NCBI RefSeq assembly: GCF_000425045.1
Contig: NZ_AULA01000011.1
Span: 1-60,245 of the forward strand
From: Acidaminococcus intestini DSM 21505
Lineage (GTDB): Bacteria > Bacillota > Negativicutes > Acidaminococcales > Acidaminococcaceae
DNA length: 60,245 nucleotides
Reading direction: 5' to 3'
How positions within the stretch are numbered: the first letter of the stretch is position 1; every line of letters starts with the position of its first letter. This document shows, one piece after another, positions 1 to 60,245 of the stretch. The translations under genes were made by a program, and so were the position numbers. Below the pieces are notes generated by a model. The model was not told the origin of the DNA and searched no databases. It was given only the letters and a program-made list of their open reading frames with translations.

Positions 1-347
1 GATTCAAGGATCATACCAACATTTCTTGGGCACTTTCAGCATGGATAGACCTGGTAAAAAGCGCTGATTTACCGGAAATGAACTCTCTGGTTAAGTCCTT
101 TACCTATTGGTACGAAGAAATTAGGAGCGCCCTTATATATCCTTACTCCAACGGCTTTACTGAAGGCTGCAACAATAAAATCAAGGTGTTAAAACGTGTC
201 TCATTTGGTCTGCGCAATTTTGAGCGCTTTCGTAATAGGATCTTGTACATTAACACACGCAACGAAAAAGGACACGCACTGTATTCAGTGCATGTCCTCT
301 CCAGGAGTGCATAGACACTTTAGCACCCCAAAATTTGACAAAGAACC
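1..347 (+). mobile_element. ISL3-family insertion sequence, right-hand end (partial)
   Basis: The window opens inside an insertion sequence. Coding sequence for the end of a transposase reaches base 314, and about 30 bases further on lies a terminal-repeat-like stretch (about 316-347). Its complement reads GGTTCTTTGTCAAATTTTGG, typical of ISL3-family ends. The rest of the element lies before base 1, so the left repeat and target duplication cannot be checked. The element has cut into the permease gene that resumes at 348. Confidence 0.85.
3..314 (+). CDS. ISL3-family transposase, C-terminal part (5' end outside window)
   Basis: The reading frame is open from base 3 to a TAG at 312-314, giving the last 103 residues of a DDE transposase. 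The stretch YSNGFTEGCNNKIKVLKR followed by SFGLRNFERFRNRIL is the hallmark C-terminal block of ISL3-family transposases and includes the catalytic glutamate (in TEGCNN). An internal ATG at 78 is not the real start, because conserved residues run through upstream of it. Whether the complete transposase is functional cannot be judged here; nothing in this part is broken. Confidence 0.88.
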   Translation, partial: FKDHTNISWALSAWIDLVKSADLPEMNSLVKSFTYWYEEIRSALIYPYSNGFTEGCNNKIKVLKRVSFGLRNFERFRNRILYINTRNEKGHALYSVHVLSRSA

Positions 348-773
348 GATGCTGGGTCCATTGTGTTTATTACGGCAGCTGGCGGTGCTTTGGGTGCGGT
401 TTTGAAACAGTCTCATGCAGGGGCAAGTCTTGCAAACCTTGTCATTAATACGGGGCTTCCATTTATTTTGATCCCCTTCGTTATTTCTGGTCTTCTGAAA
501 ATCGTTCAAGGTTCTGGTACGGTCGCTGTTGTTACGGCTGCTACCTTGTGTGCGCCGATTGCTTCCAAACTGGGTCTTAATCCTATTCTGATTTTCCTTG
601 CTTCCGGTGCGGGCGCCCGCAGCTGCTGTCATGTCAATGACAGTTTCTTCTGGGTTTACACGAACTGCATGGGCTTTGATATGAAAACAGGGCTTCGCAC
701 GTTGTCCATCAGCAATGTCGCGATGGCTCTCGGAGGACTTTTTGCGACCTATATTGCAAGTCTTGTCCTATAA
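348..773 (+). pseudogene. GntP-family gluconate/organic-acid permease, C-terminal remnant
   Basis: About 141 residues, in frame from the insertion-sequence boundary to TAA at 773, match the C-terminal third of GntP-family proton symporters, which are normally about 440 residues. Visible hallmarks are ITAAGGALGAVLKQ, the IVQGSGTVAVVTAAT helix and HVNDSFFWV, the last being a strongly conserved signature of the family (usually SHVNDSGFW). Several hydrophobic helices follow. The N-terminal two thirds are missing, evidently removed or separated by the ISL3 element. A GTG at 363 could start translation but would give a non-functional fragment. The original substrate was probably gluconate or a related hydroxy acid; the fragment cannot resolve this. 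Confidence 0.8.
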
Positions 774-785
774 TAGGATACTCAT

Positions 786-828
786 CTCGAGGGATCAAGC
801 TTTCGTTGGGTCCCTCTTTCTTTTTTTC
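786..828 (+). terminator. Rho-independent terminator after permease remnant
   Basis: GAGGGATCAAG pairs imperfectly with TTGGGTCCCTC across a short loop and is followed by a T-rich run. It sits just behind the truncated permease and in front of the sigma-54 regulator. Confidence 0.7.
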
Positions 829-839
829 TCAAAATGAGA
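827..839 (+). promoter_or_regulatory. Operator TCTCAAAATGAGA upstream of the sigma-54 regulator
   Basis: This 13-base palindrome (arms TCTCA/TGAGA, centre AAA) is identical to two of the three sites upstream of the dpaL promoter (4295, 4312 and, with the central triplet read on the other strand, 4335). Its position 38 bases before the regulator's start codon suggests that the regulator controls its own expression. Identity of the sites is seen directly; binding by this regulator is inferred. Confidence 0.7.
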
Positions 840-876
840 TAGCATGATGGGGAAGAATGCAGTGTGGGAGGTCGTC

Positions 877-2661
877 ATGGAAAAAGGTGCGCAGATAGTG
901 ACGGATCTATACGAGATCCAAGATGTGGTACAGCGTTATACGGACATTATTTCCATCATTGCCGATGTCGATGTTGAAGTTGTAGATGAGCATTTGGTCA
1001 GAATTGCCGGGACGGGGCTTTTTGCGGATGTGGTCAACAAGGATATGTCCGGTGAGGGCTATGTCTATCGAAAGGTTCTTGCGACGGGAGAACGGTCGGT
1101 TATTTACCAACCGGGCGAAGAAATTATTTGTCGGGATTGCCCTCATTTTATGAACTGTAAGGAAGAAATCGAAATTGCCATGCCGATTTTTGGCGGGGAG
1201 CCGCGGCGGGCCATTGGTGTCATTGGGCTTGTTGGCAGCTCGCGGGAACAAAAGATGACCATTCTTTCGAAGGAGGCGTCCTTCCTTGCTTTTGTGGAGC
1301 AGATTGCTGATTTCATTTCCGTAAAGAGTCAGGAAAGAAAGGAAAGTGCACGCCGAGAAGCGCTTTTGGGAACGCTCCATACGACCCTTGAAAATATCCA
1401 GCAGGGCACGCTTGTCATTGGAACAGACCATAGCATCACCATGACCAATCGCTCGGCCCAGGAGCAGCTTGAAGATGACAATCTTGTGGGGAAAAAGGTT
1501 CTTATTGAGGCGACGGGAGACACGCTGAATCGCTATGCTGAATACCGTGTGACTGTAGGGGAACGGGCATACCATCTCATGGGATCCTATATGAAGATTC
1601 CCCAAAAGATCCGCGATTATGAAGGTGTCCTCATTTTTTATCGGAGCCGGGAAATCAAGAACCAATATTTTGAGACGGCTTTTGTACCACATGGCGATAA
1701 GGACAGCATCTTGGGGTCAAGCCCTGCAACGCTGCATCTCAAGGAAGAAATCGAACGAGTTGCGCCTTCTTCTTCGACCGTCCTCATTACGGGCGAAAGT
1801 GGAACGGGAAAGGAAATGGTAGCAACGTCCATTTGGCGGGAAGGCAGCCGGAAGGAAGGCCGTTTTATCGCTTTGAACTGCGCCGCCATTCCTGAAAATC
1901 TTATGGAATCCGAGCTTTTTGGCTATGTCAAAGGGGCCTTTACGGGAGCGGATCCGAATGGGCGCATGGGGAAATTTGAACTTGCAAATGGTGGGGTCAT
2001 CTTCCTTGATGAAATTGGCGATATGCCCTTATATCTGCAGTCCAAACTGCTGCGCGTCCTGCAGGAACGGCAGATTGTGCGTATCGGGTCAAACCAACTT
2101 GTCGATATTGATGTAAGGGTCATTGCTGCGACCAATAAGGACTTGAAGAAGATGGTCGAGGAAAAGCAGTTCCGTGAAGATCTCTACTATCGGCTCAATG
2201 TCATTCCCATCCATATCGAGCCGTTGCGCAATCGCAAGGAAGATATTGAAGAACTATCCGTTCATTATATAAGAAGGTTTTCATCGCTGCTCGGCAAATC
2301 AGAACCGCGGATTACAGAAGATTTGATGGAGACACTCAAGCGATATCCTTGGCCAGGTAATGTGCGGGAACTCGAAAACGTCATGGAGTATATGGTAAAT
2401 CTAGCAGTTCCGGGAGGAGATCTTGATGTAGATCTTTTACCAAAGGAAATGCGAAAGACCCCAAATCAGGACGCTCACGTGGCAGCATCCGATTTGGGGA
2501 TAGAGGCCCCCATTGTGCCCCTTGTAGAACTTGAAGAAGCGGCTATCCGCAGGGCTTTACTCCGTTATGGGCGCAGCGGAGAAGGAAAGCTCAAGGCTGC
2601 CCAAGCCTTGGGACTGAGTAAGGCGACGTTGTATCGTAAAATCAAAGAATATGGGGTGTAG
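877..2661 (+). CDS. Sigma-54-dependent transcriptional activator with PAS-type sensor domain
   Basis: 594-residue enhancer-binding protein, the likely activator of the dpaL operon. An N-terminal sensor part contains an unusual cysteine group (C85, C88, C94 in IICRDCPHFMNC). A PAS-like segment follows around residues 175-260. The AAA+ domain has Walker A GESGTGKE (about 306-313), the sigma-54 contact loop GAFTGA (about 353-358) and Walker B VIFLDEIGD (about 374-382). A Fis-type helix-turn-helix closes the protein. I chose ATG 877 because GGGAGG lies five bases before it; ATG 844 in the same frame has no clear ribosome site. The 13-base operator found before this gene and before dpaL links the two. 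The signal sensed is unknown; the cysteines could bind a metal or sense redox state. Confidence 0.9.
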   Translation: MEKGAQIVTDLYEIQDVVQRYTDIISIIADVDVEVVDEHLVRIAGTGLFADVVNKDMSGEGYVYRKVLATGERSVIYQPGEEIICRDCPHFMNCKEEIEIAMPIFGGEPRRAIGVIGLVGSSREQKMTILSKEASFLAFVEQIADFISVKSQERKESARREALLGTLHTTLENIQQGTLVIGTDHSITMTNRSAQEQLEDDNLVGKKVLIEATGDTLNRYAEYRVTVGERAYHLMGSYMKIPQKIRDYEGVLIFYRSREIKNQYFETAFVPHGDKDSILGSSPATLHLKEEIERVAPSSSTVLITGESGTGKEMVATSIWREGSRKEGRFIALNCAAIPENLMESELFGYVKGAFTGADPNGRMGKFELANGGVIFLDEIGDMPLYLQSKLLRVLQERQIVRIGSNQLVDIDVRVIAATNKDLKKMVEEKQFREDLYYRLNVIPIHIEPLRNRKEDIEELSVHYIRRFSSLLGKSEPRITEDLMETLKRYPWPGNVRELENVMEYMVNLAVPGGDLDVDLLPKEMRKTPNQDAHVAASDLGIEAPIVPLVELEEAAIRRALLRYGRSGEGKLKAAQALGLSKATLYRKIKEYGV

Positions 2662-4300
2662 TCGGAGCAAAAATCGCTCCGAGCAACAGGCTGGCAAGCT
2701 GTCACGAGTCTTTGGCTTTGACTGTCTCGCGGCCAAAGCTGCAGCTTTCGAGCTAAAGGCTTGCTGTGATGCTATATAGCTGAGGATGCCTTCGGCAGCT
2801 GGCTGAGGCGGAATGCATAGAAAAAAGAGCCTTCCTTGGCTAAGGCGCTCCGCTTGGCTAAAGGAGTGCAAACACTCCTGGCAAAAAGACCGGACGGGAA
2901 AAGACAGCAGCGCCGGACCCAAACCGTCCCTTTTTCGAAGTGTGGGGCCCGAATTAAATTCGCCCTCAAACATGTTTCTCGGACTTTCGCTATTGCTCCA
3001 AAAGCGTCTTTCGAAACTCCGGGCGAATATGCCTTTCTATCGCTCGAGAGGAAACGTCGCTGCGCTCCTCATCCACCACCAAAAAGACCTGCCTGCTGCA
3101 GCGCAGCATCAAGTGGCTTTTGGGCCCCCGCCTTGGTAAGACGGATCGATGCTGCGCATCGAGTTCTAAGGGAAAAGATCGGACGAAGGACGTTCCAGCA
3201 ACTGCCATCGTGCTTTCTACGTTTCAAAAGGACCCGCTTCTTACAAAACTCGAATATAAGATAAGAGCCCAAAACCGAACCTATCTCTACGTTTGGTTTT
3301 GGACCTTTCTTATGTTCTTTTGCCTTGCAATCTTTTTCCTTATATTCTTTTCTTCCAATTGCTTTTTATGAATTCGGTTCAGATGGGTTCAGATACGAGG
3401 AGTCCCCGCTTCCACCGACGACGACGGACCTGAGACGTCAGCAATCCGCTAGCGCAGCGACGCGGGAGCTGTTGCGCGAAGGTTCTCTGAAGCGGCGCCA
3501 CCAAAAATAAATCGGCGACGCGTGAGTTTCTTTGCGGCCAGAGGCCAGTACGTCTAGGAGGTTGAGGTCGCGGGCGACAAAGTAGATGGGCCCATATGGA
3601 CTGAAGATTGCAAAAAGCTTCCGCGTTGATAAGCTGGGCGCTGGAAGTGACGACACATGGTTAGGAAAGGAAGCACCCAGACGTAAAAAATCAGCAAACG
3701 TGGGACGGTCCATCGTACGATAGGCCATGAGGCTATTATTTTCACAAAGTCTTTTTTAAGCAATGGCCTCACGTTCTTCATCAAATCAGCCCGATTTTTG
3801 GGCTGAGTAAAAATATATGCCCGACGTCTCCTTACGAGCCATCCACGATAGCCGCTTATAGGTTGTACCTTAAGATCCGTGATACGAGATAGTGTGGCTC
3901 TCGGCGAAACCATTAGCCTGTTGGTAACCAATCCACGTATAACAGAATAGGCCAAAGCCGGAGACGGAGGCTGTGAACCCCTAGCTCTTGCCATATGCTG
4001 CCAGGTACTATCTTTGGGTCAAGTATGAGGGAAAAGATTTTTGGAAACCGTCTTGACAAAGGTCACTTCATAACAGCGGCTAGCGAGGAGCATTTTTCGA
4101 TGGTTCAAGACCGATAATCGCAAGACACCGTCGAAGCGATTCGGTTGCAGGCCCGTGTTATCGAAAAATTTATTCGGCGCCCTCCGGTCGGAACGCTTTG
4201 GCGTCGTGCCGTACGAACTCTCAAAGAATTCTAAGGCGTTTTTAAGGGGAGATACCATAAAGTAAGTTTGCGCCTTCTGGCCCTTCTTTTTTAATCTCAA
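2662..4300 (-). repeat. Mosaic intergenic repeat, copy 1 (long, minus-oriented, no genes)
   Basis: About 1.6 kb with no convincing gene. Read on the minus strand from 3818 it begins with the head hairpin CAGCCC-aaaaatc-GGGCTG, a linker and a second hairpin (arms around 3725 and 3770), then the same modules in the same order as the 47.8 kb copy. These include the GCCCAAAACC-type stem (about 3266-3306 on the plus strand) and the GATGCGCAGCATC stem. Its far end, 2662-2682, is another head hairpin (TCGGAGC/GCTCCGA) directly behind the regulator's stop codon in plus orientation. The part 3990-4260 shares a block with 41285-41410 (containing ATCGAAAAATGCTCCTCGCT). Reading frames inside are incidental. 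Confidence 0.75.
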
Positions 4301-4347
4301 AATGAGAAAAATCTCAAAATGAGAAGCTATATATTCTCATTTTGAGA
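4295..4347 (+). promoter_or_regulatory. Three tandem upstream activator sites for the dpaL sigma-54 promoter
   Basis: TCTCAAAATGAGA occurs at 4295-4307 and 4312-4324, and its complement TCTCATTTTGAGA at 4335-4347. They lie about 100-150 bases before the -24/-12 promoter, the usual distance for enhancer sites of sigma-54 activators. The same 13-mer precedes the activator gene at 827-839. Three copies at this distance make binding by a multimeric activator with DNA looping the natural reading. Confidence 0.82.
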
Positions 4348-4444
4348 TTTTTTGTTTTCGTTCCCAGGTCTTCCTATTTGGCCAATAATCCTGACCACAT
4401 GCTCCCATGCGATTTTAGGCTCTTTTATTTCACTTTTTCATTTT

Positions 4445-4460
4445 TGGCACGATAGTTGCT
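4445..4460 (+). promoter_or_regulatory. Sigma-54 (-24/-12) promoter of the dpaL operon
   Basis: TGGCAC-gatag-TTGCT matches the sigma-54 consensus TGGCAC-N5-TTGCA/T, with the invariant GG and GC at the right spacing. It lies 41 bases before the dpaL start codon and downstream of three activator sites. Confidence 0.85.
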
Positions 4461-4500
4461 ATATATAAAGTGAAAAGAATTTTTGAGAGGAGTTAGCGTC

Positions 4501-5694
4501 ATGACAAAAGACTTTCAAATGGTTCATAAGACTCACGCCGACAAGAAGTGCAGCCTGGACTTTTTAAGCCGTTCTGTTGAGGAAAATGTGCGTGCCTATC
4601 ATCGCAGTTTCCCTGTCTACAAGGAGACACCCCTCGCCTGTCTCAAGGAAACGGCAAAGGCCCTTGGCGTTTCTTCCATCTATGTAAAAGACGAGTCCTA
4701 TCGTTTCGGTCTCAATGCGTTCAAGGTCCTAGGCGGGAGCTATGCCATGGGTCACTATCTTGCCGATAAGCTTGGCATCGATATGAAGGAGGTCACCTAT
4801 GAGAAACTGACAAGCGAAGAAACGCGCAAGGCGCTCGGGGATATTACCTTTGTCACGGCAACCGATGGCAATCATGGCCGCGGCGTTGCTTGGACGGCAA
4901 ACCAGCTCCGTCAGCATTCCGTGGTCTACATGCCGGAAGGTTCAGCTGAAGAACGACTTATGAATATTCGGGCTGAAGGTGCTGAGGCATCCATTACGGA
5001 TCTTAACTATGATGATGCTGTTCGTCTTGCTAATCGCAATGCAGAGGAAAAAGGTTGGGTCATGGTCCAGGATACGGCATGGGAAGGCTATGAGGATATT
5101 CCTCGTTGGATCATGCAGGGATATGGTACCATGGGTCTTGAGGCCTATGAACAGCTGCCGGAAAAACCAACTCATATCTTCTTGCAGGCTGGGGTCGGAT
5201 CCCTTGCGGGTGCGATTACGGGGCTATTCTCCTCCTTATATGGAGATGAAAAGCCCATCATCGGCATTGTGGAACCGGATCAGGCCGACTGTCTTTTCCG
5301 AACGGCAAAAGCCGACGACGGTAAACTTCACCCTGTAACAGGTCATATGCGGACCATCATGGCTGGTCTTGCCTGCGGTGAACCCTGCAGCATTGGCTGG
5401 CAGGTCCTGTCGGATTATGCGGACTTCTTCATTTCCTGTCCGGATTACGCAGCCGCACAAGGCATGCGAATTTTAGGGAATCCAATGGGAAAGGATCAGA
5501 AGGTTGTTTCTGGAGAGAGCGGTGCTGCTGCCTTTGGGGCCGTTAGCGAAATCCTGCGCAATCCTGAGCTTAAGGAGCTGAAGGAAGCTCTGAAACTTAA
5601 TGAAAACTCCAGAATCCTCTTCTTCAGTACGGAAGGGGATACGGACAAAGAAAATTATCGCCGCATCGTTTGGGATGGGCTGTATGCGAAATAA
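4501..5694 (+). CDS. dpaL: Diaminopropionate ammonia-lyase (YgeX/DpaL family)
   Basis: 397-residue PLP enzyme that breaks 2,3-diaminopropionate (and often D-serine) down to pyruvate and ammonia in the cytoplasm. The PLP-binding lysine is K75 in LNAFKVLGGSYA. The glycine-rich phosphate loop and the TDGNHGRGVAW block are typical of this fold-type II family, and the length matches E. coli YgeX (398). The ATG at 4501 has GAGAGGAG eight bases before it; an in-frame TTG at 4483 would bury that site. It is the first gene after the sigma-54 promoter and heads an operon with ygeY, a symporter, a D-aminoacylase and ridA. The enzyme releases 2-aminoacrylate, which explains a ridA gene in the same operon. 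Confidence 0.92.
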   Translation: MTKDFQMVHKTHADKKCSLDFLSRSVEENVRAYHRSFPVYKETPLACLKETAKALGVSSIYVKDESYRFGLNAFKVLGGSYAMGHYLADKLGIDMKEVTYEKLTSEETRKALGDITFVTATDGNHGRGVAWTANQLRQHSVVYMPEGSAEERLMNIRAEGAEASITDLNYDDAVRLANRNAEEKGWVMVQDTAWEGYEDIPRWIMQGYGTMGLEAYEQLPEKPTHIFLQAGVGSLAGAITGLFSSLYGDEKPIIGIVEPDQADCLFRTAKADDGKLHPVTGHMRTIMAGLACGEPCSIGWQVLSDYADFFISCPDYAAAQGMRILGNPMGKDQKVVSGESGAAAFGAVSEILRNPELKELKEALKLNENSRILFFSTEGDTDKENYRRIVWDGLYAK

Positions 5695-5733
5695 AAATCA
5701 ACTAAACAGGTAAAAATGAGGAGGCAAATTCAA

Positions 5734-6918
5734 ATGATTAACCAAGAAGTCAAAGATCAAGCTATTGCATTGTGTCAAAAACTTGTTCAACAGCAGAGCT
5801 ATTCCGGTCATGAAGATGGCGTTGCCAAAGTACTCGAAGAAACGTATAAGGCCAATGGGTTCGATTCTGTTCACATCGATAAGTACGGCAACATTATTGG
5901 ATGCATCAAAGGAAAACGGCCGGGTAAGAAGATCCTTTTTGATGGACATATGGATACGGTTCCTGTAACGAATGAAAAGGAATGGATCCATCCTCCTTTT
6001 GCGGCTGAAATTCATGATGGCAAGATTTATGGTCGTGGTACGACAGACATGAAGGGTGCCATTGCAGCTTACACGACGGCAGCTATTGCATTCGCAAAAG
6101 ATACGAATAAAGACTTTGCCGGAGAAATCTATGTTGATGGCGTTGTTCATGAAGAATGCTTTGAAGGTGTTGGTTCCCGCTCTATCAGCGCTTATGTAAA
6201 ACCTGATATTGTTGTTATCGGTGAAGCTTCTCAGTGCAACCTGAAAGTAGGCCAGCGCGGACGTGCCGAAATCGTTGTGGAAACCTTCGGCAAACCCTGC
6301 CACAGCGCCAACCCTGAAAAAGGAATCAACGCTGTATATAAAATGGCTCGTGTTATTGAAGCCATTCGTACGATTGTTCCGCCAGAACATCCCGTTCTCG
6401 GGAAGGGTATCTTGGAATTGGTTGACGTGAAATCGGCTCCTTATCCTGGCGCCTCTGTTGTTCCTGAATATTGCCGCGCAACCTATGACCGTCGTTTGCT
6501 TGTCGGCGAAACCAAAGAAAGTGTATTGGCTCCGATTGTTGCCCTTATGGATAAACTGATGGCAGATGATCCGGAACTTAAGGTAAAAGTCTCCTATGCT
6601 GTAGGTAAGGAAAAATGTTACACCGGAGAAACTGTCGAAGGTGAACGTTTCTTCCCTGGCTGGCTCTTTGACAAGGATGCTGAATTTGTTCAAGCAGTCA
6701 AAAAAGAACTGAATGAACGCGGTTATGATCCTGAAATCACTCAATACAATTTCTGCACTAACGGCAGCCATTATGCTGGAGAAGCTGGCATTCAGACCTT
6801 TGGCCTTGGCCCTTCCCGTGAAAATTTGGCCCATACAGTCAGTGAATATGTTGAAGTGGACAGCTTGGCCAAAGTAACGGATTGCTATTATGGCGTTCTA
6901 AAAGCTTTGATGAAATAA
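5734..6918 (+). CDS. ygeY: YgeY-family M20 metallo-hydrolase (putative deacylase)
   Basis: 394-residue M20 zinc hydrolase. Metal-site motifs are FDGHMDTVPV (H72, D74), GRGTTDMKG (D105) and HEECFEGVG (the glutamate pair). Its position directly after dpaL repeats the ygeX-ygeY order of E. coli, where ygeY is counted with selenium-linked amidohydrolases of unproven substrate. Family members remove acyl groups from amino acids or split small peptides, so a role in freeing diaminopropionate or another amino acid from an acyl conjugate is a reasonable inference. ATG 5734 is preferred because AGGAGG lies ten bases upstream; ATG 5716 of the same frame starts just before this site. The spacing of 39 bases from dpaL supports co-transcription. 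Confidence 0.85.
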   Translation: MINQEVKDQAIALCQKLVQQQSYSGHEDGVAKVLEETYKANGFDSVHIDKYGNIIGCIKGKRPGKKILFDGHMDTVPVTNEKEWIHPPFAAEIHDGKIYGRGTTDMKGAIAAYTTAAIAFAKDTNKDFAGEIYVDGVVHEECFEGVGSRSISAYVKPDIVVIGEASQCNLKVGQRGRAEIVVETFGKPCHSANPEKGINAVYKMARVIEAIRTIVPPEHPVLGKGILELVDVKSAPYPGASVVPEYCRATYDRRLLVGETKESVLAPIVALMDKLMADDPELKVKVSYAVGKEKCYTGETVEGERFFPGWLFDKDAEFVQAVKKELNERGYDPEITQYNFCTNGSHYAGEAGIQTFGLGPSRENLAHTVSEYVEVDSLAKVTDCYYGVLKALMK

Positions 6919-6935
6919 GCAAAATAAAGAACGGG

Positions 6936-6969
6936 TGCTGTCTAGGTTTTCCACTGGGCTTAGACAGCA
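6936..6969 (+). terminator. Hairpin between ygeY and the symporter gene
   Basis: TGCTGTCTA at 6936 pairs exactly with TAGACAGCA at 6961, followed by an AT-rich stretch without a clean T run. It could be a weak terminator or an RNA-stability hairpin that sets the level of the downstream symporter against dpaL-ygeY. Confidence 0.5.
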
Positions 6970-7037
6970 AATTCCTTATTTTATCCGATAAATAATCTGA
7001 TAAAAGGGAATAATCGTATAAAAGTGGTGATGAGGAG

Positions 7038-8522
7038 ATGAATAATATGAGTCAAAAGCAAATTACAGCTTTAATTATTATTTTTCTGTATATGATTGCT
7101 ACAATTGCAATCGGATTAATTGTATCCAAGATGAAATCTAAGAAAAAAGCTTCTCAGAGCAATGAAGATTTTTTGATGGCCGGAAAATCTCTTGGCCCAT
7201 TAACTTTGGCAGGTACGCTTTTTGCTGCCAATACAGGCGGGGCCAGTACTACAGGTATCGCAACCAATGTTTTCCAATACGGTCTTTCTGCAAGCTGGTA
7301 CGTTATTGCTGGAGGTATCGGTTTCATCTTAGTATCTTTTATTGCTCCTTATTTTAGACGGGCGGCTGCTTCCACGGTTCCTCAAATCATTGGGAAACGT
7401 TACGGAAAACCGTCTCATATGGTAACGGCATTTACATCGATTGCAGCACTTTTTATGGCAACTGGGGCCCAGATCATTGCAACAGCATCCATTATTAACG
7501 TCGTAACGGGGATTAGTTTTCAAACAGCCGCTGTCATTACAACCGCTGTTGTTATCCTTTATACAATGGTTGGCGGTTTTGCCTCTGTTGCAGCGGCAAA
7601 TATGATGCATGTTCTATTCATCACTATTGGTATGGCAGTTGCTATGTTTATTATGGCAGAAAATCCTGCTGTGGGCGGTTTTTCGGCACTATTCGCTAAA
7701 GCAGCAGCTATGAAGACGGCAACGGGTGCTGACATGAACATGCTCAGTATGACGAAAATTGGTGTTCCAACGGTTATTGGCTACATTGTTATGTATTGTA
7801 TGACTTTCCCTACGGGGCAAGAAATTGTCCAGACATTCTGCTCTGCTAAAGATGGTAAATCCGCAAAGATTGGTTCTGTTCTTACCGGCATTCTTTCCGC
7901 AGTTTATGCAATTGTTCCTGCCATGATCGGTCTTATGGCATACACTTGTATTGATGGATATGCTGTAAGTCAACAGAAAAATGCATTGGCTGATGCAACG
8001 ATGCAGTTTGCACCGTCTATTATTGCTGGCATTATCCTCGCTGCTGTTGTCGCAGCTACAATGAGTTCTGCTTCCGGTAACATGATTGGTACGGCAACAA
8101 TGTTCACAAATGACGTATATCGGCCCTATATCCGTGGCGGTGTTCATGATGATAAGAAGGAAATTTTGGTTTCCCGCGTTGTTATGACCATTGTTGGGCT
8201 TGTTGGTCTTGGTGTAGCTCTTACTGCCTCGAACATTATCTCTGTTATGATGAGTGCTTTTGCCCTGAGAAGTGCGGGTCCGTTTGCAGCCTTTATTGGG
8301 GGGTTATTCTGCAAGAATGTAACGAAAGATGCCGGGTTCCTGTCTATCTTAAGCGGTACGGCTGTTGCGGCCTATTGGACCTATGCTCTTAAATCTCCCT
8401 TTGGACTTAGTGCTATGGTTCCTGGCGGCATTGTGGCATTTGCAGTGCTCTTCATTGTTTCTAAGTATCAAATTAGCCGTGGTGTAGAAGCAGCGGCTCC
8501 AATCGAACTGGATAAAGAATAA
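7038..8522 (+). CDS. Sodium:solute symporter (SSS family)
   Basis: 494-residue integral membrane protein with about 13 predicted helices, the usual size for SSS carriers. The sodium-binding environment typical of the family is recognisable in GGASTTGIATNVFQYG near residue 75 and in MSSASGNMIGTATMFTNDVY near residue 345. Located between ygeY and the D-aminoacylase, it most likely imports the substrate of this operon, such as an acylated or D-amino acid, using the sodium gradient; the exact substrate cannot be read from sequence. GATGAGGAG ends just before ATG 7038 and the gene has another in-frame ATG at 7047, so the start is uncertain by three codons. Confidence 0.88.
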   Translation: MNNMSQKQITALIIIFLYMIATIAIGLIVSKMKSKKKASQSNEDFLMAGKSLGPLTLAGTLFAANTGGASTTGIATNVFQYGLSASWYVIAGGIGFILVSFIAPYFRRAAASTVPQIIGKRYGKPSHMVTAFTSIAALFMATGAQIIATASIINVVTGISFQTAAVITTAVVILYTMVGGFASVAAANMMHVLFITIGMAVAMFIMAENPAVGGFSALFAKAAAMKTATGADMNMLSMTKIGVPTVIGYIVMYCMTFPTGQEIVQTFCSAKDGKSAKIGSVLTGILSAVYAIVPAMIGLMAYTCIDGYAVSQQKNALADATMQFAPSIIAGIILAAVVAATMSSASGNMIGTATMFTNDVYRPYIRGGVHDDKKEILVSRVVMTIVGLVGLGVALTASNIISVMMSAFALRSAGPFAAFIGGLFCKNVTKDAGFLSILSGTAVAAYWTYALKSPFGLSAMVPGGIVAFAVLFIVSKYQISRGVEAAAPIELDKE

Positions 8523-8550
8523 CTTAATTAGAATAGAAGGAGGAAATAAA

Positions 8551-10155
8551 ATGAAGACTTTGTTGAAAAATGGTGTCGTTGTCGATGGCTCTGGCTCCAA
8601 CCGTTATCAAGCGGATGTTCTGATTGATGGCGATAAAATTGTAAAAATCGGTAAGATTGATGCGGCAGACGGCGCTGAAGTCATTGACGTGACTGGTCTC
8701 GTTGTTGCCCCTGGATTCATTGATACGCACAGCCACAGTGATCTCCAGATTCTTGTTGATCCTGAAGTTCGTCCTAAGGTCATGCAGGGAATCACGACGG
8801 AAATCTTGGGGCAAGATGGAATCTCCATGGCTCCACTGCCGGAAAAATATATCAGTCCTTGGAGAAAGAACCTGGCTGGTCTTGATGGTGACTCCGATCA
8901 GGTAAATTATCATTATCGTGATACAGCAGGGTATCTTAAGATGATTGATGATGTAAAACCAGGTCCTAACGAATGCTACCTCGTTCCTCATGGCAATGTC
9001 CGTATGGAAGCAATGGGCCTTGATAACCGCCAACCTACGGATGAGGAACTACAGAAGATGAAGGACATTGTCCGTCGGGAAATGGAAAATGGTGCTATCG
9101 GGCTTTCCACGGGGCTTATCTATATGCCCTGTGCTTATGGTCAAACCAAGGAAGTTGTTGAAATGTGCAAAGTTGTCGCTGAATATGATGGCCGTTTTGT
9201 CATTCATCAGCGCAGCGAAGCAGACACCATTCTTGATTCGATGAAAGAGGTTATCCAAATTGGTAAGGAGTCTGGCGTTAAGATCCATTATTCGCACTTC
9301 AAAGTCTGCGGTCGTAAGAACTGGGACAAAATTGATGGAATGATTCAGCTTCTTGAAGAAGCTGAAAAAGAAGGTATCGACGTCTCCTTTGATCAATATC
9401 CGTATGTAGCAGGCAGCACGATGCTGGGGGTCATCCTGCCGCCTTGGGTTCATGATGGCGGGACCAATAAGGTCATTGAACGTCTCAACGATCCGGAACT
9501 TCGCAAAAAAATGGTCTATGATATCGAACACGGTATCCCTGGATGGGATAACTTTGTTGATTTTGCTGGCCTCGATCAAATCTATGTAACAAGTGTCAAG
9601 ACGGATAAGAATAAGGATGCTGTTGGTTTGTCACTGATTGAATTAGGTAAGCTAAGAGGGAAAGATCCCTATGATGCAACTTTCGATCTTCTCCGTGACG
9701 AAGAAAATGCTGTAGGCATGGTTGACTTCTATGGTACAGAAGACCATGTGAAACTCTTCATGAAACGCCCGGAAATGAACGTCTGCACGGATGGACTTTT
9801 GGGCGGAAAACCGCATCCTCGTGTTTATGGTGCTTTCCCGCGTGTTCTTGGTAAATATGTTCGTGAAGATAAGGCCCTGACCCTTGAACAAGCTGTATAT
9901 AAGATGACAGGTAAACCAGCAGCTACCTTCAATATCAAAAATCGTGGCCAAATTAAGGAAGGAGCCTACGCTGATATTACTGTCTTCAACCCTGATACGG
10001 TCATTGACAAAGGCACATTTACAGACCCGACTCAATACCCGGAAGGAATCGAATACGTCATGGTAAATGGTGTATTTGAAGTTGCTGGTGGAAAATATAC
10101 AGGCAGGAGAAATGGTACTGTTCTCAGAAAAAAAGGAAAAGAGGTTGTAAAATAA
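8551..10155 (+). CDS. N-acyl-D-amino-acid deacylase (amidohydrolase family)
   Basis: 534-residue amidohydrolase-superfamily enzyme of the D-aminoacylase type, which removes the acyl group from N-acyl-D-amino acids. Metal ligands are visible in GFIDTHSHSDLQ (H60, H62), HQRSEADT, IHYSHFKVCG and the C-terminal CTDGLLGGKPHPRVYG block. The beta-sandwich domain formed from both ends is also recognisable, and the length is normal for the family. It starts 28 bases after the symporter with GAAGGAGG as ribosome site. In this operon it would supply free D-amino acids, such as D-serine, that DpaL can deaminate. A related deacylase acting on another N-acyl amino acid is possible. Confidence 0.85.
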   Translation: MKTLLKNGVVVDGSGSNRYQADVLIDGDKIVKIGKIDAADGAEVIDVTGLVVAPGFIDTHSHSDLQILVDPEVRPKVMQGITTEILGQDGISMAPLPEKYISPWRKNLAGLDGDSDQVNYHYRDTAGYLKMIDDVKPGPNECYLVPHGNVRMEAMGLDNRQPTDEELQKMKDIVRREMENGAIGLSTGLIYMPCAYGQTKEVVEMCKVVAEYDGRFVIHQRSEADTILDSMKEVIQIGKESGVKIHYSHFKVCGRKNWDKIDGMIQLLEEAEKEGIDVSFDQYPYVAGSTMLGVILPPWVHDGGTNKVIERLNDPELRKKMVYDIEHGIPGWDNFVDFAGLDQIYVTSVKTDKNKDAVGLSLIELGKLRGKDPYDATFDLLRDEENAVGMVDFYGTEDHVKLFMKRPEMNVCTDGLLGGKPHPRVYGAFPRVLGKYVREDKALTLEQAVYKMTGKPAATFNIKNRGQIKEGAYADITVFNPDTVIDKGTFTDPTQYPEGIEYVMVNGVFEVAGGKYTGRRNGTVLRKKGKEVVK

Positions 10156-10538
10156 TGAAAAAGCAAATTATCTCTACGAAAAATGCCCCTTCTGCTGTAG
10201 GGCCTTACGTCCAAGGCATCAAGGCCGGCAATACGGTTTATGTATCGGGCCAGCTTGGCATTGATGTAGCGCTTGGAAAACTGCCGGATACGCTGGAAGC
10301 CCAAGCCCACGCGTCCATGAAGAATCTTGGCGCAATCCTAAAGGAAGCGGGTGCTTCCTACGGAGATATTGTAAAAACGACGATCTTTCTTCAGGATATG
10401 AATGATTTTGGGAAGGTCAATGAAATCTATAAATCCTATTTTACGGATGGATTCCCAGCCCGCTCCTGCGTGGAAATCGGGAAGCTACCGCTGGGTGGTC
10501 TCGTCGAAGTGGAATGTGTTGCCGTCATCGATGACTGA
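10155..10538 (+). CDS. ridA: RidA-family enamine/imine deaminase
   Basis: 127-residue RidA/YjgF protein, a small trimeric cytoplasmic enzyme that hydrolyses reactive 2-aminoacrylate to pyruvate and ammonia. The family arginine is present in FPARSCVEIGKLP, with YVSGQLGID and VEVECVAV as further hallmark strands. Its start codon overlaps the stop of the deacylase by one base (TAATG), so translation is probably coupled. Because DpaL makes 2-aminoacrylate from its substrate, a dedicated RidA at the operon's end fits its known detoxifying role. A strong terminator follows. Confidence 0.92.
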   Translation: MKKQIISTKNAPSAVGPYVQGIKAGNTVYVSGQLGIDVALGKLPDTLEAQAHASMKNLGAILKEAGASYGDIVKTTIFLQDMNDFGKVNEIYKSYFTDGFPARSCVEIGKLPLGGLVEVECVAVIDD

Positions 10539-10545
10539 ATAAGAA

Positions 10546-10581
10546 CAACCGTCCTCTCCAGTTGGGAGAGGGCGGTTTTTT
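10546..10581 (+). terminator. Rho-independent terminator of the dpaL operon
   Basis: AACCGTCCTCTCC pairs with GGGAGAGGGCGGTT across a short loop and runs into six T residues. It closes the dpaL-ridA operon. Confidence 0.92.
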
Positions 10582-10617
10582 GATTCTTCCTTAAGCCAAG
10601 TATCATTAAAATCGTAG

Positions 10618-10645
10618 TTGCACCGATTTCCCTTAGGTATATAAT
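10618..10645 (+). promoter_or_regulatory. Sigma-70-type promoter of the MATE gene
   Basis: TTGCAC at 10618-10623 and TATAAT at 10640-10645 are separated by 16 bases, about 40 bases before the MATE start codon. Confidence 0.7.
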
Positions 10646-10687
10646 AGATAGGCACACTAGGAATTTTTGAGAATGTGGGTGGTTTAG

Positions 10688-12034
10688 ATGAGCCGAGCGC
10701 AAATCAATATGCTGGAAGGATCCCTTGTGGGACCTATTTTTCAATTTGCAATCCCTGTTGCAATGATTGGTATCCTGCAGCAGATGTTCAATACTGCAGA
10801 TATTATGGTCTTGGGCCGTTTTGTTGGGACGGAGGCCCTTGCCGCGGTGGGCAACAATGCACCTGTCATTGGGGTTCTCGTTAATCTTTTCCTGGGGATT
10901 TCCCTCGGCGCCAATGTGCTGATTGCCCGGAAACTTGGCGGAGGACGGCTGAAGGAAGCTTCTGAAGCGATTCATACAACGGTCCTTATGGCCGGACTCA
11001 CGGGGCTTTTTATCCTTGTCGTGGGCGAAATCTTTGCGGGACCCCTCATGGGCTGGATGGGGGTTCCTCTTGAGGTGCGGGAGGCTTCGGAATTATATCT
11101 GCGCGTCTATCTATTGGGAATGCCAGGGATGACGCTCTATGACTTTTTATCGGCCATTTACCGCAGTCATGGCAATGTCAGGACGCCGCTTCTTTCCCTT
11201 GTAACGGCAAGTATCGTCAATATTGCAGGCAATTTGCTGGCTGTCTTTTTAGGGTTTGGCCTTGCCGGCGTTGTAACCGTGACCGCTATCGCAAACTATA
11301 TCAGTTCGGGTCTTCTCCTGCGTCTTTTGCGTTATGAACATGGGGTGCTCCATTTTTATCCCGGTGCCATCCGCGTCCGCATGGAGGACATCAAGGAAAT
11401 CCTTCGCGTTGGTGTGCCGGCAGGTATCCAGGGGATGGTCTTTAATTTTTCGAACCTTGTTATCCAGTCGGCCATCAACAGCGAAGGGTCTCTTGCCATG
11501 GCTGCTTCGGCAGCGGCCTATGTCCTTGAAATCAATACCTATCCTTTTATCAATGCTTTTGGGCAGGCGGTGACGACTTTTACCAGTCAGAACTTTGGTG
11601 CGGGCAATATCAAGCGTTGTTTGAACGTAGTGAAAAAAGGCCTGACGCTGAACTTTGGCTTTACCTGCTTTTTGACGGTGCTTGTCTTTTTGGCTGCGCG
11701 GCCCTTTTTGGAGGTCTTTGGCCTAGAACCTGATGCCATGGAACTTGGCATGATGCGTGTCCATATCATCATCGGCTTTTATTTTCTCTCGTCTATCTAT
11801 GAAAGCCTTGCCGCATCCATGCGTGGCTTCGGAAACTCCCTTGCACCGGCTCTTGGCATGCTGGTCAGCATCGTCGGCACACGGATGCTATGGCTTGCAA
11901 CGGTCTATGAGGCGGATCCGACTTTTCGGAATATCATGTGGTGCTATCCGCTTAGCTGGTTTGCCGCCGATGTACTGATTGGGGGACTCTTTGTGAGGGA
12001 GATGGGGAAGCAGAAGCGGTTAGCAAAAATTTGA
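10688..12034 (+). CDS. MATE-family efflux transporter
   Basis: 448-residue protein with about 12 hydrophobic helices in two repeated halves, typical of MATE exporters that expel cationic or aromatic compounds against sodium or protons. Family features are QQMFNTADIMVLGRFVGTEALAAVG near the N-terminus and the corresponding FGQAVTTFTSQNFGAGN segment in the second half. The gene stands alone between a promoter and an intergenic repeat. Its stop codon (TGA, 12032) lies inside sequence matching the repeat family's linker (AAAAATTTGATGTAGAACGTGAG split over the stop), so the repeat appears to have supplied the final codons. Substrate unknown. A second MATE gene lies at 25747. Confidence 0.9.
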   Translation: MSRAQINMLEGSLVGPIFQFAIPVAMIGILQQMFNTADIMVLGRFVGTEALAAVGNNAPVIGVLVNLFLGISLGANVLIARKLGGGRLKEASEAIHTTVLMAGLTGLFILVVGEIFAGPLMGWMGVPLEVREASELYLRVYLLGMPGMTLYDFLSAIYRSHGNVRTPLLSLVTASIVNIAGNLLAVFLGFGLAGVVTVTAIANYISSGLLLRLLRYEHGVLHFYPGAIRVRMEDIKEILRVGVPAGIQGMVFNFSNLVIQSAINSEGSLAMAASAAAYVLEINTYPFINAFGQAVTTFTSQNFGAGNIKRCLNVVKKGLTLNFGFTCFLTVLVFLAARPFLEVFGLEPDAMELGMMRVHIIIGFYFLSSIYESLAASMRGFGNSLAPALGMLVSIVGTRMLWLATVYEADPTFRNIMWCYPLSWFAADVLIGGLFVREMGKQKRLAKI

Positions 12035-12713
12035 TGTAGAACGTGAGCCCCTTGCTTTCAGGAAAGATTACCTGAAGCAAGGGGCTCATGGCGTATCAGA
12101 GGAGGACCCGCCTCACGGTGGGGGATCGTGTAAAAGGCTGTCAAGCTGTCTTATTCGGGCAAGGCCCGAATGGCTTTCTCGCGGCCAAGGACGCGGCTAT
12201 CAAGCCAAAAGACTTGGAGGGTAAAGACCGTGAGACCGGCGCCAAGTTTGTTGTCAAAGACACGTTTTCTGTCGTTCAAAAGCGATTTCTATGGTAAGGA
12301 TTCACATAGTTCCAACCAGATCCAGCCCTGCCATGCGGTCTTTTCCCTTAGAACTCGATATAGCGCATCGATCCGCCTTTGCCAAGGCGGGGGTCGAAAC
12401 CGGGAATTTTCCATAAGCATTGATTAACAAAATTTACCGGTTTTGGTGGTGGATGAGAAGCGCAGCGACGTTTCCTTGCAAGCGGTTAGCGAGTCAGATT
12501 CGCCCGAGTTTCGAAGGACGCTTTTAAAGCGTTAGCGAAAGTCCGAGAAACAGGTTCCCGGGCGAATCATTTTGGACCCGTTCCCCCATGAGGGGGCAGT
12601 TTGGGGCCGGCGGCGTTACATGTGCCAATGAGTACCTTAAAAGACCATAGCGTACGGCGCCATACCGGATCCTTCGGTTGTGGCGCTTTTTTAGTCAGCC
12701 CGAGTTTGACTGA
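12026..12713 (+). repeat. Mosaic intergenic repeat, copy 2
   Basis: The stretch between two convergent genes has no convincing gene. It starts with the family linker at the MATE stop codon and a long hairpin (GAGCCCCTTGCTT.../...AAGCAAGGGGCTC, 12046-12088). A GGCTGTCAAGC module follows, shared with 32565. After it come the GATATAGCGCATC stem region and the TTTTGGTGGTGGATGAG block. Last is the TTTCCTTGCAAGCGGTTAGCG module found also at 24030. At the right edge a short hairpin (AGTCA/TGACT, 12692-12711) caps the minus-strand citF-like gene. Confidence 0.72.
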
Positions 12714-14273
12714 TTAACTCTTAGATTCACCGATCTCTCGTACGACATCGATGATCGATCCGTCCCGTGCTTCGATGATCCCTACGATGCGGTCCTTGAA
12801 GGTGACGGCATCGGGGACGCCGGCAATGGCATAGGCCCTGTCGCGCAGTTCTTCTATGGTACAGAAGGGAAGGTCGACACCTTTCATGGCGTCGATGAGG
12901 TCCTGACGCTTGGGATTGATGGCGATGCCAAAGTCCGTGATGACAACGTCCACTGTCTCGCCCGGCGTGGTAATGGTGGTGCATTCGGTCCTCACGGCAG
13001 GAATGCGGCCTTGCAGCAGCGGTACGATGACGATGGTGCATTGGGCCCCTGCCGCTGTATCTGGATGCCCGCCCTGGGCGCCTGTAACCATGCCGCTTGA
13101 GTCAACGACAACGTTGCAGTTGAAGTGGGTATCCACTTCTAAGGATGCGAGGATGACAAAGTCGAGATGATTGACGTAGGAAGCTTTGTTGAAGGGGTCT
13201 GCGTATTCACTGGTTGAGATCTCAATATGTCGGCCTGGATGATTCTTGATGCTTTCAATGGCCCCTGTATCAAAGACTTGGGCATCAACGATACGGTCAA
13301 TCAGGCCTTCGTCCATCATGTCGCACATGGTCTTTGTGATGCCGCCGAGGGCAAGGCCCATATGGATGCCGTCCTTTCTCATATGTTCGGCAAGAATACC
13401 CGTCGAGGCAAGGGAAGCGCCGCCCGCACCTGTTTGGTATGAGAAGCCTTCTTTGTAGTAGGGGGTGTGGATGAGAAATTCTGTCGTATAGCGGGCCATG
13501 AGGAGCTTACGCATATCCGTTGTCGGTTTGGCTGGCCCTGTGGCAATCTTAACCGGGTCGCCAATGGCATCGACCACAACGACAGCATCCACGTCTGTCA
13601 TGGAGATGGATGCCGGAATATTGGGAAAGGGGACCAGGGTGTCCGTAATGGCGACGACATAGTCTGCATACTGGGCATCGACCATGGAATAGCTCAGGAC
13701 GCCGCAGTCACTTTTTCCGCCGACGGCACGGCAGTTTCCCATAGGGTCACAGGTGGGGGCGCCGATGAAGGCCATATCAATGTGTGTTTCCCCTGATTCG
13801 ATGGCCCGGACACGGCCGCCGTGGCTGCGCATGATGGCGAGTTTCTTCAGTTTGCCTGTGGAAATGGCTTCGCCAATCTTGCCGCGTACACCGGAAGACT
13901 CAATGCCCGTGATCGTTCCGTCTTCAATATAGGGGACGATGGGATCATGAGCTTTTCCTAGGGAGCTGGCACAGATGGTGATGTCCTTGATGCCTATCTC
14001 ATGGACAGCTTCCATGACGAGGTTCACGATATAGTCCCCTTCGCGGAAATGATGGTGGAAGCCAAAGGTCATGCCGTCATGAACCCCGCCGGCAATGAGG
14101 GCGTCCTTGATGGAGGAAAGGACCTTGCTGCGGGTTGGCACTATATGGGCGCGGGATTGATTGGCCGCGCGCCGATACACTTTTTGGTCGTTATGGAAAC
14201 TGCCTTTAAAGACTTCTTTGCCGGTTCGTGCAAGGATTTCATCTGGAATTTCACGGCCGACTGCATTTTTCAT
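12714..14273 (-). CDS. citF: Citrate lyase alpha subunit (citrate CoA-transferase family)
   Basis: 519 residues across the full length of citrate lyase alpha chains (CitF, about 510). CitF moves the acetyl-thioester group to citrate as part of the citrate lyase complex. Conserved blocks include FHHHFREGDYIVNLVM, SSGVRGKIGEAISTG, APTCDPMGNCRAVGGKSDCG and the glutamate-containing CoA-transferase region. The partners CitE (beta), CitD (acyl carrier) and the CitC/CitX/CitG maturation proteins are not in the window, so this is an isolated copy. It sits beside a 2-hydroxycarboxylate carrier, which suggests a role in citrate or a similar acid, either with a distant citDE or as a stand-alone CoA-transferase. 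AAGGAGG lies eight bases before ATG 14273. Confidence 0.88.
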   Translation of the reverse strand: MKNAVGREIPDEILARTGKEVFKGSFHNDQKVYRRAANQSRAHIVPTRSKVLSSIKDALIAGGVHDGMTFGFHHHFREGDYIVNLVMEAVHEIGIKDITICASSLGKAHDPIVPYIEDGTITGIESSGVRGKIGEAISTGKLKKLAIMRSHGGRVRAIESGETHIDMAFIGAPTCDPMGNCRAVGGKSDCGVLSYSMVDAQYADYVVAITDTLVPFPNIPASISMTDVDAVVVVDAIGDPVKIATGPAKPTTDMRKLLMARYTTEFLIHTPYYKEGFSYQTGAGGASLASTGILAEHMRKDGIHMGLALGGITKTMCDMMDEGLIDRIVDAQVFDTGAIESIKNHPGRHIEISTSEYADPFNKASYVNHLDFVILASLEVDTHFNCNVVVDSSGMVTGAQGGHPDTAAGAQCTIVIVPLLQGRIPAVRTECTTITTPGETVDVVITDFGIAINPKRQDLIDAMKGVDLPFCTIEELRDRAYAIAGVPDAVTFKDRIVGIIEARDGSIIDVVREIGESKS

Positions 14274-14351
14274 AGAAAAACCTCCTTCGAGCGATGAATG
14301 GTCTTTATCTACAGCCTATTGGTTCAAGGATTGATGTGTCAAGGGGCCTTG

Positions 14352-14386
14352 ACCTCCCCTAAAAAGGGGGACTGCTTTTTTTTATG
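14352..14386 (+). terminator. Possible plus-strand terminator near citF
   Basis: TCCCC-taaaaa-GGGGGA followed by CTGC and eight T residues looks like a terminator on the plus strand, though no plus-strand gene ends here. It could stop antisense transcription between citF and the carrier gene. Confidence 0.4.
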
Positions 14387-14424
14387 GATTTTTGTAATCC
14401 GCGGTGTTATGGATCTGCTTTCCT

Positions 14425-14467
14425 TGAGAAAAAAACTTCCCGCCTCAAGGAAGCAGGAAGTTTTTGA
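14425..14467 (-). terminator. Terminator after the 2-hydroxycarboxylate carrier gene
   Basis: On the minus strand AACTTCCTGC pairs with GCGGGAAGTT and is followed by TTTTTC, eight bases behind the carrier's stop codon. It separates the carrier from citF, so the two are probably not one transcript unless there is read-through. Confidence 0.85.
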
Positions 14468-14474
14468 CAGGTTC

Positions 14475-15779
14475 TTATTTAATGAGGGCACCAAAGAGGA
14501 TGGATCCGATGATCAGGACGATACCGCCGCCCAGACGGCTGGACAGCTGGGCATAGGCGATGAGGCCCATACGATGGGAAGCACCCAGTACAGCAAGGTC
14601 GCCGGAACCGCCGCGGTTTGCCATGCAAAGACCAGCGGTGATGGCAGAGTCGATGGGATAGAAGCCAACGAGCTGACCGACGATTGCGGAACCGATGATG
14701 GCGCCGACAACAATCAGGAAGGCGATGACGACGTTGCTGAGGTTGATGGCATCAATCAGCTGGTTCAGGTCCGTATCGGCACCAACGCCGACCATGATGA
14801 TGAGAACGAGGCAGGAGCTCATGAAGGACTGCAGACGTTTAGCTGCTGCTTTTGTTGCGTTCGGGACAATCCCCGTCATGGCTGCAATGGTAACGATGAT
14901 GATCATCCAAGCAAAGGGATGAATGGCAACACCGAAGACTTTCGGCAGGATGGCTTTACCCATGAGACGGCCGGCTGCATAGAAGCCAACGCCCATGAAG
15001 AAGGCACCGCCCATTTCCTTGATGGAAGGAATGGCATCGTTCTTTTCCGCTTCGATATCAAGGCCGGTACGGATCAGGGTGTTGCCGTCGCCGGTGAGCT
15101 GCGGATGTTTATGACCGATCTGGTTCAGGATAGCCGCCGTCAGGATGGCGAAGATGTTCGCAATGGTCAGGATCGTAATGGCGAAGGTGTAGTAGTTGGC
15201 TGCCTTGTCGCCCGTTACGGTCTCATAGATCTGGGAAAGCGGTACAGCACCGGCACCGTTGCCGCCGCCCATGATGGGAAGGACATAGTTCAGAAGGATC
15301 ATATCCGGGGCAATGCCAAAGACGAGGCCGCCGGCAACTCCGAGCACGGCCGCGCCGATGAGGCCGCCAAAGATGGCAGGCAGATACCCAGCGAAGGATT
15401 TCAGCAGGAGTTTCTTTTCCAGACCAAGAATGGAACCACAGATCAGGAAGACAATGAAGAAGCTCAGGAAGTCAGCTTGATCCATGACCATGCCAACGGC
15501 TTTGGCATATTTGGCGGGAACCATCTTATTTGTAAACAGATAAGCCGAAACGAGGAAGGTCAGAACGAGACCGCCGCCGATATAGGAATTCCAGAAGGGG
15601 ATGCGTTCACCGATTTCGTTGCAGATAATACCGAGGGCCAGCATGAAGGCAAAACCACCAGCAAGATCAGTGCTTAGGGAACCGGTCATAACACCTGCGG
15701 CCACAATGATGATGAAGCCGAGGCAGAGGGGCCAACTAAGGCCGAAGGGGGTGAAACTTTTCTTTTTTTCGTCGCTCAT
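14475..15779 (-). CDS. 2-hydroxycarboxylate transporter (CitS/CCS family)
   Basis: 434-residue secondary transporter of the CitS type, which brings in citrate, malate or lactate-like hydroxy acids with sodium or by exchange. Both re-entrant-loop signatures are present: GGGNGAGAVPLS around residue 195 and NRGGSGDLAVLGASHRM around residue 393, the latter followed by the substrate-binding arginine region. About 11 hydrophobic helices are visible. ATG 15779 is preferred because AAAGGAG precedes it; the frame extends 24 codons further upstream without conserved content. The citF-like gene downstream points to citrate as substrate, but malate cannot be excluded. A palindromic operator lies about 350 bases upstream. 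Confidence 0.88.
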   Translation of the reverse strand: MSDEKKKSFTPFGLSWPLCLGFIIIVAAGVMTGSLSTDLAGGFAFMLALGIICNEIGERIPFWNSYIGGGLVLTFLVSAYLFTNKMVPAKYAKAVGMVMDQADFLSFFIVFLICGSILGLEKKLLLKSFAGYLPAIFGGLIGAAVLGVAGGLVFGIAPDMILLNYVLPIMGGGNGAGAVPLSQIYETVTGDKAANYYTFAITILTIANIFAILTAAILNQIGHKHPQLTGDGNTLIRTGLDIEAEKNDAIPSIKEMGGAFFMGVGFYAAGRLMGKAILPKVFGVAIHPFAWMIIIVTIAAMTGIVPNATKAAAKRLQSFMSSCLVLIIMVGVGADTDLNQLIDAINLSNVVIAFLIVVGAIIGSAIVGQLVGFYPIDSAITAGLCMANRGGSGDLAVLGASHRMGLIAYAQLSSRLGGGIVLIIGSILFGALIK

Positions 15780-16296
15780 GATTGGACTCCTTTCGAAACT
15801 TGAATGGCTTTTGGGATGTGAAGGGGCAGGGGACAGCTGTCCATTTGTCACGCGCTTTCGTCAGGACCCGTAAAAAATAAAATGGCGGTCCGATGACAGT
15901 GGGCCCAAGGGAAAGGCGTGGCGCCGTTTCACATTCGCAAAAAGGGGCGCGGGCGACCCCGCAGCCAAGTGAAGGTGATACTGTTCTCAAATCCTTCACA
16001 ATTGAATCCTATCATAGATTAGGTGGACTTTCAAATAACAAGTTTTAAATATAAATAATAAGAAAAACCCTATGAAATGGCTGAAATCCTTGTAATCATG
16101 CGGTATATGGACGACGACGGTAAAATTCAAATTTTACTGAAATTAAAATAGTTGTTTTAAATTATGGATACTTGATTTGATTTTTGAAAAGAAACGTTAC
16201 GGTAATCAAGAAAAAAGAGCGGGAAAGGCGTTATTTTGTCTTTCACCGGTTCCCATATGCTTTTGTCCATTGGCAGCTTTTCACCAATCCTTCCGC
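15780..16296 (-). other. Intergenic control region upstream of the hydroxy-acid carrier
   Basis: About 520 bases without a convincing gene. The half next to the carrier is GC-rich. The half from 16000 to 16200 is strongly AT-rich and contains the palindrome at 16120. It looks like a regulated promoter region for the carrier gene. Confidence 0.5.
16120..16137. promoter_or_regulatory. Candidate operator GTAAAATTCAAATTTTAC
   Basis: A perfect 8-base inverted repeat with a two-base centre in an AT-rich stretch upstream of the CitS-type carrier. The form suits a dimeric regulator, for example of the GntR or response-regulator type seen with citrate genes. No such regulator gene lies beside it, so the protein is unknown. 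Confidence 0.5.
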
Positions 16297-17352
16297 TTAC
16301 AGGCTTTCTTTGGGGAAAAAGCGTTTAATGGCAAAGGGCACGGCAAAGTTCAGCATGAGAACACGGATCAGCTGGTAGGTGAGGATCATGGCAACATCCT
16401 GGCTCATTTCCATGCCGGCTAGACACATTTCAGCAATACCACCGGGAGCTACGGCAAGGAAAGCGCCAATCGGAGAATAGCCGTAAGCTTTTCCGATGAT
16501 GACGGCTACGACCGCGCTGGTTCCGACCATGAGCAGGGAGCCAACAAGGACATTGGGAACAAGGCGCTTGGTTCGCAGCAGTTTATCCCGGTCAAGCATG
16601 GTTCCAATATAGATGCCAATGCTCATTTGGGCAAAAGCCATGACGGCGGGGGGAACAGAAGGAATCGGACCCCAGAGTGTGGCATAAAAAGCGGTAAAGA
16701 GGATGGGCCCTAAAAGGTTCCCCGTGGGTAGCTGGACCTTGCGGGCAAAAAGCTGCCCCATTACGGCAAGGGGAAAAACGATGAGCCAGCCCGGGTGAAA
16801 GAGCTTCATCCCGTCTGTGACAAGGCCTGCCAAAAGGTCCGGCGCGGCGGTCTTGGTCAGGATCCCGCCAAATAGGTTGATGGCAAGGAAAGGAACGCTC
16901 ACTTCAACGACGAAAAGGCGCAGGCATTGGGAAACGACGACGACGTTTTCGTCGGCATCATGGTATTCTTCCATAAGGAGCGTCATCTGCGTCAAGCCGC
17001 CAGGCAGGCAGCCCATGACACTGCTCAGCAGATTGGCAAAGGTGTGGCGGGCCATGTAGATGGCAACACAGACGGAAACAAAAAGCGTGCTGAGAGAGGC
17101 CCCCAGGACGCCGGGCAGTTCTGCGCCCATGCGCATGATGGTGCCTGATGTGCAGTGGGCCCCAATGCCGTACCCCGCTATGCCCAGCATGGCGTTGCGA
17201 AGGGAGAGGGACCCAGAAAATGTTGGTCTATAAAAGGTTTTACAGCAAAAGGCAGCAAGAATCCCGCCCAGCATGTAGGGAATTGGGATCTCAAGCTGGC
17301 GGAGCAGGAACCCGATGAGTGCAGCAGCAATAAAAACAAGATAGTTAAGCAT
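16297..17352 (-). CDS. AbrB-type membrane protein (putative transporter)
   Basis: 351-residue membrane protein of the family named after an AbrB duplication (formerly called ammonia monooxygenase or AbrB regulator). It consists of two similar halves of about five helices, each with a conserved PIPYMLGGILAA-like and APGGIAEM-like block (PYMLGGILAAF near the start; LPTGNLLGPILF and VAPGGIAEMCLAGM later). Its true function is unproven; a small-molecule transporter is the usual guess. ATG 17352 follows AAAGGAGA at a good distance; eight extra codons upstream in the frame overlap that site. It is not in an obvious operon. Its 3' end faces the control region of the CitS-type gene in the same direction. 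Confidence 0.8.
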   Translation of the reverse strand: MLNYLVFIAAALIGFLLRQLEIPIPYMLGGILAAFCCKTFYRPTFSGSLSLRNAMLGIAGYGIGAHCTSGTIMRMGAELPGVLGASLSTLFVSVCVAIYMARHTFANLLSSVMGCLPGGLTQMTLLMEEYHDADENVVVVSQCLRLFVVEVSVPFLAINLFGGILTKTAAPDLLAGLVTDGMKLFHPGWLIVFPLAVMGQLFARKVQLPTGNLLGPILFTAFYATLWGPIPSVPPAVMAFAQMSIGIYIGTMLDRDKLLRTKRLVPNVLVGSLLMVGTSAVVAVIIGKAYGYSPIGAFLAVAPGGIAEMCLAGMEMSQDVAMILTYQLIRVLMLNFAVPFAIKRFFPKESL

Positions 17353-17619
17353 AAGGCATCTCCTTTTCTGCGGCATCCTGCCCCTCAGGCTGCCGAATCA
17401 TTCCTTTCCCTTATTGTACCGGAAAGTCAGGGGATGGGCAAATGGGGATTGGGAGCGATGCTGACCGTGTTGGGAGCGGTGAGGGACAAAGAACGGGGAA
17501 TCTTGCCTGATGCCTCAAAGAGGGGACGAAAGGAGAACTTTCTTTATTTTTGTTGTTTTACCAACAGAATCACATGACCGTTTCCCCTATACTACAAGTA
17601 ACGAAAGGAGGAACCGACT

Positions 17620-18264
17620 ATGAAAGCCGTTCATACGCCTTTTTCCATTGTAAAAGAAAATGCTTATGTCCCAGGCTGCACGGTTTCGCAGCAGCTTCTT
17701 ATGGGACCTTCAGCTGCCTTTCACGCGTTTTCCCTTGCGCCCCGTACGGATATCAGTCCAGAGACCTATGCCTATCCTAAGCTCCTGACGGTACTTGATG
17801 GGGCCATGACGGTCCAAGCGGGCCGCACCGCGTTTTTCCTTTCCCAAGGGAATAGTCTCATTGTTCCTCTTGGTGTTGCTTTTGGCGTCCACACAGAAAG
17901 CGGTGCGATTTATACCGAACTATCGACAAAGGAGGATCTCATCATGAATCTTGAGGCTGGTCAATTATTTGTATTCAAGGACCTTGTCCCGACAGAAGCG
18001 GGAAAGATTGTCAATCGTGACGTTGTTTCGTCGCCCCATATGAAACTGGCTCTCATGGGCTTTGGTGAAGGGACGGGCCTTACGGAACACGCGGCTCCCG
18101 GAAAGGCCCTTGTCATGGCCCTTGAAGGGAAAGCTGTCATCACCTATGAAGGAACGGACCATCTCATTTCTGCTGGTGAAAGCTTCGTTTTTGATAAAGG
18201 CGGCCGTCATGCGGTTACGGCACAGGGCCCTTTCAAGATGGCGCTGTTATTGGTGCTTGATTGA
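17620..18264 (+). CDS. Two-cupin-domain protein
   Basis: 214 residues forming two cupin barrels. The first (about 30-100) has AMTVQAGRTAFFLSQGNSLIVPLGVAF. The second (about 140-212) has EHAAPGKALVMALEGKAVITYEGTD and GESFVFDKGGRHAV. The second barrel keeps only some of the histidines that usually bind metal (EHAAPGKAL and GGRHAV), so catalysis is uncertain and a ligand-sensing or storage role is possible. GAAAGGAGG precedes ATG 17620. The gene stands alone and ends at a strong bidirectional terminator shared with the M48 protease gene. Confidence 0.75.
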   Translation: MKAVHTPFSIVKENAYVPGCTVSQQLLMGPSAAFHAFSLAPRTDISPETYAYPKLLTVLDGAMTVQAGRTAFFLSQGNSLIVPLGVAFGVHTESGAIYTELSTKEDLIMNLEAGQLFVFKDLVPTEAGKIVNRDVVSSPHMKLALMGFGEGTGLTEHAAPGKALVMALEGKAVITYEGTDHLISAGESFVFDKGGRHAVTAQGPFKMALLLVLD

Positions 18265-18370
18265 GAAAGCCTTTCGCCTTGCAGTGAGGAGGCGGTGCCG
18301 CTGTCATGAGCATGACCGGCATAGGCGGCCCGCTCATGACGGGAAACTCGTCCTGTGTGGGTTTCTTCAA

Positions 18371-18437
18371 AATGCAAAACACGGCCCAAGGAGTGCATGA
18401 ATCGCGCTCCTTGGGCCGTGTTTTGCATTTTTTTATG
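18371..18437. terminator. Strong bidirectional terminator between cupin and M48 genes
   Basis: TGCAAAACACGGCCCAAGGAG pairs with its exact complement 18408-18428 over an 11-base loop and runs into T residues. It serves the convergent cupin and protease genes. Before it, 18290-18350 holds a smaller palindrome around GGCCGCTCATGA-like sequence. Confidence 0.92.
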
Positions 18438-18467
18438 GATTCGGTCTGGCGTGGCCGAGGGGCAGCC

Positions 18468-19376
18468 TTATTCCGCTTGCTCTGCGTCCCTGCCTTCTAC
18501 CTGGGTCACAAGTTCCCTTAGTTTTTCGAGCCGCTTTCGTGTCACAGGGTGATCGGACCATAGGCGGCCAAAAAATCCGGAGTCGTCAGCACCGCCGCCC
18601 GATATGTCAAAGAGGGCGTTATGGAGCTCGACGCCGTAGCCGATTTCAAAGGCGTACCTGTCGGCGGCATATTCGTCCTGCCTTGCTTTGACAAGCCGGA
18701 GCAGGTGGAGCGGGAAATTCATGGTAAAGCTCAAGGCCTGGATCCACAAGTTGCAGAAAAAGACCATGAGGGAAATGAGTAGGCCCAAGATGGGGATGAT
18801 GAGAAAGATGCGGAGCATAAAGACGATGGCCCGGTAGATGCCACTGACGAAGGTAATGGGAAGATTCATGCCGTAGCTTAAGAGCAGCCACTGCGTATGG
18901 TGATAATGGAGGTGACCCAATTCATGGGCGAGGACACCGCTCACCTCGTCCATGGGAAGCTGGTCAAGGAGCCCCTTAAAGACGACGATATGATGGTCGC
19001 CAAAAGCATAGGCGTTGAGCTCTGCCGTGTCTTGGATATAGAGCGTAAAGTCACTGCGCCGAAGGCCCGCTTTTTGGAGCACTGGGTCAAGGCAGGCTTC
19101 GATGTAGGCAAGATCATCGCCTTTGGCTCTGCGCGCGCCGTTTACATGGAGAAGGATGGACTGGAAAAAGGAAAAACGGCTCAAAAGGGCAGGAATGATG
19201 AGGCAGAGGGCAAGAAGCAAGGTCACATCCTGACTGGTGAGGCCACCTGTGTGCAGGGGGCGGAACCATGTGGAGGGCGTAAAAATGACAAGAGCCTGGA
19301 TAATGAAATATAGATGCACGACGAGCATGACGTAGTCGATGGCAAACTGGATCAGGAAGAGGAGAAAACTGATCAT
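18468..19376 (-). CDS. M48-family membrane metalloprotease
   Basis: 302-residue zinc protease resembling HtpX/Ste24-type enzymes that act on membrane or secreted proteins. Zinc ligands are the two histidines of HELGH (LAHELGHLHYHH) and the glutamate of DEYAADRYAFE further on. Two N-terminal helices and a hydrophobic pair between the motifs anchor it in the membrane. ATG 19376 is preferred, with AGGAG nine bases before it; a GTG four codons upstream would sit directly on that site. The gene is alone, convergent with the cupin gene. Confidence 0.88.
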   Translation of the reverse strand: MISFLLFLIQFAIDYVMLVVHLYFIIQALVIFTPSTWFRPLHTGGLTSQDVTLLLALCLIIPALLSRFSFFQSILLHVNGARRAKGDDLAYIEACLDPVLQKAGLRRSDFTLYIQDTAELNAYAFGDHHIVVFKGLLDQLPMDEVSGVLAHELGHLHYHHTQWLLLSYGMNLPITFVSGIYRAIVFMLRIFLIIPILGLLISLMVFFCNLWIQALSFTMNFPLHLLRLVKARQDEYAADRYAFEIGYGVELHNALFDISGGGADDSGFFGRLWSDHPVTRKRLEKLRELVTQVEGRDAEQAE

Positions 19377-19558
19377 GAAGGAACCCACTCCTATCGTGAT
19401 GGATTTTTCCCATTATAGCATAGAAAGAGGGACCTTTTATCCTCTCGGAACCATTTTGCTTTTCTTTCGGGAATGTTCGTTTTAAAAAGACAAAATTAAG
19501 CTATGTTGTTAGTAAGTTTACAAAATGCTATCGGATAGAGAAAATATAAAATATTTTG

Positions 19559-19586
19559 TTGACACATTCCAATTCTGTGGTATACT
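19559..19586 (+). promoter_or_regulatory. Promoter of the T-box/TRAP operon
   Basis: TTGACA at 19559-19564 and TATACT at 19581-19586, 16 bases apart, directly before the T-box leader. This is the best housekeeping-type promoter in the window. Confidence 0.85.
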
Positions 19587-19599
19587 TGCGTCAATACAA

Positions 19600-19837
19600 T
19601 TTTTACAAGCAAAAGGTAATGATCAGGAATAGCATGAACGATGAAGCTAAGAGAGCTGCCGGGTGATGCGAGGCAGTGCGGATAGGGCATGCTTCTCACC
19701 TGTAAACCCCTTATCTGAAGGGCCGCGTCCCCTAGGGTAAGGCGCTATGGATGCGTTATAAGGCCAAGAGTACAATGGTAGGGTGGTACCGCGAACCAAC
19801 GCCCCTGCTGGAGAAGATCCAGCAGGGGTTATTTTTA
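19600..19837 (+). promoter_or_regulatory. T-box riboswitch leader controlling a TRAP transporter
   Basis: The T-box hallmark AGGGTGGTACCGCG lies at 19780-19793, where the TGGT would pair with the ACCA end of an uncharged tRNA (discriminator base A). Upstream is a Stem I region with AGAGAG, a CTGCC/GGCAG stem around GGGTGATGCGA, and outer arms AGCATG/CATGCT. Downstream is a terminator CCCCTGCTGGA/TCCAGCAGGGG with T run (19802-19837). The specifier codon could not be fixed by eye. CTC (Leu), just after the CATGCTT arm at about 19695, fits a discriminator A, but other readings are possible. The leader ends 61 bases before dctP. Confidence 0.9.
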
Positions 19838-19897
19838 TGTTGCAACTATGGATACAGTATACAGCGGCCTTGCCAGTGTGGAACAAGGAGGAAAACG

Positions 19898-20923
19898 ATG
19901 AAAACGAGGAAGATGATGAAAGTGATGACGGCAGCCTGTCTGGCGGTCCTGATGACAGCCTTTGCGGGGTGCGGCAAAAAGGAAGCAGCCACAAGCGGTC
20001 AAGGCGGCAAGATCGAGTACAAGCTTGCCTATCATCTGCCAGCGGACCATCCCCTGGCAAAGGGTGTCGAATCCTTTATCCAGAAGGTGAAGGAAAAGAC
20101 CCATGGCGAGGTGACGATTACGGCCTATCCGGCAGGGCAGCTCTATAACGACAAGAGCATGAACGATGCCATCATGACAGGCGGTGTCGATATGGGCCTT
20201 AATACGGTGGGTCGCTGGGCGACGGTGGTGCCTGCTATGGAAGTCTTTGATGTGCCCTTTGTATTTCCTAGCTACGAAAAAATCGATCAGGCCATCGATG
20301 GAGGCATGGGCAGGACCCTTGCTGATGAACTGGCGAAAAAGCATGTCAAGGTCGTCTATTGGGCGGACTACGGTTTCGTCCAGTTTGCCAATAACAAGAA
20401 GCCTATCCAAAAGCCGCAAGATTTTGAGGGCCTGAAGATCCGTGGTTACAGCGAAATTGCGTCGGAAACCATCAAGGCCCTCGGCGCATCGCCCGTGACC
20501 ATGGGTTCTGCAGAAGTCTATATGGCTATGCAGCGTGGCACCATTGATGGACAAAGTTCCGGCACGAGCGCCATGCGGGACCGCAAAATCCACGAAGTGG
20601 CCAAGTATCTCACCGTGACGAACCATGCATCGCCGGAATTCATTCTCGCCATGAACGACCGCTCCTTTGCCAAGATGAGTAAGGAGCAGCAGGATGCCTT
20701 TATGGAAGCGGCGAAGGAAGTGCAGGAAGAGACCCGAAAAAATGCGAAGGCCATGGATGAAAAGGGACTGGCGGACCTCAAGGCCAAAGGCATGGAAATC
20801 TACGTAGTCCCTGAAGATGAACTGATTGCTTGGCGCAAGGCGACAAAGTCCGTTTGGGATACGTTCCTGAAGCATACGGGTTCGATTGGCAAAACGGTCC
20901 TTGATATGGCCGTAAAAGTCTAA
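19898..20923 (+). CDS. dctP: TRAP transporter substrate-binding lipoprotein (DctP family)
   Basis: 341-residue extracytoplasmic solute-binding protein of a tripartite (TRAP) carrier. It has an N-terminal lipoprotein signal with lipobox AFAGC, so it is probably membrane-anchored outside the cell. The family's ligand-contact arginine lies in FEGLKIRGYSEIASETIKALGASPVTM, with YMAMQRGTIDGQSSG after it. AAGGAGG precedes ATG 19898. It is the first gene behind the T-box and shares an operon with dctQ and dctM. TRAP systems usually take carboxylates. Control by uncharged tRNA suggests an amino acid, keto acid or other amino-acid-related substrate here. Confidence 0.93.
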   Translation: MKTRKMMKVMTAACLAVLMTAFAGCGKKEAATSGQGGKIEYKLAYHLPADHPLAKGVESFIQKVKEKTHGEVTITAYPAGQLYNDKSMNDAIMTGGVDMGLNTVGRWATVVPAMEVFDVPFVFPSYEKIDQAIDGGMGRTLADELAKKHVKVVYWADYGFVQFANNKKPIQKPQDFEGLKIRGYSEIASETIKALGASPVTMGSAEVYMAMQRGTIDGQSSGTSAMRDRKIHEVAKYLTVTNHASPEFILAMNDRSFAKMSKEQQDAFMEAAKEVQEETRKNAKAMDEKGLADLKAKGMEIYVVPEDELIAWRKATKSVWDTFLKHTGSIGKTVLDMAVKV

Positions 20924-20943
20924 GGAAGGGAGGGGCGAAGTCC

Positions 20944-21465
20944 ATGCAATCTATCTTTGCTGTCTATAACAGGATCCTTGAAAAAGTGACAAATTTTACA
21001 GCCGTCCTTGCGGGCATCCTGCTCTTTGTCCCTGTTTTCTCGATTTTTTATGAAGTCGTATCTCGCGGGCTTTTCAATGAACCGACGGAATGGGCCACGG
21101 AGCTATCTACCTACTGCGTCCTCATGGCGGGATTTTTAGGCATGGGGGAAGCCCTGGCCCGGGGTCGCCATATCCATGTTGATATGATGATTTCCCATTT
21201 GCCTCAAAAGACAAATGAAGTCCTGCGCATGGCCGTCTCTATCATTTGCATGATTTTTACAGTCATTTTCTGCTATACATCGGCCCAAATGGTCTATACA
21301 TCCTATGACCTTGACATGGTGGCGGCAAGTACGCTGCGCATGCCCTTGTGGATTCCCCAGCTGTCCATGCCCATTGGGATCGGGGTCCTGTTCCTGCAGT
21401 TTGTCCGCCTCTTTGGCGAATCCGTTCTGGCCTACCGTAACGAGAAAGGAGGAAAGGCCGCATGA
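20944..21465 (+). CDS. dctQ: TRAP transporter small permease (DctQ family)
   Basis: 173-residue membrane protein with four helices, the usual size for the small TRAP permease that pairs with DctM. The recognisable DctQ block is SRGLFNEPTEWATELSTYC, followed by GMGEALARGRHIHVDM. It starts 20 bases after dctP with GGGAGG as ribosome site, and its last bases overlap the dctM start (ATGA), so the two permease subunits are probably made in equal amounts. Confidence 0.92.
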   Translation: MQSIFAVYNRILEKVTNFTAVLAGILLFVPVFSIFYEVVSRGLFNEPTEWATELSTYCVLMAGFLGMGEALARGRHIHVDMMISHLPQKTNEVLRMAVSIICMIFTVIFCYTSAQMVYTSYDLDMVAASTLRMPLWIPQLSMPIGIGVLFLQFVRLFGESVLAYRNEKGGKAA

Positions 21466-22739
21466 TTGTCATCTTTACCTTTGCCTTACTGGTGCTTCTT
21501 GCCATTGGCGTTCCTGTGGCCTTTTCCTTGGGTGCGTCGGGTCTTTTGGGCATGGTGCTTTTTATGCCCGGTGACGGCGCCCTGGAGCAAATTCCCATCC
21601 TGGCCTATAAGGCTCTCGATGATTTTGTCCTCTGCGCCGTGCCGCTTTACATCCTCATGAGCGCCATTTTGCTCAAGGGAAAGGTCGGGGAAGACCTTTT
21701 TGACCTGGGCAATAAGTGGCTGCGGCATCTGCCCGGCGGCCTTGGCATTGCGACGATTGTCGCCTGCGGCATCTTTGCCGCGATTACAGGTTCCAGTGTG
21801 GCCTGCGCGGTCACAGTCGGAGCCATTGCCATTCCGGAAATGCTGAAACGGGGCTATGACCGGTCCGTTGTACTGGGCGCCGTGGCCGGCGGCGGAACGC
21901 TGGGTATCCTCATTCCGCCGTCCATTCCCATGATCCTTTATGGGTCCATTACGGGTGAATCCATTGGCCAGCTTTTTATGAGTGGTGTCCTTCCCGGCGT
22001 GCTCATGACGGTCTTTTTCATTTTTATCGTCGTCTACCGCTCCCGTCATTTGAAGCTTGAAAAAAAGGCGCCCCTTTCCGAACGCTTTGCTGCCCTGAAA
22101 GGGTCCATTTGGGGACTGCTCCTTCCTGTCATCGTTGTGGGCGGCATCTATACGGGGGCTTTTACGCCGACGGAAGCAGCTGCTGTCGGTACGGTCTATG
22201 CCCTTTTCATCACCTTTGTGATTTACCGGACCCTTTCCGTAAAGGACCTGCCGGGCATTCTCATGGAGACGGTGGGAACGTCGGCCATGATCTTTGCCAT
22301 TATGATCGGTGCGTCCCTCTTTGGCTTTGTTCTCACCATTTTGCAGGTGCCCCAAGCCCTTACGATGATGGTTGCCGAAGTGGAAGTGAGCCGCTGGGTC
22401 TTTTTCATTCTGATCAATCTGCTCCTGCTCTTTTTGGGCTGCATCCTTGAAACCGTCTCTATTATCTTTATCACGGTGCCCATCTTATACCCCATCATCA
22501 AACAGTTGGGTTTTGATCCCATTTGGTTCAATGTCGTGATGCAGATCAACATGGAAATGGCCCTTATCACGCCGCCCGTAGGCATGAACCTTTTTGTCCT
22601 CAAAGGCGTCAGTCCCGAGAGCCGCATGGAAGACATCATCCGCGGCGTCATTCCCTATATCGGTGTCATGGCGGTAGAAATCCTCTTCCTCTGCTTTGTT
22701 CCAGAACTTGCTACGTGGCTTCCAAGTGTCGTTAAATAA
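21462..22739 (+). CDS. dctM: TRAP transporter large permease (DctM family)
   Basis: 425-residue membrane protein with about 12 helices that forms the sodium-dependent transport channel of the TRAP system. Typical blocks are IAAITGSSVACAVTVGAIAIPEM and GGGTLGILIPPSIPMILYG (split here over residues 100-170), and the C-terminal ITPPVGMNLFVLKGV. The start overlaps dctQ by four bases. Length and motifs are complete. Confidence 0.93.
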   Translation: MIVIFTFALLVLLAIGVPVAFSLGASGLLGMVLFMPGDGALEQIPILAYKALDDFVLCAVPLYILMSAILLKGKVGEDLFDLGNKWLRHLPGGLGIATIVACGIFAAITGSSVACAVTVGAIAIPEMLKRGYDRSVVLGAVAGGGTLGILIPPSIPMILYGSITGESIGQLFMSGVLPGVLMTVFFIFIVVYRSRHLKLEKKAPLSERFAALKGSIWGLLLPVIVVGGIYTGAFTPTEAAAVGTVYALFITFVIYRTLSVKDLPGILMETVGTSAMIFAIMIGASLFGFVLTILQVPQALTMMVAEVEVSRWVFFILINLLLLFLGCILETVSIIFITVPILYPIIKQLGFDPIWFNVVMQINMEMALITPPVGMNLFVLKGVSPESRMEDIIRGVIPYIGVMAVEILFLCFVPELATWLPSVVK

Positions 22740-22804
22740 TAGGCGCTGCCTTTTCTTCCGTGATATAATAAGAGGGAAAGAACAAGCACTCACAGAGGGG
22801 AGAG

Positions 22805-23452
22805 ATGGTCATGCTGTCATTTGAAAAGGAACGGAACCGCAAAGTAGCGGAAAAAGTGATCAAGGGACTCCAAAGCCGCAATATGGAAGGCTATTTTGTA
22901 GAAACAAAGGACGAAGCCCTAGGCCTTGCTTTGGACCTGATTCCCAAAGGTTCAAGCGTCAGCTGGGGCGGGACCTATTCCATTGAGGAAATCGGACTCA
23001 AGGAAGCCCTGATCCAGGGGCAGTACACGGTTTATAACCGGGATACGAAAAAGACGCCCGAAGAAAAGCGGGAGATGATGCTGAAAGCCCACAGCTGCGA
23101 TACCTTTCTATCAAGTACGAATGCCATTACGGAAGATGGCGTCCTTGTGAACCTTGACGGGAATTCGAACCGCGTTTCCTGCATTGCCTACGGTCCGAAG
23201 CAGGTCCTTATGATTGTCGGTATGAACAAGGTGACAAAGGATGTGGAACATGCTGTCTATCGGGTCAGGAACGTTGCGGCCCCAATCAATGCCCAGCGCT
23301 TCCCAAATGGAAAGACTCCGTGCAAGGTGAATGGAGCCTGTGCCGACTGCAAGTCGCCTGATACCATTTGCTGCAATCTCCTTGTGACGCGCTTTTCCCA
23401 GGAAAAAGGCCGGATCAAGGTAATCTTGGTGAATGAGGCGCTTGGGTTTTAG
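22805..23452 (+). CDS. LUD-domain protein (LutC/DUF162-like)
   Basis: 215-residue soluble protein of the LUD family, related to the LutC part of lactate oxidation systems and to stand-alone proteins of unproven function. Family features are VSWGGTYSIEEIGLKEAL near residue 53 and the TEDGVLVNLDGNSNRVS block. The C-terminal GKTPCKVNGACADCKSPDTICC holds five cysteines and could bind an iron-sulfur cluster or another metal. It follows dctM after 65 bases with its own TATAAT-like element (22764-22769), so it may belong to the TRAP operon or be transcribed alone. A role in oxidising a hydroxy acid imported by the TRAP system is plausible but unproven. Confidence 0.8.
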   Translation: MVMLSFEKERNRKVAEKVIKGLQSRNMEGYFVETKDEALGLALDLIPKGSSVSWGGTYSIEEIGLKEALIQGQYTVYNRDTKKTPEEKREMMLKAHSCDTFLSSTNAITEDGVLVNLDGNSNRVSCIAYGPKQVLMIVGMNKVTKDVEHAVYRVRNVAAPINAQRFPNGKTPCKVNGACADCKSPDTICCNLLVTRFSQEKGRIKVILVNEALGF

Positions 23453-24410
23453 GGCGGAGCATACATCGCTCCGATTCCCCATAAGGGTGTGCCCCCATTG
23501 TTTGCTTCCTGATCTTAACGAGGTAATGGAGGATGACGATACGTCATCTGAACCGAATTCGCAAAAAGCACTTGGAAGAAAAGACCGGAACGTCGGGCAA
23601 GAACCGCCCTCCTCATCCACCACCCACGTCCGCAAGCAAGCCTTTTTGGTGGATACCCCGTCTTGGTAAGGCGGAACGGCTTTCGCCGTTTCCAAGGCGA
23701 AAAAACGAAGGGAAAAACGCAGAGCCAAAAGACCATAACGCAAAAGATTGTAAGGCAAAAGAACACAAGGTAAGCCCAAAACCGAACGTAGAGATAGGTT
23801 CGGTTTTGGGCTCTTATCTTATATTCGGTTTTTGTAAGAAGCGGGTCTTTTTGAAACGTAGGAAGCACAATGGCAGTTGCTGGAACGTCCTTCGACCGGT
23901 CTTTTCCCTTAGAACTCGATGCGCAGCATCGATCCGCCTTTGCCAAGGCGGGGGACCGAAACGGCCAGCCTTACGTATTTAAAATTAAAGGCTGGCCGTT
24001 TTGGTGGTGGATGAGGAATGCCAGTGAGGTATCCTTGCGAGCGGTTAGCGAGGCAGATTCGCCCGGAGTTTCGAAGGACGCTTTTAAAGCGATAGCGGAA
24101 GTCTGAGAAACATGTCCCTGGGCGAATTAAGTTTGGACCCGTCCCCCGTTAGGGGGCGGTTTGGGTCCGGCGTCACATGTGCCAATGAGTGCCTTAAAAG
24201 ACCATAGCGCACGGCGCCAAACCACCCTCCTCATCCACCACCCACGCCCGCAAGCAAGCCTTTTCGGTGGATACCTCGCCTTGGTAAGGCGGAACGGCTT
24301 TCGCCGTTTCCAAGGCGAAAAAACGAAGGGAAAAACGCAGAGCCAAAAGATCATAACGCAAAAGATTGTAAGGCAAAAACACGGAGGCAAAAGATTGTAA
24401 GAGAGCGGAT
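23453..24410 (+). repeat. Mosaic intergenic repeat, copy 3 with internal duplication
   Basis: Nearly 1 kb with no convincing gene. It opens four bases behind the LUD stop codon with head hairpin CGGAGC-atacatc-GCTCCG. It holds the GCCCAAAACCGAAC/GTTCGGTTTTGGGC stem (23774-23811) and the GATGCGCAGCATC stem. A copy-specific hairpin (GGCCAGCCTT/AAGGCTGGCC, 23963-23998) comes next, then the TTTGGTGGTGGATGAGG block and the GTCCCCCGTTAGGGGG hairpin region. A segment of about 150 bases at 23607-23758 recurs almost unchanged at 24226-24376, and again at 30166-30320. Confidence 0.78.
23773..23812 (+). repeat. Conserved GCCCAAAACC-type hairpin (example copy)
   Basis: AGCCCAAAACCGAAC pairs perfectly with GTTCGGTTTTGGGCT around a ten-base loop. 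Counterparts occur at about 3266-3306 (minus), 30331-30368, 41729-41768 and 48361-48398. In each, the outer GCCC/GGGC is kept while inner positions vary, mostly with pairing maintained. The trailing CTCTTATCTT is only moderately T-rich. Confidence 0.75.
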
Positions 24411-24523
24411 CATCTTTTCAATATCTTGTTGTGTGGCAGCCGATCCCCTTCTTTTTCTTCGCAATTTCCCCTGAAATAATGTACAATGGTACTGACCATT
24501 GTCGTTTAAAGGAGCCAGTCATC

Positions 24524-25723
24524 ATGACCATCCCGCCCTGTTTTTCTTTCTTGAAAAAAATTTCGCGTTTTCCCTGGCCCCTGCGCCAAGGAGCGCTCCT
24601 TTTTGCTTTTACGGCCTTTGTCATCCTACCCGGCACGGCAGAACCTAAAAAGGAGCTGCCGCCGCTCCTCAAGGTTCACGAGGCGGAAATCGCCATTGGC
24701 TTGTTGCAAAGGGAAGACCTTCCCCTGCACGATTCTTATGCACTGCAGCAGAAACTTCCTGCAAGGATTGCCGTCGTAACACAGGAAAGACCGGTACCGC
24801 CAAAGGAAGAGCCGCCGCAAAAGACGGTTACGGTCCTTACCATTTCCGCAGCAGGGGACTGCACCCTTGGAACGGATGAGTCCTTTGGCTATGAAGGGAC
24901 GTTTCCCGCTTCCTATGACGCGGCCAATGGGGATGCATCGGTCTTTTTGAAGGGCGTAGCGTCAATCTTTGCCCATGATGATCTCACCCTTGTCAATATG
25001 GAGGGAGCTCTGACAGAAAGTACGGACCGGCAGGACAAGACCTTTGCTTTTAAAGGAAAGGCCGACTATGTGCGGGTTCTTACGGAAGGCAGCGTCGAAG
25101 CAGCGACCCTTGCCAATAATCACAGCTATGACTATGGGAATGAAGGCTATTGGGATACGTTCGGCACCTTAGGAAAGGCTGGCGTCATGCCCTTTGGCTA
25201 CGAAGAAAGCCCCGTCATGCTCATCAAGGGCATTCCCGTTGGCCTTATTGGTATCAACGACCTTACGGGCGGCGCGGAGACACAGCTCATTGCGGAACTG
25301 GAAAAAGTGAAGCGAAAGGGCGCCCGTCTCATCATCTGCTATTTCCACTGGGGAACGGAGCTTGAGCCCTATGCCGACGAGAACCAGCGCGATCTTGCCC
25401 ATCTTGCCATCGACCACGGCGCTCATTTGGTTCTGGGTGCCCATCCCCACATTGTGCAGGGAACGGAGACCTATAAAGGGCGGCGCATCATCTACAGTCT
25501 GGGAAATTTCTGCTTCGGCGGCAACAGCAATCCCCGTGACAAAGATGCCCTCATTTACCAGGAACGCTTTGCCTTTGAAGATGGGTACCTTCATGGTTCT
25601 GATGGCGGCACGCTCATTGCCTGCCGCATTTCCTCGACACCTTATTATAATGACTATCGGCCTGTTCTTTATGAGGGGGCCGAAAAGGAACGGGTCCTTC
25701 AAAAGATTGCGGACCGGTCCTAA
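24524..25723 (+). CDS. CapA-family phosphoesterase-like protein (PGA_cap domain)
   Basis: 399-residue protein with an N-terminal hydrophobic anchor followed by a linker and a CapA-type metallophosphoesterase domain from about residue 105. Motifs seen are AAGDCTLG, VNMEGALTES, TLANNHSYDYG, CYFHWGTE and LGAHPHIVQG, all standard for this family. CapA proteins take part in poly-gamma-glutamate export in bacilli, but most family members outside capsule operons have no proven role. No capB or capC is nearby. ATG 24524 has AAAGGAG before it; the frame is open about 30 codons further upstream without a better start. It precedes a tightly packed five-gene run. Confidence 0.85.
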   Translation: MTIPPCFSFLKKISRFPWPLRQGALLFAFTAFVILPGTAEPKKELPPLLKVHEAEIAIGLLQREDLPLHDSYALQQKLPARIAVVTQERPVPPKEEPPQKTVTVLTISAAGDCTLGTDESFGYEGTFPASYDAANGDASVFLKGVASIFAHDDLTLVNMEGALTESTDRQDKTFAFKGKADYVRVLTEGSVEAATLANNHSYDYGNEGYWDTFGTLGKAGVMPFGYEESPVMLIKGIPVGLIGINDLTGGAETQLIAELEKVKRKGARLIICYFHWGTELEPYADENQRDLAHLAIDHGAHLVLGAHPHIVQGTETYKGRRIIYSLGNFCFGGNSNPRDKDALIYQERFAFEDGYLHGSDGGTLIACRISSTPYYNDYRPVLYEGAEKERVLQKIADRS

Positions 25724-25746
25724 CGAAAAAGAAATGAAGTGATTGT

Positions 25747-27111
25747 ATGGCACAAAGCCGCACTAAGGATATGACCCAAGGGCCCATCCTGCCTCTTATT
25801 GTAAAATTCAGTCTGCCTCTTCTCATGGGGAACCTCTTCCAACAGACCTATAATCTTGTCGATACGGCCATTGTGGGACAAACCTTGGGGGCTAAGGCCC
25901 TTGCCGCCGTAGGCTCGTCGACAAGCATCCAGTTCCTCGTCATGGGTTTTTGCATCGGCATGAGTCTGGGCTTTTCCATCCCTGTGGGACAGCGCTTTGG
26001 CGCCAAGGATTACAGCGGCATGCACCGCTATGAATATGCAGGTGGAATCCTTGCCGCCTTATTTGCCGCCCTTGTGACCCTCTTGACGACGGTTTTCTGC
26101 AATCACATCCTCCATCTCCTGCAGGTGCCGGAAGAAATCTTTCATGATGCATGGGTCTATCTCATCATCATCTTCTGTGAGATTCCCTTTACGGTCATGT
26201 ATAATTACCTTGCTGGACTCATGCGGGCCATTGGCGACTCCAAGACGCCTTTTATCTATCTTGCCGTGGCGTCGGTCCTTAATATTGGGCTGGACTTTCT
26301 TTTTATCGTCAATGTTGGGATGGGGGTTGCCGGGGCGGCTTTGGCCACGGTCCTTTCTCAGGCCCTTTTGGCGCTCCTTTGCCTTTATGCGGTGGCGCGC
26401 CGTTACGATGTCCTTCATATCGAAGAAAAGGCCCGTCACTACGATTTCCTTGAAGGAAGAGACCTCATGGGCATCGGTATTCCCATGGGGCTGCAGTACT
26501 CCATTACGGCCATTGGCTCCATGGTTATGCAGAGCGCCAATAATTCCCTGGGAACGCAGTTTGTATCAGCCTTTACGGCAGGAACGAAGATCAAGCTCTT
26601 TCTTCTCGCACCTTTTGATGCTTTTGCCACGGCTGTTTCCACTTTTGTGGCCCAAAACTTCGGTGCCCGCCAGACGGACCGCATCCGCAAGGGCATTTAC
26701 AAGGGCACCATCGTCAGCGTCCTTTACGGTGCGATTTTTGGCCTTTTTGCCATGATTTTGTGGGGCCGGGACCTGTGCCTGCTCTTTCTTGACGCGGCAA
26801 ATACCGTCGAACTGGACCTTGCCGCCCTTTACCTGCGCCGCATGGGGTACTGTCTGTGGGTGCTGGGGATCTTGAATGTGTGCCGCATGAGCATCCAAGG
26901 CCTGGGCAATGCCCGCAAGGCCATGATGAGCGGGGTCCTTGAGATGATTGCCCGCACCGTCGTGTCCGTCCTTTTTGTTGGCTCCTTTGGCTATGATGCC
27001 ATTACTTGGGCTGACCAGGCGGCGTGGTTTGCAGCGACTTTCTTTGTTGTGCCTATGGTCATCTATTCCATCCGCAATGTAGAGCAGCATTTTAAGGGGG
27101 CCCTGTCATGA
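25747..27111 (+). CDS. MATE-family efflux transporter (second copy)
   Basis: 454-residue MATE exporter with about 12 helices. Conserved blocks are NLFQQTYNLVDTAIVGQTLGAKALAAVG near the N-terminus and FATAVSTFVAQNFGARQ in the second half. It resembles the DinF/NorM-like branch of Firmicutes and is clearly distinct from the copy at 10688. It starts 23 bases after the CapA-like gene and overlaps the following DUF523 gene by four bases (ATGA), so it belongs to the operon. Substrate unknown. Confidence 0.9.
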   Translation: MAQSRTKDMTQGPILPLIVKFSLPLLMGNLFQQTYNLVDTAIVGQTLGAKALAAVGSSTSIQFLVMGFCIGMSLGFSIPVGQRFGAKDYSGMHRYEYAGGILAALFAALVTLLTTVFCNHILHLLQVPEEIFHDAWVYLIIIFCEIPFTVMYNYLAGLMRAIGDSKTPFIYLAVASVLNIGLDFLFIVNVGMGVAGAALATVLSQALLALLCLYAVARRYDVLHIEEKARHYDFLEGRDLMGIGIPMGLQYSITAIGSMVMQSANNSLGTQFVSAFTAGTKIKLFLLAPFDAFATAVSTFVAQNFGARQTDRIRKGIYKGTIVSVLYGAIFGLFAMILWGRDLCLLFLDAANTVELDLAALYLRRMGYCLWVLGILNVCRMSIQGLGNARKAMMSGVLEMIARTVVSVLFVGSFGYDAITWADQAAWFAATFFVVPMVIYSIRNVEQHFKGALS

Positions 27112-27560
27112 GTGAAAAAACCATCCTTGTGAGTGCCTGTCTTTTGGGAACGCCCTGTCGCTATGACGGGAAAAGTAAGCCCCACCGGTTGGTCCAGGCC
27201 TTTTTGAAAGCCTCTCATGCCCGCGTCATTCCCATCTGTCCAGAAGTGATGGGCGGACTGTTGACGCCGCGCCCGCCGGCAGAAATCCAGCCTGATGGCC
27301 GCGTCAGGACCCAAAGCGGTCTTGATGTGACGGACGCTTATGATCAAGGGGCTGAAAAAGTCCTGCACCTTGCGCAAAAAGAGGGCGCCGATCTTGTTAT
27401 CCTCCAGGCAAAAAGTCCCAGCTGCGGCGTTTCATCCCGCTACGATGGCTCCTTTACGAAAACCCTTGTAAAGGAGCCTGGCATTACGGCGCGCCTCTTA
27501 AAGGCCCATGGCCTCCAGCTTTTGGAGCCGCAGGATCTTGAAGGAAAGAATCTTTTTTGA
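27108..27560 (+). CDS. DUF523-domain protein
   Basis: 150-residue protein covering a single DUF523 domain. The conserved N-terminus ILVSACLLGTPCRYDG, the CPEVMGGLLTPRPPAEI block and the LQAKSPSCG motif are all present. The cysteines could form a metal or redox site. The family's function is not established. Overlaps at both ends (four bases with the MATE gene, and a close junction with the DUF805 gene) place it in the operon. Confidence 0.85.
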   Translation: MSEKTILVSACLLGTPCRYDGKSKPHRLVQAFLKASHARVIPICPEVMGGLLTPRPPAEIQPDGRVRTQSGLDVTDAYDQGAEKVLHLAQKEGADLVILQAKSPSCGVSSRYDGSFTKTLVKEPGITARLLKAHGLQLLEPQDLEGKNLF

Positions 27561-27571
27561 AAGGAGAAAAT

Positions 27572-28117
27572 ATGATGACCAACTATTGTGCTCACTGTGG
27601 CCGCATTCTTCCCGAAAACGCCGCGTTCTGCCCAGCGTGCGGAACACCTGTGATAGAGGCCGCCTCCAATCATCAGGAACCAAAGGAGCCAGAAACGTTT
27701 TTTGAGCGTTTCAAAGCCGACTATTGGGGAACAAAGGGACGGCTCTGCCGCAAGGCCTATCTCCTGCGCAGCCTTTCTGTTTTTGCTTTATCATTTCTTT
27801 TCGTAGCCCTTTATATGGCCGGGCAGTTTTATTTTGCCAAGACGCTGCAGGAAGCGAGCGGGCCTCTTTTTATTGTCCTTTTCATGATGGTAAACAGCCT
27901 CGTGATGATGGCTCTTTTCATCATGCCCCAGATGATCCTTCTCATGCTTGCCATTCGCCGTGCCCATGATTTAGGAAAATCAGGGGAGATCGTGGCGTTT
28001 ATATGGGTTCCCTTTTATGGCCTTTATGTTGCCTTTATGCTTTGCGCCGAAAAGGGAACGGAAGGGGAGAACCGCTATGGACCGGATCCCCTTGCCGAAG
28101 AGGGCGTGCATTCGTGA
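27572..28117 (+). CDS. Zinc-ribbon plus DUF805 membrane protein
   Basis: 181 residues: an N-terminal zinc ribbon with two CxxC pairs (YCAHCG and FCPACG) followed by a DUF805 region with four hydrophobic helices and the RAHDLGKSG signature. DUF805 proteins are inner-membrane proteins of unknown function. AAAGGAG precedes ATG 27572; a second ATG follows directly. It overlaps the amidase gene by four bases (GTGA). A related gene of the same architecture lies at 31414 on the other strand. Confidence 0.85.
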   Translation: MMTNYCAHCGRILPENAAFCPACGTPVIEAASNHQEPKEPETFFERFKADYWGTKGRLCRKAYLLRSLSVFALSFLFVALYMAGQFYFAKTLQEASGPLFIVLFMMVNSLVMMALFIMPQMILLMLAIRRAHDLGKSGEIVAFIWVPFYGLYVAFMLCAEKGTEGENRYGPDPLAEEGVHS

Positions 28118-28779
28118 AAAAACGGCTCTTGATCCTTTTTAGCTGCGCCCTGTTGCTGCCGAGCGCCTGCGGTTTTTCCGCACCGGGAAAAAAGGCGGAA
28201 CGGCCGGCCATCATCCAAAAGTACGTGGCTCAATCACCCAAACGCAACACACTCATGAAAGCTTACAGCAAGCTTCACTATGGCCGGGAAATGACGGACA
28301 TCAAACCCCGCGCCGTTGTCGTCCACTGGACGGCCAATGATTCCCAAGAGGGAACATACCAATTTTTTTACGCCGAGGAAAATCCAAGGCTTTCCTATGG
28401 CACGCTCAATGTGGGCGCCCAGTTTCTTGTGGGCCGGGATGGGGCCATTTGGCAGCTCATGCCGGAAACGGCCCTTGCCCGCCATGCCATTGGGCTCAAT
28501 TGGTGCGCCATCGGCATTGAAAACGTGGGCGGCGCCAGGGGTAAAGAAGACCTTACGGAGGCCCAACTTAGGGCCAATATTGCTCTCATTTCCTATTTGA
28601 AGGATAAGTACCCGACCCTTACGACGGTCCTTGGTCATTATGAGCAGGATAAGGCGAAACAGACGGACCTTTGGCGCGAAGACGTGCCGAACTATTACCA
28701 TGGAAAGATTGATCCCGGGCCTACCTTTATGAAGGGCTTGCGGGAGGCGCTTACAAAGAAAGGACTGAAATTTTTATGA
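28114..28779 (+). CDS. N-acetylmuramoyl-L-alanine amidase, lipoprotein
   Basis: 221-residue predicted lipoprotein (signal ending LLLPSAC, cysteine at about residue 19) with an Amidase_2 domain that cuts the bond between muramic acid and the peptide stem of cell-wall fragments. Zinc ligands appear in VVHWTAND (His), VLGHYEQDK (His) and the KIDPGPTF aspartate region. The NWCAIGIENVGG block is typical of AmpD-like enzymes. The GTG start overlaps the DUF805 stop by four bases, and the end overlaps the next gene by four (ATGA). With the serine hydrolase behind it, it suggests a wall-remodelling or wall-recycling unit. Confidence 0.87.
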   Translation: MKKRLLILFSCALLLPSACGFSAPGKKAERPAIIQKYVAQSPKRNTLMKAYSKLHYGREMTDIKPRAVVVHWTANDSQEGTYQFFYAEENPRLSYGTLNVGAQFLVGRDGAIWQLMPETALARHAIGLNWCAIGIENVGGARGKEDLTEAQLRANIALISYLKDKYPTLTTVLGHYEQDKAKQTDLWREDVPNYYHGKIDPGPTFMKGLREALTKKGLKFL

Positions 28780-29630
28780 TGGATATGATGAAAAAAGGCG
28801 CGGCCCTTATGGGGGCGGCGCTCCTTACAGTCACCCTGTGGAGCACGCCTGTTATGGCGGCGGTAAATGTGCCGGCAAACCTTGCAGCTGTGTCAAAGAC
28901 CGTCAAAGGTGCCGCACCCTACGGCGTCTATTTCTCCGACCTTAAAACGGGAAAGGGATATTATCGCAACAGCGTACAGACACCGGCAGCCAGTATGATC
29001 AAGGTCTTCATCCTTGCTGCCGCCTATGAGGATATTAGGGACGGGAAACTGAGCCTTACAGAGACGTTTACCCTAACGGATAAAAACGTTGTTGCTGGAT
29101 CCGGCGTCCTTCAAGGAATGCCCAAGGGTACGACGGTCACGGTAAAAAAAGCCCTGGATGAAATGATCATCCACAGTGACAATACGGCGACAAACCTCAT
29201 GATTGACCGCTTGGGCATGGACCGCGTCAACCGCTACCTTAAGGAGCACGGCTATAAGGATACGACGCTCCGCCGCAAGATGATGGATTTTGATGCCGCG
29301 AAAAAAGGCGCCGAAAACATGACCACCGTAAGGGACGTGGGGCTTCTTTTTAAGCGTCTTTATCAGGGAAAATGCGTAAGTAAGGACCTTGATGCCCAAA
29401 TGCTTGCCATCTATAAGGCCCAGGTCGATACGGATATGCTTCCCGATAAGCTCCCCAAAGGCACGGTCGTAGCCCACAAGACGGGCGAGGTGCGCGACCT
29501 GCGCCACGATGGGGGCATCGTCTATACGGCAAAAGGCGACTATGTCCTCGTTGTATTTACGCGGGATTATACGCCGTATGCGTCGGTGGCGGATTTGTCG
29601 CGCCGGGTTTATGATGGGTATGTGAAGTGA
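28776..29630 (+). CDS. Class-A beta-lactamase-like serine hydrolase
   Basis: 284-residue exported protein (signal peptide ending near VMAA) of the class-A serine beta-lactamase/transpeptidase fold. Visible motifs are the catalytic SMIK (SxxK), HSDN (SDN) and HKTG (KTG). The glutamate-containing ExxLN loop normally required for fast beta-lactam hydrolysis is not recognisable; that region reads LRRKMMDFDAAKKGAENMTT. It may therefore act as a D-Ala-D-Ala peptidase-like or other wall enzyme rather than as a resistance factor. It overlaps the amidase gene by four bases and ends its operon. A repeat follows the stop codon within eight bases. Confidence 0.85.
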   Translation: MMDMMKKGAALMGAALLTVTLWSTPVMAAVNVPANLAAVSKTVKGAAPYGVYFSDLKTGKGYYRNSVQTPAASMIKVFILAAAYEDIRDGKLSLTETFTLTDKNVVAGSGVLQGMPKGTTVTVKKALDEMIIHSDNTATNLMIDRLGMDRVNRYLKEHGYKDTTLRRKMMDFDAAKKGAENMTTVRDVGLLFKRLYQGKCVSKDLDAQMLAIYKAQVDTDMLPDKLPKGTVVAHKTGEVRDLRHDGGIVYTAKGDYVLVVFTRDYTPYASVADLSRRVYDGYVK

Positions 29631-29637
29631 GTTTTTT

Positions 29638-30400
29638 GCTCAGCCCAAAAATCGGGCGGATTTAATGAAGTACGTGAGACCATTGCTTGAAAAAGATTTT
29701 GTGGAAACAATGGCCTCATGGCCTATCGTACGATGGACCGTCCCACGTTTGGGGATCGCCTACGCCTGGGCGTCCTTTTTATTTTTACTCGGCGCAGAAA
29801 TCGCGCCGATTCAATGCAGTTACTTGCCATCCTTGCTTGAGAAATGATTCTTTTGAGAGCAAGGAAGGCATGGCGATTCGCAAGAGATTACGTACCACAA
29901 TTTCATGTTAAAGTCGCCCGAAAAAATGGAGCCCTTGGGCGAGCCACTTCTTGGAATTTTTTCGGTTTTTTAGAGGAAACATGATTCGCCTGAAGCTCAT
30001 ATCGGCCCATCTGCGTTGTCAAAAAGACGCAGACTTCCTAGCAGCACAAAAATGCGTGTGCGGCTTCGTCAGCCTGCAGCTTTTTTCCTAGCATCTGAAC
30101 CAATCTGAGCCCCATTTGAATCATGTAAATAGAAGAAAGACCAGAACGCCGGCACCAAACTGCTCCTCCTCATCCACCATCCACGCTCGCAAGCAAGCCT
30201 TTTCGGTGGATACCCCCGCTTTGGTAAGGCGGAACGGCATTCGCCGTTTCCAAGGCGAAAACACGAAGGGAAAAACACAGAGGCAAAAGATTGAAACGCA
30301 AAAGATTGTAAGGCAAAAATCGTAAGAAAAGCCCAAAACCAAATTCAGACGCAGGTTTGGTTTTGGGCTCTTGGTTTTTATTTAGCTTTTGTAAGAGGAT
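29638..30400 (+). repeat. Mosaic intergenic repeat, copy 4 (chimeric)
   Basis: Between two convergent genes, with no convincing gene inside. A first head (CAGCCC-aaaaatc-GGGCgG), linker and hairpin start at 29638. At about 29785 a second complete head of a different subtype begins (CGGCGC-agaaatc-GCGCCG), followed by its own hairpin (TCCTTGCTTGAGAAA.../...GAGAGCAAGGA). The second subtype matches the 57.9 kb copy as far as the TTTTTTCGG region. The end (30166-30368) holds the CCTCATCCACC segment and the GCCCAAAACC-type hairpin. Confidence 0.75.
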
Positions 30401-30421
30401 AATCCTTGGGTTGGCTGATCG

Positions 30422-31399
30422 TTACACGGCTCGATATCGATTCTTCCCCTTCACCGTTTCACGAACCACCTTCCCCCGCAGGCGAAGGTAGTCCAGGTGG
30501 GCGACAGTTTCGCCGACGGCAAAGAATTTTTGGGCGAGGGGAAATTCTTCCCAGTTGCGGGATCGGATCTTCCACTGCATGCGGCCTGCAATTTCATAAG
30601 GCGTCAGCCCCGGCTTTTCGGTTACGATACGGAGCGCTTCGGCAATGCGGCGCTCATGGTGTTCCCGAAGGGCTTTTACGCGTTCTTTTATGGTGCCCAT
30701 GACGCGGCGATGGCTTGGAAAGGGATGGGGCGCTTCAAGGTTCTCCACTTTTCCCAAACTCTCGAGATAGGCACCTAAGGAGTCCGCCACATTTTCCCAG
30801 TCGCAAATATTAGGGGAAATGGTAAAGAGGATGTGGTCTCCGGAAAAAAGCCAGCCTTCCGTCGGCGCGTAAAGGCAGAAATGTCCTGGTGTATGGCCTG
30901 GCGTCCAAATCGCCTCAAGGTCCACACCGCCATAATGCAGTTTGTCGCCGTCTTCAAGATATGTGTAGCCGTCAAAGGGTTCCGGTCCTTTCGTTTGGGC
31001 AGGATTGACGCGGCGCAGTCCATCTGTTTCTTCTTTCGTAAAGCCATTTTGGACGCATTTTTCGTAGCGCTTGTCCCAGAAGGCCGGATCCTTGAGATTG
31101 CGCATGATAGTGCCGTCCATGCGACTGATGTAAATCTTGCAGCCCTCACGGTGCAGGAACGTCGACTGACCCGTATGGTCATTGTGGACGTGGGTCAAAA
31201 AGATATCCGTCCGCGTAAGGTCCACGCCGATAGCGTCCAGTTCTTCCACCATGGCCTTTCGACATGTTTCTTCATTGAACCCCGTATCGATGAGAAGGTT
31301 GCGCTCTCCTGTAATGAGGTAGCTATTGAGAGCCTTAAGGGGGTTCCCCACGAGAGGGATTTCCAGGCGCCACAGGTTGTTAGCAAGTTGTTCTGCCAT
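30422..31399 (-). CDS. MBL-fold metallo-hydrolase with C-terminal winged helix
   Basis: 325-residue metallo-beta-lactamase-fold hydrolase. The metal-binding motif is THVHNDHTG (H70, H72, D74, H75), with the further ligands in TPGHTPGH and LFSGDHILF. The C-terminal 70 residues form a small helical winged-helix-like part as in LACTB2-type enzymes, which cut RNA or small esters. Substrate unknown. AGGGAGGA precedes ATG 31399; 45 codons of upstream open frame overlap the end of the DUF805 gene and have no start of similar quality. The 14-base gap suggests co-transcription with the DUF805 gene. Confidence 0.86.
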   Translation of the reverse strand: MAEQLANNLWRLEIPLVGNPLKALNSYLITGERNLLIDTGFNEETCRKAMVEELDAIGVDLTRTDIFLTHVHNDHTGQSTFLHREGCKIYISRMDGTIMRNLKDPAFWDKRYEKCVQNGFTKEETDGLRRVNPAQTKGPEPFDGYTYLEDGDKLHYGGVDLEAIWTPGHTPGHFCLYAPTEGWLFSGDHILFTISPNICDWENVADSLGAYLESLGKVENLEAPHPFPSHRRVMGTIKERVKALREHHERRIAEALRIVTEKPGLTPYEIAGRMQWKIRSRNWEEFPLAQKFFAVGETVAHLDYLRLRGKVVRETVKGKNRYRAV

Positions 31400-31413
31400 G
31401 AGAGGGTCCTCCC

Positions 31414-31950
31414 TTAGTTCATGAGGGGATCCGGGCCAAAGCGGTTGTCGCCAGCCGTTCCCTTTTTGCAAAAGAGCAGGAAAAGAAAGTACAGATTGAT
31501 GAATGGAATCATGAGCAGGAAAAGGCTCCCCCACGACCGGTCAAGGTCATGGAAGCGCCGCAGGGCAAGGCCCAGCTGAAGGACTGACAAAAAGGCGTCG
31601 ATGATCCGGGCTGCAAGTTCGCCCATGGTAAAGGAAAAACCTGCATCCATGACGGCCATGTGAAGCAGCTCTTCACTGCTTGGATTGTCTGGCTGGAATA
31701 GCCTAAAGAAAAAGGCCAAAAGGACCTGAAGGCCTGCCAGGATGAGGGTACGTTGAAAATAGCGTTTTCTGTTGAGGCGTCCCCGAAAACCTAGGAACTT
31801 ATCCTGAAGCGCGGCATCATGCCACGGTTCGTATTGGGGGCCTGCCGCAAAAGGCGTCTTTGCTTCCTCGGTCGATGCACCGCAGGCGTCACAAAATTTA
31901 GCACCGTCGGGCAGGAGATGCCCGCAGTGTTTGCAGAATTGAGTCATCAT
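31414..31950 (-). CDS. Zinc-ribbon plus DUF805 membrane protein (paralogue)
   Basis: 178 residues with the same layout as the gene at 27572: two CxxC pairs (FCKHCG, FCDACG), then a DUF805 region with about four helices and a RRFHDLDRSWG motif. AAAGGAGC precedes ATG 31950; 38 upstream codons look non-coding. It is followed 14 bases later by the MBL-fold gene. The two paralogues share RFGPDP/RYGPDP near the C-terminus. Function unknown. Confidence 0.85.
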   Translation of the reverse strand: MMTQFCKHCGHLLPDGAKFCDACGASTEEAKTPFAAGPQYEPWHDAALQDKFLGFRGRLNRKRYFQRTLILAGLQVLLAFFFRLFQPDNPSSEELLHMAVMDAGFSFTMGELAARIIDAFLSVLQLGLALRRFHDLDRSWGSLFLLMIPFINLYFLFLLFCKKGTAGDNRFGPDPLMN

Positions 31951-32112
31951 TGCTCCTTTGGGCCTTATTGGCCTCACCCCCGTGTGCCTTTCAGCATCTT
32001 TTGGGGAATATCCTAGAAAAAGAATCATTTTGTAAATCATACCCGAAACGGGGACTTTATGCAAGCAAAGAAGGCGTCAAGGAAAACTCCTTGAACGCCC
32101 TCGTACAAAAGC

Positions 32113-32385
32113 TTACAAATTCGATTCCGTGAGGAAAAGCAAGGTCGCTGTCATTGGTAAAAGCGGGCTTTGTGCCATGAGCCTCGCCGATGCCGAAAGG
32201 CGACCAATGAAGCGATCCTCATCGTGACGTGTCACGGCATGTTGTACAACTGGTCCATGTTGCTGCGGAAAGGGCACTCCGTCAAGAGATAAGGCCTCAC
32301 ACGCAGCGGGACTTCCCAAAAGCAGGGCCCCTGCTGAAAATACTGTCAGTACCACCTGTTTCGTCTTATTTCCCATCATCATCAA
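32113..32385 (-). CDS. Small predicted secreted protein, unknown
   Basis: 90-residue frame starting with a run of methionines and a lysine-containing hydrophobic segment (KQVVLTVFSAGALLLGS) that looks like a signal peptide, with a possible cleavage near AACEA. GGGAGTTG precedes the start. The mature part (about 60 residues) has no motif I recognise. It lies between the DUF805 gene and pcp on the same strand. It could be a real small exported protein or chance; the ribosome site and signal peptide favour the former. Confidence 0.45.
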   Translation of the reverse strand: MMMMGNKTKQVVLTVFSAGALLLGSPAACEALSLDGVPFPQQHGPVVQHAVTRHDEDRFIGRLSASARLMAQSPLLPMTATLLFLTESNL

Positions 32386-32741
32386 CTCCCGACCTATCCT
32401 TGCTACCGATGTGGTTCATCGTCTGCTTTTCTATGGGGACTTGACCCCGTGCTACAAGATTAATGTAACATTTTAAGATGATAAAAACAAGTGGAATAGC
32501 CTTTTTGTAATAATTTTTAATCAATGGGATAAAATCAAGAAATTTTAGTGATAGGCGGGAGGCTGTCAAGCAATCTATTGGGGAAGGCCCGAATGGCTGT
32601 TTCGAGCAAAAAATCAGAGCGGAAAAGACCGTAACGCTGGATCCAAACTGCCCTATGGGAGGGGCAAATGGTCACTGCTATTTGTAAGGAAACGGTGCTG
32701 CCTATTATTTAGTCAGCGCAATTTGTGCACCGAATAAATAA
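32386..32741 (-). repeat. Mosaic intergenic repeat, copy 5 (short)
   Basis: Part 32550-32735 belongs to the repeat family. On the minus strand it begins just behind the pcp stop codon with a degenerate head (GGTGC-acaaatt-GCGCTG-like). It ends in the GGCTGTCAAGC block that is also found at 12131. The rest of the region (32386-32545) is AT-rich and probably carries the promoter of the small secreted protein. No gene is seen. Confidence 0.6.
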
Positions 32742-33389
32742 TCAACACTCCACTCCATCTGTCATTCTCTCATCGACTCCTATTTCTACGCTTGCCTTAA
32801 TGGCAAGGGTTAACCCTTCCACAATCATCTCTAGACTCATACTGGGTTCGTTTTTTAGGCGGGCGGCCTGCTTCGGAAGGTACGGCACATGGATAAAGCC
32901 GCCGCGGCGCCCTTTGCCTTCTTTTTTCATGAAATCCATGAGCCCATAAAAGACATGGTTACAGACAAAGGTTCCAGCCGAGTTTGATACCTGAGCAGGG
33001 ATTCCCGCTGCCATAAGCCGCATTACGATGCGCTTGATGGGAAGAGTTGAAAAATAAGCTGCCGGGCCGTCCGGCACAATCATTTCGTCAATGGGCTGGT
33101 TGCCTTTATTGTCCGGAATGCGGAAGTCGTCGCAATTGATGGCAACTCGTTCAGGGGTAATGGCCATACGTCCCCCCGCCTGTCCAACGGCGATCATGAG
33201 CTGGGGATCAAACCGCTCGATGCCGCGCTTGATGGCCGAAAGCGCCTCATAACGGACTGTAGGGATCATAAGGGCATGCACGGGATGCTGTCTGTCAATC
33301 ACTTTTCCATCAAGGCGTTTTACGGCTTCCCAAGCTGGGTTGATGGGTTCGCCGTCAAAAGGATCGAAGCCGGTCACTAAAATCTCCAT
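32742..33389 (-). CDS. pcp: Pyroglutamyl-peptidase I
   Basis: 215-residue cytoplasmic cysteine peptidase (family C15) that removes N-terminal pyroglutamate from peptides. The catalytic triad is visible as E80 (TPERVAINCDDFR), C143 (SNSAGTFVCNHVFYGL) and H167 (GFIHVPYLP). Length is exactly that of the family. GGAAGGAG precedes ATG 33389; upstream codons in frame are not conserved. It lies alone behind the hydrogenase gene on the same strand, separated from it by a repeat, and fits a lifestyle based on peptides. Confidence 0.93.
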   Translation of the reverse strand: MEILVTGFDPFDGEPINPAWEAVKRLDGKVIDRQHPVHALMIPTVRYEALSAIKRGIERFDPQLMIAVGQAGGRMAITPERVAINCDDFRIPDNKGNQPIDEMIVPDGPAAYFSTLPIKRIVMRLMAAGIPAQVSNSAGTFVCNHVFYGLMDFMKKEGKGRRGGFIHVPYLPKQAARLKNEPSMSLEMIVEGLTLAIKASVEIGVDERMTDGVEC

Positions 33390-33456
33390 AGTTTCTCCTT
33401 CCAATGCTAAGATGCGTAAAAAACTTATTTTATGGCTGATAACGTCTACTGTGCCA

Positions 33457-33691
33457 ATCATATCTATAACGTGAACAAAATTTGCAAAAGCAAATCCGGT
33501 TCAGATGGGTCCAATTGCGAGGAGCTTCCGCCTCCACTGACGACGCAAGTCAGTTGTCTAGTGCAGTTATTTATAGTCTTCGTGGTTTCCCATTTACCTT
33601 TCGGCATGCCTCCATTGCATCCACAAAACACGGAAGTAAGCAATGGAAGCATGCTCTTGGGGAGATTGGCGTGATTCTTGCTTCGACCCGA
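33457..33691 (-). repeat. Mosaic intergenic repeat, copy 6 (degenerate)
   Basis: Directly behind the hydrogenase stop codon on the minus strand. The second hairpin is clear (GCATGCTTCCATTGCTT.../...GCAATGGAGGCATGC, about 33607-33653). The distal GAACCCATCTGAACC-like/GCAAAAGC edge (33480-33540) matches that of the long copies. The first hairpin is poorly kept. No gene is seen. Confidence 0.6.
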
Positions 33692-35434
33692 TTAATAACA
33701 CTCCGTCACTTCCCACGCCCCCTGATCGGTATGGAGCAGTTCCTCTGCTTTTTCACTGAGGGGGCTGCCGAGAAATTCCGCATAGAGGGCTTCGATTTGA
33801 GGATTGCGATGACTGAGGCGCAGGGCCATTTTTTGGTCAAGGGCATAGAGACTTTGACCGCGCGCTTCGGCTCGCTCTTCATCATCGATGGAAATCGGCT
33901 GGCCACCACCGCCGCTGCAGCCGCCGGGGCAGGCCATCACTTCCACGAAGTCATAATGGACTTTTCCTGCTTTGATGGCTTCCAACAGGTGCCGCGCGTT
34001 GCCAAGACCGCTTACAACAGCGCAGTGCACGTCGGCACCGCCCAAGGTGTAGGTCCTTTCCCTGAGGGCCGGACCGGTGCGGATGTCGGCAAACAGGTCC
34101 GGATCGGGATCTTTTCCTGTGACTTCATAATAGGCTGTCCGCAGGGCTGCTTCCATGACGCCGCCTGTCACACCGAAGATGGTGCCAGCCCCTGTATGGG
34201 TTCCCATGGGATCATCGAGGGGTTCTTCCTTGAGCAGGTGGGGATAGATACGATCCGCGTTCAGCATACGGATAAATTCCCGTGTCGTAAGGACGCAGTC
34301 CACGTCCTTACCATGCTGGGTCTGCATCGTGGGAAGGTCGCATTCTGCTTTTTTGGCAAGGCAGGGCATGATGGAAACGAGAAAGAGTTTTTCCGGCTCC
34401 GTTCCCAGTTTTTTTGCAAGCCAGGTCTTTGCGATGGCGCCAAACATCTGCTGCGGGGACTTGGAGGTTGACAGGCGGTCTGTCAGTTCCGGGAACTTTC
34501 CTTTGAGAAAGCGCACCCAGCCGGGGCAGCAGCTTGTAAATAGGGGGAATTTCTTTGTCTTACCGTTCTTAAATTTCTCGAGAAATTCGTTGGCTTCTTC
34601 CATGATGGTAAGGTCGGCCCCAAAGCACGTATCATAAACATAGCGAAAGCCCATACGGCGCAGGGCAGCGGCCAGTTTTCCCATCGGTGCTTCCTGGGGG
34701 GAAACTCCGTAGGCTTCACATAGGGCTGTGCGGACCGCCGGCGCGATTTGGACAATGGGAATGAGCTCAGGATTGGCAAGGGCACTGTAGACTTTATCCG
34801 TGTCATCCCGTTCCCGAAGGCCTGCCGTAGGGCAGTGGGTGATGCACTGCCCGCAGAGGGTGCAGTCCGAGTCCTTGATGACGCGGTTATGGGATACATC
34901 GACCGTGGTCCTTGATCCGGTGCCATCAACGTCCCAAATATGGACGGTCTGCATCTTGTCACAGACCTGGATGCAGCGCATACATTTGATGCATTTTTGA
35001 TAATCTCGGTAGAGAGGGTAGGTTGTGGTCCAGGCTCCTCGCGCGCCTTTAGGCAGTTCCCGTTCGTAGGGAAGGGAAATGATGCCAAGGGAGTTTGCCA
35101 GACGCTGGAGCTGGCAGCTGCCGCTTCTTACACAGGTGGCGCACAGACAGTCATGCTGGCTTAAGATGAGCTCCACATTGATGCGGCGTGTTTCCCGGGC
35201 CCGCGGCGAATTGGTATGGACGACCATGCCCTCGACAACAGAACTGTTGCAGGCCGTAACCATAGCCGTTTCCCCTTCTACTTCAACGGAACAGACGCGG
35301 CAGGCGGCAATTTCGTTGAGCTCCTTGAGGTAGCACAGATGGGGGATGATGATTCCTGCTGATTTGGCTGCTTCAAGGATGGTCGTTCCTTCCGCAACGC
35401 GGACGGTTTGATTGTCAATGGTGAGTGTTACCAT
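33692..35434 (-). CDS. [FeFe] hydrogenase catalytic subunit
   Basis: 580-residue group-A [FeFe] hydrogenase. From the N-terminus: a [2Fe-2S] domain (C34, C45, C48, C62), a His-ligated cluster (H94, C98, C101, C107) and two [4Fe-4S] clusters (C148-C158 and C191-C201). The H-cluster domain has all three signatures: TSCCPGW (300-306), MPCLAKKAE (356-364) and EVMACPGGCSGGGGQP (498-513). It makes or oxidises hydrogen in the cytoplasm. It overlaps the preceding flavoprotein gene by seven bases, which points to a complex that couples hydrogen to NAD(P)H, perhaps with ferredoxin. No maturation genes (hydE, hydF, hydG) are in the window. Confidence 0.95.
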   Translation of the reverse strand: MVTLTIDNQTVRVAEGTTILEAAKSAGIIIPHLCYLKELNEIAACRVCSVEVEGETAMVTACNSSVVEGMVVHTNSPRARETRRINVELILSQHDCLCATCVRSGSCQLQRLANSLGIISLPYERELPKGARGAWTTTYPLYRDYQKCIKCMRCIQVCDKMQTVHIWDVDGTGSRTTVDVSHNRVIKDSDCTLCGQCITHCPTAGLRERDDTDKVYSALANPELIPIVQIAPAVRTALCEAYGVSPQEAPMGKLAAALRRMGFRYVYDTCFGADLTIMEEANEFLEKFKNGKTKKFPLFTSCCPGWVRFLKGKFPELTDRLSTSKSPQQMFGAIAKTWLAKKLGTEPEKLFLVSIMPCLAKKAECDLPTMQTQHGKDVDCVLTTREFIRMLNADRIYPHLLKEEPLDDPMGTHTGAGTIFGVTGGVMEAALRTAYYEVTGKDPDPDLFADIRTGPALRERTYTLGGADVHCAVVSGLGNARHLLEAIKAGKVHYDFVEVMACPGGCSGGGGQPISIDDEERAEARGQSLYALDQKMALRLSHRNPQIEALYAEFLGSPLSEKAEELLHTDQGAWEVTECY

Positions 35435-37263
35435 TCGGTTTGTCTCCCTCCTTTGAAGCTGCCAAAGCCAAAGTGATCACAGCGCAGGCAGCGGCTTGCT
35501 TCCTGACGGGCTTCTTCGGCCGTCATACCTTCTACAGGCAGGCTGAAGTCACCGGAACAGTCAGGTCTTCCGTGATACTTGAGATTGATGCGTCCGCAGG
35601 GCGGCGTGTTTGTAAAGTGGGCCGGCGGAATCTCGATATCGACCGAAATCTTGTGGTCAAAGCCGAGAAATGCGTCGATATTGGCTGCCGCGACTTTTCC
35701 CGCGGCAATGGCTCGGATGACCGTAGCCGGTCCAGAAACAGCGTCGCCGCCGGCAAAGATATTATTGAGGCCTGGTACGGCGCTTGACCGTTCGGCCTTG
35801 ATGGCACCGTGATCTGTTGCCACGCCAATTTGTTCAAAGGGTTTTGTGACGATGGACTGACCAATGGCAACGATGACGTAGTCGCAGGGAATGCGCGTGA
35901 GGTCCGTCGCCGCGTTTCCCGGACGGGGCCGGCCATCGTGACCGTATTTCCCGATGATCTGGGGACGGGTCCATAGGGCTGCCACTTTGCCATCCCCATC
36001 CTTTTCGATGTGGTCAGGCGCTTCAAGGGGACGGATTTCACAGCCTTCTGCCATGGCAGCACTGATTTCTTCGGGTAAGGCCGTCATATCTTCGACACGG
36101 CGCCGGTAGAGGCAAATGACGCTTGCCGCACCAAGGCGTTTGGCCGTTCTTGTCGCATCCATGGAGACATTGCCGCCGCCGATGACGCAGATGCGTTTAT
36201 CCGTAAAGTCAGGAATGATGTTTTCTCCAATGCCGCGCAGCATGGAGACGGCACTGATCACATTTTTGGCATCTTCTCCTTCGATGCGCAGCTTTTTGTC
36301 GCTGTGGGCACCGATGGCAATGTAAACAGCATCATAATCTTTCTGGATATTTTCGATCCCGACATCCTTTCCAATGGAGATGCCTGTATGGACATCGATA
36401 CCCGTCCAAAGGATATGACTGATGTCACGGTCAAGGATTTCCGGCGGCAGGCGGTAATCAGGAATGCCATAGCGGAGCATCCCGCCTAGCTGGGGCCGCT
36501 GCTCAAAAATGGTACAGGAATGTCCCATGAGGGATAGGTAGTAGGCTGCCGTAAGGCCGCCAGGACCGCCGCCGATGATGGCAACTGTACGTCCCGTCGG
36601 TTTGGCACTTTTGGGCGGTGCCGCGGGTTTTGAATGGTCAATGGCAAAGCGCTTCAACCCGCAGATATTGACGGCATCGTCAACCATGCGGCGCCGGCAG
36701 TGGATTTCACAGGGGTGTTCGCAGACATAGCCGCAGACACCGGGAAAGGGATTGTCCTTACGAATGAGGGCGACAGCCTCGTCATAGCGCTTTTCCCGGA
36801 TAAGGGCAATATAGCCCGGGACATCCACATGGGCTGGGCAGACCGAGACGCAGGGAACCGGATGGGTGAGTCCCGTAATGCAGCGGCCGCGGAGAATGTG
36901 CTCCTCGTAGTCGTCACGGAAGCCTTTGACTCCTTTAAGGACCATGACGGCAGCCTCGTAGCCAATGGCACAGTCCGCCGAGTCTGCAATGACTTTTGCC
37001 GTCCGCTCGATGCGGTCAATGGTTTCAAGTGTGGCCGTGCGGTTCATGACGGATTCAATCAGCGTTGCCAGCTGGCCCAGTCCAATGCGGCAAGGTACGC
37101 ATTTCCCGCAGGTCTGGGCATGGCAGAGCCGCAGGAAACTGAGCGACATATCAATGGGACACAGACCGGGCGAACTGGCGCTGATGCGCCGCTCTATATC
37201 CCGGTAGAGCCCGCGCAGGACCACTTCGGCACTGGACGGGGTCTCAATGGACAGTCTTGTCAT
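35428..37263 (-). CDS. NuoF-type iron-sulfur/GltD-like flavoprotein, hydrogenase partner
   Basis: 611-residue fusion. Residues 40-110 resemble the iron-sulfur end of NuoF (TCGKCVPCRIG, C52, C55, C58, and C98) without the NuoF flavin domain. Residues 125-200 hold the cysteine-rich GltD-like entry (PCVSVCPAHVDVPGY and CGYVCEHPCEIHC). Next come an FAD-binding GGGPGG (231-236) and an NAD(P)H-binding IGGGNVSMDA (361-370), as in the small subunit of glutamate synthase and in NfnB. A C-terminal CLRCD motif may be a further cysteine site. AAGGGAGG precedes ATG 37263. Overlap with the hydrogenase gene suggests an NAD(P)H-linked, possibly electron-bifurcating, hydrogenase complex. Confidence 0.88.
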   Translation of the reverse strand: MTRLSIETPSSAEVVLRGLYRDIERRISASSPGLCPIDMSLSFLRLCHAQTCGKCVPCRIGLGQLATLIESVMNRTATLETIDRIERTAKVIADSADCAIGYEAAVMVLKGVKGFRDDYEEHILRGRCITGLTHPVPCVSVCPAHVDVPGYIALIREKRYDEAVALIRKDNPFPGVCGYVCEHPCEIHCRRRMVDDAVNICGLKRFAIDHSKPAAPPKSAKPTGRTVAIIGGGPGGLTAAYYLSLMGHSCTIFEQRPQLGGMLRYGIPDYRLPPEILDRDISHILWTGIDVHTGISIGKDVGIENIQKDYDAVYIAIGAHSDKKLRIEGEDAKNVISAVSMLRGIGENIIPDFTDKRICVIGGGNVSMDATRTAKRLGAASVICLYRRRVEDMTALPEEISAAMAEGCEIRPLEAPDHIEKDGDGKVAALWTRPQIIGKYGHDGRPRPGNAATDLTRIPCDYVIVAIGQSIVTKPFEQIGVATDHGAIKAERSSAVPGLNNIFAGGDAVSGPATVIRAIAAGKVAAANIDAFLGFDHKISVDIEIPPAHFTNTPPCGRINLKYHGRPDCSGDFSLPVEGMTAEEARQEASRCLRCDHFGFGSFKGGRQTEW

Positions 37264-37457
37264 AGGATAAACCTCCCTTTTGAGGGGCACGGGGCACCTC
37301 CTCATGGATGCATGCAGGGCCTTTTTCCCTCTCTTTGAAAAAAGACAATAAATAATCCGATAATTCGCAAAATAGTACAGCCCCATTATACACCAAAAAC
37401 GAGAAACCGTTGTATATAAAATCTGGATAGACGATAGAAGCTGTCGAATCTTGTATA

Positions 37458-37498
37458 GAAAAATGCACAAGGCACTTCAGAAAAAGTACCTTGTGCAG
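37458..37498 (-). terminator. Terminator after the IlvD-family gene
   Basis: On the minus strand GCACAAGGTAC pairs with GTGCCTTGTGC over a short loop and runs into TTTTTC. It separates the dehydratase gene from the hydrogenase operon, whose promoter should lie in 37264-37457; a TATAAT on the minus strand at 37385-37390 is the likeliest -10 element. Confidence 0.85.
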
Positions 37499-37529
37499 GA
37501 AGTGTGGACAAACTCCCCAAGTCTGTCCG

Positions 37530-39173
37530 TCAGTAAAGCCACAGGGCTCCATTTTCCGCTCCGCTGACAATGCCGCGGTAGCGCTTCATAACGCCAAAAG
37601 CAGGGTGATTGGGCTTTTGGATTTCCTTTTTGCGCCGCTGGAGTTCTTCATCTGAGATTTCCACTTCGAGAAGATGCTGGTTGAGGTCGATGTGGATCAT
37701 ATCCCCGTTTTTGACGCAGGCAATGGGCCCGTCATCCCAGGCTTCAGGTGAAATGTGCCCGACGCAGGGACCGCGGGAGGCACCGGAAAAACGGCCGTCC
37801 GTGATCATGGCGACAGATTTTTGAAGGCCCATGCCGATGAGCATAGCCGCGGGAATGCTCATTTCCCGCATGCCTGGTCCGCCTTTGGGCCCTTCATAAC
37901 GGATGACGAGTACGGACCCCGGTTTGATGTCCTTATGGAGAAAGGTTTCCATCACTTCTTCTTCGGAATCAAAAACGACGGCAGGACCGCGGTGAACGAA
38001 CATGGCGGGGTCGACGCCGCTTTTCTTGACTACGGCACCCTTTGGGGCCAGGTTCCCGTAAAGCACGCTGTAGCAGCCCTTTTCAAATAGGGGATCTGTC
38101 AGATCGTGAATCACGTTCCGGTCAATGGGTCCTGTAAAGGCATCAAGGGCCTCGCCTAAGGTGCCGCCCATGGCAAGAGGCACATCCTTGTGAAGGAAGG
38201 GTGCGATGGTCTTGAGCGTTCCTAGGGATCCACCGGCTTTGCCGTAGTCAACCATATTGTATTGGGAGGCCGGTTTAAATTTCGCGATGACCGGGACCTG
38301 TTCCTGGATCTTATCGAATTCTTCCAAGGTAAGGGGAACCTCGGAGACGGAGGCAATGGCCATGATGTGGAGGGCAAAGTTGCTGGAACCGCCCGTTGCC
38401 GACGTGTGGAGGATACCGTTTTCAAGGGTTTTTTTGGTAAGGAAAGCGCGGGCTGTGATTTTTTCCCGCGTGAGAGTGACAATCCGTTCTCCCACATCAC
38501 GGGCCTGTTTTACCTTCTGGGAGACGCAAAAGGGCATTGTCGCCGACCCAAAGGGGGCAAGACCAATAGCTTCCGTAAAGACGGCCATGGTATTTGCCGT
38601 GCCGTACATGGAGCAGGTACCGCAGGATGCACAGATATTCTGGCGGAAACGGGAGAAAGTCGTTTCATCGATTTTCCCGGCCCTGTAGGCTCCAATTGAC
38701 TCCTTGAGGTCCGGTGTAGCATAGGTGATGCCATTTTCCTCATAAGGGAGCATGGATCCTGGAGTCAAAAAGAGGCTCGGCAGGTCAAGGGAAGCGGCTG
38801 CCATGAGCATTGCAGGGACAATCTTATCACAGGCACACAAAAAGACGAGACCATCAAAATTGTGGGCCCGTACCATGGTTTCGATGGAGCCCGCAATGAG
38901 GTCGCGCGAAGCCAGTACATACTGCATACCCCTTAGCTGGGCCATGCCGTCGCAGGGAGCGGGGACCGTAAATTCAGCCGGCGCACCGCCAGCGGCCCAA
39001 ACGCCTTCTTTAACATATTGGGCCAGCTCCTTTAAGGGTTTGTGCCCGGGATTGACATCGTTCCAGGAATTGACAATGCCGATGATGGGCTTTTTAAGGT
39101 CCTTGTCGCGATAGCCCGCGGCGTTCATGAGACCGATATAATAGGCTTCCGCATTGGGATCGATGAGAGTCAT
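37530..39173 (-). CDS. ilvD: IlvD/Edd-family dehydratase
   Basis: 547-residue iron-sulfur dehydratase of the family that includes dihydroxy-acid dehydratase (valine/isoleucine synthesis) and sugar-acid dehydratases. Seen are VNSWNDVNPGHKPL, where the PGH form resembles the [4Fe-4S] E. coli-type enzyme, CACDKIVPAML, the CASCGTC-SMYGTANTM cluster region and the C-terminal TDGRFSGASRGPCVGH active-site block. AAGGAGG precedes ATG 39173. No other ilv genes are nearby, and it stands divergent from a LysR gene, so a sugar-acid substrate or control by that LysR is possible. The symbol reflects the family, not a proven substrate. Confidence 0.8.
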   Translation of the reverse strand: MTLIDPNAEAYYIGLMNAAGYRDKDLKKPIIGIVNSWNDVNPGHKPLKELAQYVKEGVWAAGGAPAEFTVPAPCDGMAQLRGMQYVLASRDLIAGSIETMVRAHNFDGLVFLCACDKIVPAMLMAAASLDLPSLFLTPGSMLPYEENGITYATPDLKESIGAYRAGKIDETTFSRFRQNICASCGTCSMYGTANTMAVFTEAIGLAPFGSATMPFCVSQKVKQARDVGERIVTLTREKITARAFLTKKTLENGILHTSATGGSSNFALHIMAIASVSEVPLTLEEFDKIQEQVPVIAKFKPASQYNMVDYGKAGGSLGTLKTIAPFLHKDVPLAMGGTLGEALDAFTGPIDRNVIHDLTDPLFEKGCYSVLYGNLAPKGAVVKKSGVDPAMFVHRGPAVVFDSEEEVMETFLHKDIKPGSVLVIRYEGPKGGPGMREMSIPAAMLIGMGLQKSVAMITDGRFSGASRGPCVGHISPEAWDDGPIACVKNGDMIHIDLNQHLLEVEISDEELQRRKKEIQKPNHPAFGVMKRYRGIVSGAENGALWLY

Positions 39174-39261
39174 AACTGGTTCCTCCTTGTGGTACGGGAT
39201 TGATTATCTTTAGTGTAGCCGAAAACGGAGCTTACGTAAAACAGAAGGTTCCTACATAGAC

Positions 39262-39279
39262 CACAGGGTAAAACCTGTG
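39262..39279. promoter_or_regulatory. Palindrome in the ilvD-LysR divergent region
   Basis: CACAGG-gtaaaa-CCTGTG is a perfect 6-base inverted repeat in the 136-base gap between the divergent dehydratase and LysR genes, 31 bases before the LysR start. A LysR site controlling both genes is the simplest reading. Confidence 0.5.
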
Positions 39280-39309
39280 ATAAAATAAAAAAGGAAAGGG
39301 GGGAGGTCC

Positions 39310-40269
39310 ATGCAAACTTCCTATGAAATGTTCCTCCTTGCTGCAAAGACGCTCAATTTTACCAAGGCGGCCAGCCTTGCCCACATTACGCAGCAAAGTT
39401 TCAGTGAACATATCAAAAAGCTTGAAAAAGAAGTTGGAACCGTGCTTTTTACGCGGTCTCCCCGCGTTGCACTCACCGAATCGGGCCGCATTTTTTACGA
39501 AACCGTACGGCAAATGGATCTTATCGAACGCCGCTGCCTGGTGCACTTAAAGGAGCGGGAAGCCGGAACGCGGGGACATGTGCGTCTTGGCACCAATGCG
39601 GCACGGGCCAAATGTTTTCTCCCCGATCTTTTGGAGCGATATCATAAGGCCTATCCCGCCGTTACGGTGGAGACCGTGCTCGGGGATACCAGGGAGCTGG
39701 AACCCCTTCTTGAGGAGGGACGCCTTGACGTGCTGCTTGGTGTGGACTGTACGGAGTCGGCGCTGTTTCACCGCATCCCCGTCGGGACGGAGGCACTTTA
39801 CCTTGTCGGAAATCGAGAGTATGTAAAAGGACATCTCAAAAAAGGACGGGCAGTCACGCTTCAACCGGGGAGTGTGGTGAGTCTTCACGATTTTGAGAAT
39901 CTCACGATCCTTGGAAAAGAAAAGCGAAGCACTGTTTATTCCCGGGTTACGGAGGTCCTTAAACGGGAAGGCCTCTTTACGGCCCCACTTTTTTCCATCA
40001 GTGATGATGAGACCCAATTTGAATTGGCACGGCGTAAATTAGGGGTGACCTTTTGTTCACAGCTGCATTTGACTTCCCTTTTTGACGCAAAGGAAGCCCC
40101 CCTTACGCCGCTTTCCGTAAAGGAAATCACGGATACGCTCCGGACGGACCTTGTAACGGCTAAGGCTCCTTACGAGGCTCCTTATCTGACGGCCTTTTTG
40201 GAGGAAAGCCGCCGTGTCCTACAGGAAAAATATGCGGAAATCCGGAAATTCATGGCAAAAAAGGGCTGA
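39310..40269 (+). CDS. LysR-family transcriptional regulator
   Basis: 319 residues with an N-terminal winged helix-turn-helix (FTKAASLAHITQQSFSEHIKKLEKEVG, residues about 17-42; QQS in place of the more usual QPA/QSA) and an effector-binding domain from about residue 90. AAGGGGGGAGG precedes ATG 39310. It is divergent from the IlvD-family gene and probably controls it. The effector is unknown. The Rrf2 gene follows 106 bases later on the same strand, apparently with its own promoter. Confidence 0.88.
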   Translation: MQTSYEMFLLAAKTLNFTKAASLAHITQQSFSEHIKKLEKEVGTVLFTRSPRVALTESGRIFYETVRQMDLIERRCLVHLKEREAGTRGHVRLGTNAARAKCFLPDLLERYHKAYPAVTVETVLGDTRELEPLLEEGRLDVLLGVDCTESALFHRIPVGTEALYLVGNREYVKGHLKKGRAVTLQPGSVVSLHDFENLTILGKEKRSTVYSRVTEVLKREGLFTAPLFSISDDETQFELARRKLGVTFCSQLHLTSLFDAKEAPLTPLSVKEITDTLRTDLVTAKAPYEAPYLTAFLEESRRVLQEKYAEIRKFMAKKG

Positions 40270-40375
40270 ATTTCTGACAGTTTTAATTCCTATCAAACAG
40301 TATGGATTTTTTTTGAAATTTATAGTAAAATGGTATGGCAAGAGTCAGAAAGAATGCTTTTGGAGGAACCACGTC

Positions 40376-40801
40376 ATGAAGATCTCAACAAAAGGTCGGT
40401 ATGCCCTGCGTCTCATGCTGGATCTTGCCATGAATGGCAAGGAAAACTTTGTTCCCATCCGCAGTGTATCCGAACGACAGGAAATCTCCGAGAAATATTT
40501 GGAGCAAATCATTACTGCCCTCTCCAGAGCCAAACTGGTCAAGAGCGCTCGCGGCGCCCAAGGCGGCTATAAGCTTGTCAAGGCACCGGAAGAATATACG
40601 ACGGGAGAGATCCTGCGCGCTGTCGAAGGATCCCTTGCCCCTGTGGCCTGTCTGGAACCGGGCCATACAGTCTGTGCCCGCGCCAAAAAATGTATTACCC
40701 TGAATTTGTATAAGGAAATCCAGGAAGCCGTGGATTCTGTCGTAGATCGTACGACGCTGGCGGACCTGGTGGCCCAGCAGGAGGCGCAGGATAAAGCGTA
40801 A
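40376..40801 (+). CDS. Rrf2-family transcriptional regulator
   Basis: 141-residue Rrf2 protein starting MKISTKGRYALRLMLDLA, the canonical family N-terminus, with a winged helix-turn-helix. Three cysteines (C-x7-C-x5-C in ACLEPGHTVCARAKKC) lie where IscR and RsrR bind an iron-sulfur cluster, so redox or cluster sensing, or a CymR-like cysteine control role, is likely. TGGAGGA precedes ATG 40376. No iron-sulfur or cysteine genes follow; a large repeat begins seven bases behind the stop codon. Confidence 0.9.
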   Translation: MKISTKGRYALRLMLDLAMNGKENFVPIRSVSERQEISEKYLEQIITALSRAKLVKSARGAQGGYKLVKAPEEYTTGEILRAVEGSLAPVACLEPGHTVCARAKKCITLNLYKEIQEAVDSVVDRTTLADLVAQQEAQDKA

Positions 40802-40807
40802 CTGTTT

Positions 40808-42240
40808 TTGGCCAGCCCAAAAATCAGGCTGATTTGATGAAGTTACATGGCCCCATTGCTTTCGTTGAAATATATGGAAGCAATGGGGCCATGTCGATTC
40901 GTAGGAGGGTCCGTCTCACGTTTGGGGATCCCTTACGCCTGGGCGCTCCCCCTCCTAACCACGTGTCGTCACCTTCCGCGCCCAGCTCATCAAAGCGGAA
41001 GCTTTTTGCAATCTTCGGCCCATATGGGCTCAGCTGCTTTGTCGCCCACACTCCCAACCTCCTAGACGTACCGGCCTCTGGCCGCAAGAAAACTCACGCG
41101 TCGTCGATTCGGAGAACTTTCGCGCAACAGCTCCCGCGTCGCTGCGCTAGCTGGTTGCTGGCGTCTCAGGTCCGTCGTCGTCGGTGGAAGCGGGGCTCCT
41201 CGCAATTGGACCCGTCTGAGCCAAATTCGCAAAAAGCAAATGAAAGAAAAGCCCGTAAGGCAAAAGAGAGTAACGCGCGGCCACAAAGCGTCCCGACCGG
41301 AGGGGGCCGAATCAATTTTTCGATAACACGGTCCTGCAACCGGCTATGGAGCAAGAGCTCCATACGCAGCGGTTTTGGCCCATCGAAAAATGCTCCTCGC
41401 TAGCCGTTCGTAAGGAAACGTCGGCCACAAACCGGCCTCCTCATCCTCCACCTAACAAGCCTGCTTGTTACAATCCTGCTAAGAAAGATTGTTTGCAACA
41501 TCGTCATACACGAAAACGTATCCGTTACTTTTGCATCCGCCGGATTCTAATTAGGCGGATGTAAGGGATAAAAGGGCTCTGCGCTCCCTGGATAAGCGCC
41601 TGTCACGATCTCTCGCTTCGCTTTTTCAAAGGCGCCAAGGAAGCTTGCGAATCGATCGGCGATGCGCTTACCGCCCTGGCGGGGCGGAACGGCTTTCGCC
41701 GTCTCCAAGGCAAAAAGACCGTGACGTGAGCCCTAAATAGAACGTAGATACGAGTTCGGTTCTGGGCTTTTTGTAGGTTGAATCCGTTAGCGTAGTTAGT
41801 CTGATATGGGGGAATATTTATCCGATGGGATCTTTATCCATTCTATCCATATGATTATGATTACAATGAAATTAAGAAACGATTTCCTTCGTTTAAGCAC
41901 TGCCCGCCTTTGTGTTTTGCCTCTGAGCTCGACTCGTAGAGTCGAGCCGCCCCACCAGGGCGGGGAACCAAAAGCCGCATGTTGCCTCATTAAAATGAGG
42001 CAAGCGTGCCCTTTTGGTGGTGGATGAGGAGCGTAGCGACGTTTCCTTACGAGCGAAAGTCCGAAAAACATGTTTAAGGACGGATTTAATTCGTCGCCCA
42101 GTCCGAAGGACACGGTTTGGCGCCGACGTTATGGCCTTTTCTCCATTTTCCTTTTTCGAATAGGGCTCCAGATTGGCCCCGATGCTGGGAAAAACGCGAA
42201 GCAGGCTGACGACGTCGTATAATATTGTCATCCAACCCTC
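40808..42240 (+). repeat. Mosaic intergenic repeat, copy 7 (longest array)
   Basis: More than 1.4 kb without a gene. It starts with head CAGCCC-aaaaatc-aGGCTG and a second hairpin (ATGGCCCCATTGCT/AGCAATGGGGCCAT, 40845-40895). The conserved 40915-41275 module follows, nearly parallel to 47935-48295. A block at 41285-41420 is shared with 3990-4260, and 41430-41570 appears unrelated. The GCCC-type hairpin lies at 41729-41768. From 41870 a further unit has a copy-specific hairpin (GCATGTTGCCTCATT/AATGAGGCAAGCGTGC), the TTTTGGTGGTGGATGAGG block and the TTTCCTTACGAGCG module. The tRNA promoter follows. Confidence 0.75.
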
Positions 42241-42249
42241 TATTTTCTC

Positions 42250-42278
42250 TTGCGTGAATTTAGGGAAAGGGCTATAAT
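42250..42278 (+). promoter_or_regulatory. Promoter of tRNA-Ala
   Basis: TTGCGT at 42250-42255 and TATAAT at 42273-42278, 17 bases apart, ten bases before the tRNA. Confidence 0.8.
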
Positions 42279-42288
42279 ACTAACTATT

Positions 42289-42364
42289 GGGGCATTAGCT
42301 CAGCTGGGAGAGCGCAAGGTTCGCAATCTTGAGGTCAGGGGTTCGATCCCCCTATGCTCCACCA
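42289..42364 (+). tRNA. tRNA-Ala (anticodon CGC)
   Basis: Full cloverleaf of 76 bases including encoded CCA. Acceptor arms GGGGCAT/ATGCTCC carry the G3-U70 wobble pair that marks alanine tRNAs. The D arm is GCTC/GAGC, the anticodon stem CAAGG/TCTTG with loop TTCGCAA (anticodon CGC, reading GCG), and the T arm AGGGG-TTCGATC-CCCCT. Confidence 0.96.
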
Positions 42365-42376
42365 ATTTGGAAGATT

Positions 42377-42413
42377 CCCCAACTCGTGTTACGGGTTGGG
42401 GGTTTGTTTTTTA
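42377..42413 (+). terminator. Terminator behind tRNA-Ala
   Basis: CCCCAACTCG pairs with CGGGTTGGGG and runs into GTTTGTTTTTT. It ends 12 bases before the phytase start, so phytase expression needs read-through or a promoter overlapping this region. Confidence 0.85.
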
Positions 42414-42424
42414 TAGGAGGAAAG

Positions 42425-43384
42425 ATGCTGAAAAAGGTTCCCTTTTTACTGATGCTAAGCGCTTCCTTGATTGCTTTTTCAGCGCCTCTTCCTTGCGTCA
42501 GAGCAAAGGAGGCCCCTAAAAGCGTGCCCCTTGAGGCGCCTTTTTCCTACGAAGGCGCGCTGTGGCGTCTTGACGCAGAAAATGCACCTGGACTTCCGCG
42601 CAATTATAGGACCTGTGATGATGCTTATCGGGCAATCCCTCCTCGCTACGCAAAGGAAGCTTCTTCCCGTATTCCCAGCTGCAAAGGACTGTCTGAGCTT
42701 CATATCTCAGGATCCAGCCAGTACTCTGAAAAAGGACTCGATGCAATCCTTGCAGATCTTCGAAATAGAACCCAAGGACCTATTGTCCTTGTTGACCTGC
42801 GACAGGAGAGCCATGGCTTTGTGAATGGAATGCCCGTAAGCTGGTATGGGAAACGGAATTGGGCCAACAGGGAAAAGGGACACTTTGCTGTACTTGCTGA
42901 TGAAGCGCAGCGTATCCACGCCCTTCAGGGACAGGACGTGACCCTTGTGCGTCTCAAAACGGATAAAAGGTCTGCTTCAACCATGACCGTGGAGGCGGGT
43001 CAGGTGCTTACGGAAGCAGAACTTGCTGCTCAAAAAGGGGTGATGTATGTCCGCTTTACAGCAACAGACCATCTGTGGCCTGATGCAGGGGAAATTGAGC
43101 GGTTCCGCCGTTTCGTAAAGACTTTGCCTAAGGACGCCTGGCTTCATTTTCACTGTGTTGCCGGTGAGGGACGAACAACGGCCTTCATGACCATGTATGA
43201 TATGCTGAAAAATCCCGATGTCCCCTATGAGGATATTGTCCTGCGCCAGCTGCGGATTGGCGGCGTCTATACGCCTTTTCTCGGAAAGGGCCTTTCAACG
43301 TGGAAAAAGCCCTATTACAGGGCAAAGAAGAGGGGGCTTGAAGCGTTTTATCGAAAGCTTCATAAGACGCAGGTAACCGATTGA
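42425..43384 (+). CDS. Protein-tyrosine-phosphatase-like phytase, exported
   Basis: 319-residue phosphatase with a signal peptide (hydrophobic core LLMLSASLIAFS, likely cleavage after VRA). The catalytic P-loop is HCVAGEGRTT (C244, R250), matching the HCxxGxxRT motif of cysteine phytases known from Selenomonas and Megasphaera. The general-acid aspartate is probably D220 in ATDHLWPDAGEI. Such enzymes remove phosphates stepwise from myo-inositol hexakisphosphate outside the cytoplasm. Some relatives act on other inositol phosphates, so the substrate is inferred. TAGGAGG precedes ATG 42425; the frame reaches back into the tRNA, which is not coding. A single-gene unit with a terminator behind it. 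Confidence 0.88.
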   Translation: MLKKVPFLLMLSASLIAFSAPLPCVRAKEAPKSVPLEAPFSYEGALWRLDAENAPGLPRNYRTCDDAYRAIPPRYAKEASSRIPSCKGLSELHISGSSQYSEKGLDAILADLRNRTQGPIVLVDLRQESHGFVNGMPVSWYGKRNWANREKGHFAVLADEAQRIHALQGQDVTLVRLKTDKRSASTMTVEAGQVLTEAELAAQKGVMYVRFTATDHLWPDAGEIERFRRFVKTLPKDAWLHFHCVAGEGRTTAFMTMYDMLKNPDVPYEDIVLRQLRIGGVYTPFLGKGLSTWKKPYYRAKKRGLEAFYRKLHKTQVTD

Positions 43385-43444
43385 GATATTTCATAATCCA
43401 GAGGGGAGGGACGCTGGACTGCATGAACCGCGTACTCCCCTAGG

Positions 43445-43479
43445 AAGGGTTTCCTTTTACGCAGGAAACCCTTTTTTGT
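43445..43479 (+). terminator. Terminator behind the phytase gene
   Basis: AGGGTTTCC pairs with GGAAACCCT over an eight-base loop and is followed by six T residues. Confidence 0.9.
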
Positions 43480-43595
43480 CGCTCTATGGACGCCCTTACC
43501 CTATGATATAATCGTGGTGAAAGATTATTTTATCAATTGTTTGCTGAATTTTTCGACGAAACAGGACTTTCCTGAAAAAAGGAGGAACCAGAATC

Positions 43596-44945
43596 ATGAC
43601 ACCGGACGAAAAAGCGCACTATTATGGGCGCATGGAAAAAAACTTTCCCCAGTTTCTAAAGGCTATGGAGCGGCTTGTGGCGGTCCCGAGCTATCTTAAG
43701 GAAGACGATGACTATCCCCATGTGCCGGCCATCAAGAAGGTTCTTGATGAAACCATGGCCCTTATGAAGGACCTGGGGTATCGTACGTATGCCGATCCAG
43801 ACGGTTACTATGGATGGGCGGAAATTGGTGAAGGCGATACCCTGATCGGTGTTTTAGGGCATCTTGACGTGGTCCCGCCAGGGCTCATCGATGATTGGAA
43901 GAGTGATCCCTTTACAGTGAACTACCGCGACGGTAAGGCCTATGGCCGCGGCGTTCAGGATGATAAAGGCCCAACCTTGACTGCTGTCTATGCCGTTAAA
44001 GCTCTTCTTGACGAAGGATTTACCCCCAATTACCGTCTGCGCTTTATTTTTGGCACCGATGAAGAAAACCTCTGGCGCGGCATCAAGGTCTATATGGAAA
44101 AAGAGGAAAAACCGGATTTTGGTTTTACGCCTGATTCCATTTTCCCCCTTATCCATGCTGAAAAAGGGGTCCTTGAATATACGCTCCATGCGTCGAACGA
44201 AAGTGGTCTCACCTTTAAGGCCGGTGATGCCTATAACGTCGTTCCCAGCTATGTCAAGGCTCCTAAATCGCAGGCCCTCATAGAGGCTCTGAAGAATCTT
44301 CATTATGAATACCGCGATGAAGGGGAGACCGTGGGCATTCTTGGTAAAGGGATGCATGCCCAGTTTGCTGAAAAGGGTGTCAATGCCATCCATCGCTATC
44401 TGCTTGCCCTTGAGGCCATGGGATACCCGACGAAGGCGGCCCGTTTTGTGAAGGATAATCTGGAGGGGCATCTTTTTGCAGAACCTATTTTTGGTGATGT
44501 CAAGGATGACGCATCCGGTGAGCTCAAATTCAACCTCGGTAAGATTGAACTTACGGAAAAAGAAGAAATCCTGTCCATCGATATGCGCCTTCCCGTGACC
44601 TATCCAAAGGAAAAGGCGGTTGAAGCCATTACGCAAAAAGCGGCTGAATACGGCTTTACCTATCATGAATTTGACTGGTTGAAACCGGTCTATCTGCCCC
44701 TTGATTCGCCTATCATCAAAAAGCTCATGGATAGCTATGTTGAAGCGACGGGTGATACGGAGCATAAACCCCTTTCCAGCGGCGGCGCCACCTATGCCCG
44801 TGCCATGGATAACTGTGTGGCCTACGGCATCATCCTTCCCGGCGTTGAAAAAAGTGAACACATGCCAAATGAAAATATGGTTGTTGATGATTATAAAACG
44901 GCGATGAAAATCTACATCCACACTTTTGTGAATTTCAACCGCTGA
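43596..44945 (+). CDS. pepV: M20 dipeptidase (PepV/Sapep type)
   Basis: 449-residue zinc dipeptidase of the PepV family, which cleaves a wide range of dipeptides in the cytoplasm. Motifs: GHLDVVPPG (first metal histidine and the aspartate), GRGVQDDKGP (bridging aspartate), GTDEENLWRG (catalytic and metal glutamates) and the C-terminal SEHMPNENM histidine. AAAGGAGG precedes ATG 43596. A membrane carrier of the YfcC type follows after 48 bases, so uptake and hydrolysis of dipeptides or use of the released amino acids may be linked. Confidence 0.92.
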   Translation: MTPDEKAHYYGRMEKNFPQFLKAMERLVAVPSYLKEDDDYPHVPAIKKVLDETMALMKDLGYRTYADPDGYYGWAEIGEGDTLIGVLGHLDVVPPGLIDDWKSDPFTVNYRDGKAYGRGVQDDKGPTLTAVYAVKALLDEGFTPNYRLRFIFGTDEENLWRGIKVYMEKEEKPDFGFTPDSIFPLIHAEKGVLEYTLHASNESGLTFKAGDAYNVVPSYVKAPKSQALIEALKNLHYEYRDEGETVGILGKGMHAQFAEKGVNAIHRYLLALEAMGYPTKAARFVKDNLEGHLFAEPIFGDVKDDASGELKFNLGKIELTEKEEILSIDMRLPVTYPKEKAVEAITQKAAEYGFTYHEFDWLKPVYLPLDSPIIKKLMDSYVEATGDTEHKPLSSGGATYARAMDNCVAYGIILPGVEKSEHMPNENMVVDDYKTAMKIYIHTFVNFNR

Positions 44946-44993
44946 TGCCTCCTCTTGCTTCCTGTTTCCGTACAAATAGAAAGAAGGGTCCTT

Positions 44994-46553
44994 ATGTCAG
45001 ACGTACAAGCAAAGAAAAAGAAACAAATGCTGAGCTCTTATTCCATTGTATTTTTAGTCCTGATCGTTGTCGCTATCCTGACTTGGTTTGTCCCTCAATC
45101 CGTTGTCATTAAAAATAACGGGACAAAGGAAATCATTTACAACGCCATTATGGTCGAAGGCAAAGTCGTGACCGGACAGGGCCTGCAGCCCATGGGCCTG
45201 TGGGACATCCTCATGGCGCCGATCCGGGGCTTTGTCAAGGCCGCTCCTGTTGGCTTTGCCATCCTTATGGCTGGAAGCTTCCTGCACCTCATGAACCATG
45301 TCGGAGCCATGAATTCGGCCATTGGCTGGCTCCTCAAACGGTTTACGGGAAAGGCCCTGATCATCGTTCTCATGTTTGTTTCTGCCTTATTTGGCGCGGT
45401 CTATGGACTGTGGGAAGAAATCCCGGCTTATTCCATGGTCGTCGTTCCCCTTTTTGTACTTGCCGGGTATGACGTCATTACTGGGATCGGTGTCCTTTTT
45501 GTCGGGGCTACGGCGGGCAATATGGCAAGTATTGTCAACCCCTTTTCCTTGGGGGCTGCCGTAGGGGCCATTGGAACCGATGGACTGTCCATGGGCAGCG
45601 GCATGCTGCTGCGTATTGTCATTTTCTTCGTCCTTTATGTTGTGGGGCTCGTCTATATGCTCCACTATGCCGACACGGTCAAAAGGGATCCAACAAGATC
45701 CATCGTCCACGGTCTTGATATCAAGACCCTTGTTGATGAAGATCACAAAATGGAAGAATTTACGAGCCGCAAAGCTTGGTCCATCACCCTGCTGGTGGTC
45801 ATTATCCTGGCCCTTGTCTGCGGGTACATGCCTTGGGACGCCATCAAGTTTGCTGACGGCAGCACCATGAAGGACGTGGTGAATCTGCCTTTCCGCAGCT
45901 TGGCCAAGGTCCCTATCCTGGGTGAACTGTTTGGCGCGGGTCATTATACGGAATTTGGCGATTGGTACTTTGATGAATTTGCCTTTGTCTTCCTTGTTGG
46001 TGCCTTGCTCTTGGGGCCCATCAACAAGATTCCTGAACCGGAATTTGTTCGCGAATTTGTTGCCGGTGCCCGTGAAATGCTGGGCGTTGTTCTCGTCCTC
46101 ACCGTGGCAAACGGGATTTCTGTCATCATGGGCAGCAAAACGGCCGGTATGAGCGTAACGTTCGTGTACTGGATCCAGAATGCCCTTCAAGGTGTTCCCG
46201 GCTGGGCTTTTGCCATTGCAGCCGCCCTTGCTTATGTGGGCATTGGGTTCTTTATGCAGTCGACAAGCGGTGTTGCCGGCATTACTATGCCGATTCTTGG
46301 GGCCGTAGCCTATGCACTTTTCCAAAGTGCTCCCATTGGTTCCATTGGTGGCCAGGTCATGCTGATTGCTGCTTTTACGATTGGTCTTAACTTTACGAGT
46401 GCAATCTATCCCAGTGCGACCAATATGGGGACCCTTGAAATCTATCAGATTCCCTATGATCGGTATCTGTCCTTTATGCTGAAAATTGATATGGTTATGC
46501 TTATTGTCGGTATCGCGATTGTGTCCGTGGCACCGATGCTGGGCATCTTGTAA
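44994..46553 (+). CDS. YfcC-family membrane carrier
   Basis: 519-residue integral membrane protein with about 12 helices of the YfcC/DcuC-like carrier family, whose members move C4-dicarboxylates, arginine/ornithine or small peptides. Family blocks include FGAVYGLWEEIPAYSMVVVPLFV, ATAGNMASIVNPFSLG and FMQSTSGVAGITMPILG. The substrate cannot be assigned. Location behind pepV suggests an amino acid or peptide. AGAAGGG lies before ATG 44994; the 13 codons before it in the frame overlap the PepV tail region and are not conserved. Confidence 0.85.
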   Translation: MSDVQAKKKKQMLSSYSIVFLVLIVVAILTWFVPQSVVIKNNGTKEIIYNAIMVEGKVVTGQGLQPMGLWDILMAPIRGFVKAAPVGFAILMAGSFLHLMNHVGAMNSAIGWLLKRFTGKALIIVLMFVSALFGAVYGLWEEIPAYSMVVVPLFVLAGYDVITGIGVLFVGATAGNMASIVNPFSLGAAVGAIGTDGLSMGSGMLLRIVIFFVLYVVGLVYMLHYADTVKRDPTRSIVHGLDIKTLVDEDHKMEEFTSRKAWSITLLVVIILALVCGYMPWDAIKFADGSTMKDVVNLPFRSLAKVPILGELFGAGHYTEFGDWYFDEFAFVFLVGALLLGPINKIPEPEFVREFVAGAREMLGVVLVLTVANGISVIMGSKTAGMSVTFVYWIQNALQGVPGWAFAIAAALAYVGIGFFMQSTSGVAGITMPILGAVAYALFQSAPIGSIGGQVMLIAAFTIGLNFTSAIYPSATNMGTLEIYQIPYDRYLSFMLKIDMVMLIVGIAIVSVAPMLGIL

Positions 46554-46559
46554 GTCATT

Positions 46560-46640
46560 TTTTGGCGCTGCGGAAGCTGCGCCGCAATTAGGTGAAGGTG
46601 AGCCCCTTGCTCTTTGGGAAAAGTGGGGCTCATTTTTTTA
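46560..46640 (+). repeat. Mosaic repeat, minimal copy 8, acting as terminator
   Basis: Only the head is present. GGCGC-tgcggaagct-GCGCC sits seven or more bases behind the YfcC stop codon, with a short linker (CAATTAGGTGAAGGT) and the second hairpin GAGCCCC.../...GGGGCTC. Here the second hairpin is followed by seven T residues, making a standard rho-independent terminator (46600-46638). This copy shows what the head module may have started as. Confidence 0.75.
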
Positions 46641-46776
46641 TGAAACGAAAGAGGGAAATTTTTGCGATTTTCCCATCAATTATGGCCCATCACTTTTATT
46701 CTTGTGACAGATAGGGTATACTTTTATCTATCGCATATTTTTTTAGAGAGAAAAGAAAATCGAGGGGGACTTTCTC

Positions 46777-47145
46777 ATGAACATCGTTATGGAACTTGCG
46801 CTGATTTTCGGCGTTTGTCTCGTTGGGGTCATAGTGGCATCCATCATGCCCTTTGCCGTCCCATACAGCGTCATCAGTCTGCTCATCCTGATGACCTTGC
46901 TGTATCAAAAGGCCATCAAGCCCTATCAGATTGAAAAAGCAAGCCGCTTTTTCATCGAAAATATGGGCATCTTTTTTGTACCGGCCGTCGTGGGCACGAT
47001 GGAATACGTGGAGACGCTGAAAAACTATCTGCTGCCCTTTTTGGTCATTACGCTTGTGACAACGCCGCTGATTTATTTTGTGACGGGGTGGACTGTTCAG
47101 CTGATGCTGCGCCATAGGGAAAAGAAGGGAGTTCGTCATGCTTGA
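46777..47145 (+). CDS. lrgA: LrgA/CidA-family holin-like protein
   Basis: 122-residue membrane protein with four helices, typical of LrgA/CidA. Such proteins are related to holins and influence murein hydrolase export, autolysis or, in some bacteria, pyruvate uptake together with LrgB. Seen is the VPYSVISLLILMTLL segment and the ENMGIFFVPAVVG block. Starts with GAGGGGG before ATG 46777. Its 3' end overlaps lrgB by eight bases, so the two are translated together. Confidence 0.88.
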   Translation: MNIVMELALIFGVCLVGVIVASIMPFAVPYSVISLLILMTLLYQKAIKPYQIEKASRFFIENMGIFFVPAVVGTMEYVETLKNYLLPFLVITLVTTPLIYFVTGWTVQLMLRHREKKGVRHA

Positions 47146-47821
47146 AAACGTGACAGCCACGCCTTTTCTTGGCCTTTTCCTCATCCTTGTCTGTTGGATC
47201 ATTGGTGTCAAACTGCAGAAAAAGACAGGGTGGCTCGTCTGCAATCCTGTGCTGACGTCTTCCTGTATGATTGTCCTTATTCTCATGGCAACCGGCATCC
47301 CTTTGGATCATTTCCGTACCGGTGGCTCGCTTATTTCCATGCTCCTAGGTCCTGCCACGGCTGTGCTTGCTCTTACGATCTATCGGCAGAAAGCTATTTT
47401 GCATGAACATTTCCTGCCCATCCTCATCGGCTGCGCCTTTGGCAGTCTTGTCAGCATTGCCGCGGCCGTTGCCCTTTGCCATCTTTTTGGGACCAACTCC
47501 ATTTTTTCGGCGTCCATGCTCCCTAAGAGCGTTACGACAGCCATTGCGCTGGGTATTTCCGAAAGCGGGGGCGGGATTCCCGGCATTACGGCAGCTGCTG
47601 TTGTCATTACGGGGATAGAAGGGGCCGTTCTGGCTCCCTTTCTGGCCAAACATTTCAAGATTACAGATCCCGTTGCTGAAGGCGTTGCCATCGGGGCCTG
47701 CAGCCATGCCATTGGCACGATGAAGGCCTTGGAAATTGGTAAGATCCAAGGGGCTATGAGCTCCATCTCACTTTGTGTCTGCGGGATTGTTACGACGGCG
47801 CTGGCGGTTGTGTTTATGTAA
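47138..47821 (+). CDS. lrgB: LrgB-family membrane protein
   Basis: 227-residue membrane protein with about seven helices, partner of LrgA. Conserved blocks are LGPATAVLALTIYRQ, MLPKSVTTAIALGISESGGG, IPGITAAAVVITGIEGA and GVAIGACSHAIGT. In Firmicutes the LrgAB pair affects cell lysis and in some species carries pyruvate. Both roles would suit a pyruvate-producing fermenter, but neither can be assigned here. A repeat begins eight bases behind the stop codon. Confidence 0.9.
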   Translation: MLENVTATPFLGLFLILVCWIIGVKLQKKTGWLVCNPVLTSSCMIVLILMATGIPLDHFRTGGSLISMLLGPATAVLALTIYRQKAILHEHFLPILIGCAFGSLVSIAAAVALCHLFGTNSIFSASMLPKSVTTAIALGISESGGGIPGITAAAVVITGIEGAVLAPFLAKHFKITDPVAEGVAIGACSHAIGTMKALEIGKIQGAMSSISLCVCGIVTTALAVVFM

Positions 47822-47828
47822 ATATGGA

Positions 47829-48740
47829 ATCGGCCCCAAAATTGGGCCGATTCTTCAAAATGACGTGCCTCCATTGCTCAACCTCTTATTTTAAGGTAGC
47901 AATGGAGGCATGTCGATTCGTACGACGTTTCGTTACTGATTGGGGAATCGCTTACGCCTGGGGGCTTCCTTTCCTACCCATGTGTCGTCACTTCCAGCGC
48001 CCAGCTTATCAAAGCGGAAGCTTTTTGCAATTTTCAGTCCATATGGGCCCATCTACTTTGTCGCTCGCGCACCCAACCTCCTAGACGTACCGGCCTCTGG
48101 CCGCAAAGAAACTCACGCGTCGCCGATTTATTTTTGGTGGCGCCGCTTCGGAGAACCTTCGCGCAACAGCTCCCGCGTCGCTGCGCTAGCGGATTGCTGG
48201 CGTTTCAGGTCTGTCGTCGTCGGTGGAAGCGGGGACTCCTCGTATCTGAACCCATCTGAACCGAATTTGCAAAAAGCAAATGGAAGAAAATACCGGAAGG
48301 GAAAAGATTATAAGGCAAATAACACGGAGGCAAAGATTGTAAGGAAAAAACATAAAAGAAGCCCAAAACCGGACGTAGAGGCAGGTTCGGTTTTGGGCTC
48401 TAACTTTTATTTGATTGTTGTGAGAGGCTGGTTTCTTTGAAATCGGGGGGCCGAAACCAGAAATTTTCCATAAGCATTGATCAACATAATTTCCCGGCTT
48501 TGGTGATGGATGAGAAGCTATGCGCCATATCCTTGCAAGCGGCAGTGAGGACCATTTGCCCGGGTCCCAAGCCCGCTTTGAAGCGAAAGCGGAAGGGCGC
48601 AGGGACATGTTTCCAGGCGAATCATTTCGGCCCCGTTCCCCCATGAGGGGCCGGTTTGGGTCCGTGCCTTTGAGGCTGTTCCCTCCCATTTTTGCCTGAC
48701 AGCTCCCGTCCTCATCCAATCAGCTCAATCCTTGGGCTGA
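47829..48740 (+). repeat. Mosaic intergenic repeat, copy 9 (full length, head at both ends)
   Basis: The clearest complete example, between the convergent lrgB and LysR genes. Left head: CGGCCC-caaaatt-GGGCCG. Second hairpin: GTGCCTCCATTGCT.../...AGCAATGGAGGCA. A conserved module of about 360 bases follows, then the GCCCAAAACC-type hairpin (48361-48398). The CATAAGCATTGATCAA block shared with 12410 comes next, then TTTGGTGATGGATGAG and the CCCCGTTCCCCCATGAGGGG hairpin. Right head, in minus orientation: TCAGC.../...GCTGA at 48720-48740, overlapping the last codons of the LysR gene. No gene is seen inside. Confidence 0.8.
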
Positions 48741-49664
48741 CTTATTTTTTCCCCCAATCTCCAAACTTGCAATATAACGCTCTAAAGCATTGATGTAGCT
48801 TGTGCCAAGGCGGCTCAGATGAATCTTTTTGTGGGTAATATAGCCAATATGGATGGTATCTTCCTCATCTAGGGGAACGGCAATGATGGATTCACCATTG
48901 AGGCGTTTATCAATGACGCCGCTGCAGACGGTATAGCCATCAAGACCAATCAGCAGGTTAAAGAGCGTAGCCCGGTCAGTGACGCGGATATTCTTTTTTC
49001 GTACGACGGTACTGAAAATCTCTTCCGAAAAATAAAAGGAGTTATGGTCCCCTTGAACGTAGGAAAGGTAGGGATATGGTTCCAGTTCTTCCATGGAGAC
49101 CTTATCTCGATCATGGAGGGGATGGGTATTGGAAATGAAGATGTGGGGGGATGTCGAAAAGAGCTCATGGAAGACGAGGTCGTGGGTCTTGAAGAGCTTT
49201 TCCAGGACGGAACGGTTGAAGTCGTTCATATAGAGGATGCCGATTTCACTTTTCATATCCGCCACATCACGGATGATTTCATAGGTCTGTGTTTCCTGAA
49301 GACTAAAATCGTAGGTGTCGCGGCCGTATTCCTTGATGAGGTCGACAAAGGCATTGACCGCAAAGGAGTAGTGCTGGGTCGAAACACGAAATTCCTGCTT
49401 GCCGCCGGCTTGGGTCTTATAGTGGGATTCAAGGAGTGCGGCTTGTTCCAGGACCTGACGGGCATAGCCTAAAAAGATTTCTCCATCATGGGAGAGAAGG
49501 ACCCCTTTGTTGGTCCGTTCAAAGATCTTGATGCCCATTTCATTTTCCAGTTCCTGTACGGTTTTCGTAAGGCTTGGCTGGGAGATGAAGAGGGCCTTGG
49601 CAGCGCCGCTCAAGGTACCTGCTTCGGCAATGGCGACGATATAGCGCAGCTGCTGGAGGGTCAT
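48720..49664 (-). CDS. LysR-family transcriptional regulator
   Basis: 314 residues with a typical LysR N-terminus (TLQQLRYIVAIAEAGTLSGAA, helix-turn-helix to about residue 60) and an effector-binding domain from about residue 90. The last seven codons and the TGA stop lie within a head hairpin of the repeat family (AGTCAGCCCAAGGATTGAGC, then TGA), so the C-terminus KSAQGLS was probably supplied by the repeat. It starts six bases behind the Ppx-type gene on the same strand and may be translated from the same transcript. Its targets are unknown. Confidence 0.87.
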   Translation of the reverse strand: MTLQQLRYIVAIAEAGTLSGAAKALFISQPSLTKTVQELENEMGIKIFERTNKGVLLSHDGEIFLGYARQVLEQAALLESHYKTQAGGKQEFRVSTQHYSFAVNAFVDLIKEYGRDTYDFSLQETQTYEIIRDVADMKSEIGILYMNDFNRSVLEKLFKTHDLVFHELFSTSPHIFISNTHPLHDRDKVSMEELEPYPYLSYVQGDHNSFYFSEEIFSTVVRKKNIRVTDRATLFNLLIGLDGYTVCSGVIDKRLNGESIIAVPLDEEDTIHIGYITHKKIHLSRLGTSYINALERYIASLEIGGKNKSAQGLS

Positions 49665-49670
49665 GACATC

Positions 49671-51221
49671 TTACTCCTTTCTGGTGCTGCCATTGGGAAG
49701 GAGTTTGACAACGACAGTGACTGGAGTCCCTAAGGTCTTGCGGATCCATTTCATCAGGGCGTTTAGCTGCTTCATTTCAATGAGGGGATCCTTGCGGGCA
49801 ATGAGAGTGAGCTGGGCCGCTTCATCTAGGTCGCGGGCCTCCACATCGAGGATATCTCCCATGTGGGGATGATCCAGGCTTTCGGCGATGGCCACAATAA
49901 CTGCTGCCCGCGTCAGGTCTTCAATATCCTTATCCGTGATCAGTTTCCGGTAAGGTTTGTTGCGCAGGTAGGAGCGGTTTACCCCGTGGTGCCATGCGGC
50001 AATGATGGAGGCAAAGACGATGTCCATATGGCTCATGCCAAAAAGTCGGGCATTTTCAATGATGTAGCCGCTGTGCCGTGTGTGGTTGTAGTAATTGATG
50101 GTAATCCCTGTATCGTGAAGCAGGGCCGCTGTTTCCACAAGGTCCCGCCAGCGTTTTTCCGGCAGCTTGTGAAAGCGCTTCCAGCCATCAAAGATTCGCA
50201 GGGCAAAGCGGGCCACAAGACGGGCATGTTCCTCATCTGGCACATATTGATGAATCATGTCGTTGCGGCTCGTTTCAAGGATGTTAGGCGTAATGAGGGG
50301 CATGTTTTCGTGCTGGTGCCGGTATTCGCAAAAGAGGCCTTCCCGGAGCCCACAGCCGGAGATGATGAGTTTTTTAGAATTGCATTTGTCTGCCAGGGCC
50401 TTGATGATGGAGCTGCCAGCGACGATGACGTCTGCCCGGTCGCTTGAAAGGCCGGGAATGCGCCGGCGCATCCCCGGCGGTGTCGAGAGGAGCCCTTTGT
50501 ACCAAATCGCAAAATCGGCTATATCAAATTGGAAGTTATGCAGCTTGGCCGTAAAGTACTTGATCCGCTTTTCTTCCACTTTCCCAATGGAACGGGCCGT
50601 ACCACCTACGCCGACAAGGGGCAGTCCGCAGCCAGTTAGCCAAGGCGTTTTTTTCATCTGTTCGGCAATGAGCTTCTGCATGGTCTTCATGTCTTCGCGG
50701 CCGCGCATAGAGCCCTGCCGGCTTTGCTTTGTCAGGTTGACGCAGCCAATGGGCAGACTGACGGAATCAATGAGCTTCCGTTTTCGGACGAGGATGACTT
50801 CTGTCGAACCGCCTCCTAGGTCAAAAATCACAGCATCTTCTACATTGATGGTATTGACGACGCCAACGTAACTCATAAAGGCTTCCGTCTTGCCCGAAAT
50901 GATATCCAGATCGACACCGGTTTTTTCCTTGACGGCCCGTGTCAGTTTCATGCCGTTTTTTGCGTTCCTGATGGCGGCTGTGGCTACCGCAACCATATCT
51001 GTTACGTGGAAGAAACGGCACATGGAAGCAAAGCCCCGGATGCAGTCGATGGTGCTCGTGAAGGCCTCTTCCGTCAGATATCCCTGGGGATCGGTCTTAA
51101 GCGCCAGACGCAAGGGATCTTTCTGGTTATAGACGAGGTGGCTCCCTTTTTGGCTTGAGATTTCCATGATGACAAGCCGTGCCGAGTTGGAACCCACGTC
51201 TATGATTCCGATTCGTTTCAT
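49671..51221 (-). CDS. ppx: Exopolyphosphatase (Ppx/GppA family) with HD domain
   Basis: 516-residue Ppx/GppA phosphatase that removes terminal phosphates from polyphosphate or converts pppGpp to ppGpp. The ASKHA-fold motifs are intact: IDVGSNSARLVI, VIFDLGGGSTEVILV and GVGGTARSI. A C-terminal HD domain has LLHDTGITINYYNHTRHS and AAWHHG. The gene is divergent from a degenerate paralogue and ppk1, which together make a polyphosphate locus. AGGAGAAACAAT lies before ATG 51221. Whether polyphosphate or pppGpp is the main substrate cannot be told from sequence. Confidence 0.88.
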   Translation of the reverse strand: MKRIGIIDVGSNSARLVIMEISSQKGSHLVYNQKDPLRLALKTDPQGYLTEEAFTSTIDCIRGFASMCRFFHVTDMVAVATAAIRNAKNGMKLTRAVKEKTGVDLDIISGKTEAFMSYVGVVNTINVEDAVIFDLGGGSTEVILVRKRKLIDSVSLPIGCVNLTKQSRQGSMRGREDMKTMQKLIAEQMKKTPWLTGCGLPLVGVGGTARSIGKVEEKRIKYFTAKLHNFQFDIADFAIWYKGLLSTPPGMRRRIPGLSSDRADVIVAGSSIIKALADKCNSKKLIISGCGLREGLFCEYRHQHENMPLITPNILETSRNDMIHQYVPDEEHARLVARFALRIFDGWKRFHKLPEKRWRDLVETAALLHDTGITINYYNHTRHSGYIIENARLFGMSHMDIVFASIIAAWHHGVNRSYLRNKPYRKLITDKDIEDLTRAAVIVAIAESLDHPHMGDILDVEARDLDEAAQLTLIARKDPLIEMKQLNALMKWIRKTLGTPVTVVVKLLPNGSTRKE

Positions 51222-51422
51222 ATTGTTTCTCCTATGGAAGTTTGTTTTTCTTTTCCTCTATACTAGCAGTACCCTGTAAAGAATCGGTAAATTATTCGAT
51301 GAAGGGAAGAAAACGTGCTACAATGAAAAGAAAATGATAGATTACTGTTAGTATAACACGATTTCCAGGCGGTGTGACAGGTTTTCCGCCGATACCCATA
51401 AGATTGAGACGGGAGGCATACT

Positions 51423-52976
51423 ATGGCAAAGAAAAAACAGCTGGCTGCCATCATCCATTTAGGCTCGGAGCGGGTCACGATGCAGCTTATTGAGTACACT
51501 GACCTTTATGCTGTGACCATCCTTGATGAAGCCAGTCAGACTGTTCGTCTGGGCGAAGAGACCTTCAAGACGGGGCGTATCTCAACCGAGACGATGCGGG
51601 CTCTTATTGATATTTTGAAGGGCTTCCGCCGTCTCATGAAGGATTACGGGATCAAGGACTATGTCCTTGAAGCAACGACCGCTGTGCGGGAAGCCCGGAA
51701 TCGAACGTTCTTTTTGGATCAGGTCCTTGTGAAAACGGGCTTTGTCATGGACGTGATCAACCTGCCCCAGGAAATCTTTCGAAAGATTGCGTCCCTCAGC
51801 TACCATTTGGAATCCCATAAGAAAAAGGTGGAACATAAAGGCGGACACCTTCTTGTGGATCTATCGAGCGGAGCCATGGGCTTTACCTATGTGCGCAGGG
51901 GAGAGATGGAATATCAGCAGAACCTGCATGTGGGGCTGATCCGTATGAAGGAATACTTCACGCGCAATGAACAGTCCAGCATCCATTTTGGGGAGGCCCT
52001 GCGGGAGTATATTCGGGCCAATCTTTTTCCTGTCATGCAGGAACTGGAAAATAAGCCCGTCGAGAGCATGATCATCAGCGGCGTTGAATCAAGCTATTTG
52101 CCGCGGATCTTGAAAAAAAAGCCGGACAAAAAGGGCCTTATCAAGGTTGGGGCAGGGGACCTTGAGGAAATCCTCCTGCGCCTTAGAAGTCTTTCCCCCC
52201 GCCAGCTGACAAAGGTCTATGCCCTATCTGAGGAAGAAGCAGATTTGGTCCTTCCGGCGGCAACCCTTTATGAGGAACTGATCCGGGCGGCTGGATCGCC
52301 TTTTGTCTATATCGTGACCAATCGTTTCATTGACGGGATCCGGGCCCTTTATATTGCCCGCCAGAAAGATCCAGCCTTTATGGCGTATATGCAGAGCATC
52401 CAGATGAGCCAAATCCGAGGTGTGGCCCGCCGTTTTGGAACCAATCTTGTCCATGTGGGCCTTGTAGCAGATCTTTGTGAAGCTATCTTCAAAACGGTCG
52501 CCAAAAGCGAGGGCCTCGACGGGGCTGACCTCCATCTGCTCCGCGCTGCCGCCCTGCTCCATGGTGTGGGTAAGTTCTTTTCCCTGCGTGCGGGGAAGCT
52601 ATACAATTATGAGCTGATCCAAGCAACGGACTTTTTGGGATTTGGGCCCGACGCGCAGCAGACCATTGCGTCCGTATCCTATCTCTTTTCCCTGCCGTCG
52701 CCTGACGCCCTGTCGCCAGAAGCCTACGACCGGGAGATTTCTGCAACTCCCGCGGTGGCTAAACTGGCAGCCATCCTGCGTCTTGCCGATGCCCTTGATG
52801 TCAGCCGCAAGCAAAAGATCACAGGCTGCCGGACCGTAATGAAGGAAAATCAATTCCGCGTCATTGTCACAAGTCGCGAGGATCTTTCCCTCGAGCGCTG
52901 GACCTTTGAAAAACAGAGCGGATTTTTTGAAGAAGTTTTTGGCCTTACGCCAATCCTGGAACAAGTGGAAAGGTGA
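51423..52976 (+). CDS. Degenerate Ppx/GppA-family paralogue (probable pseudoenzyme)
   Basis: 517 residues matching the Ppx gene next door in length and layout but lacking its key residues. The phosphate loop reads IIHLGSERVTM where Ppx has IDVGSNS, so the catalytic aspartate is gone. The second glycine loop is DLSSGAMGFTYV instead of DLGGGSTEV. The HD motif is LLHGVGKF, with Gly in place of Asp. It is a full-length open frame in operon with ppk1 (four-base or closer junction). A regulatory or scaffolding role for polyphosphate metabolism is a reasonable guess. GGGAGG precedes ATG 51423. Confidence 0.82.
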   Translation: MAKKKQLAAIIHLGSERVTMQLIEYTDLYAVTILDEASQTVRLGEETFKTGRISTETMRALIDILKGFRRLMKDYGIKDYVLEATTAVREARNRTFFLDQVLVKTGFVMDVINLPQEIFRKIASLSYHLESHKKKVEHKGGHLLVDLSSGAMGFTYVRRGEMEYQQNLHVGLIRMKEYFTRNEQSSIHFGEALREYIRANLFPVMQELENKPVESMIISGVESSYLPRILKKKPDKKGLIKVGAGDLEEILLRLRSLSPRQLTKVYALSEEEADLVLPAATLYEELIRAAGSPFVYIVTNRFIDGIRALYIARQKDPAFMAYMQSIQMSQIRGVARRFGTNLVHVGLVADLCEAIFKTVAKSEGLDGADLHLLRAAALLHGVGKFFSLRAGKLYNYELIQATDFLGFGPDAQQTIASVSYLFSLPSPDALSPEAYDREISATPAVAKLAAILRLADALDVSRKQKITGCRTVMKENQFRVIVTSREDLSLERWTFEKQSGFFEEVFGLTPILEQVER

Positions 52977-52987
52977 GTGGAACCCTT

Positions 52988-55090
52988 ATGGATCTCAAGA
53001 AGCCAGAATATTATATCAATCGGGAACTGAGCTGGCTGAAATTTAACCTCCGCGTCCTGCGTGAAGCTGGCGTCAGGACCCTGCCTCTTTTGGAACGCCT
53101 TCGTTTTGTGGCCATTTCTGCTTCAAACCTTGATGAGTTTTTCATGGTCCGTGTAGCCGGTCTTGTGGGCCGCGAGGAATCAGGAATCGAACGCCCCGAC
53201 ATTGCCGGACTTTCCACGCGGGAGCAGCTTACGGCTATTGCGGCAGCTGCCCATAGTGAAATGAAACTCAAGTACCGCTATTTCTTTGCCCTTGTAAAGG
53301 AACTGGAAAAGTATGCCATTTCCTTTTCCCGGGTGGAGGATCTTTCGGGAAAGGCGCGGGAAAGCCTTGAACGGTACTACAAGGAAATGGTCTTTCCGGT
53401 TCTCACGCCCATGGCCATTGATGCGTCACGGCCCTTTCCTTTTCTTGCCAATAAGTCCCTTAATATCGCCCTTGAACTGCGGGATGCCAAGGACATCCGT
53501 AAGATCGCCTTTATTCAGGTGCCGAGCGTCTTGCCCCGTGTCATCCCTGTGAAGGGGGCGGGGGATGAAAAATCCTTCGTTTTCTTGGAAGACCTCATCA
53601 TGGCACACTGCGGGGAGCTCTTCAAAGGATTGAGCGTCCTTGATGCGGTACCTTTCCGCATTACTCGTGACTCGGATCTTGAGGTTGATGAAGATGAAAC
53701 CCACGACCTCATGAAGGAAATCGAACGGTCTTTAAAGAAACGCAAAAGAGGGAGTGCCGTTCGGCTTGAAATCAATCCGGAAAAGGGTTCCTTCCTACAG
53801 GACTTCCTTAAGCAAGAACTTGACCTTGTGGACGAAGAGATCTACGAAGTGCGGGGCCCGCTGGACCTTACCTTCCTTTTTGGCTTCATCAGCCAAAAGG
53901 GGATGGAGTCCCTATGCTTCAAGCCCTATACGCCCCAAGTACCAGCTGAACTGACGCCCGACCTTTCCCTTTTTGACCAGATCCGGGACCATGATATTTT
54001 GCTCCATCACCCTTATGAAAGTTTTGATCCTGTCGTCAATCTCATCCGGGATGCAGCCGAAGATCCCAAGGTCCTTGCCATCAAGCAGACTTTGTACCGT
54101 GTCAGCGGGAATTCACCCATTGTCGCGGCCCTTGCCAAAGCAGCGGAAAACGGCAAGCAGGTGACGGCCCTGGTGGAACTGAAAGCCCGCTTTGATGAAG
54201 AAAACAATATTGTCTGGGCGCGCCGTCTGGAACGCGCCGGCTGTCACGTCATCTATGGCCTTGTAGGGCTGAAGACCCATTCCAAGATCACTCTCATTGT
54301 GCGTAAGGAAGAAACCGGCATCAAACGGTATGTCCATTTGGGGACGGGAAACTACAACGATAAGACGGCCAAGCTCTATACGGACTTTGGCCTTCTCACG
54401 GCAAACGATGAATTTGGGCAGGATGCCTCTGCCTTTTTCAATGTCCTTTCCGGTTATTCCGAGCCGCCCACCTTCCACAAGCTCATCATGGCTCCCTTGG
54501 GCCTGAGGGAACGGATGACCGAACTGATCGATCGGGAAATTGCTCATGCCAAGGCGGGAAAGGAAGCCTATCTCATTGCCAAGATGAATTCCCTGATCGA
54601 TCAGCCCATGATCGAAAAATACTATGAGGCCTCCCAAGCTGGCGTCAAAGTCGATCTGATTGTCCGCGGGATCTGTGGCCTGCGTCCGGGAATCAAGGGG
54701 CTGTCGGAAAATATTACGGTCCGTTCTATCATTGGCCGTTTTCTTGAGCATCACCGGGCCTATTATTTTTGGAATGACGGTCAGGAAGAACTCTATCTTT
54801 CCAGTGCAGACATGATGCACCGCAATCTCAGCGAGCGTGTGGAACTCATGTTCCCTGTTGAGCGTCATGCCCACATTGAACGGATCAAGGCCTTTCTTGA
54901 TCTGTGTCTCAAGGATAATGTCGGGGCCCATATGGAGCTTTCAAACGGCAATTACCGCCGCGTCTACGCTCATGGCCGGGAAAAGGTCAGTGTCCAGGAA
55001 CGCATGATGGCCTGGTCCATGGCCCATGCACCCAAAAAGAAATTGCCCCTTTCCCAGCGCCTGAAACCGGTTTATCATAAGGAATCCTGA
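52988..55090 (+). CDS. ppk1: Polyphosphate kinase 1
   Basis: 700-residue Ppk1, which makes inorganic polyphosphate from ATP reversibly. The N-terminus YINRELSWLKFNLRVL, ASNLDEFFMVRVAGL, the catalytic histidine in RYVHLGTGNYNDKTAKLYTDFG and the second conserved histidine in RFLEHHRAYYFWNDG are all present, and the length is normal. I prefer ATG 52988, with AAGGTGAG before it; a GTG at 52973 overlapping the previous stop by four bases is a real alternative adding five residues. It follows the degenerate Ppx gene in one operon and ends at a terminator. Confidence 0.95.
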   Translation: MDLKKPEYYINRELSWLKFNLRVLREAGVRTLPLLERLRFVAISASNLDEFFMVRVAGLVGREESGIERPDIAGLSTREQLTAIAAAAHSEMKLKYRYFFALVKELEKYAISFSRVEDLSGKARESLERYYKEMVFPVLTPMAIDASRPFPFLANKSLNIALELRDAKDIRKIAFIQVPSVLPRVIPVKGAGDEKSFVFLEDLIMAHCGELFKGLSVLDAVPFRITRDSDLEVDEDETHDLMKEIERSLKKRKRGSAVRLEINPEKGSFLQDFLKQELDLVDEEIYEVRGPLDLTFLFGFISQKGMESLCFKPYTPQVPAELTPDLSLFDQIRDHDILLHHPYESFDPVVNLIRDAAEDPKVLAIKQTLYRVSGNSPIVAALAKAAENGKQVTALVELKARFDEENNIVWARRLERAGCHVIYGLVGLKTHSKITLIVRKEETGIKRYVHLGTGNYNDKTAKLYTDFGLLTANDEFGQDASAFFNVLSGYSEPPTFHKLIMAPLGLRERMTELIDREIAHAKAGKEAYLIAKMNSLIDQPMIEKYYEASQAGVKVDLIVRGICGLRPGIKGLSENITVRSIIGRFLEHHRAYYFWNDGQEELYLSSADMMHRNLSERVELMFPVERHAHIERIKAFLDLCLKDNVGAHMELSNGNYRRVYAHGREKVSVQERMMAWSMAHAPKKKLPLSQRLKPVYHKES

Positions 55091-55103
55091 CGATTTCTGC
55101 CGT

Positions 55104-55150
55104 CCTGTCCCGCGTCTTTTTTCTTGAGACATCGGGACAGGATTATTTTT
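55104..55150 (+). terminator. Terminator of the ppk1 operon
   Basis: CCTGTCCC pairs with GGGACAGG over a 22-base loop and is followed by ATTATTTTT. Confidence 0.85.
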
Positions 55151-55237
55151 GTACGTCTCCCAGAAACTTCCCGTGCATCGAGTCCATCCTTTATGATATA
55201 ATGGGGCTATCACTTGAAAAGAGGATGGTTTAACAGT

Positions 55238-55546
55238 ATGGCAATAAAAAGTGTCACTTTGAATTATAACGGCCATTATGGCGCGCTTGACTATAACGAA
55301 GAAACCAAGGAACTTACGGTCACCATCAAAGGCGAGACCCAGATCGAGCAGAAAGTCATGGACTTTCTTGCGGCACCGCATAAGATGGAAGTCCCTATTG
55401 ACGCCTGTACTTATCATTTCGAAGAGCGGACCTTCCTTGCCAGAGACAGTTGGAAGGACTGCCAGCAGGTATTGACCCGTCTTTGGGTCAATACGGGCGT
55501 TTTGGTGGAGTGGAGCATGCCGCCCCACATGGTGGAAGACCTGTAA
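55238..55546 (+). CDS. Small protein of unknown function (about 102 residues)
   Basis: A 102-residue soluble frame beginning MAIKSVTLNYNGHYGALDYN. It is rich in alternating hydrophobic residues suggesting beta strands, with an HFEERTFLARDSWKDCQQVL helix-like middle part. I do not recognise a domain. AGAGGAT lies about 12 bases before ATG 55238, and a TATAAT at 55196-55201 could be its -10 element. A terminator follows, so it is probably a single-gene unit. Codon use resembles the neighbours, which favours a real gene. Confidence 0.65.
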   Translation: MAIKSVTLNYNGHYGALDYNEETKELTVTIKGETQIEQKVMDFLAAPHKMEVPIDACTYHFEERTFLARDSWKDCQQVLTRLWVNTGVLVEWSMPPHMVEDL

Positions 55547-55559
55547 GGGATTCCGAACG

Positions 55560-55598
55560 GAGGGCCCGTCCTGGATAAAGACGCGGCCTTTTTTCCAT
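55560..55598 (+). terminator. Probable terminator after the small unknown gene
   Basis: AGGGCCCGTC pairs imperfectly with GACGCGGCCT and runs into six T residues. Confidence 0.7.
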
Positions 55599-55660
55599 TT
55601 CTTTCCCCCAGAATAGCGGTGGAAAAGGCAGCTAGGCCATTCCGTCTTTCCAATCATAGG

Positions 55661-55768
55661 TTATACACAAGGTTATCCACAGGGACTGTGGATAACCTTC
55701 GATTTGGTGAATAACTTTCTTCACTGGGCTGGAAAAGCCCATGAATGGGGACCTTTTATTGTGGATAA
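55661..55768. promoter_or_regulatory. Cluster of DnaA boxes
   Basis: Four perfect DnaA boxes (TTATNCACA on either strand) and one near match lie in 108 bases: TTATACACA at 55661, TTATCCACA at 55673, its complement TGTGGATAA at 55687 and again at 55760, and GGTGAATAA (one mismatch) at 55706. The 55669-55699 part is a perfect 14-base inverted repeat around GGA. No dnaA, dnaN or gyrase gene is in the window and no clear AT-rich unwinding stretch adjoins, so a DnaA titration or regulation site is as likely as an origin. The rest of 55599-55998 shows no gene. Confidence 0.72.
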
Positions 55769-56019
55769 CTTGACTGTCTCCGCGTGCGAAAGTGCCGCCT
55801 GCCTTTGGCACGAACGCTGAATAAAAAGCGAAAGAAGGCGGCTTGCGTGCGGGTTTTTAAAGCATTCAATCTTTGGAGACTCATCTTTCCAGCAGGCAAA
55901 GAAGCTGCTGCCTGCGACCAACCCAAATGCAGGTGGCGTGATCAATCGATGAAGGAACACTTCCCGCCGTAAGGAAGGGAAAAGGAACCACTTTTGGTAT
56001 GAAAGGGGCATACATACAA

Positions 56020-56574
56020 ATGGCTGACCGATTTTATGAACTGCACGTCGCAGGTGTAACAAGAAAACTTCCGATTCTCAATGTCAATGACAAACTGGCC
56101 ATTGCGGGCTTTGTCATCCTAGGCGATGTGGAGCTTGTGGAAAAGGCCGCTGCAGCACTTGTCAAACGCGTGCCGCCGGAAACGGAAATCATGGTGACCG
56201 CTGAAACCAAGGGCATTCCTTTGGTTCACGAAATGGCGCGCCTCATGGGGATGCCGCGTTATGCCATTGCCCGAAAGTCCGTCAAGGCTTACATGGAAAA
56301 TCCAATTATTGTTGAAGACCGCTCCATTACAACCAAGGGAAAACAGATCCTCGTTCTTCAAGATGAGGATATTGCCCTTGTTCGCGGCAGGAAGGTCCTC
56401 CTTGTGGATGATGTCATCAGCACAGGCGGCTCCATCAAGGCCTTGGAAGAACTTATCGAAAAGGCGGGCGGCACAGTGATTGGGCGCATGGCCATCCTCG
56501 CCGAAGGGGACGCCATGAACCGCAAGGACATCGTGACTCTCGAGAACCTGCCGCTTTTTGACGCTCAAGTCTAA
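56020..56574 (+). CDS. Phosphoribosyltransferase (Apt-like)
   Basis: 184-residue type-I phosphoribosyltransferase resembling adenine phosphoribosyltransferase and PurR-like sensor domains. The PRPP-binding motif is VLLVDDVISTGGS, with VTAETKGIPLVHEMARLMG as the pyrophosphate-loop region. It could salvage adenine or another base; the base-recognition part does not let me decide. The start is uncertain. ATG 56020 (MADRFYELHVAG) has AAAGGGG 11 bases before it. ATG 55999, seven codons earlier, has AAAGG 12 bases before it. It follows the DnaA-box region and precedes pepT by 71 bases. Confidence 0.82.
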   Translation: MADRFYELHVAGVTRKLPILNVNDKLAIAGFVILGDVELVEKAAAALVKRVPPETEIMVTAETKGIPLVHEMARLMGMPRYAIARKSVKAYMENPIIVEDRSITTKGKQILVLQDEDIALVRGRKVLLVDDVISTGGSIKALEELIEKAGGTVIGRMAILAEGDAMNRKDIVTLENLPLFDAQV

Positions 56575-56645
56575 CTTCCATTGTTGACTAGGGCCAATTT
56601 GAGGGGAATTGATTTCACATCACAGCAGAAAAGGAGACAAAAAAC

Positions 56646-57863
56646 ATGACCACTGCAACAGAACGCTTCCTGAAGTACATCGCTGTCAACACAACCTCCG
56701 TAGATGATGCCAAGGTGTATCCATCCAGTCCGAACCAAAAAGTCCTAGGAGCCCAGATCGCGGAAGAAATGAAAGCCATGGGTCTTACGGATGTAATCCA
56801 AGATGAATATGGCTATGTCATGGGGACCATCCCCGCGACCCGTGATAAGGGTCCGACCATTGGCCTCATCAGCCATCTTGATACGAGCAATGCTGTAAGT
56901 GGCGGTCCAATCCATCCTGCCTTTGTAGATTATCAGGGGGGCGATATCGTCCTTAACAAGGAACAGGATATTGTCATGACGCCAAGCGCTTTTCCCTGTC
57001 TCAATGAAGTCAAGGGAAAACGGCTCATTGTGACAGATGGAACGACACTTTTGGGGGCTGATGATAAAGCCGGTGTGGCTGAAATCATGACCCTTGCGGA
57101 GCGTCTGCTTCGTCCGGATGCTCCTAAACACGGAAAGATCCGCATTGGTTTTACGCCGGATGAGGAAGTCGGGGAAGGTACGAAGTTCTTCGATCTTGAA
57201 AAATTTGGTGCCCAGATTGCTTATACTGTTGACGGCGGAGCCTTGGGTGAACTGGAATATGAAAACTTCAACGCGGCTACGGCAACTATCACCATCAAGG
57301 GCGTGAGCGTCCATACGGGAAGTGCCAAGAATCAAATGATCAATGCGGCCGCTGTGGGTTGTGAGTTCCAGTCCTTGCTGCCGGAAAAAGAGCAGCCTGT
57401 TTATACTGAAGGGTATGAAGGGTTTTACCATCTGTCTTCCATCGAAGGCAGCTGCGAGCACTGCGAAATGAAGTACCTTCTGCGCGAGCATGACGCTGAA
57501 AAATTTGCTGCCCAGAAAAGGAAAGTGGAAGAAATTGGCAGGAAGCTGAACGAAAAATGGGGAAGCGGTGTCGTGACGGTCTCCATCCGTGACTCCTATG
57601 CCAATATGCGTCCCATCATCGAAAATCATATGGAACTTGTCGATGAAGCTCGTCATGCTTTTGAAGCCTGCGGGGTAAAACCCATCGTGCAGCCTATCCG
57701 CGGCGGTACGGACGGGGCGCGTCTCAGCCATAAAGGACTGCCTTGTCCGAACCTTTCGACTGGCGGCTATCTTTTCCACAGCCGTTATGAATTCATTCCT
57801 CAGGAATCCTTGGAAACCATGGTGGATGTGCTGGAAAAATTGATAGTAGGACTCAGTAAGTAA
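56646..57863 (+). CDS. pepT: Peptidase T (tripeptide aminopeptidase)
   Basis: 405-residue M20 zinc peptidase that removes the N-terminal residue of tripeptides. Motifs: SHLDTSNAVSGG (metal histidine and aspartate), LLGADDKAGVAEIM (bridging aspartate), FTPDEEVGEG (glutamate pair) and YTVDGGALGELEYENFNAA, which is diagnostic for PepT. The length is exact. AAGGAGA precedes ATG 56646. It ends at a repeat whose head begins six bases behind the stop codon. Confidence 0.95.
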   Translation: MTTATERFLKYIAVNTTSVDDAKVYPSSPNQKVLGAQIAEEMKAMGLTDVIQDEYGYVMGTIPATRDKGPTIGLISHLDTSNAVSGGPIHPAFVDYQGGDIVLNKEQDIVMTPSAFPCLNEVKGKRLIVTDGTTLLGADDKAGVAEIMTLAERLLRPDAPKHGKIRIGFTPDEEVGEGTKFFDLEKFGAQIAYTVDGGALGELEYENFNAATATITIKGVSVHTGSAKNQMINAAAVGCEFQSLLPEKEQPVYTEGYEGFYHLSSIEGSCEHCEMKYLLREHDAEKFAAQKRKVEEIGRKLNEKWGSGVVTVSIRDSYANMRPIIENHMELVDEARHAFEACGVKPIVQPIRGGTDGARLSHKGLPCPNLSTGGYLFHSRYEFIPQESLETMVDVLEKLIVGLSK

Positions 57864-57868
57864 GTTTT

Positions 57869-58260
57869 TTACTCGGCGCACAAATCGCGCCGATTCGATG
57901 CAGATACATACGTGCCCTCCTTGCTTGAGAAAAGATTCTTTTGAGAGCAAGGAAGGCATGACGATTCGTAAGAAGTCACGTACCATAATCTCATTTCTAA
58001 GACGCCCGAAAAAATGCCGTCGTCGGGTGGGCCGCTCCTAGGAATTTTTTCGGATTGCAGAGGAAACCTTTTTCGCCTATGGCCCATATCGACCCATCTG
58101 CGTTGTCAAACGCGGCGAGCCTCTTAGCAGTACCCCGCTTGAGTCAGTGAGTTTTTTAGTCGGAGCAGCAATGACTGAGCTTTGATGCAGATGATGAGCC
58201 CCTTGTTTCATGAAAGGAAAGATTCCATGAAACAAGGGGCTCATGCCGTTTCTCATAATG
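57869..58260 (+). repeat. Mosaic intergenic repeat, copy 10 (second subtype)
   Basis: Head CGGCGC-acaaatc-GCGCCG follows the PepT stop. The second hairpin is CCTCCTTGCTTGAGAAA.../...GAGAGCAAGGA. The body (AAAAAATG, TTTTTTCGG, CTGCGTTGTCAAA) matches the inner unit at 29785-30080, not the other long copies. A second, weaker head begins about 58150 (TCGGAGC...), followed by the long hairpin TGAGCCCCTTGTTTCATG.../...CATGAAACAAGGGGCTCA at 58195-58245. The remaining 58261-58403 shows no feature. Confidence 0.72.
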
Positions 58261-58403
58261 AAAAGTTTTGCGATAGGGCCCTGTTATGGAGTATGAATGG
58301 TACATAGAATACGGTGGCATGGTTCCGAAAGGGGAAAATCAGGAGAAAGAACTGCCAAGCGAGGCGGTCCCGCCCAAGGAAGCCGCCCCATTTCTATCAT
58401 GTC

Positions 58404-58447
58404 CATAAAAAAATTCCTTCCCCCATGAAGAGGAAGGAATTTTTTGT
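58404..58447. terminator. Bidirectional terminator before the isochorismatase-like gene end
   Basis: AAAAAATTCCTTC pairs with GAAGGAATTTTTT over a short loop. It ends the minus-strand hydrolase gene, whose stop lies 45 bases away, and could also stop plus-strand transcription from pepT. Confidence 0.88.
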
Positions 58448-58491
58448 TTCGAGAGAGTAACCCCATTTGTGGGGAATGAGTCATCAGAAGC

Positions 58492-59178
58492 TTAGTCTTC
58501 GCGCAGGCTGTCCATAGGTTCGCCTGTTTTCGTCACTTCGACGGCCTTGGCATAGCTTTCAAGCAGAAGTCCGTAGTTCGTGAAGATCCGGGCCCAGATG
58601 TTGGCCCATTTTTCCCAGTCGTCACGATGCCAGGTCTGCTGGATTTCGGCAATGGCAGAAGACGTGTCCATGGGAATGACACCGGCCTGGACCATCCGGG
58701 CAAGGGAAATTTCCTCGGCCATCTTGGAATAGGTACCGGATGCATCAGGCAGGGCAAAAACTTTATAGCCATCACGAACTGCACTAATGGCCGGGAAGGC
58801 AAGGCAGACGCTTGTGACGGTACCGGCAATGATAAGGGTCTTGCGGCCCGTTTTCTTTACGGCTTCTACAAAGGCAGGGCAGTCCCAGGAGTTGATTTCA
58901 CCGCGGCGAGGAACATAGACCGCGTGGGGAGCTGCTTGGTGGATTTCGGGAATGAGCGGACCATTGGGACCTTGGGGAACGGATGCCGTCGTAATGACCG
59001 GGATGCCGGCAAGGGTGGCTGCTTCTGCAAGGGCAATGGCATGATCACGGACCCTTTTGAAATCCATATCGTTGATGCACTGGAAAAGACCGCTCTGATG
59101 GTCGATGAGGAGCATAACCGCGTCCTTTGGATCGATTTTCGGAGCCTCTCCGTTGAAGTTTTTATACAGTTCGTTCAT
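58492..59178 (-). CDS. Isochorismatase-family cysteine hydrolase (YcaC-like)
   Basis: 228-residue cysteine hydrolase. Triad residues are the aspartate in LLIDHQSG, a lysine region near the middle and the nucleophile cysteine in GTVTSVCLAFPAISAVRDGY, which matches the YcaC subgroup. YcaC-like enzymes have no firmly known substrate; amides, nicotinamide or hydroxamates are candidates. AAGGAGG precedes ATG 59178; 20 codons upstream in frame are not conserved. It is divergent from a TetR regulator and probably controlled by it. Confidence 0.86.
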   Translation of the reverse strand: MNELYKNFNGEAPKIDPKDAVMLLIDHQSGLFQCINDMDFKRVRDHAIALAEAATLAGIPVITTASVPQGPNGPLIPEIHQAAPHAVYVPRRGEINSWDCPAFVEAVKKTGRKTLIIAGTVTSVCLAFPAISAVRDGYKVFALPDASGTYSKMAEEISLARMVQAGVIPMDTSSAIAEIQQTWHRDDWEKWANIWARIFTNYGLLLESYAKAVEVTKTGEPMDSLRED

Positions 59179-59218
59179 GATGATTGCCTCCTTATTCACT
59201 AGGTTTTGTTGTATGCAC

Positions 59219-59260
59219 ATCTTATCAAGAAAAATCATCTGTTATCAACAGACAGATTTT
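59219..59260. promoter_or_regulatory. Promoter and candidate TetR operator between divergent genes
   Basis: On the minus strand TTGATA (59243-59248) and TAAGAT (59219-59224), 18 bases apart, form a promoter for the hydrolase gene. The -35 is overlapped by a palindrome CTGTTATCAACAG (59239-59251) set within AAAATC/GATTTT arms (59231-59260). A repressor bound here would block the hydrolase promoter. Confidence 0.55.
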
Positions 59261-59328
59261 TATTTTTGTATAGTAGGCCCCAATTCCCTATCCTGTCAAT
59301 GGTATAATAGGAGCAAGGAGGGACGATC

Positions 59329-59982
59329 ATGAACGAAACCATGCTTCCTATGCGGACGAAGAGCACACGCAATCATATTAAGGATACCTTTTTGGTGATG
59401 CTGAAAAAGAAGCCTTTCCTAAAGATCCGGATCACGGCCCTCTGCCAAAAAGCAGGCATTACAAGAGCAACTTTCTATGCCCATTATCTTGATATCTATG
59501 ATTTAGTTGATGACATCATGAATGACGCGCTTATTTTCTTGGATTCCATAACGGACCGGACTTGTCATGAGTCTTTTGAGGATTTATGGGATGTAGTCCG
59601 GCAAAATGACCTTGCTGTGTTCAAGGCTTATAATGACCGGCTGCCGCCTTGTCATCGCCTCATCGATATTCCCAAATATCATCCCCTCGTGAAGGATGAC
59701 ACCATTTTGCCTCTGATGATGAAAAAGATCTTCGCCATGGAAAAAGGCCATTTCATCGCTTATATGGCAGAAAAAGAGGGCATTCCGGCTCATATCACAG
59801 AAAACATCTTTTGGAGCATCATCAATGGGTCCATGGCCGTCAATAAGAAGATTGGCTGGTGCAAGAATACGGATTGGTACGAGCTGCAGCTCCAGCTCCT
59901 GCGCTTTACCATGTATGGCCTGGAGGGGCTGGGGGAGGTTGGAAAGCGGCCCTGCGTGGGGGAAACCGGTTCCCAGGAATGA
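59329..59982 (+). CDS. TetR/AcrR-family transcriptional regulator
   Basis: 217 residues: an N-terminal TetR helix-turn-helix (LKIRITALCQKAGITRATFYAHYLDIYDL, residues about 31-59) and a helical ligand-binding domain. It belongs to the branch with a C-terminal domain of the dihydroxyacetone-kinase-regulator type, judging by overall layout; the effector is unknown. GGAGGGACG precedes ATG 59329 and a TATAAT lies at 59303-59308. Divergent from the isochorismatase-like gene, which it probably regulates. Confidence 0.88.
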   Translation: MNETMLPMRTKSTRNHIKDTFLVMLKKKPFLKIRITALCQKAGITRATFYAHYLDIYDLVDDIMNDALIFLDSITDRTCHESFEDLWDVVRQNDLAVFKAYNDRLPPCHRLIDIPKYHPLVKDDTILPLMMKKIFAMEKGHFIAYMAEKEGIPAHITENIFWSIINGSMAVNKKIGWCKNTDWYELQLQLLRFTMYGLEGLGEVGKRPCVGETGSQE

Positions 59983-60127
59983 TGCCATTTTCTTTTGGTA
60001 AAAGGACGACGGCACGGCGTTTTGACGTGTCTTCTGTCCTTTTTCTTTTTTTGGCGGTCTGTGTGGGTTGCAGTCTGCGGACGATGTTCTCATTTTTATG
60101 ATGAAAAAAGCAGAAGAGAAGATTTTG

Positions 60128-60245
60128 ATGTGTACCCCAAAAACTGGACGCATATAAATTAGTTAAATGGCATTAGTGGATGTTTCCCGATATATTTCGG
60201 GAGGCATCCATTTTGTTTTTTTCTGAATCCTTTCCTTGTTGAAAT
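60128..60245. mobile_element. Possible insertion-sequence edge at the window end
   Basis: GTGTACCCCAAAAACTGGAC at about 60132 resembles terminal repeats of IS3-family elements, and just inside it a hairpin (GGATG.../...CATCC with inner CCCGA/TCGGG, 60178-60209) runs into a T-rich stretch. The element would extend past the window. Too little is visible to be sure. Confidence 0.4.

Follow-up and report, generated by a model that had tools for sequence, protein, structure and literature searches.

The TRAP operon and its leader

The window analysed here is a stretch of 60,245 nucleotides from Acidaminococcus intestini DSM 21505, and it carries on the forward strand a TRAP transporter operon preceded by a leader of the T-box type. 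The gene dctP (19898-20923) encodes a TRAP solute-binding lipoprotein of 341 residues (PF03480, 271.5 bits), dctQ (20944-21465) the small membrane subunit (PF04290, 93.7 bits) and dctM (21462-22739) the large membrane subunit (PF06808, 368.3 bits); all three products score above the Pfam cut-offs, and the three TRAP subunits lie together. The region described in an earlier note on this DNA ends at the dctP stop codon (20923), and dctQ and dctM continue the operon to 22739. A gene for a stand-alone LUD-domain protein follows dctM (22805-23452, forward strand). A terminator-like site was not found on the forward strand in the gap between dctM and the LUD gene, which is possibly co-transcribed with dctPQM; the LUD gene was not seen as a recurring TRAP neighbour in the relatives' gene orders examined. 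Beyond the LUD gene and ahead of the genes that come next, a 159-nt sequence occurs as two direct copies (23602-23760 and 24220-24378) with 96% identity and a spacing of 618 nt; it may be a repeat that is dispersed in this genome. A few kb from the TRAP operon, on the reverse strand, is a gene for a CitS-like 2-hydroxycarboxylate transporter (14475-15851; 553 bits against a cut-off of 600).

A promoter-like site of the sigma-70 type (19559-19586, forward strand) with TTGACA and TATACT 16 nt apart matches 11 of the 12 consensus bases. Downstream of it, the RF00230 covariance model matches the forward strand at 19610-19809 across all 219 model positions (74.5 bits, E 2.2e-16), and a whole-genome T-box search returned the RF00230 match at the same place. 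Because 74.5 bits falls below the Rfam gathering score of 93 bits, the T-box is missing from the default scan of the window, in which a tRNA was the sole entry; the orthologous leaders above 93 bits score 96.6, 95.1, 94.6 and 93.4, and the remaining ones lie below. In the Rfam alignment the leader has a Stem I with AGAGA, a GGTG apical motif and a specifier loop. The apical hairpin of Stem I occupies 19655-19677 (19655-19660 paired with 19672-19677), the lower Stem I helix flanking the specifier pairs 19624-19627 with 19699-19702, and Stem III spans 19709-19742 (19709-19716 with 19735-19742). The T-box sequence, AGGGTGGNACC, is present within an antiterminator (19780-19806, from the Rfam alignment and pair counts) that competes with a predicted intrinsic terminator hairpin and U tract (19801-19829), some pairs of which show double changes. 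A motif search places the T-box sequence at 19780-19793 as AGGGTGGTACCGCG, which was found once in the window with up to two mismatches against a shuffled mean of 0.13. Bases 19800-19806 of the antiterminator overlap the 5' arm of the terminator, and the two folds are therefore mutually exclusive. The earlier note had claimed a Stem I and a downstream terminator, and the full-length model match, the valid Stem I and the terminator-like hairpin at 19801-19829 bear this out.

The genome of 2.28 Mb contains 13 T-box matches in total. The genes behind the other 12, as read from translations, are ilvD, valS, leuA, metA, ilvC, pheS, ileS, a methionine-type ABC transporter, thrS, a serA-like gene, trpE and glyQ. 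The TRAP operon is the exception among the genome's T-box targets.

Covariation of the leader structure

We compared the leader structure across an alignment (A2) of 37 of the 48 motif-bearing leaders, 11 being omitted as near-copies or because of awkward inserts. Over 25 counted pairs, standard pairs made up 98.4% of cells, compared with a mean of 83.0% in 500 shuffles, and 17 of the pairs showed changes on both sides. None of the 500 shuffles reached the paired-cell or covariation score and two reached the count of 17, the slid-column control leaning in the structure's favour because the structure was partly derived from the same alignment. Double changes occurred in nine of ten Stem I pairs, i.e. 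in all six pairs of the apical hairpin, where 100% of cells were paired, and in three of four pairs of the lower helix; Stem III showed them in seven of eight pairs with 97.3% of cells paired. The antiterminator hardly varies among the 37 leaders (double changes in one of seven pairs), and the comparison adds little there. A further helix, in which the specifier region pairs with the T-box sequence (columns 118-123 and 243-248), came out of RNAalifold; it contains no double-change pair and conflicts with the T-box fold, and it was rejected and left out of the 25-pair count.

These results bear on the possibility that the leader is functionless, either a degenerate T-box or a chance resemblance to one. 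Such a reading would agree with the window copy scoring under the Rfam gathering score; against it stand the E value of 2.2e-16, the recurrence of the T-box motif ahead of these genes at 48 of the 73 loci, and the covariation of Stem I, Stem III and the terminator, so that we find it barely credible. A chance motif is rejected by the same E value, by the covariation in orthologues and by the single occurrence in the window compared with 0.13 in shuffles. The leader is almost certainly a real T-box.

Specifier and matching tRNA

The earlier note had offered CTC (Leu) as one possible specifier, to be fixed by folding with the covariance model, and this fold puts the specifier on CUC at 19695-19697, followed by the bases ACC. 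The UGGU bulge (19784-19787 in the Rfam alignment) is complementary to the tRNA 3' end ACCA. Its earlier reading as the mark of a tRNA with discriminator A agrees with the genome's own tRNA-Leu(GAG), which ends in CAACCGC-A-CCA, i.e. carries discriminator A, and adjoins a tRNA-Leu(CAG). With a CUC specifier, and UGGU set against ACCA, codon and discriminator therefore both point to tRNA-Leu(GAG).

In the 37 aligned leaders the specifier column reads CTC in 34 and GTC in three, while the flanking bases vary: the base 5' of the triplet is T in 28, A in four, C in three and G in two, and the base 3' of it is G in 19, A in 17 and C in one. Other specifier frames were rejected on this contrast. The full set of 48 leaders comprises 41 with CTC, three with CTG (also Leu) and four with GTC (Val); in two genomes (G031 and G237) an upstream GTC was also picked up, and the CTC in conserved context was taken as the specifier. 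In the part of the TBDB paper that we draw on (PMC7778990), CUC accounts for a fraction of 0.77 of Leu specifiers. We are highly confident that the leader is leucine-specific.

Distribution across the class

Of 380 genomes of the class, 73 encode a DctP orthologue at a threshold of E <= 1e-75. A T-box motif immediately precedes dctP, or a lyase gene in front of dctP, in 48 of the 73. The other 25 comprise five loci cut by a contig end, one (G317) with the motif further upstream, and 19 without a motif, absence being defined as no motif within 700 nt upstream. In one of the five cut cases (G030) a T-box motif and a lyase gene were found near the end of another contig. The T-box fold, the conserved order and the 48 loci together back the earlier proposal that dctPQM is under tRNA-sensing control, as far as sequence and comparison can indicate.

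Eighteen of the 19 motif-free orthologues belong to a single family (f20) and the other is in genome G010; the loci without a motif include those of Mitsuokella multacida, M. jalaludinii, Selenomonas montiformis, S. ruminis and S. ruminantium WCT3. The covariance model likewise detected no T-box in G010 or in the eight of the 18 motif-free f20 loci that were given to it. G010 (L052 10486-10700, reverse strand) keeps the order lyase-dctPQM and has a hairpin with a U tract in front, without a T-box by motif or model, and is perhaps a natural loss of tRNA control. In a phylum-wide sample, four of 398 genomes matched at E <= 1e-60, the source genome included, and all are of the same class. A tree of DctP, built from 69 of the 73 proteins after four rows shorter than 200 residues had been dropped, shows the Leu T-box on both deep sides and a single Val clade (support 100/100), and is consistent with an old T-box-TRAP association followed by losses in family f20. 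Three genomes of another family, f32 (G327-G329), nest among the Acidaminococcaceae rows of this tree, as if the module had been transferred as a whole.

The named carriers of the motif include Succiniclasticum ruminis (L123), Phascolarctobacterium faecium (L077) and Schwartzia succinivorans (L097), all of which are succinate fermenters. Together with the naming of the DctP family after C4-dicarboxylate uptake, this would suit an importer of a C4-dicarboxylate such as succinate that is under leucine control by happenstance, as a growth gauge. However, such an importer would make coincidences of two results, namely the restriction of the specifiers to leucine and valine and the joining of the transporter genes to leuACDB described below, and we consider it improbable.

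A lyase gene beside the transporter in relatives

In 24 of the 73 loci, the gene immediately preceding dctP encodes a lyase. Among the 22 such loci that could be tested, 21 are under a T-box, 20 of them directly and one (G317) through the leucine operon, the exception being G010; conversely, 28 of the 48 T-box loci have no adjacent lyase. The nine lyase proteins examined have 287-316 residues and are sequences of the ICL/PEP-mutase superfamily with the catalytic K-R/K-CGH motif. Their best match in the PDB is petal death protein, at 259.4 bits compared with 190.1 for the next entry, and petal death protein was again best in two further searches (258.8 versus 202.5 and 233.4 versus 190.4); against the NCBIfam model for methylisocitrate lyase it reaches 288 bits, short of the cut-off of 354.4. 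Petal death protein is a lyase of 2-alkylmalates and oxaloacetate. The relatives' enzyme is therefore petal-death-protein-like in sequence, and we infer that it is a candidate 2-alkylmalate lyase.

The window operon itself has no lyase, and its genome has only a 37% homologue elsewhere. No lyase match was obtained in the four T-box-bearing genomes of family f20. In genus g17, which includes Succiniclasticum ruminis, lyases of 54-56% occur in another gene block, and none of the five loci examined there has a T-box motif in front. Lyase paralogues were also seen in other settings. In G032 (L153 6923-7795 and 5200-6882) a paralogue of 76% is followed by genes read as those of an IlvD/Edd-like dehydratase and an ABC transporter; the 284 bases remaining before the contig end contain no T-box motif. 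In G325 a paralogue belongs to a run behind a T-box whose specifier was read as AUG (Met) (L237 7774-4328, reverse strand), in the order NlpA-type lipoprotein, ferredoxin-like protein, unknown protein and lyase.

The lyase also bears on the chemical nature of the substrate. The ICL/PEP-mutase superfamily acts on hydroxy or oxo acids and not on amino acids, and the ligands of the named solved DctP-family members are mostly organic acids. Both points argue against import of leucine (or valine) itself, in the manner of other T-box-controlled permeases. That would be the simplest reading of the specifier, and the portion of Wels et al. 2008 (PMC2494555) used here describes APC and NSS permeases with a Leu T-box, but we judge it quite unlikely for this transporter. 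The structure of DctP does not decide the matter: its AF2 model (mean pLDDT 74.9) matches solved TRAP solute-binding proteins with a best Z of 28.2, and dozens of them do so at near-equal scores in Foldseek and VIA-align, so that the ligand cannot be read from it. The residues after a DG in DctP are QSSG or QTSG in 15 of the 19 orthologues aligned (QISG in three, LTSG in one), in contrast to QENP or AENP in the three solved relatives that we compared.

Links to leucine and valine synthesis

In genome G317 a Leu T-box (87.5 bits, CTC) heads a same-strand run of leuA, leuC, leuD, leuB, lyase, dctP, dctQ and dctM, the largest gap between leuA and dctP being 41 nt. LeuC and LeuB score above their NCBIfam equivalog cut-offs (TIGR02083, 679.8 versus 610.65; TIGR00169, 498.3 versus 353.2), LeuD is slightly under TIGR02084 (242.3 versus 245.85) and passes TIGR02087, and the family scan of leuA covered its C-terminal part. 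In a congener (G316) the contig is cut at the lyase. In this one genome the gene order thus ties the TRAP-lyase set to leucine synthesis, apart from any argument based on the specifier.

Genus g91 provides a second link. The TRAP leaders of all four of its DctP-carrying genomes (G321, G324, G325 and G326) read GUC (Val) at the position where relatives have CUC. Its lyase genes are located away from the TRAP operon and have a GUC T-box of their own in each of the three genomes examined (G321, G326 and G325). GUC stands on both the TRAP leader and the lyase leader, and transporter and lyase thus appear to have switched amino acid together. The lyase leaders of this genus contain a second T-box/terminator module in tandem behind one Stem I, with the motifs 81-87 nt apart (L235 5705-6118, L236 6192-6618 and L238 5504-4929); in L236 the Rfam match is placed across the second module. 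The syntheses of leucine and valine share 2-ketoisovalerate, which fits a cleavage of 2-isopropylmalate; an importer that takes up a 2-oxo acid directly fits as well.

Such an importer would bring in a branched-chain 2-oxo acid, 2-oxoisovalerate or 2-oxoisocaproate, a few steps from valine or leucine. This would account for the Leu and Val specifiers alike and for the 28 T-box loci without an adjacent lyase, and TRAP proteins that bind 2-oxo acids do exist, TakP being one. It leaves the lyase unexplained, however, both as a frequent companion of the transporter and as a bearer of the same changed specifier in g91, and we regard it as unlikely, with some real chance of being right.

Proposed mechanism and substrate

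Taking the results together, we propose that the operon encodes an importer under tRNA-Leu control whose substrate is a carboxylate of the leucine/valine pathway, a reading based on regulation and gene order to which we assign a probability of about 70%. From what is established for T-boxes, switching would be tRNA-dependent and would proceed by transcription antitermination, and the structure is backed by comparison. When uncharged tRNA-Leu(GAG) builds up, the CUC specifier would pair with its anticodon and the UGGU bulge with its ACCA end; with the tRNA bound, the antiterminator would fold and RNA polymerase would transcribe into dctPQM, while with ample leucine the terminator would fold instead. 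The transporter would then import a carboxylate feeding the leucine/valine branch.

The earlier note had concluded that the substrate is an amino acid or a close relative. The relation between substrate and amino acid is strengthened by the Leu T-box and leuACDB run of G317, whereas "amino acid" is better replaced by "probably a carboxylate", because a gene resembling an alkylmalate lyase often accompanies the transporter. Weak points of the carboxylate reading are the 18 orthologues of family f20 without the switch, the T-box loci that have no lyase and the lyase paralogues in other settings.

Judged from context, the lead candidate for the ligand is 2-isopropylmalate, a substituted malate, although we put its chances at somewhat less than even. 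Imported 2-isopropylmalate could be converted to leucine by LeuC, LeuD and LeuB, and the relatives' lyase could cleave it to 2-ketoisovalerate and acetate. This cleavage would waste a leucine precursor, so the step would suit valine starvation better than leucine starvation. A more speculative extension, which we hold at odds well short of even, is a dedicated salvage system of the Negativicutes in which a TRAP transporter for extracellular 2-isopropylmalate, gated by tRNA-Leu (by tRNA-Val in one genus), is coupled to the lyase; the lyase would convert the acid back to 2-ketoisovalerate, and a single imported compound would supply leucine as well as valine. In the genomes of the window's family (n = 59, some incomplete), LeuA_dimer was found in 52, leuB above its cut-off in 50 and ilvC in 43. 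Because most of these genomes have leuA, leuB and ilvC, import need not be essential, and auxotrophy as the reason for uptake is not supported.

It is difficult to tell from its sequence what a TRAP transporter carries. The conserved Leu switch, the joining to a leucine operon in one genome and the change from Leu to Val shared with the lyase narrow the substrate of this one to a short list. Should isopropylmalate or a branched 2-oxo acid prove to be the substrate, bacteria of gut and rumen, Phascolarctobacterium and Succiniclasticum among them, would take up pathway intermediates, and such uptake, if it occurs, would be a possible form of cross-feeding.

Comparison with known systems

No TRAP operon under T-box control is named in the titles and opening lines of abstracts that the literature search returned, or in the portions of PMC3766115 and of the TBDB paper (PMC7778990) that it covered; it did not extend to the Vitreschak 2008 and Gutierrez-Preciado 2009 surveys or to the TBDB table, which may include such entries. 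In the sections of Wels et al. 2008 (PMC2494555) that we draw on, T-box-controlled transporters belong to the MFS, APC, NSS, DAACS, LIVCS, NhaC and ABC families. There, as here, a T-box gates uptake and hints at the substrate; TRAP is absent from the seven families that those sections name. The same sections term the associations between T-boxes and transporters very species-specific, whereas the present T-box-TRAP association extends over several families of the class.

The sequences EDQVWPK-R/K-CGHM and NMIEGG-R/K-TP are common to petal death protein and the relatives' lyase. The lyase differs from petal death protein and other ICL/PEP-mutase lyases (1zlp, 3fa3 and 1mum) in being bacterial and in lying beside a TRAP operon, its activity being putative.

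The leader itself is closest in design to the Leu T-box of leucine biosynthesis (Bacillus subtilis ilv-leu type), with which it has in common the CUC specifier, the UGGU bulge and the terminator/antiterminator pair; leuA of the source genome also has a T-box, with a specifier read as CTG (Leu). Unlike the ilv-leu type, the leader in the window targets a TRAP transporter and not biosynthesis genes, a synthetase or an amino-acid permease, and what sets this operon apart from other DctPQM TRAP transporters is the predicted control of its leader by a tRNA.
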